Virus record (IMG/VR): IMGVR_UViG_3300009528_000012
Coordinates: 1 to 38,455 of that record
Source of the DNA: a virus
DNA: 38,455 nt
Reading direction: 5' to 3' (one strand)
A program made the position numbers and the translations under genes. Under the pieces are notes generated by a model, which was given only the letters and a program-made list of their open reading frames with translations, searched no databases and had not been told where the DNA came from. The first letter of the stretch is position 1; each line of letters starts with the position of its first letter. Shown here piece after piece: positions 1 through 38,455 of the stretch.

Positions 1-123
1 AACCTGCTTGAAGCACCGACGGCGGTCAGTGCGCGGATTGCCTATCGCAAGAACATGCAGCAGATTGACCGCAAGAGCGACGTGCGCAACCTCTACACGC
101 GGCTCTATCCCTATGGCTACGGC
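1..123. repeat. Terminal direct repeat, left copy (circular junction)
   Basis: Bases 1-123 are identical to 38333-38455. The reading frame of the tail gene beginning at 37808 continues without interruption through the right copy and into base 1. This is the signature of a circular assembly cut open with an overlap, so the unique genome is about 38,332 bp. It could be a circularly permuted (headful) or a cohesive-end genome. A true 123-bp terminal repeat in the virion is less likely because the repeat lies inside a coding sequence. Confidence 0.93.
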
Positions 124-2472
124 GCGGGGGCCGCGCAGGTCGACATCTCCGGGATCGACCTGGCGGCGAAGGGTAGGCCCGGCTTCACTTCGGGCTCGGT
201 TGAGTTCACGGTCGATGAGGTCTTAACGGGAGCCTCATCTAGCGCGACGGCGAAGGTCAAGGCGTACAAGAAAGTCAAGGGGGCCTGGGGCGACGGCGAT
301 GCTGAGGGCGTTGTCTTCCTCTACGATATCAGCGGCACCTTCACCGACGGCGAGAACCTCAACGGCTCTGTCTCTGGGGACAACTGCGCGACGCTTGACT
401 CCTCACTTGAATGCGTCTACGCCGAGAACGTCACGAAGTACGGCGTGATTACCCGCAAGTGGGAAGATCAGCGGTACACCATCGCCGCGAACCTGTATGA
501 TGCAGCCGAGGAGAAGGTTGACGCCCACGCTATACCCGAGTTGACGTATGCGCTCAAGGCCGCCGATCTGCACAGATTGACTGGGCGTGGGCAATTCGTG
601 CTCGGGGATCTCGTGAAGGTCTACGACGAACCGCTGAGGATCGATGTCGATGAGAGGATCGTCACCCTCTCCAAGAAGGATGTCAAGGGCAAGCCGGGCG
701 ATCTCGGGATCCAGCTTGGCAACGCGGTCGAGAAGTTCCCCGACTTCGGGAGGATTGTCTACGCCGATGACCTCGATCAGGTGAAGGACGGCACGAAGTG
801 GGGCAGGGTGCTCTCGACGCAGATACTTGCTGGCGAGATACTCCTGTCGGCGGTGCCAGGTAGCACCGTCGGCGCGTTCCCTGCGACACCGACTGTGGCC
901 GGGCTGTACGTCGGCGCGACGCACTTCGGCTTCCACGATGGGACGAACTGGATCACCTACACGGATATCGGCGGCAAGGCCATGTGGGAGGGCATCGGCG
1001 GCGACAGCGGTCACATCCACTGGGATCCCGCAGGCGGCGGCTCACTCGACATCAAGGGGGCCGTCACGATTACCGCCGGGGCGGTCGGCGGGTTCAACGT
1101 CGATCCAACTGAGGGCCTCTACATAGGTACTGGCGCGACCCGCGTACAGATGAAACCTGGAGCGGGAATGTGGTGCGGAGCGACGGCCTTTGCCGATGCA
1201 CCGTGGAGAGTAAGCCCAGCGGGGGCGGTGACGTGTACCAACCTAACAATCACGGGCGGCTCTATCAACATCAACAGCGGTGTTTTCACAGTAAGCCCAG
1301 CGGGGGCGGTGACGTGTACCAACCTAACAATCACGGGCGGCTCTATCAACATCAACAGCGGTGTTTTCACAGTAAGCGCGGCGGGGGCGGTGGTAGCATC
1401 AAGCATCAGTTGCACGAATCTAGTTGTGGGTGCTGGCAGCTCATGGGGTGGGAATGTCCTTGGCACGGCCTATATCCCGAATCTGAGCGCTACGAAGATC
1501 ACTACCGACACGATGTCCGCTACTCGCATCTCCGGCGGGACAATCGGAGCCTGCACAATCTCGGCAGCTTATCTCACAACAGGCATACTCGACTTCGCCG
1601 CGATCAGCCGGACCGCCCTGTCGGTACTAAACACTGAACTCGCTGGCAGCATCTCATCCGACAAGATCGCTTCGATCAACGCCGATGTGATCACAGCGGG
1701 GACGCTCGACGCGGGCGTGGTGAACATCGTGAACCTGACCGTCACCGGCGTGATCACGTGCCAGGCGGGAAGCTCCTATGTCGGCAACGCCATCGGGACC
1801 GCGTATACCGCTGCTAAATGCCCCGTTGCGAACGCAGACCATACGGCTGACATCGTTAACGCGATGGCCTATAGGAGTGATATTAGGGCGGTTGACTGTG
1901 ACACGACTATCATCTCGGGTGGGAAGATCATCACGGGGCTGTTGACTGCGAACAATATCACAGCGGGTACGATGGCAGCCAACCGCATCTCTGGCGGAAC
2001 GATCGGAGCATGCATGATCTCGGCTGACAACATCACGACGGGTTCAATGTCAGCTGATCGCATCACGACCGGCGGCATGAACGCTGCCAGGATCACGGCG
2101 GGGACGATGTCAGTCGGCCGGATTACTATTGATCAGAATGTGAATTTTAAGCCAAATGCGACTTTACATAAACTATATGGAGTGGATACTATACTTTTTG
2201 GACCCGATGGATTAAGTTCGGGTATGAAGATTGGCCGCTCAGCTAGTGGGGGGCATTTGCTCTTACTCGGCAATGAGATTGACCTAACAGCAGCGCCTGG
2301 GCACGATATTAGCCTAATATCGGGCGACAATATCGTCATCGATGTTGCTGATGCTGACTATCCTATGTACATTAAGGATTGGGTAACTGCAGGTGGAGCG
2401 CAAGGAACAGCAGCAGGTAGAATAACGTTAATGTCAAATGGTATCACACGTTATCTGCGCTTATATACTTAA
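1..2472 (+). CDS. Tail-tip/minor structural protein, C-terminal 823 residues (continues from 37808)
   Basis: This is the downstream part of a 998-residue protein whose start lies at 37808. The frame is open from base 1 with no stop before 2470-2472. Residues encoded near 1-180 and 400-760 resemble the baseplate hub-like, endopeptidase-tail family of siphovirus minor structural proteins. In between (about 190-410) sits a small inserted domain rich in Gly/Thr/Asp. After 1180 the protein becomes a low-complexity, repeat-rich fibre: two perfect 27-residue repeats, then many short ITAGTM/RISGGTIGA-type repeats that suggest a beta-helical shaft. The last ~110 residues, from about 2140, are encoded by visibly more AT-rich DNA and probably form the host-contacting tip. 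The function is inferred from order (after tape measure and Dit) and architecture. The end overlaps the convergent gene at 2469-2939 by 4 bp. Confidence 0.85.
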   Translation, partial: NLLEAPTAVSARIAYRKNMQQIDRKSDVRNLYTRLYPYGYGAGAAQVDISGIDLAAKGRPGFTSGSVEFTVDEVLTGASSSATAKVKAYKKVKGAWGDGDAEGVVFLYDISGTFTDGENLNGSVSGDNCATLDSSLECVYAENVTKYGVITRKWEDQRYTIAANLYDAAEEKVDAHAIPELTYALKAADLHRLTGRGQFVLGDLVKVYDEPLRIDVDERIVTLSKKDVKGKPGDLGIQLGNAVEKFPDFGRIVYADDLDQVKDGTKWGRVLSTQILAGEILLSAVPGSTVGAFPATPTVAGLYVGATHFGFHDGTNWITYTDIGGKAMWEGIGGDSGHIHWDPAGGGSLDIKGAVTITAGAVGGFNVDPTEGLYIGTGATRVQMKPGAGMWCGATAFADAPWRVSPAGAVTCTNLTITGGSININSGVFTVSPAGAVTCTNLTITGGSININSGVFTVSAAGAVVASSISCTNLVVGAGSSWGGNVLGTAYIPNLSATKITTDTMSATRISGGTIGACTISAAYLTTGILDFAAISRTALSVLNTELAGSISSDKIASINADVITAGTLDAGVVNIVNLTVTGVITCQAGSSYVGNAIGTAYTAAKCPVANADHTADIVNAMAYRSDIRAVDCDTTIISGGKIITGLLTANNITAGTMAANRISGGTIGACMISADNITTGSMSADRITTGGMNAARITAGTMSVGRITIDQNVNFKPNATLHKLYGVDTILFGPDGLSSGMKIGRSASGGHLLLLGNEIDLTAAPGHDISLISGDNIVIDVADADYPMYIKDWVTAGGAQGTAAGRITLMSNGITRYLRLYT
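1210..1371 (+). repeat. Two perfect 81-bp tandem repeats in the tail fibre shaft
   Basis: Bases 1210-1290 and 1291-1371 are identical 81-bp copies, followed by a third copy that begins the same way at 1372 but diverges after about ten bases. Each copy encodes 27 residues, starting VSPAGAV and ending INSGVFT. Identity at synonymous positions shows a recent duplication or recombination, so copy number could vary between relatives and change fibre length. Confidence 0.9.
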
Positions 2473-2939
2473 AGGGATTTATCATCGACTATCGTCACAA
2501 AGTGCCATTGATCAACCCACCAATCTGGAGGAAGCCACATAGTGCGGTCAGGTTGCGATAGGTCATTCCAGTCAGGTGTAATGCTTTTAGGTGGTTCGAT
2601 ATTGACAAAAAACCGCGCGGGCCACATGAACCAACCCAGGGCATAAAATTGTTCAATATGATTGCTTTCATGGGCAAGACTCCAGTCTCCATGCGAACTT
2701 CCTTGTTGTTGCGCATTAAGCACTATCGCGTTTCCGTATGCGAAAGCATTGTAGCCAATAGTGTGAATAAGCGATTGGGGGGCCCAAACTGCAAACACCG
2801 GATCAACCGTCACCCTCACTTCATTGAGGGAGACAGAGCATCCTACCTCCCAGGAGTAGAGCTCGACATCACCTTGAAGCCCGAAGAGGAGGAGGACACA
2901 AACGGAGAGAATCGACAACAACGAAAACTCGATATGCAT
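2469..2939 (-). CDS. Membrane-anchored HExxH (zincin-like) protein, only antisense gene
   Basis: This encodes 156 residues. An N-terminal hydrophobic stretch (about residues 5-22, FSLLSILSVCVLLLFGLQG) looks like a signal or membrane anchor. The centre carries LAHESNHIEQ (about residues 88-97), an HExxHxxQ pattern seen in small zinc metallopeptidase-like domains such as the DUF4157 type. The C-terminus is Trp/Pro rich. An in-frame stop lies directly upstream of the ATG, so the start is fixed, but no strong Shine-Dalgarno is visible. It is the only convincing minus-strand gene, is AT-richer than its surroundings and converges on the tail gene, all signs of a separately acquired moron. It might act on the cell envelope (lysis or exclusion). 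A + strand frame at 2649-2972 overlaps it but lacks any recognisable feature. Substrate is unknown. Confidence 0.7.
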   Translation of the reverse strand: MHIEFSLLSILSVCVLLLFGLQGDVELYSWEVGCSVSLNEVRVTVDPVFAVWAPQSLIHTIGYNAFAYGNAIVLNAQQQGSSHGDWSLAHESNHIEQFYALGWFMWPARFFVNIEPPKSITPDWNDLSQPDRTMWLPPDWWVDQWHFVTIVDDKSL

Positions 2940-3005
2940 GATCGCTTACAAGATACATCTTTTTCTCTTTGATGTCAACCTTCCTGATTCCAAAGTGGGC
3001 AAGGC

Positions 3006-3034
3006 TTGATTTTCAACCCCGTTCGTGATAGACT
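3006..3034 (+). promoter_or_regulatory. Sigma70-type promoter of the short TIGR-like array
   Basis: TTGATT at 3006-3011 and TAGACT at 3029-3034 are separated by 17 bp. Transcription would start near 3041, seven bases before the first array repeat at 3048. Confidence 0.65.
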
Positions 3035-3047
3035 AATTTAGGTGACT

Positions 3048-3092
3048 TGCGAGCCACGCCTGACTTGAAACCCAAGGCACTCGTGCGAGTCA
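3048..3092 (+). repeat. TIGR-like array, one 36-bp unit (array 1)
   Basis: Repeat A TGCGAGCCA (3048-3056), spacer CGCCTGACT (3057-3065), repeat B TGAAACCCA (3066-3074), spacer AGGCACTCG (3075-3083), closing repeat A TGCGAGTCA (3084-3092, one substitution). Repeats and spacers are each exactly 9 bp, so one A-spacer-B-spacer unit is 36 bp. The same two repeats occur in the same alternation at 9037-9153. From established knowledge, TIGR arrays consist of alternating edge and loop repeats with two short spacers per unit and are processed to 36-nt tigRNAs that guide Nop-domain Tas proteins to DNA. The array sits between a promoter and an intrinsic terminator, which favours transcription on the + strand as an independent RNA of about 120 nt. 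Tas dependence is inference. Confidence 0.85.
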
Positions 3093-3111
3093 AAAGAGCT
3101 TAGAGGTAAGT

Positions 3112-3163
3112 ACCGACAGCGGTCGGTTGACTGGACCTCTCCTTTAACCAGGAGAGGCTTTTT
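3112..3163 (+). terminator. Two hairpins, the second an intrinsic terminator, after array 1
   Basis: ACCGAC (3112-3117) pairs with GTCGGT (3122-3127). Then CCTCTCCT (3136-3143) pairs perfectly with AGGAGAGG (3150-3157) around a 6-nt loop and is followed by CTTTTT. It would end the transcript carrying array 1 just before the gene at 3183. The same promoter, hairpin, terminator, gene layout recurs at 3796-3921 and 20897-21031. Confidence 0.8.
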
Positions 3164-3182
3164 GCATTAGAGGAGGCAAAGT

Positions 3183-3524
3183 ATGAGAAAGTTATGCGTG
3201 GGGACAATCATTACAGACACGGCGGGCGAGTCTATCGTTGGGGACGGTCAACCGATAACGGTCGGGATGAGCCTTCGCCAGTTGATCGAGCGGCAGAATC
3301 CTGGCAGCATGGCCGCGGCACGGACTTTGATTGGCGTGGGCGAAAAGATCGACCAATGCGAAGGCGATACGATCAAGCTCGAAAACGCTGAATACAACCA
3401 TCTCAAGGAACACTTCGATAAGAACCCCGGCTTTTTCACGACCGTTGCCTTTGTGTGTATCGGCGACGCCTTCGAGGAGGCCGACCGCCTGTACCGGGAG
3501 GGGGAGAAGAAGAAAGGAAAGTGA
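3183..3524 (+). CDS. Hypothetical 113-residue protein
   Basis: The ATG is preceded by AGAGGAGG with good spacing. The product is soluble-looking, with no signal peptide or membrane helix, and has a strongly charged C-terminus ending in EGEKKKGK. A Gly/Ile/Val-rich N-terminal strand region is followed by a helical segment around EYNHLKEHF. I do not recognise the family. It lies directly downstream of the array 1 terminator, so it needs read-through of that terminator or an unseen promoter. It heads a short run with the membrane protein at 3532, eight bases further on. Confidence 0.75.
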   Translation: MRKLCVGTIITDTAGESIVGDGQPITVGMSLRQLIERQNPGSMAAARTLIGVGEKIDQCEGDTIKLENAEYNHLKEHFDKNPGFFTTVAFVCIGDAFEEADRLYREGEKKKGK

Positions 3525-3531
3525 GGGGCCG

Positions 3532-3789
3532 ATGGACTGGAAGACCTTAGTACAAACGGGCGCTGCTGTCATTGTCACGGCCTTATTCCTTCGATTCCTT
3601 AAATGGCTTATTCCCCACATGGCCGACCGATCGATGAAGGCCGTTGTCGAGGTCATTCAGGACTTCAAGGTAATGCTAGCGAACCACATGGATCACCAGA
3701 CTAAAGAGCACAAGGCGTTTCTTAATGCCGAGAAGGAGCAGACCGATCTGTTGCGCAAGCTCAACGGCAACTCTCATCCTCAATCTTGA
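3532..3789 (+). CDS. Small single-pass membrane protein (holin-like candidate)
   Basis: This encodes 85 residues. One hydrophobic helix at about residues 9-28 (GAAVIVTALFLRFLKWLI) is followed by an amphipathic, coiled-coil-prone helix rich in Lys, Glu, His and Gln to the end. The ATG follows GTGAGGGG. Size, single helix with charged tail, and position just after the tail genes would suit a class III holin or a holin-associated protein. No catalytic lysin accompanies it, so this is inference. It could equally be a small envelope-modifying protein. A promoter begins seven bases after its stop. Confidence 0.75.
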   Translation: MDWKTLVQTGAAVIVTALFLRFLKWLIPHMADRSMKAVVEVIQDFKVMLANHMDHQTKEHKAFLNAEKEQTDLLRKLNGNSHPQS

Positions 3790-3795
3790 CCGGGG

Positions 3796-3824
3796 TTGAC
3801 TTTAGCTCTTTGATCGGGTACGAT
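3796..3824 (+). promoter_or_regulatory. Sigma70 promoter
   Basis: TTGACT (3796-3801) and TACGAT (3819-3824) are separated by 17 bp. The spacer segment TTGATCGGGTA recurs in the promoter at 7519, which suggests a shared promoter family. The start site would be near 3831. Confidence 0.75.
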
Positions 3825-3849
3825 AGTTAGGACATCTTAGGAGTAAGGT

Positions 3850-3905
3850 GGCGGCAAGAGCCGCCGGACCAAGCTCCTCCTGTGAAAAGGAGGGGCTTTT
3901 GTTTT
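3850..3905 (+). terminator. Leader hairpin followed by terminator-like hairpin
   Basis: GGCGGC (3850-3855) and GCCGCC (3860-3865) form a tight stem around AAGA. AGCTCCTCCT (3872-3881) pairs with AGGAGGGGCT (3888-3897) with one G-U pair, followed by TTTGTTTT. The hairpins lie between the promoter at 3796 and the gene at 3921, so the promoter appears to make either a ~75-nt terminated RNA or a conditional leader. Confidence 0.75.
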
Positions 3906-3920
3906 GTGAAGGAGGTAGAG

Positions 3921-4166
3921 ATGGAGTGGCTTAAGCAACGTGTAACTCGAATTATCGGTTTGCTCCTACACCAGGGCGGACCGCGACTGATCGGTTATTT
4001 CCTTACCAGGATCGATCCCACGCAGCTCGCCGACGCTATGCGGCCTCATCTACGGAGATTGATGGAGATGGCCGGACCTGATTGGCAAGCTCAATTCTCG
4101 ACGGCTCTGCGCAAGATCGCGGAGTTTGTCGATGAACTGGTGAATGATCCAAACACAGGAATTTAA
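3921..4166 (+). CDS. Hypothetical 81-residue helical protein
   Basis: The ATG at 3921 is chosen over an in-frame ATG at 3882 because it has a strong GAAGGAGG site 6-7 bases upstream, while the earlier start lies inside the terminator hairpin. The product is predominantly helical and amphipathic, with RIIGLLLHQGG near the N-terminus and DPTQLADAMRPHLRRLME in the middle. There is no clear transmembrane segment or known motif. It lies in the group of small proteins after the tail genes. Confidence 0.75.
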   Translation: MEWLKQRVTRIIGLLLHQGGPRLIGYFLTRIDPTQLADAMRPHLRRLMEMAGPDWQAQFSTALRKIAEFVDELVNDPNTGI

Positions 4167-4174
4167 GGGGCGGG

Positions 4175-4294
4175 ATGAAACTAGCAACGGCCCTTGCCAG
4201 GGCCGCATGGATAAGACATACCTCCTTGGATGCGGGGTTATCGTTTTGGGAGAGGGCGATAGCCCCGCTTTGTCATTACCCTCTCCGGGGGTGA
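4175..4294 (+). other. Two-hairpin spacer that also holds a 39-codon reading frame
   Basis: CGGCCCT (4188-4194) pairs with AGGGCCG (4199-4205) around TGCC. GCGGGGTTATCG (4232-4243) pairs with CGATAGCCCCGC (4257-4268), one G-U, and is followed by TTTG. The pair resembles the other leader and terminator structures of this genome. The same stretch is open from an ATG at 4175, after GGGGCGGG, to a TGA at 4292-4294, encoding a 39-residue peptide beginning MKLATALARAAW. I cannot decide between RNA element and small gene; the strong complementarity favours RNA. Confidence 0.45.
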
Positions 4295-4298
4295 GAAC

Positions 4299-4895
4299 AT
4301 GGACATTGATCTAACTGGAGTGGTATTAGCGATCATCGCGTTGATCGGAGGTTTTGCTCTATTTCGTAGTAAGAAAAGCAAACCATCTAAGCCGATAGAG
4401 CCCGTACCTAAGCCTTTGCCTAAGCCGACTTGTGGACCACCTGTTGTTTATGGCGCATTCATCAGTGGTGGTCCGTCCTATAGGTGGGGCGAAGGCGTCT
4501 TCCTCGACATGGGTTACCAGGTGCATGGCTGTGATTCGCTTGGTTACCCCGAAGCTGAATACGGCGCCCACAGCCCTGCGGGAAGACCGCTCACTTACGA
4601 GTGGCACGTCCAGCGCGAGGGGGCCGAAGAAGAGGACCCCGTATACGACCACAATGGGCGTGAAGTGGATGGGTTGAGAATTGCAGAACGCCTGGTGAAG
4701 TGGTACGTCGGGGGAGATCCCGGGATACCGGTGCGCTTTAATCCACTTGGCTGCGGCGACAATCCGACACCTCAGCCTGAACCAACCAAGCCGCCGAGCG
4801 AGTTCGCACAACTGACATGTATTGTGCGCGACGACTGTGGCAACGAAGTCAAGTGGACGCATACAGTCGGTATCCAGGCTAAGTGCGGCGGGTAA
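4299..4895 (+). CDS. Membrane-anchored Ig-like/PKD-like surface protein
   Basis: This encodes 198 residues. An N-terminal membrane helix (about residues 5-22, TGVVLAIIALIGGFALF) is followed by a basic stop, a Lys/Pro-rich linker (KPIEPVPKPLPKP) and a beta-rich domain. Strands such as LTYEWHVQ and LTCIVRDDCGN with several Cys and Trp residues look like an Ig/PKD fold, and a second Pro-rich segment lies near residue 155. The topology is N-in with the globular domain outside. The expected place is the host envelope, where it might hinder superinfection or aid lysis; neither is shown by sequence. Confidence 0.72.
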   Translation: MDIDLTGVVLAIIALIGGFALFRSKKSKPSKPIEPVPKPLPKPTCGPPVVYGAFISGGPSYRWGEGVFLDMGYQVHGCDSLGYPEAEYGAHSPAGRPLTYEWHVQREGAEEEDPVYDHNGREVDGLRIAERLVKWYVGGDPGIPVRFNPLGCGDNPTPQPEPTKPPSEFAQLTCIVRDDCGNEVKWTHTVGIQAKCGG

Positions 4896-5474
4896 ATGAT
4901 GAGTTATCGAGAGGTAGTGGAGAAGCACGGAAGCATCTCAGCGGCCGCAAGAGAGCTCAGCATATCTAGGACGACTTTTAGCCGGCGGCTGAGAAAGGAA
5001 GAAGCTGGAGTGATGCAGACGCCGCTGCAAGACGCTGTGAGGAAGTACGGGAACCCGTTTCGAGCGGCAAGGAAGCTTGGGATTCCCCAGGCAACGTTCT
5101 ACAAGCACCTGAAGAAGGAGCGTGAAGGGAAACCCGCATCGACAAAGGAACCCAAAAGGCAAAAGCGATCGAAGTCTCCCGGTCTCTCTGAGCAGGAGCT
5201 CCTGCAGCGCTACGATCCCACTGAGAAGACGCGTCATCTCATGCAGCAGATCCCCGCGCTCATCAAGCCAGGCCGATTTCTGCGCGACTATGACATCCGC
5301 AGGGCGCTCGGCTTTGGCGACGCGAGACTCTTTCGAGAGTTGGCCAGGGATCCCGACGAGGGCTTCATCAAGTATCAGTTTGTGATGGGTAATGAAGTGT
5401 GGTGGACCGATTCCAAGACAAAGGCCCGGATGCTCGGCCACTACAAGGCGAAGGAGGTGCCGATAAATGTCTGA
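4896..5474 (+). CDS. Tandem helix-turn-helix protein
   Basis: This encodes 192 residues. The ATG directly abuts the upstream TAA, and a second ATG follows at once, so the start may be 4896 or 4899. Two HTH units are visible: residues about 4-32 (HGSISAAARELSISRTTFSR) and about 44-72 (NPFRAARKLGIPQATFYKHL), followed by a basic linker rich in Lys/Arg/Pro/Ser and a C-terminal domain of about 90 residues. The coupling to a metallophosphoesterase, which it overlaps by 8 bp, is a pairing known from other phages. The pair may act together on DNA, but no specific role is established. Confidence 0.8.
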   Translation: MMSYREVVEKHGSISAAARELSISRTTFSRRLRKEEAGVMQTPLQDAVRKYGNPFRAARKLGIPQATFYKHLKKEREGKPASTKEPKRQKRSKSPGLSEQELLQRYDPTEKTRHLMQQIPALIKPGRFLRDYDIRRALGFGDARLFRELARDPDEGFIKYQFVMGNEVWWTDSKTKARMLGHYKAKEVPINV

Positions 5475-6516
5475 TGATAAATCTTTGAGCGAGAGAGAGC
5501 TGCTTGGCAAGGTCGACCCAGACCCGGAGCTCGTGTCTTTGCGCGAACAACTGTCGGAGGCCCTCTCTGATGTGAAGCGATTAAAGACACAAGTTGGCGA
5601 CGACGTAAGGCTCTTTGAAGCAGTGCGCAGCAACGTCGAGATCCTGGAGCCTTACCCCCGTGTCTCTATACCAAAGCCAACTCTGAAACACGCTCCTGTT
5701 GAGGCGGCACTGATCCTCTGCGATGCGCACTCCGAGGAGCTTGTGCTTGCGGAAGAGATTGAGGGGCTTGCATCATACGACTGGGAGACATTCGAGCAGC
5801 GCATGGCGAGCGTGCCTGAGAAGGCGGTCGAGCTTGTCAACATCATGCGTCAGGGCAGTCCTATCAAGAAGCTGCACGTCTGGATGCTTGGCGATTGGTT
5901 CGTTGGGCAGATCCTCCCTGACGAGCTTGGTTGGGGCTCGAGTATGCCGTTGCCGGCAGCCTTACCGCGAGCAAGCATGGTAGTAGCGGATGCCCTGATG
6001 CGCCTTGCTTCTCACTTTGAGGAAGTTGAGGTTGTCGGCATAGCAGGCAACCACGGACGTAACACGACACGGCCTGTGACGAAGATGACTGCTGACCGCA
6101 ACTGGGATTACTCGCTCTACTTGATTGCCCAGGCGATGACCGCGGACGAGGAGCGGATACACTGGACACTACCTAAATCGCGGGTGAAAGTCGTGGATGT
6201 GATGGGGTGGAAAAACGCGCTTACGCACGGTGATATTTGCCGGCGCACGCACACGATTCCCTACTTTGGGATCATCAACGCGATTCGCAAGCAACACGAC
6301 ACACGCCGCCGAACCACAGAGGACTTCGACTATGCGTGGATGGGGCACTGGCACCACTGGGGCCTGCTGGAGGGTGAGGTGATCATCTGCCCGCCTTTGA
6401 TCGGGCATTCACAGTTCTCGCAGTACGCTGTCCACGAACGAGCGCCGGCGCAACAGCTTCTCGCTTTCTTCTCAGAGAAGCACGCCCTGATGAGCATGTG
6501 GCCGATCAACCTGTAA
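5467..6516 (+). CDS. Calcineurin-like metallophosphoesterase
   Basis: This encodes 349 residues. The ATG has AAGGAGG upstream and overlaps the preceding gene by 8 bp. An N-terminal coiled coil (about residues 20-50) precedes the catalytic domain. Metal-binding motifs are in the usual order: CDAHSE (the D-x-H motif), MLGDWFVG (GD), GIAGNHGRN (GNH), LTHGD (H) and GHWHHWG (GHxH). Family members with this architecture in phages include nucleases and phosphodiesterases related to SbcD. The HTH partner upstream suggests a DNA substrate. The exact reaction cannot be read from the sequence. Confidence 0.88.
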   Translation: MSDDKSLSERELLGKVDPDPELVSLREQLSEALSDVKRLKTQVGDDVRLFEAVRSNVEILEPYPRVSIPKPTLKHAPVEAALILCDAHSEELVLAEEIEGLASYDWETFEQRMASVPEKAVELVNIMRQGSPIKKLHVWMLGDWFVGQILPDELGWGSSMPLPAALPRASMVVADALMRLASHFEEVEVVGIAGNHGRNTTRPVTKMTADRNWDYSLYLIAQAMTADEERIHWTLPKSRVKVVDVMGWKNALTHGDICRRTHTIPYFGIINAIRKQHDTRRRTTEDFDYAWMGHWHHWGLLEGEVIICPPLIGHSQFSQYAVHERAPAQQLLAFFSEKHALMSMWPINL

Positions 6517-6764
6517 TGAACTTCGAAGGTATGGACTTGGGCGTTTTCGATATCGAGGAGCCCGAGAAGGCCCTTGACGCCAACAAGATTTTCACCGTCG
6601 AGGAGACGAACGTTGGCGTGGTTATCATGCCAGATAGGTGTGAGATCGTCGGCTTCCAATGGGCACCGCCAGCTGACGGGAAGAACGACAAGGTGCATCT
6701 TTACGTGTACGTGCGGCGGCGGGGCACAGTGACGGGAGTGGTGCTATGGCCGACGAATTGCTGA
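6516..6764 (+). CDS. Hypothetical 82-residue protein
   Basis: The ATG at 6516 overlaps the TAA of the metallophosphoesterase (TAATG), indicating translational coupling. An in-frame GTG at 6498 is an alternative start adding six residues. The product is acidic at the N-terminus and beta-rich in the second half (GVVIMPDRCEIVGFQW, KVHLYVYVRRRG). No family was recognised. The next gene begins within its last codons. Confidence 0.65.
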   Translation: MNFEGMDLGVFDIEEPEKALDANKIFTVEETNVGVVIMPDRCEIVGFQWAPPADGKNDKVHLYVYVRRRGTVTGVVLWPTNC

Positions 6765-6934
6765 GAGATATTCTTTTGCATCTGCATGAGATCCAAAGAT
6801 CCTACAGAGACAGCATGGGTGGTGATGGCACTAAAGACACCTATGTCCCACAGTTATCGGCTAAAAAGGTGGACAAGCTGGCGGCGCGCGTGAAGAAGGA
6901 GGTGGCACGCCGTGAAGATCCCGACGTGTCCTAA
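6746..6934 (+). CDS. Hypothetical 62-residue protein
   Basis: The ATG lies inside the end of the previous gene with GGGAGTGG upstream. The N-terminal helix MADELLRDILLHLHEIQRSYRDS looks coiled-coil prone and the C-terminus is very basic (KKVDKLAARVKKEVARRE). It could be a small DNA- or protein-binding factor; the function is unknown. It overlaps the zinc-ribbon gene at 6912 by 23 bp. Confidence 0.65.
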   Translation: MADELLRDILLHLHEIQRSYRDSMGGDGTKDTYVPQLSAKKVDKLAARVKKEVARREDPDVS

Positions 6935-7025
6935 TCCTAACTGTGACTCGTCGAATGTCGTGGTGATCTACGAGGACCCGATCACGTGGGAATGTCAAGA
7001 GTGCGGCGAGGTGTTCGGAGAGTAG
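6912..7025 (+). CDS. Tiny zinc-ribbon protein
   Basis: This encodes 37 residues from a GTG that follows AAGGAGGTGG. Four cysteines in CPNPNC and CQEC, about 23 residues apart, form a classical zinc ribbon. The first knuckle has four intervening residues instead of two. Such mini-ribbons in phages often modulate transcription or replication proteins; the partner is unknown. It is one of a tight chain of overlapping small genes (6746-7237). Confidence 0.65.
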   Translation: MKIPTCPNPNCDSSNVVVIYEDPITWECQECGEVFGE

Positions 7026-7035
7026 GAGGTGCATC

Positions 7036-7131
7036 ATGCGTTGGTGGGGATGGTTGTTGGTATCGGTTCCTAGCTTGATTTTGTGGACGCTCATAGTTGT
7101 TGTGTGGGCGCTTTTGTCGCCAAGGAGATGA
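7036..7131 (+). CDS. 31-residue membrane peptide
   Basis: The ATG follows AGGAGGTGC. The product begins MRWWGWLLVS and is one continuous hydrophobic helix, ending with the basic tail LLSPRR. It is tandem with another tiny membrane protein two bases downstream. The orderly Shine-Dalgarno and spacing argue that both are expressed. Possible roles are holin or antiholin, or host membrane modulation, but the sequence does not tell. Confidence 0.6.
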   Translation: MRWWGWLLVSVPSLILWTLIVVVWALLSPRR

Positions 7132-7132
7132 T

Positions 7133-7237
7133 ATGCCAGCATGGGTTTGGGTACTGATAGGTGCGGCGGTGGCGACCGTGTTGATACTGTTCGCCCTAGT
7201 CAAGTTCCTTGGCAGCTTGCCCTGGCCGTGGTTGTGA
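7133..7237 (+). CDS. 34-residue membrane peptide
   Basis: The ATG follows AAGGAGATGAT, which overlaps the end of the previous gene. The product has one hydrophobic helix (WVWVLIGAAVATVLILFALV) and a short C-terminus with alternating Trp and Pro (LPWPWL). It resembles the upstream peptide only in type, not sequence. Confidence 0.6.
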   Translation: MPAWVWVLIGAAVATVLILFALVKFLGSLPWPWL

Positions 7238-7279
7238 AGGGTTGACGATCAGGCTGATCGACGAGGAGGTGATAACACT

Positions 7280-7516
7280 ATGATCAAGTTGGGCGACAAG
7301 GTGAAGGATTCCATTACTGGTTTTAGTGGTATAGTGATCGCTCGATGTGCATACCTCAATGGCTGTATATCGATTCAGGTGCAGCCCCAAAAGCTGGGTG
7401 GCGATGGGAAGCCTATCGAACCAGAATGGATTGACGAGCAACAGCTTGTTGATAAGAGCAAAGCGAAAGCCGGAGGTCCGCAAGTCAGGCCACCGTCCCT
7501 CAGTGTGCCGGGGTAA
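7280..7516 (+). CDS. Conserved small phage protein (GDKVKD...TGF type)
   Basis: This encodes 78 residues with a strong AGGAGGTGAT site. The pattern KLGDKVKDSITGFSGIVIARCAYLNG, followed by V-Q-P and then IEPEWIDEQQL (split here by a variable loop), is one I recognise from a widespread phage hypothetical-protein family with an SH3-like, beta-barrel look. The function of the family is not known to me. The last ~20 residues are Pro/Lys-rich and probably disordered. Confidence 0.8.
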   Translation: MIKLGDKVKDSITGFSGIVIARCAYLNGCISIQVQPQKLGGDGKPIEPEWIDEQQLVDKSKAKAGGPQVRPPSLSVPG

Positions 7517-7518
7517 GG

Positions 7519-7546
7519 TTGACGATCGGCCTTGATCGGGTATGAT
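7519..7546 (+). promoter_or_regulatory. Sigma70 promoter, leaderless gene at 7555
   Basis: TTGACG (7519-7524) and TATGAT (7541-7546) are separated by 16 bp. The ATG of the next gene lies 8 bases after the -10 hexamer, so the transcript should begin at or within one or two bases of the start codon. No Shine-Dalgarno is present between them. Confidence 0.8.
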
Positions 7547-7569
7547 GTCAGGTCATGGATGTATACAAC
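7541..7569 (+). repeat. 29-bp -10/start-codon segment duplicated at 11834
   Basis: Bases 7541-7569 match 11834-11862 at 27 of 29 positions. The two changes are ATG to GTG in the start codon and GAT to GAC. Sequence on both sides is unrelated. The segment contains GTATAC and may be an operator as well as a start region. Confidence 0.75.
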
Positions 7570-7983
7570 TTGAAGGACATCACCGTGACGCTCGGCTTGG
7601 AATCAACGCACGCGGCGAGAAAGCGTGTCAACGCGCTGCGAGAGCTCCTCCAGCGGCGAGAGTTGTTAGTCTATATCCCTGAGCAAGGTGGGGCGCTCGG
7701 AGTCAAGGAAGAGGGGCTCAGGCTCCTCCAACGCCTACAAGAGATCGGCAAGGAGGGCAAGACCTTGGCCCAGGCGACGGACGCATTATTGATTGAACTC
7801 GGGGAGAAAAAGGAAGAGCCCAAAGCGCGTGAGATGAAGTTGTTTGAAGTCAGATTTCGACTGGAGTTAGGAGACTTGCGCAGCCGGATCGACGCCCTAG
7901 AGAGGAAGGTAGAGAGAAAGAGCTGGTGGGAATGGGTGCTGATGCTGCCGAAGGGAAAGGAAAAGGGCCCAAGGAGATCTTAG
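7555..7983 (+). CDS. MerR-like DNA-binding regulator with coiled coil
   Basis: This encodes 142 residues. The start is the ATG immediately downstream of a strong promoter. Residues 1-70 contain a helical DNA-binding-like region (TLGLESTHAARKRVNALRE, then GALGVKEEGLRLLQRLQEI) that resembles the winged HTH of MerR-type or phage regulatory proteins. Residues about 75-125 form a charged coiled coil (DLRSRIDALERKVERK). The C-terminus is basic. Autogenous control is plausible because the promoter and start codon overlap. The gene ends inside an intrinsic-terminator stem. Confidence 0.65.
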   Translation: MDVYNLKDITVTLGLESTHAARKRVNALRELLQRRELLVYIPEQGGALGVKEEGLRLLQRLQEIGKEGKTLAQATDALLIELGEKKEEPKAREMKLFEVRFRLELGDLRSRIDALERKVERKSWWEWVLMLPKGKEKGPRRS

Positions 7984-7990
7984 GCCCTTT
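7962..7990 (+). terminator. Terminator overlapping the end of the regulator gene
   Basis: AAAGGGCC (7962-7969) pairs perfectly with GGCCCTTT (7983-7990) around a 13-nt loop that carries the stop codon. The U-tract is short. About 200 bases without a convincing gene follow (7991-8196), holding only a 15-codon frame at 8050. Confidence 0.6.
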
Positions 7991-8196
7991 CTCCGCCCCA
8001 ACGAACGAAGCAGTAAATACCCCGGTAGCTCAAGGGAGAGTATACGATCATGGCGAACGAATGTCAAGGAATCAGGCCCACTTGCAATCGAATGTGATAT
8101 CCGTTACAATCATCTCCCTTTTGCGGCAACGACCGACGCTCTGTTCGCAGCCTCCCACGATAGCCTAGGGAAGATGAACGAAGGAGGTATGCGGAA

Positions 8197-8445
8197 ATGA
8201 AGAAATGGAGACTCTTCTCCGTGGGATTGCTGTTGCTCGGGATAGCCTTAGCGAGTGGGTGTTTCAAGCCGAACTCTCCACCTACTGCTCCGTGCAATTG
8301 CAGCGGCCCAGATCTCAATTGCAGCGATTTTTCAACCCAAGCGGCAGCCCAGCGGTGCTATAACTACTGCAAATCAGAAGGGTACGGAGACGTATTCGAA
8401 CTTGACAGGGATAAGGACGGGATTGCTTGCGAGTCGCTACCATAG
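8197..8445 (+). CDS. Excalibur-domain lipoprotein
   Basis: This encodes 82 residues with an AAGGAGG site. The signal peptide MKKWRLFSVGLLLLGIALA is followed by the lipobox LASGC, predicting a lipid-modified Cys at about residue 25. The C-terminal 40 residues are Cys-rich and end with DRDKDGIACE, the DxDxDGxxCE calcium-binding loop that defines the Excalibur domain; the AAAQRCYNYC segment upstream fits the same domain. Excalibur domains are usually found on bacterial surface proteins and nucleases. A free-standing phage lipoprotein with this domain probably sits in the host envelope; a superinfection-exclusion or envelope-stability role is inference. Confidence 0.85.
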   Translation: MKKWRLFSVGLLLLGIALASGCFKPNSPPTAPCNCSGPDLNCSDFSTQAAAQRCYNYCKSEGYGDVFELDRDKDGIACESLP

Positions 8446-8484
8446 GTGACGCCTGCCCCACCAGAAAAGGGGACAAGGCGGGAC

Positions 8485-8513
8485 TTGACAAATCCGTACC
8501 TACGGAGTATGGT
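8485..8513 (+). promoter_or_regulatory. Sigma70 promoter with internal dyad operator
   Basis: TTGACA (8485-8490) and TATGGT (8508-8513) are separated by 17 bp. The spacer holds the perfect inverted repeat CCGTA-CC-TACGG, a likely operator for the HTH protein encoded immediately downstream. The ATG at 8520 is at the expected transcription start, giving a leaderless message. Confidence 0.8.
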
Positions 8514-8519
8514 ATGCTC

Positions 8520-8744
8520 ATGAGTATAGGACAGATGATTAAAGAAGCTCGTATACGGAAAGGAATGACGCAAGTCGAATTAGCGAAGGAAATCGGTTGC
8601 GACGATGATAGTATCTTTCGCTGGGAGAAGGAGGTGAATAAACCACTGCCAGTCTTTGTGGGGAAACTGGAACGAGTTCTTGGTGTATGTTTAAAGGAGG
8701 ATAGAGATGACTCTCCAAAGAATAAAAGCCCCTCCCCTGGATAG
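8520..8744 (+). CDS. XRE/Cro-CI family HTH repressor
   Basis: This encodes 74 residues. IGQMIKEARIRKGMTQ, then VELAKEIGCDDDSIFRWE, is a standard XRE helix-turn-helix (residues 3-60), followed by a short charged tail. It has no dimerisation or cleavage domain, so it is Cro-sized. An in-frame ATG at 8514 lies within the -10 element, making 8520 the likelier start on a leaderless transcript. The dyad in its own promoter suggests autoregulation. With the regulator at 7555 it forms the control region of the phage, although no integrase accompanies it. Confidence 0.85.
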   Translation: MSIGQMIKEARIRKGMTQVELAKEIGCDDDSIFRWEKEVNKPLPVFVGKLERVLGVCLKEDRDDSPKNKSPSPG

Positions 8745-9033
8745 GGAAGGGGCGGTCGTCCGGTTGCCAGACCGGACAAAGAATAAAACCAGCAGAGCAA
8801 GTGTAGCACAAAAAACACGCCCGTACAATCCCCCGCTAACCTTCAACGGCCACCGTTTTCTGTGTTTCTTCGGGCAGACTCCCGTATACGGCAAGCAAGC
8901 TCACCTCTATTTCTTGCGAGAGGGGATCCTTGTTGCCCTCACCCCGGGAGAGCTATGCGAACTAGAGCATTCGTGCTTGCCGTTTTGCTTCCCCCAACTT
9001 CAAGCCGTCTTAGCGGTTGAAGGATCCGAGTGA
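8707..9033 (+). CDS. Hypothetical 108-residue protein
   Basis: The ATG at 8707 has AAAGGAGG upstream and lies in the tail of the repressor gene. The first ~40 residues are encoded by DNA with two strong hairpins and flanking direct repeats, and look less protein-like (Arg/Lys/Pro-rich). The rest (NGHRFLCFFGQTPVYGKQAH, then VALTPGELCELEHS) looks like a genuine folded domain with four Cys. The real start could lie further in. Degenerate array-like repeats occur in the last codons. No family was recognised. Confidence 0.5.
   Translation: MTLQRIKAPPLDREGAVVRLPDRTKNKTSRASVAQKTRPYNPPLTFNGHRFLCFFGQTPVYGKQAHLYFLREGILVALTPGELCELEHSCLPFCFPQLQAVLAVEGSE
8716..8788. repeat. Direct-repeat-flanked double hairpin
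   Basis: CAAAGAATAAAA occurs at 8716-8727 and 8777-8788. Between the copies lie a GC-rich hairpin (8728-8753, stem GCCCCT/AGGGGC plus CCC/GGG) and a second perfect 7-bp stem GTCCGGT/ACCGGAC (8757-8777). Confidence 0.75.
8717..8753 (-). terminator. Intrinsic terminator reading on the minus strand
   Basis: Read on the minus strand, the hairpin at 8728-8753 is followed by TTTTATTCTTTG (8727 downwards), a good terminator. No minus-strand gene is evident upstream of it, so either it insulates the region or an unrecognised antisense RNA ends here. Confidence 0.55.
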
Positions 9034-9036
9034 GAA

Positions 9037-9153
9037 TGCGAGCCACCGGCCCTCTGAAACCCATGACTAGAGTGCGAGCCAAGATCGATTTGAAATCCAT
9101 AGTATGTATGCGAGCCACGGATAGAGTGAAATCCACCGTCCCACTGCGAGCCA
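9037..9153 (+). repeat. TIGR-like array, three 36-bp units (array 2)
   Basis: Seven 9-bp repeats alternate perfectly. Repeat A TGCGAGCCA lies at 9037, 9073, 9109 and 9145; repeat B is TGAAACCCA at 9055 and TGAAATCCA at 9091 and 9127. They are separated by six unique 9-bp spacers: CCGGCCCTC, TGACTAGAG, AGATCGATT, TAGTATGTA, CGGATAGAG and CCGTCCCAC. Period A-to-A is exactly 36 bp, and the array begins and ends with A. A and B share TG--A-CCA. This is the edge-spacer-loop-spacer plan of TIGR arrays, whose mature guides are 36 nt with two spacers. The + orientation is inferred from array 1. No own promoter is clear, so it may be cotranscribed with 8707-9033 and the genes from 9175. Iterons are the main alternative but do not explain conserved 9-nt variable spacers. 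Confidence 0.92.
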
Positions 9154-9174
9154 TAAATACATTAGGAGGCGGTG

Positions 9175-9330
9175 ATGAACGAGCTCGAGACGATAACGGT
9201 TGAGCTGTCGATGGATGAATGGAGACTGGTTAGGCAAATTCTTCAAGAGGAGACCGACTTAACCAACAAAATGCGAGGGGAAATAGATTACATATTAGAA
9301 GCCGTCCGCCAAGCGGAGGCGGTGGTCTGA
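9175..9330 (+). CDS. Small 51-residue helical protein after array 2
   Basis: The ATG follows AGGAGGCGG, 21 bases after the last array repeat. The product begins MNELETITVELSMDEW and continues as a charged helix (RQILQEETDLTNKMRGEIDYILEAVRQAEA), which looks coiled-coil prone. Its stop is one base before the next ATG. No family was recognised. Being the first gene after the array, it might share its transcript, but its role is unknown. Confidence 0.7.
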   Translation: MNELETITVELSMDEWRLVRQILQEETDLTNKMRGEIDYILEAVRQAEAVV

Positions 9331-9331
9331 C

Positions 9332-9808
9332 ATGGATACCTCTGAGCGCGACATCCGAAAAGTCGTCGATCCACTGTTGCCGTCAGTCCTGCTATCAAAG
9401 ATCGCCACCGCCAAAGAGAATTACGAACAATTTGCGCATAGCAACTCAAGGACCGCTAAGGCGTTCGGCACACGCTTCCGGGTTCTAATCGGATTCAGCT
9501 ATCCCGGGTTGTGGGTAGACGAAGGTGCAAGCCAGATAGGCACCCGGCGCGGCCGGCGGTTTGAGGGGCGTGGCGCGGCGGTGATTCTCGCCGCACGCAT
9601 TCTCTTTGAAAAGGACTTGCTAGCGATCATGGCGAAACGGAACCCGTTCGACTATAGGAGGTTCCACCGCTTCGTCGAGAATCCCGTTTCGGAAGAGGAT
9701 GCGTCCCTCTGTTGGTACTGGTTCGTGTCTTCCCATGACCCAGAAGAGAAAGAGCAGGCTAAGTTGTTTGTCGATGCCTGTACACAAAAGGAGGTATGCC
9801 GTGTCTGA
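9332..9808 (+). CDS. Hypothetical 158-residue protein near array 2
   Basis: This encodes 158 residues with GGAGGCGGTGG upstream in the preceding gene. The product is mixed helical, with an Arg/Gly-rich central stretch (IGTRRGRRFEGRGAAVILAA), an aromatic C-terminal half (NPFDYRRFHRF, CWYWFV) and two Cys near the end. No catalytic motif is recognised. Because it lies in the same run as array 2, it is one of the few proteins worth testing as a divergent RNA-binding partner, but I see no Nop signature. It overlaps the annealing-protein gene by 8 bp. Confidence 0.7.
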   Translation: MDTSERDIRKVVDPLLPSVLLSKIATAKENYEQFAHSNSRTAKAFGTRFRVLIGFSYPGLWVDEGASQIGTRRGRRFEGRGAAVILAARILFEKDLLAIMAKRNPFDYRRFHRFVENPVSEEDASLCWYWFVSSHDPEEKEQAKLFVDACTQKEVCRV

Positions 9809-10661
9809 TGAGAACACTCTCCCGGAAGAGATTCTGACGCAGGAGATCCCGCTTGAGGAGATCTTTGTGCGGCGTGATAGCAACAAAGCGACCAAGGTCG
9901 GGCGTTATCGTTGTGTGGCATACGTCGAGTGGCCGCGCACGTGCTTCCGGATCCTGAAAGAGGCGGATCCGGACTTCACCGTCCGGGCGATCGACACACG
10001 CGTGGGCGATCAACCCTACTACTCAGCGACGCCGCACGGACAGAAGCGGATCGAGCCACCCGTCCACTTCTACGCCACACGCGAAATCACCGTGTGCGGA
10101 ATCTCCCGGTGCGGCACCGGCGAGGATCAGCGCTCGCCAAAGGCAGCCGAGACCGATGCGAAAAAACGCGCGTCGTTCGACTTCGGCATCGCCCATCAAC
10201 TCAAAGACGAGCAGTGGTACAAGAGTCTCGGCTTGCCGGGTGCGTCGTTCTACTGTCTGTGGCCGCGTGAATACGAGTTCGAGGGGCACGTGCCTCTGTC
10301 TAGGGTTCTCGGCGAGGAGCGCGAGAAGTTCCAGCCCGGTGACTATGCCCAGGAGACGGGAGTCGAGAAGGAAGCTCAAGAGAGTCGTGAATCCGCCAGT
10401 CCGGAGCAGCTCAAGCACACCGCGTTGATAGCGGTGAAGCGCAAGATAGAGCAACTCATGATCACGCCAGACGACGTGCGAACAATCATACGGATTCAGT
10501 TCGAGTGTGCTGAATCCGATGAGATAACCCCGGGCGAAGCGCAGGAGCTCGAAAAGCTGTTCGAGGGCTTCGAGAGCGCGGAGTCGGTCGGCAAGTGGAT
10601 TCAGGAACAGATGGATTTAGAACTAGAACCTGTGCGGGATCTTGAGGAGGTGACCTCGTGA
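9801..10661 (+). CDS. Putative Rad52/DdrA-like single-strand annealing protein
   Basis: This encodes 286 residues from a GTG at 9801 with AAAGGAGG seven bases upstream. The N-terminal half alternates strands with the motif KAAETDAKKRASFDFG, then IAHQL, at about residues 113-133. This closely resembles the conserved helix of Rad52/DdrA/Sak-type annealing proteins (A-x-x-DAxKRAxxxFG). VGDQPYYSATP and REITVCGISRCGTGEDQRS would be strands before it. The C-terminal ~110 residues are acidic and helical. Such proteins anneal complementary ssDNA during phage recombination. It overlaps the SWIM-domain gene, suggesting a recombination module. The family call is from motif and length only. Confidence 0.7.
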   Translation: MSDENTLPEEILTQEIPLEEIFVRRDSNKATKVGRYRCVAYVEWPRTCFRILKEADPDFTVRAIDTRVGDQPYYSATPHGQKRIEPPVHFYATREITVCGISRCGTGEDQRSPKAAETDAKKRASFDFGIAHQLKDEQWYKSLGLPGASFYCLWPREYEFEGHVPLSRVLGEEREKFQPGDYAQETGVEKEAQESRESASPEQLKHTALIAVKRKIEQLMITPDDVRTIIRIQFECAESDEITPGEAQELEKLFEGFESAESVGKWIQEQMDLELEPVRDLEEVTS

Positions 10662-11065
10662 AGGTAACTGCCGCTGAGATCATCGCCAAGATCCCGGAGC
10701 TCCCGAAGGGGTTCGAGAAGCTTGTCCACACGAAGGGGCCGGGTCATGCTGAAGTCGAGTCATTTTCCAACCGTTCGCGTAAACCGTATACGGTCCACAT
10801 TCAATCCCACTCGACGGACCCCGGCGACAGGTCGATCCTCGACGTGGTGTGCTCCTGTCCCGCTACGAAGCCTTGGTGCAAGCATGTCGTGGCGTTCTAC
10901 GCGGTCGCTAAGGAGCTTGTGCCTACCGAAGGGAGTAGCGAGGAGGGAGATACCCCCCAAGGCGGCGAGGCGAAACAAACGGGGTCAGAGATGATCGCAG
11001 AGGGTATAGAAATGGTTGTCAACGGTATCGCGCTGGCTGTAGTGGAGCGCGTAGGAGAAAAATGA
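10658..11065 (+). CDS. SWIM zinc-finger protein
   Basis: This encodes 135 residues from a GTG overlapping the stop of the annealing protein. DVVCSCPATKPWCKHVVAFYAV (about residues 63-84), given here as the CxC...CxH core CSC and CKH, matches the SWIM zinc finger. The C-terminal half is Glu/Gly-rich, then helical (EMIAEGIEMVVNGIALAVVE). In eukaryotes and archaea, SWIM proteins associate with recombination mediators (the Shu complex). Here its tight coupling with a Rad52-like protein suggests a DNA-repair or recombination role. The gene contains ACCGTATACGGT, the best copy of a recurrent palindrome. Confidence 0.8.
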   Translation: MKVTAAEIIAKIPELPKGFEKLVHTKGPGHAEVESFSNRSRKPYTVHIQSHSTDPGDRSILDVVCSCPATKPWCKHVVAFYAVAKELVPTEGSSEEGDTPQGGEAKQTGSEMIAEGIEMVVNGIALAVVERVGEK

Positions 11066-11838
11066 ATTCACGGCCAGAGATCCGAAGCCCGGCTGACTAC
11101 TGCGTCCTGAATCCGGCAGCGAGAGAACAGAACCGCCTTAATTATACTGCATGGTACAAGGGGCACAAAGAGGAGAGGCGCGTTTACAATGCCGAATGGC
11201 GTAAGAGCCACAAAGAGGAGAAGCGTGTCTACCAGGTGGCGTATCGTAAGGGCCACAGAAAAAAAGCACGCCTCTATAGTGCCGAATATCGCAAGGACCA
11301 TCTGCCTGAGATAGCGGCAGGGTGTGCGGCCCGTCGTGCCTTGATCCTCGGTGCCACCTTGGGTGATTTAGCGTCTATCAAGGAAGTCTATAGGCAGGCC
11401 AAAGAGGATGAACCAATCCGCTGCTATTTATGCGGTGAGCTGATTCCCTTAGGCCGCCGCCAAGTCGATCACGTGCACCCGTTATCGAAAGGGGGAAAGC
11501 ACACGGTAACAAATCTAAAGATTGCGTGCAACATCTGCAATAACAGTAAAGGATCAAAGATGCCTAAAGAGGTGGAGGAGCAATCGCAAGGGAGAGGGCC
11601 GCACGGGAGGCCAAAGCTTCGGCGTATGAGCACAACGCGGACGGACCTATCTAAAATGAATCCAATCGATCGCTGGCGTCCGGTCCTTGGGGGTATAGCG
11701 GGTTACGCCCCCGCTGTGGCGCGGTTCGATTCCGCGACCGGTGTGAGTCCAGTGAATCCCTCCTTACTTACGGCGGCGGGGCCGATGCGGGGTTTCCCTT
11801 GCTTTCACCGCTACGGCCCCCTTCGCCCTCTTCTATGA
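11062..11838 (+). CDS. HNH endonuclease with charged helical repeats
   Basis: This encodes 258 residues; the ATG overlaps the previous stop. Residues about 28-85 are three to four imperfect repeats of 14-15 residues (YKGHKEERRVYNAEWRKSH type), common in phage HNH proteins. The HNH core is CYLCGELI, then RQVDHVHPLSKGG and NLKIACNICNNSKGSKMP. The final ~80 residues lack homology to the related gene at 15401, which stops just after its HNH domain. This tail is translated from DNA that also carries a tRNA-like fold (11678-11744), so it may be neutral read-through. It could be a free-standing homing-type nuclease or a packaging-associated one. Confidence 0.85.
   Translation: MNSRPEIRSPADYCVLNPAAREQNRLNYTAWYKGHKEERRVYNAEWRKSHKEEKRVYQVAYRKGHRKKARLYSAEYRKDHLPEIAAGCAARRALILGATLGDLASIKEVYRQAKEDEPIRCYLCGELIPLGRRQVDHVHPLSKGGKHTVTNLKIACNICNNSKGSKMPKEVEEQSQGRGPHGRPKLRRMSTTRTDLSKMNPIDRWRPVLGGIAGYAPAVARFDSATGVSPVNPSLLTAAGPMRGFPCFHRYGPLRPLL
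11678..11744 (+). other. tRNA-Arg(ACG)-like 3' half
   Basis: GCGGG-TTACGCC-CCCGC (11698-11714) forms a perfect 5-bp anticodon arm with a 7-nt loop whose middle would read ACG. Five bases later CGCGG-TTCGATT-CCGCG (11720-11736) is a perfect consensus T arm, and ACCGG after it can pair with CCGGT at 11680-11684. The D arm is missing or compressed to about 13 nt. It looks like a degenerate tRNA or the tRNA 3'-half core of an attachment site rather than a working tRNA. Confidence 0.45.
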
Positions 11839-11862
11839 TGTCAGGTCGTGGACGTATACAAC
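11834..11862 (+). repeat. Second copy of the 29-bp -10/start segment
   Basis: This matches 7541-7569 at 27 of 29 bases. Here no -35 hexamer lies at the right distance, and the duplicated start (GTG at 11848) opens a frame of only 29 codons. The real gene uses another frame, which points to a shared operator or a remnant. Confidence 0.7.
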
Positions 11863-12227
11863 AAAGATACCCAAGAAAGCCTCCGCAGTTCACAGTTTCA
11901 TGGGTCAAGAATCAGCGGGCCTTGGGGAAAAGCATGAACCAAATGGTGGAAGTGTTTAGCGTCAGTCCCAAGGTGATGAAGCGATGGATAAGAGATCTCG
12001 GCCTTTCAGCTAACACGACATCGGATCCCCAATTAAGACAGCGGCATGAGGCATTTTCGCGGGCCTTGGAGTATGCCAATAAGCTTAAAGCGTATCCGCA
12101 TGGCGAGGAGATCGAAGAAATGGCGGTTCGCACGTTCCCGTTCCATGAGAAGGATTTGGTTGAGCTGATCGAGACCCGGCCCTTTCGTGGCTTTGAAAGC
12201 CTGACGGACAAGCCTAACCGGGTTTAA
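11838..12227 (+). CDS. Helix-turn-helix protein
   Basis: This encodes 129 residues from the ATG at 11838, although the Shine-Dalgarno is poor and a TTG at 11799 is in frame. WVKNQRALGKSMNQMVEVFSVSPKVMKRWIRDLGL, here cited by its ends WVKNQR and WIRDLGL (residues about 17-51), is a clear HTH in the style of resolvase or transposase N-terminal domains. The rest is helical and charged without a known domain. It may be a regulator, controlled through the duplicated 29-bp element that overlaps its start. Confidence 0.6.
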   Translation: MSGRGRIQQRYPRKPPQFTVSWVKNQRALGKSMNQMVEVFSVSPKVMKRWIRDLGLSANTTSDPQLRQRHEAFSRALEYANKLKAYPHGEEIEEMAVRTFPFHEKDLVELIETRPFRGFESLTDKPNRV

Positions 12228-12245
12228 GTTTAAGGGGTGAGGGGG

Positions 12246-12515
12246 ATGCATCCAGGATCAATTGAGAGTGACCTCACAGCGGCGGGGCGCGTGTATGCTT
12301 ATCTAGGTCATCACAGAGGTTGCTGGGTGGACGCGTGGCGGTTGACGCTTGATACGCGGACCACGGCGATCTCCACACGGATCTCCGAGATCCGACACCA
12401 GCTACCCCGCAACGAACGGATCGAGGTCAAGCAAGTCGGGCGCGGATTCTACTACCGCTTGGTGAAGGTGCCGGTGATTCAACCAGTGGGAGAACAGTTA
12501 GCGTTGGGGGTTTAA
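12246..12515 (+). CDS. Small winged-helix-like protein
   Basis: This encodes 89 residues. The ATG at 12246 lies after GGGTGAGGGGG; an in-frame GTG is nine bases earlier. RVYAYLGHHRGCWVDAWRL, then TTAISTRISEIRHQL and a basic wing VKQVGRGFYYRLVKV, read as a compact winged helix of the type used by phage replication or regulatory proteins. The stop is immediately followed by the ATG of the HNH gene. Function beyond DNA binding is not evident. Confidence 0.7.
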   Translation: MHPGSIESDLTAAGRVYAYLGHHRGCWVDAWRLTLDTRTTAISTRISEIRHQLPRNERIEVKQVGRGFYYRLVKVPVIQPVGEQLALGV

Positions 12516-13280
12516 ATGGCGAGTCAACTTAGCGAGAAAGAGAAACGGGAAACCTTACAGCTACGCAGAGAGGGATTGAGTTTGCGCAAGATTGCCCGAA
12601 AAATAGGTTGTAGTGCTCCGACCGTGCAACGTATCTGTGATCCGGCTGCGTACGAAAGAACCAATGCCTGTAATAGGAGGTGTTATGCCAAGCACCGCGA
12701 AAAGCGGCTGGTTAAAGCAAACCAGTATCGCGAAAGTCATCGAGAAAAGTATCGTGCGCTCGTCCGAGAATGGCGCGAAGATCACCATGAAGAGGTCAAG
12801 AAATATCGCAAAGATCACCATGAAGAGATTCAAGCAGGACAGAAGAGATATTATGCCAAAAATCGCGAGGTGCTAAACGCCAAATCTCGGGTAAGGTCTT
12901 CGGCATTTAGCAAGACCCCAAAAGGGAAACTCTGCTGTTGTAACCGTGAACATAAACGCCGCGAGAAAAAAGAACATGGACGCGGCTTTACAATGAATGA
13001 CTATGACCATAAGTGGAAACAACAGGAGGGCAAATGCGCCTATTGTGGCTGCTCTATGGTGCGATCTAAAGACATTAAGGATATTCTCCTTCAAAGCACG
13101 GCCCACTTCCGCAGTAATTATTGTACCATCGATCACATAATTCCTTTATCCCGAGAAGGTCTACATGAGCCAGAGAATATTGTCTTGGCTTGCAGGAAAT
13201 GCAATGCGCGCAAGCACAATAAAACCCCGAAAGAGTATGCATCTTATCTGGCAGAAATCAAAGAGGTGGTAGCGGCTTGA
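12516..13280 (+). CDS. HTH-HNH endonuclease
   Basis: This encodes 254 residues. Residues about 5-42 are an HTH (LRREGLSLRKIARKIGCSAP). They are followed by charged repeats (YRESHREKYRALVREWREDH type, residues about 65-115) and an HNH domain with CAYCGCSM, CTIDHIIPLSREG and NIVLACRKCNARKHNK. Several CC and lone Cys residues precede it and may form a further zinc site. It is the HTH-bearing member of four HNH genes in this arm. The codons are AT-richer than those of structural genes, which suggests independent acquisition. It ends at the promoter of the putative RNA at 13314. Confidence 0.88.
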   Translation: MASQLSEKEKRETLQLRREGLSLRKIARKIGCSAPTVQRICDPAAYERTNACNRRCYAKHREKRLVKANQYRESHREKYRALVREWREDHHEEVKKYRKDHHEEIQAGQKRYYAKNREVLNAKSRVRSSAFSKTPKGKLCCCNREHKRREKKEHGRGFTMNDYDHKWKQQEGKCAYCGCSMVRSKDIKDILLQSTAHFRSNYCTIDHIIPLSREGLHEPENIVLACRKCNARKHNKTPKEYASYLAEIKEVVAA

Positions 13281-13307
13281 CTGTGATGCGCATTACGCTG
13301 TATAGTG
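13278..13307 (+). promoter_or_regulatory. Sigma70 promoter overlapping the HNH stop
   Basis: TTGACT (13278-13283) and TATAGT (13302-13307) are separated by 18 bp. The -35 overlaps the HNH stop codon region. A start near 13314 would read into a strongly structured, gene-free stretch. Confidence 0.7.
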
Positions 13308-13313
13308 AATCAT

Positions 13314-13440
13314 CGCCCTTGAGCAAGGCAAGCAGCTCCTTTGAGGGAGCTAGTTGGGGTTGGTCTCTTATGAGACCCTGGTTTGCATTGAACGTGACCG
13401 TCGGTGAGCGCCGACCGTCTTCGCCATTATAGCAAGGCTC
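13314..13440 (+). ncRNA. Candidate structured RNA or leader
   Basis: No gene fits 13281-13482. Three hairpins follow the promoter: AGCTCC/GGAGCT (13334-13351), GGTCTC/GAGACC (13362-13377, loop TTAT) and GACCGTCGG/CCGACCGTC (13396-13419, one mismatch). The sequence then runs to the gene at 13483 through a GGGAGGTGATC ribosome site. It may be a stand-alone small RNA or a structured leader for 13483-14733. No known riboswitch or RNA family is recognised. Confidence 0.5.
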
Positions 13441-13482
13441 GAGGAGAAGTCAAGAGCAAGGATGAAAGGGAGGTGATCAAGG

Positions 13483-13785
13483 ATGGAGATAAACGTTCAA
13501 GTCGATCCCGAACAGATCAACAAGATGGTGGCCGAAGCAGTTCTGCAATCCGCAATCGGTGAACAGATCCAGGACGCAATCGACAAAGTTACAGAGGAAT
13601 ACTCACGTAGTTGGGATAACCCGATCCGCCACGTGGTTAAGAAGTTGGTTGACGAGGCAATCGCAGAGGCTGTCAGCGCTAGCTTCGGGCCATCGGTGAA
13701 GAAGAAAGTCGCTGAATCCCTAAGCGACGATCTCGTGTCAGACTTGATAGACAAAGCTTGGAAGGCACTTACGAGTAGGTATTGA
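13483..13785 (+). CDS. Hypothetical 100-residue helical protein
   Basis: The ATG is preceded by GGGAGGTGATCAAGG. The product is almost wholly helical and amphipathic, starting with a short strand MEINVQVD and containing NPIRHVVKKLVDEAIAEAV, resembling small phage proteins encoded upstream of replication genes. No enzymatic motif. It is followed 33 bases later by the replication protein, suggesting co-transcription from 13278. Confidence 0.75.
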   Translation: MEINVQVDPEQINKMVAEAVLQSAIGEQIQDAIDKVTEEYSRSWDNPIRHVVKKLVDEAIAEAVSASFGPSVKKKVAESLSDDLVSDLIDKAWKALTSRY

Positions 13786-13818
13786 AGCGGCGGGAGAAGT
13801 CAAGGGGCGTGGGGTGAG

Positions 13819-14733
13819 ATGAGCGACGATCGAGCGATGGAGGAGAATCTTGGCTGGGCACTGATCCCGCCCGACGTTCTCTCAGATGAGAAGTTGACGA
13901 GCACTGAGAAGTTGTTGCTCGGTCGCATCATTGGACTATCCGGCAAGAGTGGTCATTGCTTTGCCAGCAACGCTTGGCTCTCTCAAGGATTGGGGTTGAC
14001 TAAGCGCAATGTCTCGGACTGTATTACCGTGTTAGTTGATAAAGGCTATGTCATCAGGAAGATAGACAGGGACGCAAATAACGTCGTTGTTGGTCGCCGC
14101 CTGTATTCTGTCAACACCCTCCCCCGTTCTATCGTAGGAGGTATCCCGTTAGAACTGGGGACCTCCCCCGATGAAACGGAGGAGACGAAGGGTAGAGTAG
14201 AGGGTAGAGTAAAGAAGAAGAACCCTCCTTCGGACAAGCCGAAGAGGGAGACCGTCAAGAAGGAAGACCTCGACCACCTCACTGAAGGCTATGCGGCACG
14301 CAAAGGCGTCCGTCCACAAGGCGACGAATGGAAGCCTATCCAACAGGCGTTTCGTCACATGCTACTAGACGGAAACACCGTTGAACAGATCGAGGGCTGT
14401 GAGGATGCTATTGTCAACGAAGGTTGGACGTGGACCATCAACACTGTCCGGCATTGGATGCCCGACTTCCGCGCCGGCAAGTTCCCGAGTAAGGATGGCC
14501 GCGACGCCGACCGTATACGGGCGTTGCAGGATGATATCGACGAGATCGACCGTTATATAGCAAACCAGCTTAATTCGCGCTTGATTGAGCTAGGGCAGCG
14601 TGACACTGAGCCTAGAGACCTAATAGTGGAAGAGGCCGAGGAGGCGGCGCGGCTTGAGCAACTATGGCACGAAAAGATGAAAGAGAAAGAGCGATTAGCG
14701 AAAGAGCTCAAGAAAGTAGGGGGTGAGCGGTGA
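13819..14733 (+). CDS. Winged-helix replication protein (HTH_36/DnaD-like)
   Basis: This encodes 304 residues. Residues about 10-100 form an HTH_36-type winged helix (LIPPDVLSDEKLTSTEKLLLG, then SNAWLSQGLGLTKRNVSDCI) typical of phage replication initiators. A charged linker (about 115-145) follows, then a helical domain (PIQQAFRHMLLDGNTVEQI, VRHWMPDFRAGKFP) and a long C-terminal coiled coil. With no helicase or polymerase in the genome, it likely recruits host replication proteins. Two GGGTAGAGTA repeats in the linker DNA (14190-14211) might be part of an origin, as in lambda-type initiator genes. The start is supported by GGGGTGAG upstream. Confidence 0.78.
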   Translation: MSDDRAMEENLGWALIPPDVLSDEKLTSTEKLLLGRIIGLSGKSGHCFASNAWLSQGLGLTKRNVSDCITVLVDKGYVIRKIDRDANNVVVGRRLYSVNTLPRSIVGGIPLELGTSPDETEETKGRVEGRVKKKNPPSDKPKRETVKKEDLDHLTEGYAARKGVRPQGDEWKPIQQAFRHMLLDGNTVEQIEGCEDAIVNEGWTWTINTVRHWMPDFRAGKFPSKDGRDADRIRALQDDIDEIDRYIANQLNSRLIELGQRDTEPRDLIVEEAEEAARLEQLWHEKMKEKERLAKELKKVGGER

Positions 14734-14921
14734 AGGGTGATGAGAATACGGTAGTTGATTCCAAGAAAGGAGTAGTTCGCTGTTTGGCTTGTGGATGCGA
14801 GATTCCATTCCCTTTAGGGGCTATCCCGTGGGTGGTGAGCGTTGTTAAGGCATTCGCAAAAGAACATCGAGCTTGCACGACACGGCCCGATCCCCGGCTG
14901 ACATCATTTCAGAGGAGGTGA
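14730..14921 (+). CDS. Small Cys/His protein
   Basis: This encodes 63 residues from a GTG that overlaps the stop of the replication gene (GTGA). CLACGCEIPF, then KEHRACT about 25 residues later, offer two Cys, one His and one Cys, a possible zinc site. Helices lie between. It is probably an accessory of the replication cluster; the function is unknown. Expression depends on coupling, since the Shine-Dalgarno GGGGGTGAG lies in the upstream gene. Confidence 0.6.
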   Translation: MKGDENTVVDSKKGVVRCLACGCEIPFPLGAIPWVVSVVKAFAKEHRACTTRPDPRLTSFQRR

Positions 14922-14924
14922 CCG

Positions 14925-15404
14925 ATGACTGAAGAGGAGATCCTAAAGCTGTCGGATGAAGAGCTAGATACGCTGGCGGCGGAATTCTCAGGATGGGTTC
15001 TAAGCAAGGACGCGGTGAGGATGCCCGATGGGTCCTCTCGTGACTTGTGGCATTGCGATGTTATCCATGGCGGGGCCCTGGAATGTTTTGACCATCCGCC
15101 TCGCTTTACACGCGACATCGCTGCTGCAATAGATCTGTGCAACGAGATTTATAACCCGATGAGTAAGATTCGGAACGGCGCGTGGGTGTTGAGCACCGTC
15201 GATGGGGGGAAGGACTGTAGCCTAGCGACGCTCTTCTTCGGGGCGCCATCACGCCGTGAGAGGAGGCAGGGGAGGAAGAACCGGCCGTTGAAGGCCCAGG
15301 CGAAGACGGCGAAGAAGGAGATGGCCCGTGCGATCACTTTGGCGTACGTGGTGGCGCACGAGGGCGCGACGGTCGACCTGCGGTATCAACCCGAGGAGAC
15401 GTGA
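14925..15404 (+). CDS. Phage ABA-sandwich-like protein
   Basis: This encodes 159 residues with a strong GAGGAGGTGACC site. The N-terminal EEEILKLSDEELDTLAAEF-SGW segment, followed by PPRFTRDIAAAIDLCNEI (residues about 50-68), matches the pattern of small phage proteins often annotated as ABA sandwich domain. The C-terminal third is basic with a helix (LKAQAKTAKKEMARAITLAY). The role in phages is unknown. It overlaps the HNH gene at 15401 by 4 bp. Confidence 0.65.
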   Translation: MTEEEILKLSDEELDTLAAEFSGWVLSKDAVRMPDGSSRDLWHCDVIHGGALECFDHPPRFTRDIAAAIDLCNEIYNPMSKIRNGAWVLSTVDGGKDCSLATLFFGAPSRRERRQGRKNRPLKAQAKTAKKEMARAITLAYVVAHEGATVDLRYQPEET

Positions 15405-16042
15405 TGAGCTTAAAGGCATGTGAACAGTGCGGCAAAGAGTTTACAGTCAATGTCCATAATCAACGGTTTTGTTCACATAATTGTGAGGCAAAAGCGTGGG
15501 CCGTTCTACATCGCGAAAAGATGCGCGAAAGTTGTCGGCGTTGGGCTGCTTCACATCGAGAAGAACGTCGTGCATATAAACAACATTACGAGCAGGAACA
15601 CCGCACAGAACGGCTTAAACATAAAAGAATGTATTATCGAGAACACTGCGTTAAGGCACTTGAATATGCAGCAAACTATCGCAGAATACATCATGAAGAT
15701 CCTGAGCGCCTAGAGCGATGTCGAGTAGCCGCACGCGAGTACTATAAAAGACACTTATCTGAGTACAATGCGTACAGTACCGTAAGGCGTGCTCTTAAAT
15801 TAGCCGTAACTGTCGGCAATCTGACCGAAATTCGGGAGATATACCATAAGGCAAAGGAAGATCCAAAAGTTAGGTGTTATTTGTGTGGCCGCCTTATCCC
15901 GAAAGGGCACCGCCATGTCGACCATATTGTCCCCTTGACGAAAGGAGGATCTCACAGGCCCTCGAATTTAGCGGTAGCATGTGATAAGTGCAACAGGGAG
16001 AAATATAACAAGATGCCAAAAGAAGTGGGGATATTGTTATAA
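15401..16042 (+). CDS. HNH endonuclease with N-terminal zinc ribbon
   Basis: This encodes 213 residues; GTG at 15401 or ATG at 15404. An N-terminal treble-clef-like ribbon (CEQCGKEF ... RFCSHNCEAK) precedes charged repeats (HREERRAYKQHYEQEHRTER and similar, residues about 45-105) and an HNH domain CYLCGRLI, HRHVDHIVPLTKGG and NLAVACDKCNREKYNKMPKEV. The last part is clearly paralogous to 11062-11838, including the ATLGDLASIKE/TVGNLTEIRE and YRQAKEDEPIRCYLCG/YHKAKEDPKVRCYLCG segments. The gene is AT-rich. Probably a mobile, homing-type nuclease. Confidence 0.87.
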   Translation: MMSLKACEQCGKEFTVNVHNQRFCSHNCEAKAWAVLHREKMRESCRRWAASHREERRAYKQHYEQEHRTERLKHKRMYYREHCVKALEYAANYRRIHHEDPERLERCRVAAREYYKRHLSEYNAYSTVRRALKLAVTVGNLTEIREIYHKAKEDPKVRCYLCGRLIPKGHRHVDHIVPLTKGGSHRPSNLAVACDKCNREKYNKMPKEVGILL

Positions 16043-16049
16043 AGGGGAG

Positions 16050-16253
16050 ATGATGTTGAGAAAGATATTGCATAAAATAGACCGGGAAGTGGGCCGGCAC
16101 ATGACCGCGAAGCGGTGGATCGTGATCTATTTCGCTATCGCCCTTAGTGGATACATCCTCGCATATTTTGGCAGATGGTGGGCCTTTCTCGGCATACCGA
16201 TGGCGATTGTCGGCGTGTTTGGCCTTGTCGGGCACGCGCGGAGGCTGCGATGA
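16050..16253 (+). CDS. 67-residue two-helix membrane protein
   Basis: The ATG follows AAAGGGGAG. Two hydrophobic helices (about residues 22-41, IVIYFAIALSGYILAYF, and 45-60, FLGIPMAIVGVFGLV) flank a short aromatic turn, with basic residues at both ends. Size and topology are holin-like, but there is no lysin next to it. It overlaps the following HNH gene by 4 bp (ATGA), in the region just upstream of the terminase genes. Confidence 0.7.
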   Translation: MMLRKILHKIDREVGRHMTAKRWIVIYFAIALSGYILAYFGRWWAFLGIPMAIVGVFGLVGHARRLR

Positions 16254-17125
16254 CCCGTAGCGAAACTGTCCGACAAGAGGCGATGAGGCTTGACGGCTAT
16301 CGTTGCGTTATCTGCAGCTTTGACGGGCGCGACATCCACGAGCGGCTTGGTGTGCTTTCGACGCATCACGACGAAAAGCTCGGGATGGGCGGTAGTCGGG
16401 AGCTCGACACTGTTGAGAACAGCGTCACGCTTTGCTGGGGCGCCGGAAGCTGTCACCAGCATATCGAGAATCTAGCGCTTGAGATTGTCGAGTGGGACCG
16501 CGCGGCCGGCATCTTGACCGTGATCGACCACCAAGGGGTGCGCTGGAAGAAGAAGGGCCGGATACCTAATGAGCGGCTGTGGTTCTACCGCCGCAAGCTA
16601 GCGGAGGAGCTTGAGCCGGTCGAGGCGCGGATCCAGGGCCTCCACATGATCGACGGCGAGGTGGCAGGGGATCTGTGGCGGCTGTGGAAGGATGACGCGT
16701 ACAAAGTGCTCGACCCCGACATGGTGAGCTTCCGGCAGTACGCGGCTTCCCGGGGGTGGAACGCGCGGCGTGCGAGCAGGATGGCGCACCTGTACGACAC
16801 GGCGGAACAGTTGCGGATACCGTGGCCTCCCGGGGTAAGCGCGACGGACTTCCGCCGGCAACTCAAAGATGCGGGCAAGCTCGAGCCACGGGACTACTGG
16901 CACGTGGCTTTCCGCGATATCCCGACGCTGTTGAGGCTTATCGCACAGGGGGACCTCAAGGTCAAGAGATGCACAAGCGACGAGTTTGACGAGTATGTGA
17001 GGCCGTTGGCGGCGATAGGGTTGAAGATCAACTCATGGTTCAAGCTCAAGGTCGATAAAGGCAGACTGTCAGGCCCGGACGGCGAGGCGATACCGTTCGA
17101 GCGGGTGAAAAAGGGAGCGGGCTAA
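16250..17125 (+). CDS. HNH protein with C-terminal helical domain
   Basis: This encodes 291 residues. The first 85 residues carry an HNH-like zinc site: CVICSFDG, THHDEKLGMGG, NSVTLCW and CHQHIENL. The remaining ~200 residues form an unfamiliar helical domain (FRQYAASRGWNARRASRMAH, DFRRQLKDAGKLEPRDYWH). HNH proteins next to terminase genes often assist packaging in HK97-like phages. Because TasH proteins of TIGR systems combine HNH with a Nop domain, the C-terminal region deserves structural comparison, but I see no Nop motif and do not make that call. Confidence 0.8.
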   Translation: MTRSETVRQEAMRLDGYRCVICSFDGRDIHERLGVLSTHHDEKLGMGGSRELDTVENSVTLCWGAGSCHQHIENLALEIVEWDRAAGILTVIDHQGVRWKKKGRIPNERLWFYRRKLAEELEPVEARIQGLHMIDGEVAGDLWRLWKDDAYKVLDPDMVSFRQYAASRGWNARRASRMAHLYDTAEQLRIPWPPGVSATDFRRQLKDAGKLEPRDYWHVAFRDIPTLLRLIAQGDLKVKRCTSDEFDEYVRPLAAIGLKINSWFKLKVDKGRLSGPDGEAIPFERVKKGAG

Positions 17126-17155
17126 CGACTGATACACCTTCCAAGAAGGTGATCT

Positions 17156-17407
17156 ATGGGATTGGCTCAGGCTGTTGCCGAGATTGCGGATCATTGCAAA
17201 CGGGATCCGCGGGAATTGAGGGAGATCCTCGACGCGGTGACACGCAGCGACGGCAACTGGAATGAGTTCGTGCGGCTGGCGAGGTTCCTGAACCGGGGCT
17301 ACAGCGGAAAGATGACGATGAACTTCGACGGGGGACGGATCACGGATGCGAGAGTCGAGACGAGCTCGAAGGCTTTGGCGCGGCTGCTTGAATCGAAGGC
17401 CGGTTAG
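17156..17407 (+). CDS. Hypothetical 83-residue protein before terminase
   Basis: The ATG is preceded by AAGGTGATCT. The N-terminal half is helical (AQAVAEIADHCKRDPRELREIL) and the C-terminal half has a short beta segment (KMTMNFDGGRITDAR). No known domain. It is 29 bases upstream of the terminase small subunit and probably in the same operon. Confidence 0.65.
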   Translation: MGLAQAVAEIADHCKRDPRELREILDAVTRSDGNWNEFVRLARFLNRGYSGKMTMNFDGGRITDARVETSSKALARLLESKAG

Positions 17408-17436
17408 GGTGTAGGATCAAGGTGAGGCGAGAAGCG

Positions 17437-18021
17437 ATGGTTGATGGATTGACTAAGAAGCAGCGTGCCTTCGTGGAGGAGTACCTTGTCGATCTTAACG
17501 CGACGCAGGCGGCGATTCGTGCAGGGTATAGTGCGAAATCGGCGGCCGAGATCGGATATGAGAACCTGAGAAAACCTCAGATTGTGGAGGCGATCGCAGA
17601 GGCACAGAAGGCTCGGTCAGAACGTACGCAGATCACGGCGGACATGGTGGTGAAGGAGCTTGCGCTTCTTGGCTTCGCGAACATGCAGGACTACGTTCGG
17701 ATCACCTCTGATGGGGAACCATACATTAACCTTTCTGATCTGACCCGAGAACAGGCTGCAGCCATTTCCGAGGTAGCCGTAGACGACTATACGGAAGGCC
17801 GCGGCAAGAACGCCCGAGAGGTTCGCAAGGTTCGGGTCAAGTTCCATGACAAGCGTGGTGCGTTGGTGGACATTGGCAAACACCTTGGCATGTTTATCGA
17901 GCGTCATGAACATACAGGCAAAGACGGAGGCCCTATTGAGCATGAAGTTATCCACAAGTTGCGGACTCGACTTGCTGCCATTAGAGGAGGGAAAGGAACT
18001 TCTGAGGGCGGCGGAGAGTGA
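17437..18021 (+). CDS. terS: Terminase small subunit
   Basis: This encodes 194 residues from ATG 17437; a GTG at 17422 is an alternative. LTKKQRAFVEEYLVDLNATQ followed by AAIRAGYSAKSAAEIGYENL is the classic Terminase_2 (TerS) N-terminal HTH that binds packaging-site DNA. The centre has oligomerisation-type helices and the C-terminus ends Gly-rich. TerS recognises the genome's packaging site and hands DNA to TerL. It overlaps the large-subunit gene by 80 bp. Confidence 0.93.
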   Translation: MVDGLTKKQRAFVEEYLVDLNATQAAIRAGYSAKSAAEIGYENLRKPQIVEAIAEAQKARSERTQITADMVVKELALLGFANMQDYVRITSDGEPYINLSDLTREQAAAISEVAVDDYTEGRGKNAREVRKVRVKFHDKRGALVDIGKHLGMFIERHEHTGKDGGPIEHEVIHKLRTRLAAIRGGKGTSEGGGE

Positions 18022-19246
18022 TCCCGATCTCGCCCTGCAGCTAGAGTACTTTTGGCCGCTTTGGGCGCGTGATGAACAATTGCCGCCTGAGCGGAGATGG
18101 CACGTATGGCTTCTGCGCAGCGGACGCGGTGCGGGAAAGAACCGCACTGGTGCCGAGTGGGTGATCGACTGCGCCGGGCAAGGTTGCACGCCGATAGCGC
18201 TAGTCGGTGAGACGAAGGCCGACGTGCGTGATACCATGATCGAGCTTGCCGACTCATCAATCCTCAAGCGCTCGCCGCCGTGGTTCATGCCTGTGTATGA
18301 ACCGTCGAAGCGGCGTCTCGTTTGGCCGAATGGCGCGGTTGCGATCGCCTATAGTGGTGACGAGCCTGGTCAGTTGCGCGGCCCCCAGCATGCGAAGGCG
18401 TGGGTGGATGAGCTCGCCAAGTTCATGTACCCGGCGAAAGTGATGGATAACCTCGAAATGGGTCTGCGCGTTGGAGACAATCCGCAAATTCTCATCACTT
18501 CGACACCTAGGCCGATTAAGGTGATAAAGGATCTTATAGCCGATCCCGACTGTGTGGACGTGAGGACAAGCACGTTTGCTAACACGGCGAACCTCCCGCC
18601 GAAGTTCCTTGAACGCCTGCGGAAGAAGTACGAAGGTACGACACTTGGAAGACAGGAGCTCTATGGCGAGATCATCGACGAGATTCCCGGCGCGTTATGG
18701 CAGCGCACAACCATCAAGCACTGCGACCACCCGCCCGAGATGGACAGGATAGTCGTCGGTGTGGATCCTGCGGCAAGCAGCGAGGAGGGCAGCGACGAGA
18801 CGGGAATCGTTGTCGCTGGCAAGTGTGGTGAGGACTTTTACGTCCTTGAGGACTTGTCAGGGCGGTATACGCCGAACGAATGGGCGGGATTGACCGTCGG
18901 GGCCTATCACCGCTGGCACGCAGATCTGATCGTGGCGGAGAAGAACAACGGCGGCGAAATGGTCTTGAACACGATCCGACAGGTTGACCCAGAGGTGACG
19001 ATTAAGCCTGACGTTTGGGCATCGCAGGGCAAGTCAATCCGCGCCGAGCCGATCGTGACCATTTACGAGCAAGGGCGCGGCTACCACGTCGGCGCCTGGG
19101 CGACGCTCGAGGATCAAATGTGCACATGGCTAAAGGGCGCGACGGTCAAGCAGATGGGGTGGTCGCCGGATCGCATGGACGCGATGGTTTGGGCGGCAAC
19201 TGAGTTGATGCTGGGGCCGCAGACGTTGGAACCAATGTGGGTATAA
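17942..19246 (+). CDS. terL: Terminase large subunit
   Basis: This encodes 434 residues. The ATG at 17942 has GGAGG nine bases upstream, and upstream codons in this frame look like shadow of terS. The ATPase domain has Walker A GRGAGKNRTGAEW (about residue 60; Asn where Thr/Ser is usual), Walker B AWVDELAKF and coupling motif ITSTPRP. The RNase H-like nuclease has VVGVDPAASSEEGSDETGIV, DLIVAEKNNGGEMV and DRMDAMVWA, supplying the acidic metal ligands. It packages DNA into the procapsid and cuts concatemers. Length and motif order fit the HK97/GTA-type TerL group. Confidence 0.95.
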   Translation: MKLSTSCGLDLLPLEEGKELLRAAESDPDLALQLEYFWPLWARDEQLPPERRWHVWLLRSGRGAGKNRTGAEWVIDCAGQGCTPIALVGETKADVRDTMIELADSSILKRSPPWFMPVYEPSKRRLVWPNGAVAIAYSGDEPGQLRGPQHAKAWVDELAKFMYPAKVMDNLEMGLRVGDNPQILITSTPRPIKVIKDLIADPDCVDVRTSTFANTANLPPKFLERLRKKYEGTTLGRQELYGEIIDEIPGALWQRTTIKHCDHPPEMDRIVVGVDPAASSEEGSDETGIVVAGKCGEDFYVLEDLSGRYTPNEWAGLTVGAYHRWHADLIVAEKNNGGEMVLNTIRQVDPEVTIKPDVWASQGKSIRAEPIVTIYEQGRGYHVGAWATLEDQMCTWLKGATVKQMGWSPDRMDAMVWAATELMLGPQTLEPMWV

Positions 19247-19282
19247 GGAGAGCGTGGAGTGGCCGAGTTGAGGAGGTGAGGC

Positions 19283-19678
19283 GTGCCTGCATTGAACTAT
19301 CAACTATGGAAGGCGCGCAAAGTAGAGTCCGGTGAGTGCCAACAGACAATCCGGGCAAACAGGAAGCGTCCATTTCGCGTCGGTGACCGTTTGTATCACT
19401 ATGAGGGTATGCGCACAAATAAGTGCCGGAAACTCGGTGAAGCCATATGCACTAAAGCCGCAACAATTGTGCTGGGCAAAGACTCCGTCGTGATACCTGT
19501 ATTTTCAATATACCCACTCTTGTCTGGTAGAGTTTTAAAAGCTAAAGAGCGAGATGCGTTAGCACGTGCCGATGGGTTCAAGGACTATGCTGGGATGCAA
19601 GCATGGTTTGGCAAGGTGCACGGCCTACCTTTTTCCGGCCAACTGATCCGATGGGGACGGATTACGCAACAAAAGTGA
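19283..19678 (+). CDS. ASCH-domain-like protein
   Basis: This encodes 131 residues from a GTG after GAGGAGGTGAGG. SGECQQTIRANRKRPFRVGD and RLYHYEGMRTNKCRKLGEA match the ASCH-type beta barrel found in phage proteins that bind RNA or modified nucleotides, and GFKDYAGMQAWFGKVHGLP, then F-x-G-x-LIRW, is the usual tail. It is inserted between terminase and the portal region. Its stop lies in the loop of a perfect 11-bp hairpin (19665-19690). Confidence 0.78.
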   Translation: MPALNYQLWKARKVESGECQQTIRANRKRPFRVGDRLYHYEGMRTNKCRKLGEAICTKAATIVLGKDSVVIPVFSIYPLLSGRVLKAKERDALARADGFKDYAGMQAWFGKVHGLPFSGQLIRWGRITQQK

Positions 19679-19690
19679 TCTTTTGTTGCG
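19665..19690 (+). terminator. Perfect hairpin at the end of the ASCH gene
   Basis: CGCAACAAAAG and CTTTTGTTGCG form an 11-bp perfect stem around TGAT, which includes the stop codon. There is no following U-tract, so it may protect the 3' end of the message or act as a weak, possibly bidirectional terminator. Confidence 0.55.
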
Positions 19691-19746
19691 AGAACTCTGG
19701 GAATGCAGATAGGAACGGGTTCTTAGAAAAAGGTGATTATTGTCCT

Positions 19747-19775
19747 TTGACATCTTAGGCGCGACGTGGTATGAT
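19747..19775 (+). promoter_or_regulatory. Near-consensus sigma70 promoter
   Basis: TTGACA (19747-19752) and TATGAT (19770-19775) are separated by 17 bp, the best promoter in the window. Transcription would begin near 19782 and read the small genes at 19811-20877. Confidence 0.85.
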
Positions 19776-19810
19776 GAGTATGATGAACGCGACAAAGGAG
19801 GAGATGGTCG

Positions 19811-20080
19811 GTGAAAACGAAAGCTGAGATGTCAGGAAACACGACGCGTACCCCGGCGGCTGAACGAGTAGCGAGTATGGCCGGAAATCATAGTACGGCC
19901 CTCTTAACTGAGGTAGCGAAAGGGATGCGGGATCGGGCGCTGCGAGGAACAGGATGCTTCTAAGAGTGCGGTATCAATCCGCACAGCCTAATCCGCTGGA
20001 TCTTAGATCTCTGCCTGTCGAGCGGGCGTGGCACGAAGACATGGATGCGGAAACACCGACCTGTCCTTGAGGAGGCTTGA
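19811..20080 (+). pseudogene. Small gene with internal in-frame stop
   Basis: From a GTG at 19811 (AAAGGAGGAG upstream), 50 codons lead to TAA at 19961-19963. The same frame then stays open for another 38 codons, with protein-like composition (ECGINPHSLIRWILDLCL), to a TGA at 20078-20080 that overlaps the next ATG (TGATG). Such coupling implies the downstream part is, or was, translated. No start codon suits the second half. Options are a recently broken gene, stop read-through, an assembly error, or a genuine 50-residue protein followed by a remnant. The family is unknown. Confidence 0.5.
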
Positions 20081-20274
20081 TGAACCCGCGAGCTAACGAG
20101 CGCCTTATCCAGCAGCGCCCAGACGGTACCTGCTTCCTGGCTATCCCCGCCGTATACAGGGACGAGCTTGGCATCAAGGGCGGGACGATCATCCGGTTCA
20201 CGCGCCAGGGGACCGCGCTCGTGCTAGAGCTAGTCGGCTGGCAGGAGCCGAAGAGGAAGGAGGTCCGATCGTGA
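20080..20274 (+). CDS. AbrB/SpoVT-like DNA-binding protein
   Basis: This encodes 64 residues from ATG 20080, with GAGGAGG upstream. RPDGTCFLAIPAVYRDELGI and KGGTIIRFTRQGTALVLEL are the swapped-hairpin AbrB pattern (a Pro-containing first strand followed by a Gly-rich turn). AbrB-like proteins are transition-state regulators or antitoxins; no toxin partner is evident nearby. It is coupled at both ends with overlapping neighbours. Confidence 0.75.
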   Translation: MNPRANERLIQQRPDGTCFLAIPAVYRDELGIKGGTIIRFTRQGTALVLELVGWQEPKRKEVRS

Positions 20275-20507
20275 ATGCTGAAGAGAGAGCAAGAATAATC
20301 GCAGAATATCTCTTAGGTGGTCCACAGTGGCATCAGAAGTTTCTCGTTAGGCACATCCGCGCCGCCCAGTACGAGGCGATGGAGAAGTGCCTTACGTATA
20401 TTGAGACAGCGTGGTTTGACAAAGATGGGATGCTCATCGCCGTGGATGGAAAGGACTTCCTTGACGATGTGCGCAACACCCTCATCAAGCAGCTAGGAAA
20501 GAAATGA
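20271..20507 (+). CDS. Hypothetical 78-residue protein
   Basis: The GTG overlaps the previous stop (GTGA) with GGAAGGAGG upstream. The product is mostly helical, with RHIRAAQYEAMEKCLTYIET in the middle and AVDGKDFLDDVRNTLIKQL at the end. No catalytic signature. It lies in the operon driven by the promoter at 19747. Confidence 0.7.
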   Translation: MNAEERARIIAEYLLGGPQWHQKFLVRHIRAAQYEAMEKCLTYIETAWFDKDGMLIAVDGKDFLDDVRNTLIKQLGKK

Positions 20508-20512
20508 CTCCA

Positions 20513-20576
20513 CGGGCGGCTGCGCTTACGAAGAGGAAGTGACGGATGTGATTAGAAGTCCTCGGCCAGCCGCCCG
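20513..20576 (+). other. Long-looped 10-bp stem between small genes
   Basis: CGGGCGGCTG (20513-20522) pairs perfectly with CAGCCGCCCG (20567-20576) around a 44-nt loop. It precedes the ribosome site AAGGAGGTG of the next gene. There is no U-tract. It could be an mRNA-stabilising or regulatory fold. Confidence 0.5.
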
Positions 20577-20595
20577 AGGGAAGGAGGTGTGAAGG

Positions 20596-20877
20596 ATGGA
20601 CGCAATTGAAGATGCAGTAAGAGCAATCCTGATGCGCTCAGTTGGCGAGGCGCTTGATGTTGAAGTTGAATATGGTATTCGTCAAGTTGAACGCGCTGTG
20701 GATACAAACAAAGAGGAGAATGAGAGGCTGCGGGAAATGGCAATCACCCAGTGCCGGAGGAGGGAAATTGAGCTCGTCTATTCAGGTGAGCGTGACGATA
20801 TGATCAGCGCTGAGGTGCGACAGATACTCGTTGATGAATTCGGCGAGGAGACGGTAGCCGCCCTCGCTAGGGAGTAA
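20596..20877 (+). CDS. Hypothetical 93-residue protein
   Basis: The ATG follows GGAAGGAGGTG. The product is highly charged and helical (LDVEVEYGIRQVERAVDTNK, EENERLREMAITQCRRREIE), likely a coiled coil. No known domain. It is the last gene before the head operon promoter at 20897. Confidence 0.7.
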   Translation: MDAIEDAVRAILMRSVGEALDVEVEYGIRQVERAVDTNKEENERLREMAITQCRRREIELVYSGERDDMISAEVRQILVDEFGEETVAALARE

Positions 20878-20896
20878 CCGTCACCTCTGATCGGCC

Positions 20897-20925
20897 TTGA
20901 CTTGATAGGGGGGGTATGATATACT
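20897..20925 (+). promoter_or_regulatory. Sigma70 promoter of the head operon
   Basis: TTGACT (20897-20902) and TATACT (20920-20925) are separated by 17 bp. A second TATGAT box overlaps just upstream but is too close to the -35. Transcription would start near 20932 and meet two hairpins before the portal gene. Confidence 0.8.
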
Positions 20926-20954
20926 GAGCGTGTAAGACATACTAGGTTGAAGGT

Positions 20955-21018
20955 AGCAGGCTGAGGGCCTGCTTGACTTGACGCCTTCTGGAGAAATCCG
21001 GGAGGCGTTTTCGCTTTT
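20955..21018 (+). terminator. Leader hairpin and terminator-like hairpin before the portal gene
   Basis: AGCAGGC (20955-20961) pairs with GCCTGCT (20967-20973). ACGCCTTCTGGA (20981-20992) pairs along all 12 positions, two of them G-U, with TCCGGGAGGCGT (20997-21008) around a GAAA tetraloop, and is followed by TTTCGCTTTT. Since it stands between promoter and first head gene, it either marks a short RNA or is an attenuator that must be overcome for late expression. Confidence 0.8.
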
Positions 21019-21030
21019 GTGAGGTGGTAG

Positions 21031-23127
21031 ATGGGAGTTCGCAGCCGGATCGCGCAGACCGTATTGAATTGGGCTGTCCGCAAGACGACCTTGGCGGACT
21101 ACCTCAAAGAGCATGTTGGCGACGCAGGGGTTTATTCCGCGCGCAAGGAATGGAGCGTATACAACGCGATCAAAGAGGGCTACAAGGCTCATCCGGTTGT
21201 ATTTCGTGCGATGAACTTGCGTGCAAGCACTGTAGGGAGTGTTCCTTGGCAAGTAAAGACAATGGGCCGTGACGGGCCTGAGATTGTCGAAAAGCATTCG
21301 GCGGTCGATTTTCAGAAGCGACCGCATCCGAGGATTGGCTGGGACCAACTCATCCGCCGCGTGATCATCTTTTGCATTCTCGGCGGGGATCACTGCTGGC
21401 ACATTAACTCAGTGGGAAAGCCGATTCGCACCGTGTGGGTCCATCCGCTGTTGCCGCACCTGCTTGAGATTAAGCTGAGTGACGAGGGGGAGTTCGTCTA
21501 CGAGTATACCGCAAAGGGCAAACTAGAGCCCCGGAAATTCAAACAAGATGAGGTCGTCCATTTCCAGTACTTTGACCCGCTCTCGGATGTTCACGGTATG
21601 GGACAGATTGAGCCTGCGGGCCGGGTGATAGACACAGCCAACGCCGCTTTCGATTGGAACAAGGAGGCGGTGGTGAACAACCGCCTTGTGCCCGACGTGG
21701 TGATTGGCATCGATCCAGCTACCTCGAAGGAGTCTTACACAAAGGTGCGTGAGAAGATAGATGAGCGTAGCGGCAAGCTGAAGGCGCGGGCGGCACTGCT
21801 TGTGCCGGGGCTCAAGAGTTTTCAGCAGGGCAAGCTCACGCCGATCGAGATGGACTACAACAAGTCCCTCTCTCGGGCCGATCGGCAGATCTGCATTGAT
21901 CTCGGTGTTTATCCTGACTTGATCGGCGTAGAGGATGCGACCTACGAGAACTACGAAAAGGCGCGGCGCGCGCTGTGGACTGACACGGCTATCCCCGATC
22001 TGATCTTCATCCGCAACATAATCAACCGGCAGCTTGCGCCGCAGTTCGACGGCGAGATCTGGTTTGACTTCGACCTCACTAAGACCGAGGCGATGGTGTG
22101 GGCGCGGCGGGAGAACGCCGAGGAAGCCAAACACTATATAGCAATGGGGATAGCACCCCGCGTAATCAACGAGCGGCTGAACCTTGGGTTTAATCCCGAC
22201 GAGTGTCCTGCTACCGGATTCCTGCCCGCGACGCTCCTTCCCGTCGTTGTTTCCAAGAGTGGAGGCCGATCAGTCCCATCCCGGGCTCGACGAGCAAGTA
22301 TGGAGTTCTATGACAACTATCGCTCGATCAATCTCCAAACCGACGCTCAATTTGCCGCGCACTGGCGGACGGTAGATCGGCAAGAACAGGCATTCACTAA
22401 CGGCATCACGGCGAAGGTACGCGAGCGGTTCGATGAGGAGCGGAAGGCGGTCGTAAAGGCGATCAAGGAAGGCCGGCGCGACCTCGACCCCGTGATCGAC
22501 TCGCAGGCCGACGCGTGGAGCAAGCTGTTGACCGCCGCGTGCCGTGCGGTGATCGAGCACTTCGGTGAGCAGACGGCGAAGGATCTGTCGGGCGGTGAGG
22601 CGGCGATCTATCCTGGGGAGCACCGATACGTTTTCGACCCGTGGAACGCACTGATTCAGGGGTTCGTGGCGACAAAGGTCGCAAAGGACGTCCAGCACGT
22701 CACCGACACCACGAAGAAGACGATTCGCACGGCGGTGGCCGAGGGCCTCAACGCGAACGAGGGTTCGGTGCAGATAGCGAAGCGCGTCGAGGGGATCTAC
22801 AGCGCCAAGTGGATGGGCGAATGGGGCTACATACCAGCGCCAAGTGAGTGTAAGTACCGCTGCGCGGTGATCGCTCGCACGGAGGTTCACAGCGCGGCGG
22901 GATTTGCGATGCACGAGTCGGCACGGCAGTCGGGCGTGGTCGAGGAGAAGCATTGGTACGACTCCAGCGATGAGCGTGTGCGGGATAGCCACATAGCAGC
23001 TACAGCGCAGGGGTGGATACCGTTCGACCAAGTGTATTCAAACGGATGTATGTACCCGGGTGATGGGCCAGCCGAGGAAGTGCTGTTGTGTAGGTGCGTT
23101 GAGGCATTTAGGACTAGGAGGCGGTGA
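21031..23127 (+). CDS. Portal protein fused to MuF-like minor head domain
   Basis: This encodes 698 residues with GAGGTGGT upstream. Residues 1 to about 390 match an HK97-type portal: YKAHPVVFRAMNLRASTVGS, then LGGDHCWHINSVG and QICIDLGVYPDLIGVEDATY. Residues about 400-500 are a connecting helical region. Residues about 540-698 are a Mu gpF/SPP1 gp7-like domain: NANEGSVQIAKRVEGIY, IARTEVHSAAGFAMHESAR, HWYDSSDERVRDSH and CRCV at the end. The portal ring is the DNA gate and the F domain is usually a separate minor head protein; here they are one chain. The stop overlaps the protease start region. Confidence 0.92.
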   Translation: MGVRSRIAQTVLNWAVRKTTLADYLKEHVGDAGVYSARKEWSVYNAIKEGYKAHPVVFRAMNLRASTVGSVPWQVKTMGRDGPEIVEKHSAVDFQKRPHPRIGWDQLIRRVIIFCILGGDHCWHINSVGKPIRTVWVHPLLPHLLEIKLSDEGEFVYEYTAKGKLEPRKFKQDEVVHFQYFDPLSDVHGMGQIEPAGRVIDTANAAFDWNKEAVVNNRLVPDVVIGIDPATSKESYTKVREKIDERSGKLKARAALLVPGLKSFQQGKLTPIEMDYNKSLSRADRQICIDLGVYPDLIGVEDATYENYEKARRALWTDTAIPDLIFIRNIINRQLAPQFDGEIWFDFDLTKTEAMVWARRENAEEAKHYIAMGIAPRVINERLNLGFNPDECPATGFLPATLLPVVVSKSGGRSVPSRARRASMEFYDNYRSINLQTDAQFAAHWRTVDRQEQAFTNGITAKVRERFDEERKAVVKAIKEGRRDLDPVIDSQADAWSKLLTAACRAVIEHFGEQTAKDLSGGEAAIYPGEHRYVFDPWNALIQGFVATKVAKDVQHVTDTTKKTIRTAVAEGLNANEGSVQIAKRVEGIYSAKWMGEWGYIPAPSECKYRCAVIARTEVHSAAGFAMHESARQSGVVEEKHWYDSSDERVRDSHIAATAQGWIPFDQVYSNGCMYPGDGPAEEVLLCRCVEAFRTRRR

Positions 23128-23129
23128 GG

Positions 23130-23918
23130 ATGAAAGATATCGAATTCAGGGCTTATAAGCTGAGTGAGATCGAGACGCGGGAGAAGGAGAATACTGGCTA
23201 CTTCTCCGGATACGCCTCGGTCTTCGGGAATGAGGACAACTGCGGGACTATTGTCGACAAGGGCGCGTTCAAGAAGACGATTAAAGAGAACGATGGCGTC
23301 TTTCCTATTCTGTTTTTCCATGACCCGACAGTACCTGTCGGCATCGGGCCTTTCCGGGAGGACTCGAAGGGCCTGCTTATAGAGGACGGCGAGATCGACC
23401 TAGATACACAAGCTGGACATGATACGTTCAGCGGGATCAAGCGGGGCTATATCGACCGCCTTTCGATCGGCTTTACAAGGATCACGGAGCAACTCATCAA
23501 TAAAGTGGTGCATCTGAAGGAGTTGAAGCTGTGGGAATCTTCGCTTATCACCCGTAACTTCGCGGCCAACGAGATCGCGCTGATCAGTGATGTGCGGGCG
23601 GTGACCACGGGAATCAGGAGGGTGGATATCGCCCTAGAGAACGGGGCAACTCTGGAATTACAGAATGCCTTGATTGATCTACGGTGCTTGCTAGGGAACG
23701 TTTCCAAGAAACGGGGCGATGATGAAGAAGAGGTTTTGGAAGAGATAAGAGAATTACACGCACTCCTTAAAGGCGACGGGCCGCCTGATGGCACCCCCGC
23801 TGGTAGGGAGCCGCACCTTACGGGACTAGGGCCGCGAGAGCACCCCGATCCTTTGGAGCAGTTCCGCGCCATTGGGCGCGAGATCAGGAAGTCAAAGGTG
23901 GTGAACCAAAATGGGTAA
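23130..23918 (+). CDS. HK97-family prohead protease
   Basis: This encodes 262 residues. ATG 23130 is preferred over GTG 23124, with AGGAGG eight bases upstream. GYFSGYASVFGNEDN, FFHDP (catalytic His) and GYIDRLSIGFT (catalytic Ser) are the U35 peptidase signature. The last ~90 residues are an acidic extension with a coiled segment and Pro/Gly-rich tail, possibly with scaffold function. The enzyme matures the capsid protein encoded next, whose start it overlaps by 8 bp. Confidence 0.93.
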   Translation: MKDIEFRAYKLSEIETREKENTGYFSGYASVFGNEDNCGTIVDKGAFKKTIKENDGVFPILFFHDPTVPVGIGPFREDSKGLLIEDGEIDLDTQAGHDTFSGIKRGYIDRLSIGFTRITEQLINKVVHLKELKLWESSLITRNFAANEIALISDVRAVTTGIRRVDIALENGATLELQNALIDLRCLLGNVSKKRGDDEEEVLEEIRELHALLKGDGPPDGTPAGREPHLTGLGPREHPDPLEQFRAIGREIRKSKVVNQNG

Positions 23919-25140
23919 ACAAAACGATAAAAAGGAAGCTGGTGAGCTTCTAAAGGATATCCACCAAGGCATTGAGCAACTGCGCGACAGCCATGAGGAG
24001 CGCCTTAAGGCAATAGAAGAGGCGCAGGGCGAAGCGCTCAGTGATAGGCAGGTTGTTCAAGCCGTAAAGGATACCCTAAAGGAGATGGAGGTCACCGGGC
24101 TAAAGCCCGCTCTGGACGACGTACGCAAGCAGTACGACGAGCTTGTGCTACGCCTGAACCAGCCGGGCCTTGTGACCGAGCAACGGAGGGAAGACGAAGA
24201 GGAGAAGCGCTCCTTCCTGCACTACGTTCGCACGGGGCAGCTTCAAGCCCCGGAGTGCCGGGCGCTCGTGCAGGATGCTACGGGGTTGATCCTCACCCCA
24301 CGGGAGTTGGAGGCCGGGGTGATACGGTCGATCCCCGAGCTGACGTTCATGTGGCCGCTTGTGGCCCATAGACCGACTAACAGGGATCGCATTCTGCGAC
24401 GGTCGCTGACAGAGCTGTCGATCGCCTGGGGCGGCAAGCTGGAGACGGGTGGAACCCTGACTCAATCGACACCGGTTCCAAGTGAAGAGTGGCAGTACGT
24501 CTACGATTCGCACGGCTTGGCGAAGGTCGGCCGCGACGAGCTCGAAGATGCCGATATCGATCTTGTGCCAATCATCCAAGATTCGTTCGCACGAGCATTT
24601 TCCGAGGATGCCGACGCGAAGATCGTGGTGGGTACGGGCACAAACCAGCCGACGGGGATCACGAACGGTGCGACCGTGACGAGAGTCGAGGCCGCTGCGA
24701 ATACGGTGATCACTTCGCTGGACATCATGAAGCTGTTCTACCAGGTCCCGGCGAAGTATCTCAACAAGGCCGATTGTGCCTTCGTGATGAACCGCTCGAC
24801 AGAGTACGTGCTGGCGATCGAGCGCGATCAAGCTGGTGGCGCGGGTACCGGGCAGTTCATGTGGCAGCCCCCGCTCCAAGCGGGGCTGGTGCCGGTGATC
24901 CGGGGCTATCCTGTCTACAACCAGGACGACCTCGATGAGATTGACGACTCGGCGGATCAGGATCTCGTGCTCTTCGGAAACTTCAAGATGGGCTACCGGA
25001 CAATCGATCGCAAGGGGATGTACGTCCTGCGGCTGGATGAGCTCTACGTTGAGGAAGGCATGGTCGGGTTCTTCGTCGGTCGTCGATGGGGCGGCTCGGT
25101 TATCCGGGCTGACGCCATGCGGATTCTCGATACACCTTAA
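23911..25140 (+). CDS. Major capsid protein, HK97 fold
   Basis: This encodes 409 residues. Residues 1 to about 95 are a charged coiled coil (delta or scaffold domain), to be removed by the protease. The shell domain follows, with SIPELTFMWPLVAHRPTNRD, then EEWQYVYDSHGLAKVGRDEL, GTGTNQPTGIT, and C-terminal PVIRGYPVYNQDDL and DLVLFGNFKMGYR, all characteristic of Phage_capsid (HK97 gp5). Codon use is GC-rich like the other structural genes. It lies in the standard portal, protease, capsid order. Confidence 0.95.
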   Translation: MGKQNDKKEAGELLKDIHQGIEQLRDSHEERLKAIEEAQGEALSDRQVVQAVKDTLKEMEVTGLKPALDDVRKQYDELVLRLNQPGLVTEQRREDEEEKRSFLHYVRTGQLQAPECRALVQDATGLILTPRELEAGVIRSIPELTFMWPLVAHRPTNRDRILRRSLTELSIAWGGKLETGGTLTQSTPVPSEEWQYVYDSHGLAKVGRDELEDADIDLVPIIQDSFARAFSEDADAKIVVGTGTNQPTGITNGATVTRVEAAANTVITSLDIMKLFYQVPAKYLNKADCAFVMNRSTEYVLAIERDQAGGAGTGQFMWQPPLQAGLVPVIRGYPVYNQDDLDEIDDSADQDLVLFGNFKMGYRTIDRKGMYVLRLDELYVEEGMVGFFVGRRWGGSVIRADAMRILDTP

Positions 25141-25154
25141 TAGGAGTGATTGAC

Positions 25155-25922
25155 ATGAAGAAAATACTGCTACTGCTTTTGATTCTGGCGCTGGGTGTGA
25201 CTGCTTTTGGCGTCCGGCGTTGCGCGGAGTCGGATGGGACGGATGCGTTTTGCTTCTCGGATGACGAGGAGTTGCATTTCGGAACGGGCTTGGATGTCGA
25301 TATCGGGTGGTTCACCGACGACGCCGACGCCCACTATCTCGGAATCAAGGTGCAAACCTTTATTGGTTTCGAGACAGCTACTTTCGAGCATCGGTATTCC
25401 TACACTGGGTTGAGTTACAACTTGAACGTTCAAACGCCTTCCGTTGCCGGACTAGAAGTCCAGAATGGAGAGGCGCTGACGTGCGTCGGGCTTGACGGTG
25501 GTGCGGCGGAGATTGGCACGACTGAGGGTTATGTCAGTATCGGTGACGACGCGGATTTTCTGCGGTTCGTAATGCCTATTCCGTGCTTATGGGTGGATAC
25601 CGCTCAAACCGAATCGCTAATAGTCTCATTCGACATACACGAGCAAGCAGGGGAAGAGTGTAACATCGACGTTCGAATCTTCGAATGCGGGACTAATCTA
25701 TCGGCGATCATCACGGATACTCTTGTTATAACAGATGGAGATGCCCGTCAATGGGAACCCCTGGTGACGTACGCGGCTGGTATCGGAGCTGCGGCTCAGA
25801 CTACTTTAACCGCCGATGATTCCTATCTGATCATTGAGATAACGCCAACCGCTGATACGGATGATTTCTATGTCTATGGCGCGAGGCTCCTATATCAGAC
25901 TGGAATACAGGCGACGCAGTAA
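25155..25922 (+). CDS. Signal-peptide-bearing beta-rich protein in the head operon
   Basis: This encodes 255 residues. ATG 25155 is preferred to GTG 25146 because of TAGGAG placement. It begins MKKILLLLLILALGVTAFG, a clear secretory signal without lipobox. The rest is Asp/Thr-rich beta sandwich. The C-terminal half (VMPIPCLWVDTAQTES to the end) resembles the C-terminal half of the protein at 26224: a PIP motif, then long strands and a final aromatic strand. Position after the capsid gene suggests a head decoration or fibre protein, yet an export signal does not fit cytoplasmic capsid assembly. Confidence 0.72.
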   Translation: MKKILLLLLILALGVTAFGVRRCAESDGTDAFCFSDDEELHFGTGLDVDIGWFTDDADAHYLGIKVQTFIGFETATFEHRYSYTGLSYNLNVQTPSVAGLEVQNGEALTCVGLDGGAAEIGTTEGYVSIGDDADFLRFVMPIPCLWVDTAQTESLIVSFDIHEQAGEECNIDVRIFECGTNLSAIITDTLVITDGDARQWEPLVTYAAGIGAAAQTTLTADDSYLIIEITPTADTDDFYVYGARLLYQTGIQATQ

Positions 25923-25949
25923 AGAGCTGGCTATAGGTGGTGAAACAAC

Positions 25950-25975
25950 GGGGCCGGCTGGCAACGGCCGGCCCC
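25950..25975 (+). other. GC-rich hairpin within the head operon
   Basis: GGGGCCGGC (25950-25958) and GCCGGCCCC (25967-25975) pair perfectly, with no U-tract after. It probably slows decay or gives partial termination after the abundant capsid message. Confidence 0.6.
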
Positions 25976-25993
25976 ACTAGAAAGGAGCGGCTT

Positions 25994-26218
25994 ATGAAGA
26001 AGGTGAGGCTGCTGGTGACGATGCCGATACACGGTACGTTGGTGTCGAAGGGCGATACCGTCGAGCTCGACGAGAAGGAGGCGGCCTTGTTGGTGACAAC
26101 GGACCGTGCGGAGTACGTCGAACCGAAGGCCCCCGTTGACTACAAGGAGAAGTTTGGAAAGAAAGGCCCAGATGAAGACCGGGTGTTAGATACCCCCGAG
26201 AACCGGGGAAAGAGGTGA
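25994..26218 (+). CDS. Small 74-residue head-operon protein
   Basis: ATG 25994 is chosen because AAAGGAGCGG lies just upstream and the hairpin separates it from earlier in-frame codons. The first half is a small beta fold (KKVRLLVTMPIHGTLVSKGD, then VELDEKEAALLV), like small phage proteins with a PxG...GD pattern found between capsid and connector genes. The C-terminus is charged and disordered. The role is unknown. Confidence 0.75.
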   Translation: MKKVRLLVTMPIHGTLVSKGDTVELDEKEAALLVTTDRAEYVEPKAPVDYKEKFGKKGPDEDRVLDTPENRGKR

Positions 26219-26223
26219 TTGAG

Positions 26224-27087
26224 ATGAAGAGGCTATTACTGATTCTGCTTTTGGTCCTGGCGGTGGGTTGTTTTACCACCTTCACAGGCTTCGGCGGTGT
26301 TGTGTGTGACACGCTTGAGGTGACCGGGGTTTCGATACTGCGCGGGTCCACGACGCTCTACGCCGTGATCCTCAGTGGGTCCTTCACCGGCGACTTCGAC
26401 CTTAACTCGTATGCCGATATCGACTCGACGAGTGATACGTACTATGCCGCAAACATCAAAACAACCGGCAACGGCGGTTCATTGTACGTCGATTCGACAG
26501 GCACGGGCAATATCTTCGCCGTCGCGCACGACGGGACGACTCAGTTCTCGATACCGGACGGCGGTGGGTTTGTCTTCGCCGACGCATCAAAGCCGGTAAA
26601 GAGGATCTATTTGCCGATCGACGTTGGTGGAGGTACGGCGGACACAGAGACTTTCCAGAATTCACCATCGATCAACCTAGATGCAACCGACGAGACTTTC
26701 TACGCATCGGTGCCTATTCCCGCTGATTGGGATGGCGCTTCGGACCTCACAATCTACGTGATGGTCGGGAACGAGATCGCGGAGACCGACGGCGACGACG
26801 TGTCGATCACGTTCACGGTCAAGGGATACGCAGACGGCGAGACGATGGCAACGGCCGGGCAAACCTGCGCGCTGTTGCAGGACCTCACTAGCGGCGACGA
26901 AGCGATCGATATCGTCAATCAGTGCACAGCGGTAATCGACTACAACGAGGCGAGTCACCCGATTGCCGTCGACGATATCATGACCATCAAGGGCTTCGTG
27001 AACCTTGCTGCCGGTGTTGAATGCACTGGGCCGCTGCACATCGTCGCATGGTGGATCGAGTACACGGCGGACCAGTTGAGCCAATAG
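26224..27087 (+). CDS. Lipoprotein-like beta-rich protein in the head operon
   Basis: This encodes 287 residues from ATG 26224 (AAAGAGGTGATT upstream). MKRLLLILLLVLAVGC is a signal peptide ending in a plausible lipobox (LAVGC, Cys about 16). Then come Thr/Asp/Gly-rich strands with short repeats (TLEVTGVSILRGSTTLYAV) as in phage fibres, and a C-terminal sandwich containing YASVPIPADWDGASDLTIYV and WWIEYTADQ related to 25155. Together they look like paired virion-surface or envelope proteins. Neither position nor motif settles which. Confidence 0.72.
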   Translation: MKRLLLILLLVLAVGCFTTFTGFGGVVCDTLEVTGVSILRGSTTLYAVILSGSFTGDFDLNSYADIDSTSDTYYAANIKTTGNGGSLYVDSTGTGNIFAVAHDGTTQFSIPDGGGFVFADASKPVKRIYLPIDVGGGTADTETFQNSPSINLDATDETFYASVPIPADWDGASDLTIYVMVGNEIAETDGDDVSITFTVKGYADGETMATAGQTCALLQDLTSGDEAIDIVNQCTAVIDYNEASHPIAVDDIMTIKGFVNLAAGVECTGPLHIVAWWIEYTADQLSQ

Positions 27088-27095
27088 GAGACTTG

Positions 27096-27263
27096 ATGGG
27101 GAATAAGAGACTGCGGCCTAAGCGGAGCGTCAAGAGGCTCCTTGTCGGAGAGCTGAGGGAGCTTCGGAAGCTATTACACGGAGAATCGCCGCTTACCGGG
27201 GCTTTGAATCCCGATGTGCCGCAAGTTCCACGCCCCAAAAGGAGACGCTATGAGCTTGGGTGA
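27096..27263 (+). CDS. Small 55-residue basic protein
   Basis: The ATG follows AATAGGAGACTTG. The product is very basic with one amphipathic helix (RSVKRLLVGELRELRKLLHG) and a Pro/Arg-rich tail. It overlaps the next gene by 14 bp. It may bind DNA or act inside the head; no family was recognised. Confidence 0.6.
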   Translation: MGNKRLRPKRSVKRLLVGELRELRKLLHGESPLTGALNPDVPQVPRPKRRRYELG

Positions 27264-27420
27264 ATCGACCGTAAGGGCGGACCAGATCGTGGCAGCGCAA
27301 ACAATCAGGATCCGCATTAAAGGCATTCATGCGATGAGAGTGCGGCTATGGGTAGCCCGGACGCTAATCTGGCTGGCCCGCAAGACTGGTCGTTTGAGCA
27401 TGAAGATCGAACTGGAGTGA
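27250..27420 (+). CDS. Small 56-residue protein
   Basis: The ATG has AAAAGGAG upstream. Gly/Ser at the N-terminus, then basic, moderately hydrophobic helices (GIHAMRVRLWVARTLIWLAR). The ARTLIWLARK stretch might associate with membrane or another protein. The stop is one base before the connector gene ATG. Function unknown. Confidence 0.6.
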   Translation: MSLGESTVRADQIVAAQTIRIRIKGIHAMRVRLWVARTLIWLARKTGRLSMKIELE

Positions 27421-27421
27421 A

Positions 27422-28351
27422 ATGGGAGCCGTCACCGACCGCCTGACGATCTCGCTGGAGGAATTGCGCGACTACGTGCACCTCACCCCGGCGGACGAGG
27501 GGACTGCCGTGATGGAGTCCCTCGGCCTCGGCAACGCGGGGCCGTGGACGCCCGCGCACGCACCCGACTTGATCCTGACGACGCTCAGGGTCTACGCCGG
27601 GGCCGTAGGCGGGGCGCTCGGCCTGTTGACCGAGATAACGGACTATATCGTCGACGAGGAGACGCAAGTCATCACGCGGGTTGCTACGGGTGCGATTGAG
27701 GATACGGATCTCGTGGTCGCCGAGTACCGCTATAGCTCTGTGGCGTGCGCCGAGGATGTGCTGATCCTTGCGATGGCCGCAGCGGCCACGAAGGCGGCGG
27801 ACGAGTATCTGAACAACCCGTTCGAGGGGATCGTTCCGCAGGTGAAGTTTACCGCCGTCCTGGCCAGCCATGCGATCACGGTGGATAGCGTCTGTTTCAC
27901 CGCTGCGGACGCGAAGGACGAGGACAAGCGGGAGTTCGTTGTCGGTGTGGATGATTCAGAGACGGCGGACAACTTCTGCGAGTTGGTTAACTCGACCACG
28001 CTCGGCGGCTCCTACGGCGCGGTCGGTGTCGAAGGAGTGATTGCCACAAACACCGATGGCACGGTCAAGTTCACGAAGCGCTACCCGCGAGTGGAGGACA
28101 TCGTGGTCACAAGCTCGACCGCCACCCGGCTGTTGGTGCGGAATGTGAGGACCGAGCTTGCTGTTCCCGATCCGGTCAAAGTGTGGTGCCTGCTATACGT
28201 GAAGCGCCACTTCATGAACCGCGATGGGCATCTACAAAGGAACGTAGACGGCCTCGGGTCGACCATGTGGATACCGATAAAGGCGGAGGGCCAGGGTATC
28301 GGCGAGGACTACACGCTGATAAGCCTGCTTCGCTTACTGCCGGGGTTCTGA
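27422..28351 (+). CDS. Head-tail connector (gp6-like) with inserted beta domain
   Basis: This encodes 309 residues. The start LTISLEELRDYVHLTPADEG and the end VWCLLYVKRHFMNRDGHLQR with TLISLLRLLPGF resemble gp6-type head-completion adaptors. The middle (about 105-235) contains a separate domain (VDSVCFTAADAKDEDKREF, VEGVIATNTDGTVKFTKRYP) of a kind often inserted into phage structural proteins. Position immediately before the head-closure protein supports the call. Length is larger than the usual ~100-200 residues because of the insertion. Confidence 0.72.
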   Translation: MGAVTDRLTISLEELRDYVHLTPADEGTAVMESLGLGNAGPWTPAHAPDLILTTLRVYAGAVGGALGLLTEITDYIVDEETQVITRVATGAIEDTDLVVAEYRYSSVACAEDVLILAMAAAATKAADEYLNNPFEGIVPQVKFTAVLASHAITVDSVCFTAADAKDEDKREFVVGVDDSETADNFCELVNSTTLGGSYGAVGVEGVIATNTDGTVKFTKRYPRVEDIVVTSSTATRLLVRNVRTELAVPDPVKVWCLLYVKRHFMNRDGHLQRNVDGLGSTMWIPIKAEGQGIGEDYTLISLLRLLPGF

Positions 28352-28653
28352 TGGACCGTATACGGATAGAGAGGAAGATAGAGGTGGGTCACAGTGCGAT
28401 GGGGTCGGACGCTGCCTGGCGTGGTGACGACCCCGTGTACGCACAGGTGACTTTCGTCAGCGCCAAGGCACTGCCGCAGTACCAGCAGGTGCAGGGCGTG
28501 GTCTACTACGACATCAGATTCCACGGCAGTGTGGACATCGGGCTGAAGGACATACGGTTCGTGTGGCTGAATAAGGGTGGGAAGATCCTATTGCCGGTTG
28601 AGCCCCCGCGTAGCCTGGAGACCGACACGAAGATCCTAGTGAAGGAGCAGTGA
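28351..28653 (+). CDS. Head-closure/head-tail adaptor protein
   Basis: This encodes 100 residues; TGATG coupling to the connector gene. The beta-barrel-like pattern IRIERKIEVGHSAMGSDAAW, then VYYDIRFHGSVDI and ETDTKILVKEQ, fits the SPP1 gp16/HK97 gp9-type joining family. It seals the portal after packaging and docks the tail. The start codon region contains CCGTATACGG. Confidence 0.72.
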   Translation: MDRIRIERKIEVGHSAMGSDAAWRGDDPVYAQVTFVSAKALPQYQQVQGVVYYDIRFHGSVDIGLKDIRFVWLNKGGKILLPVEPPRSLETDTKILVKEQ

Positions 28654-29063
28654 TGGGCAAAGTTGCGGGCGCGATGTTCATAAGCTCGCTGCCGATGATC
28701 CTGAAGAAGATGGAGGCGGCCTCCAAAAAGAAGATGCAGCAGGCCGTCAACGCCGGACGCAAGGAAGTCATCGAGACTCTGCGCGGTGCGCGCCACGGCA
28801 AGCGCTACAAGGTGCCAAAAACGAAGCATAAGTATTACACGGCTTCGCGGCCTGGCGAGCCACCGGCAGCACCTACCGGACGGATGCGCGGCTCTATCCG
28901 TGGCAGGGTGAAGGCAAGTCTATTTGATGTCGAAGGACAAGTAGGTACGCCGCTCGACTATCCGCGCCGCCTTGAGATGAAAATGGACCGCGAGTGGCTG
29001 TCGGTGGGGATAAAGAAAGCCCTGCCGGAGATCAAGCGGATACTGGGATCGAGGTGGTTCTGA
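28653..29063 (+). CDS. HK97 gp10-like tail completion protein
   Basis: This encodes 136 residues, coupled by TGATG. MGKVAGAMFISSLPMILKKM, a basic helix, then YTASRPGEPPAAPTGRMRGSI (the P-G-x-PP-x-xTG-x-L/M-R-x-S-I motif) and LDYPRRLEMK are the hallmarks of the HK97-gp10 family that caps the tail tube at the head interface. Confidence 0.88.
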   Translation: MGKVAGAMFISSLPMILKKMEAASKKKMQQAVNAGRKEVIETLRGARHGKRYKVPKTKHKYYTASRPGEPPAAPTGRMRGSIRGRVKASLFDVEGQVGTPLDYPRRLEMKMDREWLSVGIKKALPEIKRILGSRWF

Positions 29064-29064
29064 C

Positions 29065-29523
29065 ATGGACCTCATTGAGGCGATCATAACCGACATTTAT
29101 ACCTTGATCACCGATGATGCCGACATGCGGATCCTCATGGGGGGCAGCGTCGAGGAGCGCGGCGAGTGGCTATACGAGGAGCTGGACGAGGTGGACCCGG
29201 AGTTCCCTTATCTTGTGCATTCCTTCGAGGAGGAGACTGCGGGTACCGACCCTGGCTTTGCTAACGGGTTTTACACGGTCGACGCGTGGGTCTACTGCGA
29301 GAAGCGCGCCGACAAAGAGAAGCTATACAGGATACGGGGGCGGCTGGCCGAACTGCTAGGCGAGCGTTATCTAACTAACCCGATCTATACCTACTGCTTT
29401 CTTTGGCTTGAAGGGCGGGGTCGGCGGATGCCGACCGACAATACGCAAGTGAAACGGTACTCGCTGCCATTCGAGGCGCGGTTTGCGAGGACACAGGAGA
29501 TCAAATCAATTTTAGCGAGGTGA
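29065..29523 (+). CDS. Tail terminator/neck protein candidate
   Basis: This encodes 152 residues; TGACATG spacing after the gp10-like gene. IEAIITDIYTLITDDADMRI and YTVDAWVYCEKRADKEKLYR, followed by KRYSLPFEARF, suit the tail terminator or completion proteins that occupy this slot. Assignment relies mainly on gene order and size. Confidence 0.68.
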   Translation: MDLIEAIITDIYTLITDDADMRILMGGSVEERGEWLYEELDEVDPEFPYLVHSFEEETAGTDPGFANGFYTVDAWVYCEKRADKEKLYRIRGRLAELLGERYLTNPIYTYCFLWLEGRGRRMPTDNTQVKRYSLPFEARFARTQEIKSILAR

Positions 29524-29529
29524 TGAAAA

Positions 29530-30084
29530 ATGAGTGGACCTAAAACTACGGTGTTGTCTGACACTTTTGAGCACATCGTTCTCGGGCCGGGCGTGACAAC
29601 GCTCAACCTGGGAGAGGCTGGAGAACGCCAACTAGGCGGTGCTTCCGACGGTGGGTCGTTCGACCTAACCCGCACGAAGCGCATAATTGCGATTGCCGGC
29701 GCGAAGGGACGGATGAAGGGTGGAGACGTGGTAGAGGAAGTCTTGGCTACGTTGACGGTGCGGCTGAAGGACATCACTAAAGACGATGTTGTTGCTGCAA
29801 TCGCTGGTGCGAACGTGGCCGATGACACGCCCGCCGGCTGGGATACGATCACCGGCGGCGACATCGAATCGACCGACTACATCACAAACGTTGCTTATGC
29901 CGCTGCCTATTCCAGCCTTGGTAACGACGTGATCTGTCTCATCAAGAACGCTCTTGCTGGCGATACTTTTAGCTTGGCAGCGGAAGACAAAGGGGAGGGC
30001 GTGATCGAGATTGTCTTCGAGGCACGCTTCGATCCTGCTACGTCGACTGTTGAGCCGTGGGAAATCCGATTCCCGAAGGTGTGA
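29530..30084 (+). CDS. Major tail protein
   Basis: This encodes 184 residues with GCGAGGTGA upstream. Beta-rich, small residue-rich sequence with alternating strands (TFEHIVLGPGVTTLNL, GSFDLTRTKRIIAIAGAKG, GVIEIVFEARFDP). Position between neck proteins and frameshifted chaperones upstream of the tape measure identifies it as the tail-tube subunit. Confidence 0.82.
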   Translation: MSGPKTTVLSDTFEHIVLGPGVTTLNLGEAGERQLGGASDGGSFDLTRTKRIIAIAGAKGRMKGGDVVEEVLATLTVRLKDITKDDVVAAIAGANVADDTPAGWDTITGGDIESTDYITNVAYAAAYSSLGNDVICLIKNALAGDTFSLAAEDKGEGVIEIVFEARFDPATSTVEPWEIRFPKV

Positions 30085-30092
30085 GGTGACCT

Positions 30093-30572
30093 ATGAGCAA
30101 TAAGGTCAACGCGCTTACTTACAGACCGCCGCCGGCCGTGATGCGTATTGGTACCTTTGAGCGGCGGCGGCTAGGGATCATGGATGAGGTCGCGCTTGCC
30201 GAGCTGCTCTTTGACTCTCTTGGCTCGATGGACTTTGACCCGGAGAAAATCGAGGATCTCTCTGTTGGTGAGGCTATCGGCTTATTAGTCGTCCTCTTCA
30301 GGAAAGAGGAAGTCATTGACAAGCTACTCGGTTTCCTGCGGAGCGTCCTTGTCGACTTCCCTCTTTCCGTGGAAGAGATGAAGGATCCCGAGAAGTTCCC
30401 GATCGGCTCTACTGAGGCGATCATCGAGTCCTTGGCGAACGATAAGGATGTGGAGGCTTTTTTCGGCTCCGTGCAAAGACTGTGGAAGCTGAAGGGCAAG
30501 CTGAAAGGTACACGTTCGCCGAAGAAATCGACCTCATCCAAAAAAGGTACGGCTGGACAGACGAAGAAGTAA
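30093..30572 (+). CDS. Tail assembly chaperone (G-type)
   Basis: This encodes 159 residues with GAGGTGACC upstream. Helical, acidic domain (MDEVALAELLFDSLGSMDFD, IGLLVVLFRKEEVIDKLLGF) with a Lys/Ser-rich tail. Order relative to the tape measure is that of lambda G. The downstream frame (-1) is open across its 3' end, indicating a programmed frameshift to make the longer GT protein. Confidence 0.85.
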   Translation: MSNKVNALTYRPPPAVMRIGTFERRRLGIMDEVALAELLFDSLGSMDFDPEKIEDLSVGEAIGLLVVLFRKEEVIDKLLGFLRSVLVDFPLSVEEMKDPEKFPIGSTEAIIESLANDKDVEAFFGSVQRLWKLKGKLKGTRSPKKSTSSKKGTAGQTKK

Positions 30573-30841
30573 AGGCGCTGCCCTTCCTGCGGCTTATCGA
30601 GGTAATCGAGACCGCTGCTGACGGAAAGGCGAAGGAGGACCGGCAAGCATCGCTAAACGCCCTTATAGCCGGTAGGTGGATCCAGCCGAAGAAAAGCTGG
30701 GTGAATGAGCTGTTGTACACGGGTGAGCGGCCCGCCTTTACACCGCCTGAGATGACCGACGAAGAGGCTGTTGAAAGGGCCTGGGAACTCCTCAAGGCCG
30801 ACAAGAAGGCCCGTGAGGAGAAGAAGAAGGAGAAGAAGTGA
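30482..30841 (+). CDS. Frameshift extension of tail chaperone (T-type)
   Basis: The frame is open from 30482 to 30841 and overlaps the end of the G-type gene. The likely product is the fusion reached by a -1 shift in the overlap, not an independent start (the GTG at 30482 has no ribosome site). The T part has helices (IDLIQKRYGWTDEEVKALPF, LRLIEVIETAAD) and ends in a Lys/Glu-rich tail. T domains recruit the tail tube protein to the tape measure in lambda-like phages. The last codon overlaps the tape measure start. Confidence 0.75.
   Translation: MEAEGQAERYTFAEEIDLIQKRYGWTDEEVKALPFLRLIEVIETAADGKAKEDRQASLNALIAGRWIQPKKSWVNELLYTGERPAFTPPEMTDEEAVERAWELLKADKKAREEKKKEKK
30540..30547 (+). promoter_or_regulatory. 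Probable -1 frameshift slippery site
   Basis: AAA AAA GG in the zero frame (30540-30547) allows a -1 slip so that AAA-AGG continues in the T frame. An additional AAA-GG in the same register at 30507-30511 is a weaker alternative, giving the same junction residues (K-R). Confidence 0.55.
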
Positions 30842-33800
30842 ACGAAGTCTTTAGGCTCGTAGCGACTATAAAAACAAATGCCAAGACCGCGATTGGCGAG
30901 CTGAAGGCCGTCGAAAAGACGGGCAAGACAATGGGTGCCCGTCTCGGCAAGACCATGAAGACCCTCGCCAAGGTAATGAAGATCGTCTTTGTGGTCGGAG
31001 CCGCTGCGGCCACTTACGCCATGGGCAAGTTCTTCGTCTCCTCGATCAAGTCTGCCGCCAAGTATGAACAGGCAATGGCGATGGTTCAGGCCGTCACCGG
31101 TGCGACAGGAGAAGAGTTTGACGCGCTAGGTGAGAAGGCAAAGGATTTAGGAAAATCAACTAAATTTACAATGATTCAAATCGCCGAGGGGATGGAGAAC
31201 CTCGGCCGTGCCGGCATGACTGCCAACGAGATCATCGACTCGATGGGCGGTGTGACCGCGCTAGCCGCATCACAGTGCATCGAGTTGGGGCAAGCCGCCG
31301 AGATGGTCGCTGGGGCATTGAACGGGTTCAACCTCGCTGCCGACCAGGCGGGCCGCGTGGCCGACGTATACGCCTACGCCGCTAGCAACTCCGCCATAAG
31401 GACGGAGGACCTCGCCGAGACGCTCAAGTATGCGATGCCCGCCGCGAACGCACTTGGCTACTCCCTTGAGGAAGTCGCTGGCATGGCGATGATCCTCGGC
31501 GACAACATGATCAAAGGCTCGATGGCTGGGACCGGCTTGAGCTTCGCCTTTAGCGAGCTCGTGGGTATGTCCGACGAATTCCAGAAGCAGCTCGGCGATG
31601 TTGGCGTGTCGGTTGACGACCTCACCGGGCCGGACGGCAAGATCCTGTCAATGGCCGAGATCCTCGGGGTCCTCAAGGAGAAGGGCCTCGACGCTGGCGA
31701 TATGTTCGAACTCTTCGGCAAGCGGGCCGGCAAGAGTATGGTGATCCTGCTCGACAAGGGAGAGGACGCGATCAAGGATTACACTGGTGCCCTAGAGGAG
31801 TGCGGCGGGACCGCCGAGGAGATGGCCGAGATCCAGCTAAACACCCTCAGCGGACAGCTAGAGATACTCAAGGGCTCATGGGAGCTTTTGAAGGTGACCG
31901 TCGGCGAGAAGCTGATGCCGGTTCTCAAGGACTTCCTCAAGAACACGATCATCCCTCTAGTGAATAAGATGGTCGACTGGGCCAAGGAAAGCGACACGCT
32001 CAAGAACGCATTCACGGGTTTCTTCGACAAGGTGAGGAAGGGGATCGAGTGGATCGTCGAGCATCGGCGTGGCCTGGTGACGGCGCTCAAGGCGATCGCC
32101 GTTGGCTTCGCCGCCATTGTGGCGATCAAGATCGCTACCTGGATCGGCGGGGCCATCTCAGGGTTCGCGAGCCTCGCGGGGGTAATCGGCGTCACTGGCC
32201 CACTTGGTATAGCGATAGCAGCGGCTACGGCGGGATTGGTTCTATTACTACGCAAAGTCAAAGGCGCTGTTGAGGAGACAAAGAAGAAAGCAGCTGAGGC
32301 GCGCGAGGAGGTAAAACACCTTGGCGAAACGATAGATAAAACCGGTCAGAGAATGGACATAGAAGCCCAGCGATGGAATGCACGGGCAGGAGAAATGGCC
32401 GAATCGTCTAAAGAGCTCGCAAGAGTTTTTGATACCGTAGCGCGCGTAATGGGAGAGAAACTGTATGAATTAGTTGAAACCGCCAAAATGCCAGAAAGCG
32501 CTTTCCATTCGCTAGTGGAGGAACTACGCAAAGCCGCAATCGAAGCATCTAAGGCTCCTGTTGCCAAAGCTGGTCAACAATGGGGTCTCTTAGCAGATGC
32601 CATACTGTCTAAATATTCGGAGATATACCCGGAATTGGCAAAGTACCGTGAAGGGTATCTCGGAGACCTAAAGACTGACCTTAGGGAAGACGAAACGCTG
32701 CATACTGATAGCGTTAATCGGATCATTGAGATTCAAGCACTGCGTTGGGAGGCACTCGGGAAAGCGAAAGAGGGACTAGACGAATGGCGAGCGAGCAGGG
32801 AGGCGGCTACTTGCTCTATAGAGGATGGAATTTGCGCTACCGAGGAGGGCACCGAAGCCACTGGGGAGGCTGTCGAGGCCATAGAAGAGCACGTTGAGGC
32901 TAGCGAAGAGCAAGCTGAAGTGATACAGAAAGTAACAGATGCCAAAGAGGAAGAGAAAAGCAAGACCGAAGAGCTGATAGAGCGTTTCCAAGAATTGGAT
33001 TTGGCCTTGGGGACTTCGACAGAAGGCACAGCCGAATACGCCAACGCCATCCAAGGACTTCAAGGCCTCTATGACGGGTTGAGTGAGTACCAGGACTTCT
33101 TCGTTGAGAACAACATGAAGGTCGATAAGTCGATTCTCGACCTCATGGCTGATATCGAAGCCCTCGGCGTGATTGGCACAAAGACGGTCGACTATATGAA
33201 GCAAATCACCGGCGAGGGAAAGACCCTTTGGCGAAGTTTCGTCGACACGATCAAGGCGTTCAACGTCGGCCTGCGCAAGGACACCCTAGAGGAGTGGAAG
33301 GGGATCTATGAGGGGATCAGGGGCTTCCTCAATGGCATCTTCGCGAACACCTGCGACATGTTCGAGAAGAACCGCAAGGCGCGCGAGGATTACGAGAAGT
33401 GTGTCGCCGAGATCCGCGAGGGCGGTTTCGAGAACGAGAAGGAACTCCTCGACGAGGCGGCGAAAGCCTACGAGGAGGAGCGCGTCACCGTCTGGGGGAT
33501 CCTGAAACAGGGTGTCCGCGACTTCATCAGAGCCATACGCGAGAAGTTCGTCGCCATCGCGGCGGAGCAAGCCGCGTTGGGGATAATCGCGGCCCTTACC
33601 GGCAACATCATCGGAGCGTTAGCTCATGGCGCAGCAGCCCTCAAGGCGGGAGCAGTGGCGGTTGGTCTTGCCGTCGCTGGCTTCCAAAAGGGCGTCTTGG
33701 CGTTCGGCCCGACGCTGGGTGTCATCGGTGAGGGCGGGGTTCCGGAGGCGGCGATACCTCTCACGCCTCCTATCCTAGCCGACATCGGCAAAGGGATTGT

Positions 33801-33996
33801 CTCGGCGCTGCAAGGGGTCGAGCCGGCCTACGCCGGTGCGGGAATTGGCGGGGCGCAAGTTGTCATAGAGGAGATGCACATCGCCGAGGGAGCGATTTTC
33901 CACGTGCGCGAGGAGGCCGATATTGAAAAGATTGTCCACGAGCTCGGTGACGAATTTGAGGACCGGATCATCGGAGTGGGGCGGGTGAAGCCGTGA
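30838..33996 (+). CDS. Tape measure protein
   Basis: This encodes 1052 residues from a GTG overlapping the chaperone stop. The N-terminal helical region is followed by the PhageMin_Tail core: TKFTMIQIAEGMENLGRAGM, ALNGFNLAADQAGRVADVYA and MILGDNMIKGSMAGTGL (about residues 95-260). Hydrophobic helices lie around 50-65 and 420-475 (FASLAGVIGVTGPLGIAIAA). A long charged coiled coil covers about 475-760, AT-richer than the rest, and a second hydrophobic stretch lies near 905-950. At about 1.5 angstrom per residue the tail would be roughly 150-160 nm. Confidence 0.93.
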   Translation: MNEVFRLVATIKTNAKTAIGELKAVEKTGKTMGARLGKTMKTLAKVMKIVFVVGAAAATYAMGKFFVSSIKSAAKYEQAMAMVQAVTGATGEEFDALGEKAKDLGKSTKFTMIQIAEGMENLGRAGMTANEIIDSMGGVTALAASQCIELGQAAEMVAGALNGFNLAADQAGRVADVYAYAASNSAIRTEDLAETLKYAMPAANALGYSLEEVAGMAMILGDNMIKGSMAGTGLSFAFSELVGMSDEFQKQLGDVGVSVDDLTGPDGKILSMAEILGVLKEKGLDAGDMFELFGKRAGKSMVILLDKGEDAIKDYTGALEECGGTAEEMAEIQLNTLSGQLEILKGSWELLKVTVGEKLMPVLKDFLKNTIIPLVNKMVDWAKESDTLKNAFTGFFDKVRKGIEWIVEHRRGLVTALKAIAVGFAAIVAIKIATWIGGAISGFASLAGVIGVTGPLGIAIAAATAGLVLLLRKVKGAVEETKKKAAEAREEVKHLGETIDKTGQRMDIEAQRWNARAGEMAESSKELARVFDTVARVMGEKLYELVETAKMPESAFHSLVEELRKAAIEASKAPVAKAGQQWGLLADAILSKYSEIYPELAKYREGYLGDLKTDLREDETLHTDSVNRIIEIQALRWEALGKAKEGLDEWRASREAATCSIEDGICATEEGTEATGEAVEAIEEHVEASEEQAEVIQKVTDAKEEEKSKTEELIERFQELDLALGTSTEGTAEYANAIQGLQGLYDGLSEYQDFFVENNMKVDKSILDLMADIEALGVIGTKTVDYMKQITGEGKTLWRSFVDTIKAFNVGLRKDTLEEWKGIYEGIRGFLNGIFANTCDMFEKNRKAREDYEKCVAEIREGGFENEKELLDEAAKAYEEERVTVWGILKQGVRDFIRAIREKFVAIAAEQAALGIIAALTGNIIGALAHGAAALKAGAVAVGLAVAGFQKGVLAFGPTLGVIGEGGVPEAAIPLTPPILADIGKGIVSALQGVEPAYAGAGIGGAQVVIEEMHIAEGAIFHVREEADIEKIVHELGDEFEDRIIGVGRVKP

Positions 33997-34559
33997 GCAA
34001 CGTTGCAGCCAGGTTCACACTTGGGGATAAGACCGACGTGCAGCTCGGGATCCAGCTCTTGAAGGACTACTCCGAGCCGATTGCGCCGAAGACGATTGAC
34101 AAGACCGTGCGGATACCCGGCAGGCACGGCGAGTACGACTTCGGGGCCGACCTCGGGGCGCGGCTGTTCAAGTTGAAATGTGAGTTCGTGGATGCGATGA
34201 CCAGAGAAGAATTACAGACGGCGGTGAGGGCGCTCGCCGCGCACCTCGTCGATTCGGACGGCAACCCGCGCGACCTTGCTTTGAGCTTCGACAAAGAGGT
34301 GGGCAAGTTTACTACAGTGCGCCTGCAGGGGGCGCTGGACATCAAGCGGATCATCGCGCACGGCATCTTCACCCTGCGGCTGTACGCGGCCGACCCGTTC
34401 GCGTACGGCGCGGAGGAGGAGGTTGAGACGGCCGTGACGGCCTCGCCGCAGGGGATCGCGGTGACGAACGACGGCACCGTTAGTACGCCGCCGACGATCA
34501 CGATCAAGAATGATGGTGAGAACACCATCTCAGGACTGAGCATAACTCTACAGGAATAG
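33993..34559 (+). CDS. Distal tail protein (Dit), apparently without its C-terminal domain
   Basis: This encodes 188 residues from a GTG overlapping the tape measure stop. KTIDKTVRIPGRHGEYDFGA and RLFKLKCEFVDAMTREELQT are typical of the N-terminal hub of siphovirus Dit proteins. The protein ends at NTISGLSITLQE, where relatives continue into a galectin-like C-terminal domain. That domain is found as a separate gene at 37584, about 3 kb away, and as the end of 35185-37587. This looks like a split Dit. Confidence 0.82.
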   Translation: MSNVAARFTLGDKTDVQLGIQLLKDYSEPIAPKTIDKTVRIPGRHGEYDFGADLGARLFKLKCEFVDAMTREELQTAVRALAAHLVDSDGNPRDLALSFDKEVGKFTTVRLQGALDIKRIIAHGIFTLRLYAADPFAYGAEEEVETAVTASPQGIAVTNDGTVSTPPTITIKNDGENTISGLSITLQE

Positions 34560-34572
34560 GAGAGGAGGAACC

Positions 34573-34986
34573 ATGAGTGGAGAGCTAGCAGATGAGGGCG
34601 CGGACTTTGCGCTGAACATCCTTTTTCGGCACACGGGGACCACGCCAGGCACGGTCTATCTCGGCCTGGCGACGGCAACGATCCTAGACACCGACGGATT
34701 GGCTGACATCACTGAAGAGGACGACGGTAATTACGTGCGGCAGGCGATAACGTTCGGTGCACCGGCCGATGTTGGCGGTGTGCAGAAGGTCAAGAACTCG
34801 GTGGCTGTTGCGTTCGCCGCGTGGGATTCGGACGGCAGTGAGATCACCGACTGCTTCATCACGGACGTAGAGACGGGGACGGGAGGGAAGCTGATGTCCA
34901 GGCTGGTGCTCGATGTGGCGAAGACGCCGAAGACCGGCGAGACGCTCACCTACCCGATTGACGCTTTAGTGTTCGGGATGGACTGA
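34573..34986 (+). CDS. Adhesin-like tail fibre protein
   Basis: This encodes 137 residues with GGAGAGGAGG upstream. DEGADFALNILFRHTGTTPG and TVYLGLATATILDTDGLADI match small phage tail-fibre-like proteins of unknown function. A Gly/Thr/Asp-rich beta sandwich continues to the end (TDVETGTGGKLMSRLVL). Situated in the interval that separates the two Dit parts. Confidence 0.7.
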   Translation: MSGELADEGADFALNILFRHTGTTPGTVYLGLATATILDTDGLADITEEDDGNYVRQAITFGAPADVGGVQKVKNSVAVAFAAWDSDGSEITDCFITDVETGTGGKLMSRLVLDVAKTPKTGETLTYPIDALVFGMD

Positions 34987-35030
34987 GGAGAGTTGAAAGT
35001 ATTCTGGCAGCGTGGCTGCGAGAATGACGG

Positions 35031-35210
35031 TTGGTTGGCAACTTCGACGACTTCTGCTTCAGCGAGAAAGCGAGAAAAGCCGGGTTCCATATCTGGAGCG
35101 ACTACGGGATCCTGTGTAGCCACTTCAAGGAAACTGACGCCAAGATACTGAATACGCTGAGGCTGATGGCAAGTAAAGGAAAATATGGTCAATTTAGTAG
35201 AAATCCTTAG
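35031..35210 (+). pseudogene. C-terminal remnant of a family-2-type glycosyltransferase
   Basis: Frame 35031-35210 encodes about 59 residues that begin directly after an in-frame TGA (35025-35027). GNFDDFCFSEKARKAGFHIW, then SDYGILCSHFKE, reads like the C-terminal part of GT-A glycosyltransferases (the E/D-D-x-x-F-C-x-K-A-R-x-A-G-F-x-I-W pattern and a Cys-x-H near the end). There is no N-terminal catalytic half and no good ribosome site, so I call it a fragment. It overlaps the start of 35185. Confidence 0.65.
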
Positions 35211-37587
35211 CAAGCGCCACAGGACGCGGAAGAGCTTTCGGCATTTTGTAGACGGAAAGCCGACTAACACGTTTACCGATGAATACAGGATCGGCTCCCA
35301 ACATTATGAGGAGGACCCTGGCAGCGGTGATTGGCTTGAATGCGATTCCCGGCTTGTGCCTAGCCGGGAAGTTGGCTGGGACTGGGAGATGAATAAAGCC
35401 TCTTGGCGGCTGTTGGTCAAGGAAAGCGGCTGGGTGGCTGCCGAGAAGCAGGGCGTGGGTATCGGCTTTAAGCTAGTTGGCTGGGGCTACCTGAATAAGG
35501 TGACGAAGAATTACGTGCCGAAGGGCACGGCGGATTACTCCAATCCGACAGTAGACGACTCTAGCATCTCCTGGCAGATATTCAACAACGTCACCCTGAA
35601 GCTGACGGCCACGCCTGATAGTCTGCACGAAGGTATCGAAGTGCCCCAAATCGTCCGCGACCACATTACTACAAATAATCCTTACGGAGTAAACGGATAT
35701 GTGGTCTACGCCTACGAGGTCAGGTGGGACGACGTGTCTGAGATCGAGGATGAGGAGCAAGGGCCACAAAATCCTGACACCAACTGGGAAAGCGAAGCGC
35801 GGGTATTCCTGAAAAATGCAGCAGGGAAGATCGTCTCGGCTTTGCCGGCACATTTTGTCAAGCACGCAACGCTCGATTCCAAAGAGGCTCCGCCCATTCG
35901 CATCCGGCGGCGGTTCATCAAGAAGGACGACAAGCACTATCTGTTGTTTGGCGTTCCTGTGGATGCCCTGGCGAATATGCCTTCTGGCACAGTCGTTTTT
36001 GACCCAACGGTCGACAAGCAGGTGACTGCAGGCGGGGATGATGGATATTACAGAGATGGCGATGGAAGCTTCAGCGCCGCTGGCGATAATGTCTTGGTGG
36101 GGCACTGGGACTCTCACGCCTCTTACAAGAACATGAGTGGTTTTTTCCGCTGGATTGGCGTGACAATCGAGGGGACTGTTACGACCATGACAGTTGAAGT
36201 CTATGTGTATGTTATTGGTGGCGGAGAGACCAATCTGAAATTCTACGGCATCGACGAGGACAACCCCGCCGCACCGACGGACGCCGCCGAGTTCCTGGCC
36301 GATCCCGAAACCACCGCCGGAGTGGATTGGGATGTAACTTTTAATACAAGTGCTTGGAACACTTCGCCGGAATTGAAAACGATCGCTCAAGAGCTTGTAG
36401 ATACATACACAATTTCAAACGCAGCGGTAATGCTCCAGCTCCAGAATGATGGGACAACCGGGGATAACGATGCGACCATACGAGCGCAGGATTTTGACGA
36501 TAACACTAAAGGCGCTAAGCTGTCGATAACGTACACTGTGGCGGCTCCCACTGTTACGACTCAAGCCGCCGATCAAATTGGCCCAACCAGCGCACGCGGC
36601 AACGGCAACATCACCGACGATGGTGGAAGCTCAATTATTGAGCATGGCGTCTGCTGGAAGAAGGGAGCCGATCCCGTCAACATCGGCGGTGCGGACGGGT
36701 ACACCGAGGAGGGCGCGGGCTCCGAAGGCGCGTTCACCTCGAATATGACCTTGCTCGATCCCGAGTCGACGTACTACTACCGCGCCTATGCGACCAACCC
36801 TGGAGGGACCAGCTACGGCGACGCGCAATCCTTTAAGACGATGATTTCGGCTGCGGCATCGGGCCAGGCGGCAAGCGAGGGCAGTGCAGCTGGACTCTTG
36901 GCTCTCCAGGGCGGCGCTTCCGGGCAGGGGATCTCTTCCGGCAAAGCAGCGGGCCTTCTTGCCCTCATAGGTACAGGAGAGGGCCAAGCCACCTCTTCGG
37001 GTGTGGCCGGGGGTCTCCTCGCTCTTATAGGAGATGCGGCGGGGCAGGCCACCTCTTCCGGCGATGTGGCGGGGCAGATCGGCCATCCGGCATCCGCGTC
37101 GGGCCAAGCCACCTCCTCGGGTGTGGCTAGCGCCTTGCTCTCGCTCATAGGGCAAGCGGAGGGCCAGGCGGCAAGTGAGGGCACGGTCTACGCCCTCTTG
37201 GCGCTGATAGGCGGCGCGGAAGGGCAGGGGATCTCTTCCGGCGAAGTGGCAGGCCATATCGGATATGTGGTAAGCGCAACCGGCATAGCGACGAGTCAGG
37301 GCGCGGCGGCGGCCCTGCTAGAGCTCATGGCGAAGGCTTCCGGGCTTGCCGTGACAACGTGGGATATCATCATCTACAACTTCACAGGGGAGCTCGCGCC
37401 GGGCGAGACGTTGGTAATCGACCATAAAGCCAAGACCGTGACGATCGACGGTGTGAACGTACTGAAATACTTCACAACGGGAGACTTCCCCGACCTGCCG
37501 CCGGGTAGCAGCACGGTCAAATACGGGGATTTGGAGGACTCGCGCGATCTCACGATAACGGTGACGTACAAGGACAAGTGGCTATGA
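35185..37587 (+). CDS. Large modular tail protein with FN3-like and Gly/Ser/Ala repeat domains
   Basis: This encodes 800 residues from ATG 35185 (AAAGGAAAAT upstream). Residues 1 to about 290 are an unrecognised domain. Residues about 295-450 are a beta-rich carbohydrate-binding-like module. Residues about 453-552 form a fibronectin III-like domain (PTVTTQAADQIGPTSARGNG, YYYRAYATNPGGTSYGDAQS). Residues about 554-725 comprise roughly eight 20-residue repeats of the GQATSSG...LLALIG type. Residues about 728-800 are a Dit C-terminal-type domain (GELAPGETLVIDHKAKTVTI, TITVTYKDKWL). It is probably displayed at the tail tip for host adsorption. Confidence 0.75.
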   Translation: MVNLVEILSKRHRTRKSFRHFVDGKPTNTFTDEYRIGSQHYEEDPGSGDWLECDSRLVPSREVGWDWEMNKASWRLLVKESGWVAAEKQGVGIGFKLVGWGYLNKVTKNYVPKGTADYSNPTVDDSSISWQIFNNVTLKLTATPDSLHEGIEVPQIVRDHITTNNPYGVNGYVVYAYEVRWDDVSEIEDEEQGPQNPDTNWESEARVFLKNAAGKIVSALPAHFVKHATLDSKEAPPIRIRRRFIKKDDKHYLLFGVPVDALANMPSGTVVFDPTVDKQVTAGGDDGYYRDGDGSFSAAGDNVLVGHWDSHASYKNMSGFFRWIGVTIEGTVTTMTVEVYVYVIGGGETNLKFYGIDEDNPAAPTDAAEFLADPETTAGVDWDVTFNTSAWNTSPELKTIAQELVDTYTISNAAVMLQLQNDGTTGDNDATIRAQDFDDNTKGAKLSITYTVAAPTVTTQAADQIGPTSARGNGNITDDGGSSIIEHGVCWKKGADPVNIGGADGYTEEGAGSEGAFTSNMTLLDPESTYYYRAYATNPGGTSYGDAQSFKTMISAAASGQAASEGSAAGLLALQGGASGQGISSGKAAGLLALIGTGEGQATSSGVAGGLLALIGDAAGQATSSGDVAGQIGHPASASGQATSSGVASALLSLIGQAEGQAASEGTVYALLALIGGAEGQGISSGEVAGHIGYVVSATGIATSQGAAAALLELMAKASGLAVTTWDIIIYNFTGELAPGETLVIDHKAKTVTIDGVNVLKYFTTGDFPDLPPGSSTVKYGDLEDSRDLTITVTYKDKWL
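36846..37360 (+). repeat. Imperfect ~60-bp repeats encoding Gly/Ser/Ala/Leu motif
   Basis: About eight tandem copies encode variants of GQATSSG-VA--LLALIG. Two subtypes alternate, one hydrophobic (LLALIG) and one ending in GHIGY or GQIGHP. Copies share blocks such as GGGCCAAGCCACCTCTTC, so the array likely evolved by unequal exchange. Confidence 0.8.
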
Positions 37588-37811
37588 GCGTAAAACTGGA
37601 ATACACGGGAGATCTGGCGGCTGGCGAGACGTTGGTAATCGATCCCGAGAACGAGACGGCGACGCTTGACGGGGCCGACGTGTCAGGCGACATCGAAGGC
37701 TTCGAGAAGGTGTTCGAGCTCAAGGCGGGGGTGAACACGATTACCTACGAGGACACCGAGGGCAGCAGGAACCTTACTGTCACGATCGAGTTTACGGAGA
37801 GGTATCTATGA
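37584..37811 (+). CDS. Detached Dit C-terminal domain
   Basis: This encodes 75 residues; the ATG overlaps the previous stop (ATGA). YTGDLAAGETLVIDPENETA and TITYEDTEGSRNLTVTIEFT match the C-terminal galectin-like domain of siphovirus Dit proteins. It begins (MSVKLEYTGD) where the Dit at 33993 ends (SITLQE), and it duplicates the end of 35185-37587. It could assemble with the truncated Dit in trans. Confidence 0.75.
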   Translation: MSVKLEYTGDLAAGETLVIDPENETATLDGADVSGDIEGFEKVFELKAGVNTITYEDTEGSRNLTVTIEFTERYL

Positions 37812-38455
37812 AAAACGCGCCAGTGACAATTTACAATGCCTCCCTTGAACTTGTCGCGTACCTTGAGAACGCGACAGGCATCGGCTACAAAAAGCGCAAG
37901 GGCGAGGTATGGAGCGCGTCGTTCTGCCTGCCGGCCGACGATCCCAAGAACGACGAGTGCAAGGACTTCTACTATGCCGAGATCTTCGACGGCGACACGC
38001 GGGTCGAGCTCTTCCGTATCATTCTGAACAGGAAGAGCCGCATTAAAGGCAAGCCGGTGATCAAATACGAATGCAAGCACGTCCTGTCGACACTGAACGA
38101 CAGCACGCTTGTCGGGGTCCATAACGCGGGCCCGGGTGTAGAGGCTGCGCTCAACTACGTCCTCGGCAAACAGGTGGTTACACACTGGCAGCTCGGCACG
38201 GTCGACTTCGTCCAGAATTTTTACCACTACTGGAAGGACCTCTCGCTCTTAGCGGCGCTGTATACAGTATCCGAGCGCTTCCTCACCGCGCACCTGTGGA
38301 CGTTCGACACAAAAAGCTACCCGTGGACGCTCAACCTGCTTGAAGCACCGACGGCGGTCAGTGCGCGGATTGCCTATCGCAAGAACATGCAGCAGATTGA
38401 CCGCAAGAGCGACGTGCGCAACCTCTACACGCGGCTCTATCCCTATGGCTACGGC
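37808..38455 (+). CDS. Tail-tip/minor structural protein, N-terminal part (runs through the circular junction)
   Basis: ATG at 37808 overlaps the preceding stop. 175 codons reach 38332, and bases 38333-38455 repeat bases 1-123, where the same frame continues to 2472; the whole protein is 998 residues. The N-terminus (VTIYNASLELVAYLENATGI, then YKKRKGEVWSASFCLPADDP) is typical of phage minor structural or endopeptidase-tail proteins that form the tail-tip hub. It closes the tail operon that starts at 30838. Confidence 0.88.
   Translation, partial: MKNAPVTIYNASLELVAYLENATGIGYKKRKGEVWSASFCLPADDPKNDECKDFYYAEIFDGDTRVELFRIILNRKSRIKGKPVIKYECKHVLSTLNDSTLVGVHNAGPGVEAALNYVLGKQVVTHWQLGTVDFVQNFYHYWKDLSLLAALYTVSERFLTAHLWTFDTKSYPWTLNLLEAPTAVSARIAYRKNMQQIDRKSDVRNLYTRLYPYGYG
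38333..38455. repeat. Terminal direct repeat, right copy
   Basis: Identical to bases 1-123; see the left copy. Coding content here should be counted once. Confidence 0.93.

Follow-up and report, generated by a model that had tools for sequence, protein, structure and literature searches.

TIGR (Tandem Interspaced Guide RNA) arrays were described by Faure 2025 (PMC12045711). They alternate an edge and a loop repeat that both start with UG and end with CCA, the loop repeat is A-rich at its centre, and an extra covarying pair forms between edge repeats. The edge repeats are cut in their middle during processing, the processed tigRNAs are 36 nt long, and arrays of one unit that carry full edge repeats undergo processing too (PMC12045711). 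The natural role and the targets of TIGR systems were left open in that study. Its survey began with Tas genes and looked for arrays in the 5 kb surrounding them (PMC12045711). For this reason, it was blind to arrays lacking tasA.

We analysed a stretch of viral DNA of 38,455 nucleotides (IMG/VR record IMGVR_UViG_3300009528_000012, hereafter the window). The element at 3048-3092 is almost certainly a TIGR guide unit, i.e. an element of a known kind. It shares with the published arrays (PMC12045711) the alternating UG/CCA edge and loop repeats, two 9-nt spacers, the 36-nt period and a terminator after the last edge repeat, and the repeats are those of the TasA-linked arrays in 64 viral records. 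It differs from them in having one unit, where 5 to 15 are usual, and in its setting, a closed phage genome without detectable tasA, tasR or tasH and with a second array 6 kb away. As far as we could find, the TIGR literature contains no description of an isolated one-unit array in a closed phage genome lacking Tas.

Anatomy and identity of the one-unit array

The elements of the one-unit array, the signals proposed for its transcription and the second array are the following.

3006-3034, plus strand: proposed promoter TTGATT-17-TAGACT, weak (TTGATT at 3006-3011, TAGACT at 3029-3034), with a predicted start near 3041
3048-3056, plus strand: first edge repeat TGCGAGCCA, from the UG of box D to the CCA of box C (motif definition from PMC12045711)
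3057-3065, plus strand: spacer A, CGCCTGACT
3066-3074, plus strand: loop repeat TGAAACCCA, with an A-rich centre
3075-3083, plus strand: spacer B, AGGCACTCG
3084-3092, plus strand: last edge repeat TGCGAGTCA, with one substitution, within the box C half
3136-3163, plus strand: intrinsic terminator of the one-unit transcript, CCTCTCC TTTAACCA GGAGAGG CTTTTT (8 pairs, 5 of them G-C; loop of 6)
9037-9153, plus strand: second TIGR array, three units with the same repeats, between ORF 8707-9033 and the small ORF 9175-9330

An earlier note on this DNA had read 3048-3092 as five consecutive elements of 9 nt, and we found this layout, the repeats and the coordinates to be exact. The UG starts, CCA ends, A-rich loop centre, 9-nt spacers and 36-nt period reproduce the published TIGR anatomy. 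There are two distinct alternating repeats, of the 8-12 nt class, in a 36-nt unit. The extra edge-to-edge pair of the unit is G-C, and the terminal edge repeat is followed by a rho-independent terminator. The substitution that the note had reported in the last repeat was also seen: TGCGAGTCA ends with TCA instead of CCA. The substituted half should be absent from the mature 36-nt RNA. The same TGCGAGTCA is the terminal edge repeat at 7 of the array ends compared, in several other arrays, and this recurrence fits the view that constraint is relaxed in the half repeat missing from the mature RNA.

The finding itself consists of only three repeats, and one could ask if it reflects chance, another CRISPR-like array or part of a coding sequence. 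The probability of this is next to nil. The pattern TGCGAGYCA-N9-TGAAAYCCA-N9-TGCGAGYCA has four matches in the window and none in 100 dinucleotide shuffles, and 71 other records share both repeats; the reversed repeat pattern has no match in the window. This agrees with the judgement of the note that the recurrence of the repeats 6 kb away, where we count three units, is very unlikely to be due to chance. The one-unit array is crossed only by reading frames of at most 42 codons and is thus noncoding, and no Rfam family matches the window at gathering score.

The promoter proposed in the same note fared less well. The sequence TTGATT-17-TAGACT is indeed present, within the intergenic stretch beside a divergent minus-strand gene (2469-2939), but it stands close to background: it matches the sigma-70 consensus at 8/12 positions, and such 8/12 sites occur at 2.46 per kb per strand in the window. 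A second site overlaps it, at 3010, and a scan with a cut-off of 9/12 did not list it. Upstream of the unit, a plus-strand tail gene ends at 2472. Because the immediate upstream neighbour is the minus-strand gene 2469-2939, a plus-strand transcript must either begin within 2940-3047, which is plausible, or come about by read-through of the tail gene. The TIGR literature predicts for such a locus a plus-strand single guide, with a precursor of about 120 nt and a product of 36 nt (PMC12045711).

Several features of the surroundings deserve mention in their own right. Gene 2469-2939 stands alone on the minus strand, and a related phage (G046) has a homologue of it; it has no match in PHROGs, and its motif HESNHIEQF suggests, in our own reading, a membrane metalloprotease. 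No relatives were found for the neighbouring gene 3183-3524. The region 3796-3898 may encode another small RNA: TTGACT-17-TACGAT (9/12) is followed by about 65 nt containing a GGCGGC hairpin, with a strong terminator at 3871-3898. A very strong terminator of 16 pairs (4232-4268) lies 3' of ORF 3882-4166.

TasA and the same repeats in other viral records

We scanned 2.9 million viral contigs for the repeats. The scan returned 51 stretches, and 75 with a wider pattern, together corresponding to 71 records besides the window. A TasA-like protein of a single family is encoded in 64/71 of these records. Among solved proteins, the family matches TasR with 3.8e-77 and TasH with 1.7e-37. Pfam recognised no extra nuclease domain in the five members scanned, and for this reason we call the family TasA-like. 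An array unit lies at most 44 bp from the tasA frame in 39/39 loci, and within 50 bp in 22 further loci; these distances were taken from the stop-to-stop frame and are thus approximate by some codons, and some of the loci are near-duplicates. In the 39 loci, all units (346/346) lie on the tasA strand. This and the terminator that the note had reported, for which we found a good 8-pair stem followed by CTTTTT (3136-3157), support the plus-strand direction that it had assigned to the one-unit array.

The extra pair between edge repeats could be followed across these records. Of 468 distinct units, 449 have G at position 6 of the upstream edge repeat paired with C at position 3 of the downstream one, 9 have A-T, 6 have G-T and 4 are unpaired. 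An A at position 6 goes with a T at position 3 in 9/11 units, versus 6/455 when position 6 is G (Fisher p 1e-13); this count is inflated by related records, but the pair is the one predicted by the structure. The non-paired combination of the same edge columns is no more frequent than independence would predict.

Contigs binned to Smithella, Planctomycetota, Thermoplasmatota and Acidimicrobiaceae likewise carry TasA together with these repeats. In four loci (L049, L026, L020 and L011) the tasA frame continues into the downstream array, whose 36-nt units correspond to 12 codons each, and these TasA proteins thereby have C-terminal tails with a repetition of the ASH...ETH type.

The search for a Tas protein in the phage genome

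The window starts and ends with a direct repeat of 123 bp, and an ORF of 998 aa is continuous across the joined ends. On these grounds we take it as a complete circular genome of 38,332 bp; completeness is not estimated in the record. Its content is that of an ordinary tailed phage: terminase, portal, protease, capsid, tape measure, tail, a DnaD-like replication gene and several HNH genes. We searched all six of its frames for a Tas protein with a profile, switching every filter off and going up to E = 10, and found no match. A Tas profile built from a 29-member alignment had no match in the window either. When the Tas profile was compared with the ORFs of the window by hhalign, the probability was at most 2.7%, whereas held-out divergent TasA proteins reached 99.5-100%. 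As a control of sensitivity, the same profile finds TasR, TasH and the IS110 transposases IS621 and ISCro4. The phage genome thus has no detectable Tas protein and apparently lacks a complete TIGR-Tas system. The interpretation in the earlier note was partly supported: its dedicated plus-strand guide agrees with the TIGR literature, its promoter is near background, and it had not named the TIGR system and had overlooked the missing partner protein.

Does the phage instead encode a divergent Tas-like effector of its own, with the arrays working in cis? Two proteins without an assigned fold leave some room for this, ORF 9801-10658 (286 aa, TasA-sized, 650 bp 3' of the three-unit array) and the HNH protein 16250-17122, both with single-sequence models of too low confidence. 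Yet the profile that reaches TasR, TasH and IS621/ISCro4 matches nothing in the window, and the tasA of relatives abuts the array, where the flanking ORFs here encode 108, 51 and 158 aa. We consider an own effector very doubtful. The HNH protein 16175-17125 was also considered as a TasH and rejected, as it shows no Nop similarity, no relatives were found and its structure model is unusable.

Other searches concerned the phage as a whole. PADLOC reported no defence gene beside the array; a helix-turn-helix regulator was matched via its DNA-binding domain, and there was one marginal hit. None of 49 records with terminase relatives carries these arrays, and no close relatives of the phage were found in the collections searched. 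Three HNH genes (11062-11838, 12516-13280 and 15401-16042) have relatives of up to 55% identity in G033, a record with an array and no tasA; among the array loci of the first scan, G033 is the only one with relatives of these genes. In the tail gene, an exact tandem duplication of 81 bp occupies 1209-1370, with a third, more diverged copy from 1371.

The phage is not the only virus with such arrays. Seven other records lack a Tas match; in five of them (G012, G019, G043, G101 and G107) the array sits at a contig edge or close to one. The remaining two have intact arrays without tasA on either side: G009 (62 kb; array at 1066-1155 of locus L013, with one contig end about 3.3 kb away) and G033 (14.7 kb; array at 3003-3299 of locus L040, with flanks of 3 kb and 11 kb). 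Including this phage, arrays lack tasA in 3 of about 67 informative records. As a separate observation, the eight units of L040 are immediately followed by a ribosome-binding site and a start codon.

These patterns bear on a further explanation, in which an ancestral tasA stood beside the array and was recently lost, leaving both arrays as functionless remnants. Arrays of relatives nearly always touch tasA, such that a lone array could be the product of a deletion, and arrays without tasA are rare. On the other hand, the repeats show no decay (53/54 edge and 36/36 loop positions are intact across both arrays), which makes simple decay unlikely, although a recent loss would look alike. Further, 6 kb separate the two arrays, and their transcription contexts differ. 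The one-unit array has 90 bp of clear intergenic space and its own terminator, while no terminator lies directly 3' of the three-unit array. The intact arrays of G009 and G033 equally lack tasA. Hence, we regard the remnant explanation as unlikely. Close to the three-unit array, a strong leftward terminator (8753-8728, minus strand) lies inside the plus-strand region of regulator and early genes and suggests a minus-strand transcript from about 9000.

Spacers, targets and a possible guide in trans

We derived the target geometry on one strand from the reported 8-nt 3' overhangs and the C-5 rule: spacer A, then the reverse complement of spacer B, with at most 2 bp between them. The predicted target strand for the unit at 3048-3092 is CGCCTGACT-CGAGTGCCT, which is absent from the phage. 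Self-targeting by any of the four units was considered and rejected, the best matches being no better than those of shuffled spacers. In IMG/VR, we found one exact 18-nt match with a 2-bp gap, in another viral contig. We give it no weight, as a few are roughly expected by chance, an estimate made without the exact base count of IMG/VR. The opposite pairing geometry gave no exact match in IMG/VR. Over all 468 units, targets in 1.4 Mb of phage DNA were no more frequent than for re-paired (shuffled) spacers, and the same pair of spacers was found in none of the other viruses.

We lean slightly towards a mini-TIGR locus resembling viral CRISPR mini-arrays: a Tas protein provided in trans would take up its tigRNA. 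The one-unit array would then be a small noncoding gene, with rightward transcription starting at about 3041 and ending at the terminator near 3163. Its transcript would be cut in the middle of both edge repeats to give one 36-nt tigRNA. This RNA may load onto a TasA-type dimer with Nop domains provided by a resident prophage, a host locus or a co-infecting virus. A donor in trans is plausible given that TasA with this repeat class is found in the cellular bins listed above. The DNA site would span 18 bp, with each of the two 9-nt spacers pairing with a different strand. For a TasA free of nuclease, binding would be expected rather than cutting. As with viral CRISPR mini-arrays, the guide might redirect the Tas complex of another element against a competitor, or simply occupy Tas. 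The mini-arrays (PMC11656645) are likewise virus-borne, have one or two spacers, are expected to use a host effector and play a role in competition between viruses. They differ from the locus in the window, which has TIGR repeats and split spacers and no CRISPR repeats. The chances seem to us evenly balanced that stand-alone phage TIGR mini-arrays without tas genes use or block the Tas of other elements sharing the cell, in which case the one-unit locus would be a dedicated single guide.

If true, guide and effector can come to reside in separate genomes, as has been the case for CRISPR, and arrays lacking a Tas gene point to cooperation or conflict among viruses within one cell. The one-unit locus would also offer a natural single-guide gene for tests, and a search that starts from arrays, a concept absent from the published survey, would be of use.

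A solitary unit without a target could also act as an RNA decoy, occupying a resident Tas such that the phage escapes or disturbs the system, as Racrs do with CRISPR-Cas. The unit is solitary, the phage lacks an effector gene and no target was found for the spacers. In addition, a 9-bp stem (3043-3051 with 3084-3092) can close the unit, giving the third most stable fold of 467 units. The pairing is made possible by the substitution in the last repeat and by the 5-nt TGACT before the first edge repeat; the fold has -16.8 kcal/mol, and -12.0 with the usual CCA ending. Yet 47/2000 random flanks equal this stem, the unit is complete, with two normal spacers and both boxes, and looks like a working guide, and TIGR systems are not known to protect cells from phages (PMC12045711). 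Like the solitary repeat units of Racrs (PMC10651486), the locus is a solitary unit in a phage without effector, with a predicted small noncoding transcript and signals of its own; unlike them, it is a full guide unit with two spacers, and we found no report in the literature of TIGR inhibition by such an RNA. The decoy explanation is, in our opinion, quite improbable. The stem also recalls the TIGR stem-loop arrays (PMC12045711), in that it could close the single unit. But the unit has dual repeats and is by definition a dual-repeat array: the stem could represent a form between both kinds of array, or be due to chance (47/2000).

Returning to the guide units of other records, adjacent ones have identical or nearly identical spacer pairs, or share spacer A and differ in spacer B, in G025 (9984-10100), G017 (49563-49643) and G001 (23714-23794). 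The same pattern of shared pairs or shared spacer A is seen between neighbouring units of G035 (27343-27387 and 27559-27603). Arrays thus seem to grow by the copying of whole units followed by divergence of the spacers, which bears on how TIGR arrays expand.

What the first reader, a model, noticed from the sequence alone, without database searches (positions are those of the whole stretch)
9037..9153. Three-unit TIGR-like guide array: alternating 9-bp repeats and 9-bp spacers with a strict 36-bp period
Seen directly: TGCGAGCCA at 9037, 9073, 9109 and 9145 alternates with TGAAAYCCA at 9055, 9091 and 9127; all six spacers are unique and exactly 9 bp. Established knowledge: TIGR-Tas systems of phages and parasitic bacteria have arrays of alternating repeats with two short spacers per unit, processed to 36-nt tigRNAs. 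Inference: this is such an array with edge repeat A, loop repeat B and three dual-spacer guides. Short 9-bp repeats are below the size normal CRISPR finders report, so it may be unannotated.
Basis: partly seen in the sequence, partly recalled or inferred. Interest (0 to 1): 0.97.

Follow-up and report, generated by a model that had tools for sequence, protein, structure and literature searches.

The report
Phage guide-RNA arrays lacking their partner
A complete bacterial-virus genome carries two genuine TIGR guide-RNA arrays (three guides plus one stand-alone guide) but no gene for the Tas protein that such guides need, so the virus probably borrows or interferes with a Tas protein made by another virus or by its host.

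Summary
The array at 9037-9153 is real, and its repeats have the sequence signatures published for TIGR arrays: both repeats run UG...CCA, the edge repeat has the extra inner pair, the loop is A-rich, and all spacers are 9 nt. Most viral contigs with the same edge-N9-loop repeats encode a Nop-domain Tas protein; in 43 of 43 Tas-bearing viral records an array unit lies within 2 kb of tas. That protein profile matches the PDB entry for TasR (9mty, E 2e-65) and TasH (2e-34).

(1) The window has a second, single-guide array at 3048-3092, with a weak promoter-like site upstream and a terminator downstream. (2) The window is a complete genome: it has a 123-bp terminal repeat and a tail gene that reads across the join. 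It encodes no detectable Tas by HMM, profile-profile or Pfam searches.

These are therefore orphan TIGR arrays. The best explanation is guides for a Tas supplied in trans, like the cas-less mini-CRISPR arrays of archaeal viruses. Rivals are RNA decoys of Tas, or relics. No significant DNA target was found. This is a new variant of a known kind; the function in trans is inferred.

The parts
9037..9153 (+). TIGR array 2: three complete units (edge-spacer A-loop-spacer B) plus closing edge; edge TGCGAGCCA x4, loop TGAAACCCA / TGAAATCCA x3
9046..9072 (+). guide t1: spacer A CCGGCCCTC (9046-9054), loop, spacer B TGACTAGAG (9064-9072)
9082..9108 (+). guide t2: spacer A AGATCGATT (9082-9090), loop, spacer B TAGTATGTA (9100-9108)
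9118..9144 (+). guide t3: spacer A CGGATAGAG (9118-9126), loop, spacer B CCGTCCCAC (9136-9144)
3048..3092 (+). TIGR array 1: single unit; edge TGCGAGCCA, spacer A CGCCTGACT, loop TGAAACCCA, spacer B AGGCACTCG, terminal edge TGCGAGTCA (one change)
3043..3092 (+). possible closing stem of the single-guide RNA: 3043-3051 pairs with 3084-3092 (9 bp, two G-U)
   Evidence: predicted by folding (z -1.8 to -2.3); only one other of 155 contiguous arrays pairs at all five flanking positions; suggestive only
3006..3034 (+). promoter-like TTGATT-17 nt-TAGACT upstream of array 1 (8 of 12 consensus positions)
   Evidence: read by eye; below the 9/12 threshold of the scan, so weak
3136..3165 (+). rho-independent terminator-like hairpin plus T-run, 43 nt after array 1
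8485..8513 (+). promoter-like TTGACA-17-TATGGT (10/12) about 520 bp upstream of array 2; array 2 sits between ORF 8707-9033 and an ORF with AGGAGG and ATG at about 9175, apparently inside an operon
1..123 (.). terminal direct repeat, identical to 38333-38455; shows that the record is a complete genome (38,332 bp unique)
   Evidence: the tail gene (phrog_4311) reads across the join

Best explanation
These are two TIGR arrays in a complete tailed-phage genome that has no tas gene. The + strand is transcribed: array 1 from its own short transcription unit, array 2 inside an early operon. The precursor would be cut in the edge repeats to 36-nt tigRNAs that load into a Nop-domain Tas protein made by something else in the same cell, such as a co-infecting or resident virus or the host. 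Spacers A and B would then guide that Tas to an 18-bp DNA site (A followed by the reverse complement of B, gap 0-2), most plausibly in a competing element. Shown here: the array anatomy, the cognate Tas family for these exact repeats, genome completeness and absence of Tas. Inferred: transcription, processing, use in trans and targets. I put TIGR identity at about 0.97, true absence of a TIGR-type Tas at about 0.93, and guide use in trans at about 0.6.
For: Repeat anatomy matches the box C/box D rules. The same repeat pair occurs in viral records next to Tas: 43 of 43 Tas-bearing records have an array unit within 2 kb of tas, and the distance from the nearest unit to one end of the tas match has a median of 75 bp. 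The profile matches solved TasR and TasH. The genome is complete: 123-bp terminal repeat and a gene continuous across the join. No Tas in the window by hmmsearch --max, profile search of the record, hhalign against all ORFs of 70 aa or more (best probability 7.9%), Transposase_20 or Nop. The same profile still detects IS621 at 4e-5, so it is sensitive. Both arrays are kept in good order: 5 of 5 leading and internal edges plus the closing edge of array 2 are exact, all four loops fit TGAAAYCCA, and the only change is in the terminal edge of array 1. A one- to three-unit array is enough for processing in the published system (PMC12045711). Cas-less mini-CRISPR arrays in viruses are a precedent (PMC6858448).
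Against: No Tas-encoding partner or host for this phage is known. No target was found that exceeds chance. There is no expression evidence. Close relatives that would show selection on the arrays were not found. A Tas of wholly unknown sequence cannot be excluded; the one model attempted, of the HNH protein at 16175-17125, was uninformative (pLDDT 35).
Confidence: 0.6

Rival explanations
1. RNA decoys: the phage's tigRNA-like transcripts occupy a Tas protein of the host or of a competing virus and so block it, as solitary CRISPR repeat units act as RNA anti-CRISPRs (Racrs). The spacers would be unimportant.
For: Arrays without effector; a stand-alone single unit with its own terminator and a changed terminal edge that could form a closing stem. 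Precedent in PMC10651486. No targets found.
Against: Array 2 has three different, full-length, well-formed spacer pairs and intact edges, as expected for working guides. A decoy needs only one unit. No Tas-carrying host is known for this phage.
Confidence: 0.15
2. Relics: the phage recently lost its tas gene, and the arrays are decaying remnants with no function.
For: In Tas-bearing viruses the gene is almost always adjacent to the array; here it is absent. The arrays are short (3 and 1 units), whereas 5-15 units are usual in the published systems.
Against: Repeats are near perfect at two loci 6 kb apart; one locus has a terminator placed just after it. There is no tas remnant in six frames. 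Two other Tas-free arrays with flanks of at least 2 kb exist (G004, G011).
Confidence: 0.15
3. The phage encodes its own effector of an unrecognised type, for example one of its HNH proteins or a Nop protein too divergent to see.
For: Three HNH proteins of one family (11062-11835, 12516-13280, 15401-16042) and a fourth HNH protein with an unknown C-terminal part (16175-17125). G011, another Tas-free array carrier, has three members of the same HNH family, and no other fetched array-bearing record does.
Against: HNH proteins of this family are ordinary homing-type phage endonucleases. No Nop domain by HMM or hhalign. G004 lacks the HNH family.
Confidence: 0.07
4. Not RNA guides: the repeats are iterons or operator sites for a DNA-binding replication or regulatory protein of the phage.
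For: Regular spacing and a location in the early region; the replication-initiator-like gene is at 13819-14733.
Against: Two different alternating repeats, both obeying UG...CCA. The period of 36 bp is not a whole number of helical turns. The same sequences recur in dozens of unrelated viruses beside tas genes. The second locus lies outside any replication context and ends in a terminator.
Confidence: 0.02

Closest known systems
TIGR-Tas dual-repeat arrays (Faure et al. 2025, PMC12045711)
   Same: Alternating 9-nt edge and loop repeats, 9-nt spacers, 36-nt period, UG/CCA boxes, extra edge pair, A-rich loop; the same repeat sequences sit beside TasA-type genes in other viruses.
   Different: No Tas gene in a complete genome; two separated loci; one locus holds a single guide with its own terminator; few units.
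Virus-borne mini-CRISPR arrays without cas genes (Medvedeva et al. 2019, PMC6858448)
   Same: Short arrays (1-2 spacers there; 1 and 3 guides here) in viral genomes without the effector genes; proposed use of an effector supplied by the cell in inter-viral conflict.
   Different: CRISPR repeats and Cas proteins against TIGR repeats and Tas; there the spacers demonstrably match related viruses, here no targets are known.
RNA anti-CRISPRs (Racrs; PMC10651486)
   Same: A solitary repeat-type RNA encoded by a phage, resembling array 1.
   Different: They mimic CRISPR repeats and inhibit Cas; nothing here shows inhibition.
Box C/D snoRNAs and IS110 bridge RNAs
   Same: Two guide stretches framed by box C/box D contacts to a Nop-type protein; array 1 may close with a terminal stem.
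   Different: No k-turn, no fibrillarin partner, no transposase in this genome.

Membership tests
TIGR array (RNA part of TIGR-Tas) | Two distinct alternating 8-12-nt repeats separated by spacers of about 9 nt | tested here: met
   9-nt edge, 9-nt loop and 9-nt spacers at both loci
TIGR array (RNA part of TIGR-Tas) | Both repeats start UG and end CCA (box D/box C); inner pair in the edge repeat; A-rich loop | tested here: met
   TGCGAGCCA (C3-G6) and TGAAAYCCA compared with PMC12045711 section 8
TIGR array (RNA part of TIGR-Tas) | Same repeat type is linked to Nop-domain Tas proteins elsewhere | tested here: met
   43 of 43 Tas-bearing viral records have a unit within 2 kb of tas; the profile hits 9mty and TasH chains
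TIGR array (RNA part of TIGR-Tas) | Array ends with a truncated or degenerate edge repeat and a rho-independent terminator | tested here: inconclusive
   True of array 1 (TGCGAGTCA, terminator 3136-3165), not of array 2, which runs on into an operon; only 2 of 88 arrays of this repeat type have one
Complete TIGR-Tas system | Tas gene encoded with the array | tested here: not met
   Complete genome without Tas
Complete TIGR-Tas system | Processing to 36-nt tigRNAs | not testable with these tools
   Needs small-RNA sequencing
Complete TIGR-Tas system | Tandem-spacer targeting of opposite DNA strands | tested here: inconclusive
   Target = A + 0-2 nt + rc(B), orientation deduced from the cut geometry in PMC12045711; own genome, 1.8 Mb of array-bearing records and IMG/VR searched with no signal above chance
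Virus-borne mini-CRISPR arrays | CRISPR-type repeats recognised by host Cas proteins | tested here: not met
   Repeats are 9-nt TIGR repeats with 9-nt spacers; a functional analogy only
Racr-type decoy RNA | Solitary repeat unit that inhibits the effector | not testable with these tools
   Array 1 is solitary; inhibition needs an assay
Iterons | Uniform direct repeats bound by a replication initiator | tested here: not met
   Repeats are of two alternating kinds obeying RNA-box rules, and are found beside tas in unrelated viruses; protein binding not tested

The most novel reading that the evidence does not exclude
The phage deploys guide-only TIGR units as weapons or as RNA inhibitors against other elements' Tas proteins. 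In particular, the stand-alone single-guide gene (promoter-like site, one unit, possible closing stem, terminator) would be an RNA anti-TIGR, or a hijacking guide, that acts only when a Tas of another virus is present. This would be the first effector-less TIGR element.
Probability: 0.5. Interest if true: 0.85.

Novelty: new variant of a known kind. Interest (0 to 1): 0.72.

Why it matters
The biological role and targets of TIGR-Tas are open questions in the founding paper. Guides kept in good order in a complete phage genome without an effector imply that tigRNAs work across genomes: one virus's guides with another element's Tas, or RNA that jams it. That points to conflict between mobile elements rather than a self-contained function, and it gives a small, directly testable case of four guides in a 38-kb phage. 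It also means TIGR arrays cannot be found only by looking beside tas genes, as has been done so far.

Tried and rejected
Chance repeats: rejected, none in 200 shuffles. Coding repeats: rejected, both arrays are intergenic on the + strand; the only overlapping ORF (8939-9154, minus) is an antisense artefact of the 36-nt (3n) period. The genome-contig scan was mostly single chance matches (about 15 expected by my arithmetic); clear multi-unit arrays only in Smithella sp. SCADC, a Planctomycetota MAG and a Euryarchaeota MAG. Self-targeting: no match better than control. Targets among array-bearing viruses: one-mismatch gap-0 hits 5 against 1.75 expected, two of the five being the same site in near-identical contigs; not significant. 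IMG/VR scans for exact targets: one hit for guide t0 (L313, a 4.6-kb podovirus-like contig), none for the other three; compatible with chance. The HNH protein 16175-17125 as a hidden TasH: no PDB or profile support, structure model uninformative. Relatives through the phosphoesterase gene 5467-6516: they share one to three genes and carry neither arrays nor Tas. Rfam: nothing at gathering threshold; no tRNA genes.

Full report
OBSERVATION. Edge TGCGAGCCA occurs at 9037, 9073, 9109 and 9145; loop TGAAACCCA at 9055 and TGAAATCCA at 9091 and 9127; six different 9-nt spacers separate them. Shuffling the window 200 times with dinucleotides kept never produced three equal 9-mers at 36-nt spacing or three TGNNNNCCA at 9-nt spacing.

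A SECOND ARRAY. A search of the record for edge-N9-loop gave a fourth match, at 3048. It reads TGCGAGCCA-CGCCTGACT-TGAAACCCA-AGGCACTCG-TGCGAGTCA (3048-3092), a complete single unit whose closing edge has one change. A terminator-like hairpin with T-run follows at 3136-3165. A weak promoter-like pair TTGATT-17-TAGACT precedes it at 3006-3034 (read; 8 of 12 positions, under the scan threshold). The changed closing edge AGTCA is complementary to TGACT just before the first edge, so the RNA is predicted to close with a 9-bp stem. Among 155 contiguous arrays only one other pairs at all five flanking positions. I treat this stem as suggestive.

IDENTITY. The founding paper says both TIGR repeats start with UG and end with CCA, that the edge has an additional pair inside the box C/D pair, and that the TasR loop is A-rich (PMC12045711). 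All three hold here. As an independent test I scanned IMG/VR for TGCGAGCCA-N9-TGAAAYCCA: 57 stretches matched. One protein family dominates them, typically about 250-350 aa with a GIGP-type motif; many members carry a zinc-ribbon insertion. Pfam is blind to it; PHROGs calls it 'transposase' (phrog_4285). Its profile hits the 331-residue chain 9mty (E 1.8e-65), TasH (2e-34) and IS621 (4e-5) in the PDB. The length of 9mty equals the 331 residues given for TaTasR. The 43 viral records with this protein all have an array unit within 2 kb of it; the distance from the nearest unit to one end of the tas match has a median of 75 bp. So the repeat type belongs to TIGR-Tas. Because most of these proteins have no nuclease domain, the natural partner is of TasA type (inference).

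NO TAS HERE. The window is the whole record. Its first 123 bases equal its last 123, and the tail gene runs across the join: the right-hand ORF covers phrog_4311 positions 3-215 and the left-hand ORF 176-344. It is therefore a complete genome of 38,332 bp, a tailed phage with terminase, portal, capsid, tape measure and tail genes. The Tas profile finds nothing in it with all filters off or in the record search. hhalign against every ORF of 70 aa or more gives at best 7.9% probability. Transposase_20 and Nop give nothing at E 10. Of the array-bearing records without Tas, five have their array at a contig end and may be truncated (G003, G006, G007, G008, G012). Two others have at least 2 kb on both sides: G004, a 62-kb contig, and G011, 14.7 kb. 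The window is the only complete genome among the Tas-free ones; three other records with terminal repeats (103, 127 and, weakly, 23 bp) all have Tas.

MECHANISM. Shown: two well-formed arrays, no effector, complete genome. Inferred: the RNAs are made and are processed by a Tas present in the same cell from another source. In the published system one to three units suffice and Tas is required for processing. A working guide needs both spacers; the target should read A + (0-2 nt) + rc(B). I deduced this orientation from the reported cut positions and 8-nt 3' overhangs. I searched for such sites in the phage itself, in 1.8 Mb of array-bearing viral DNA with mispaired spacers as control, and in IMG/VR for the four guides. 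There was no excess over chance; 18 nt of query leaves little power. The alternatives are RNA decoys that jam a foreign Tas, decaying relics, and an unrecognised effector of the phage's own.

COMPARISON. By anatomy these are TIGR arrays. The defining partner of a TIGR-Tas system was tested and is absent, so the locus is not filed as a complete system. It works, by hypothesis, like the cas-less mini-CRISPR arrays of archaeal viruses (PMC6858448) or like Racrs (PMC10651486). I found no mention of orphan or in-trans TIGR arrays in the founding paper or in a review; no other paper in the library held the terms TIGR array, Nop domain and phage together. Only the open-licence library was searched.

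LIMITS. There is no expression data, host, close relatives covering the array regions or targets. A Tas of unknown fold cannot be ruled out, but it would have to be unrelated to TasA, TasR, TasH and IS110 at the sequence level.

Noticed in passing
window 11062-11835, 12516-13280, 15401-16042: Three HNH endonucleases of one family with KxHREER-type repeats. Another Tas-free array carrier (G011/L044) has three members of the same family (42-56% identity to one of them); no other array-bearing record tested has one.
   Followed up: partly
window 16175-17125: HNH domain at the N-terminus followed by about 200 residues of unknown fold, next to the terminase small subunit; checked as a possible TasH, no support.
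   Followed up: partly
window 1209-1392: Two and a third near-identical copies of an 81-bp unit inside the tail-protein gene (98% matches).
   Followed up: no
PHROGs phrog_4285: This PHROG, labelled 'transposase', matches the TIGR-associated Tas proteins, so phage Tas genes are probably widely mis-annotated as transposases.
   Followed up: partly
G046 (L053) against G019/G039 (L008/L045): A guide of one array-bearing phage (AAAAACCCC/CATATCATG) matches a site in two near-identical contigs sharing terminase and portal families with it, one mismatch, gap 0; a possible inter-phage target, not significant alone.
   Followed up: partly
L313:2725-2744: Exact site for the single guide of array 1 (gap 2) in a scaffold-like gene of a podovirus-like contig; one hit in four scans, compatible with chance.
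   Followed up: partly
G001 (contig IMGVR_UViG_3300036863_000086): A 72-kb viral contig with 46-63 TIGR units scattered over many loci from 44 kb to its end.
   Followed up: no
window 3796-3898 and 4232-4268: Further intergenic promoter-like and terminator-like pairs in the early region, so several short transcription units may exist beside array 1.
   Followed up: no
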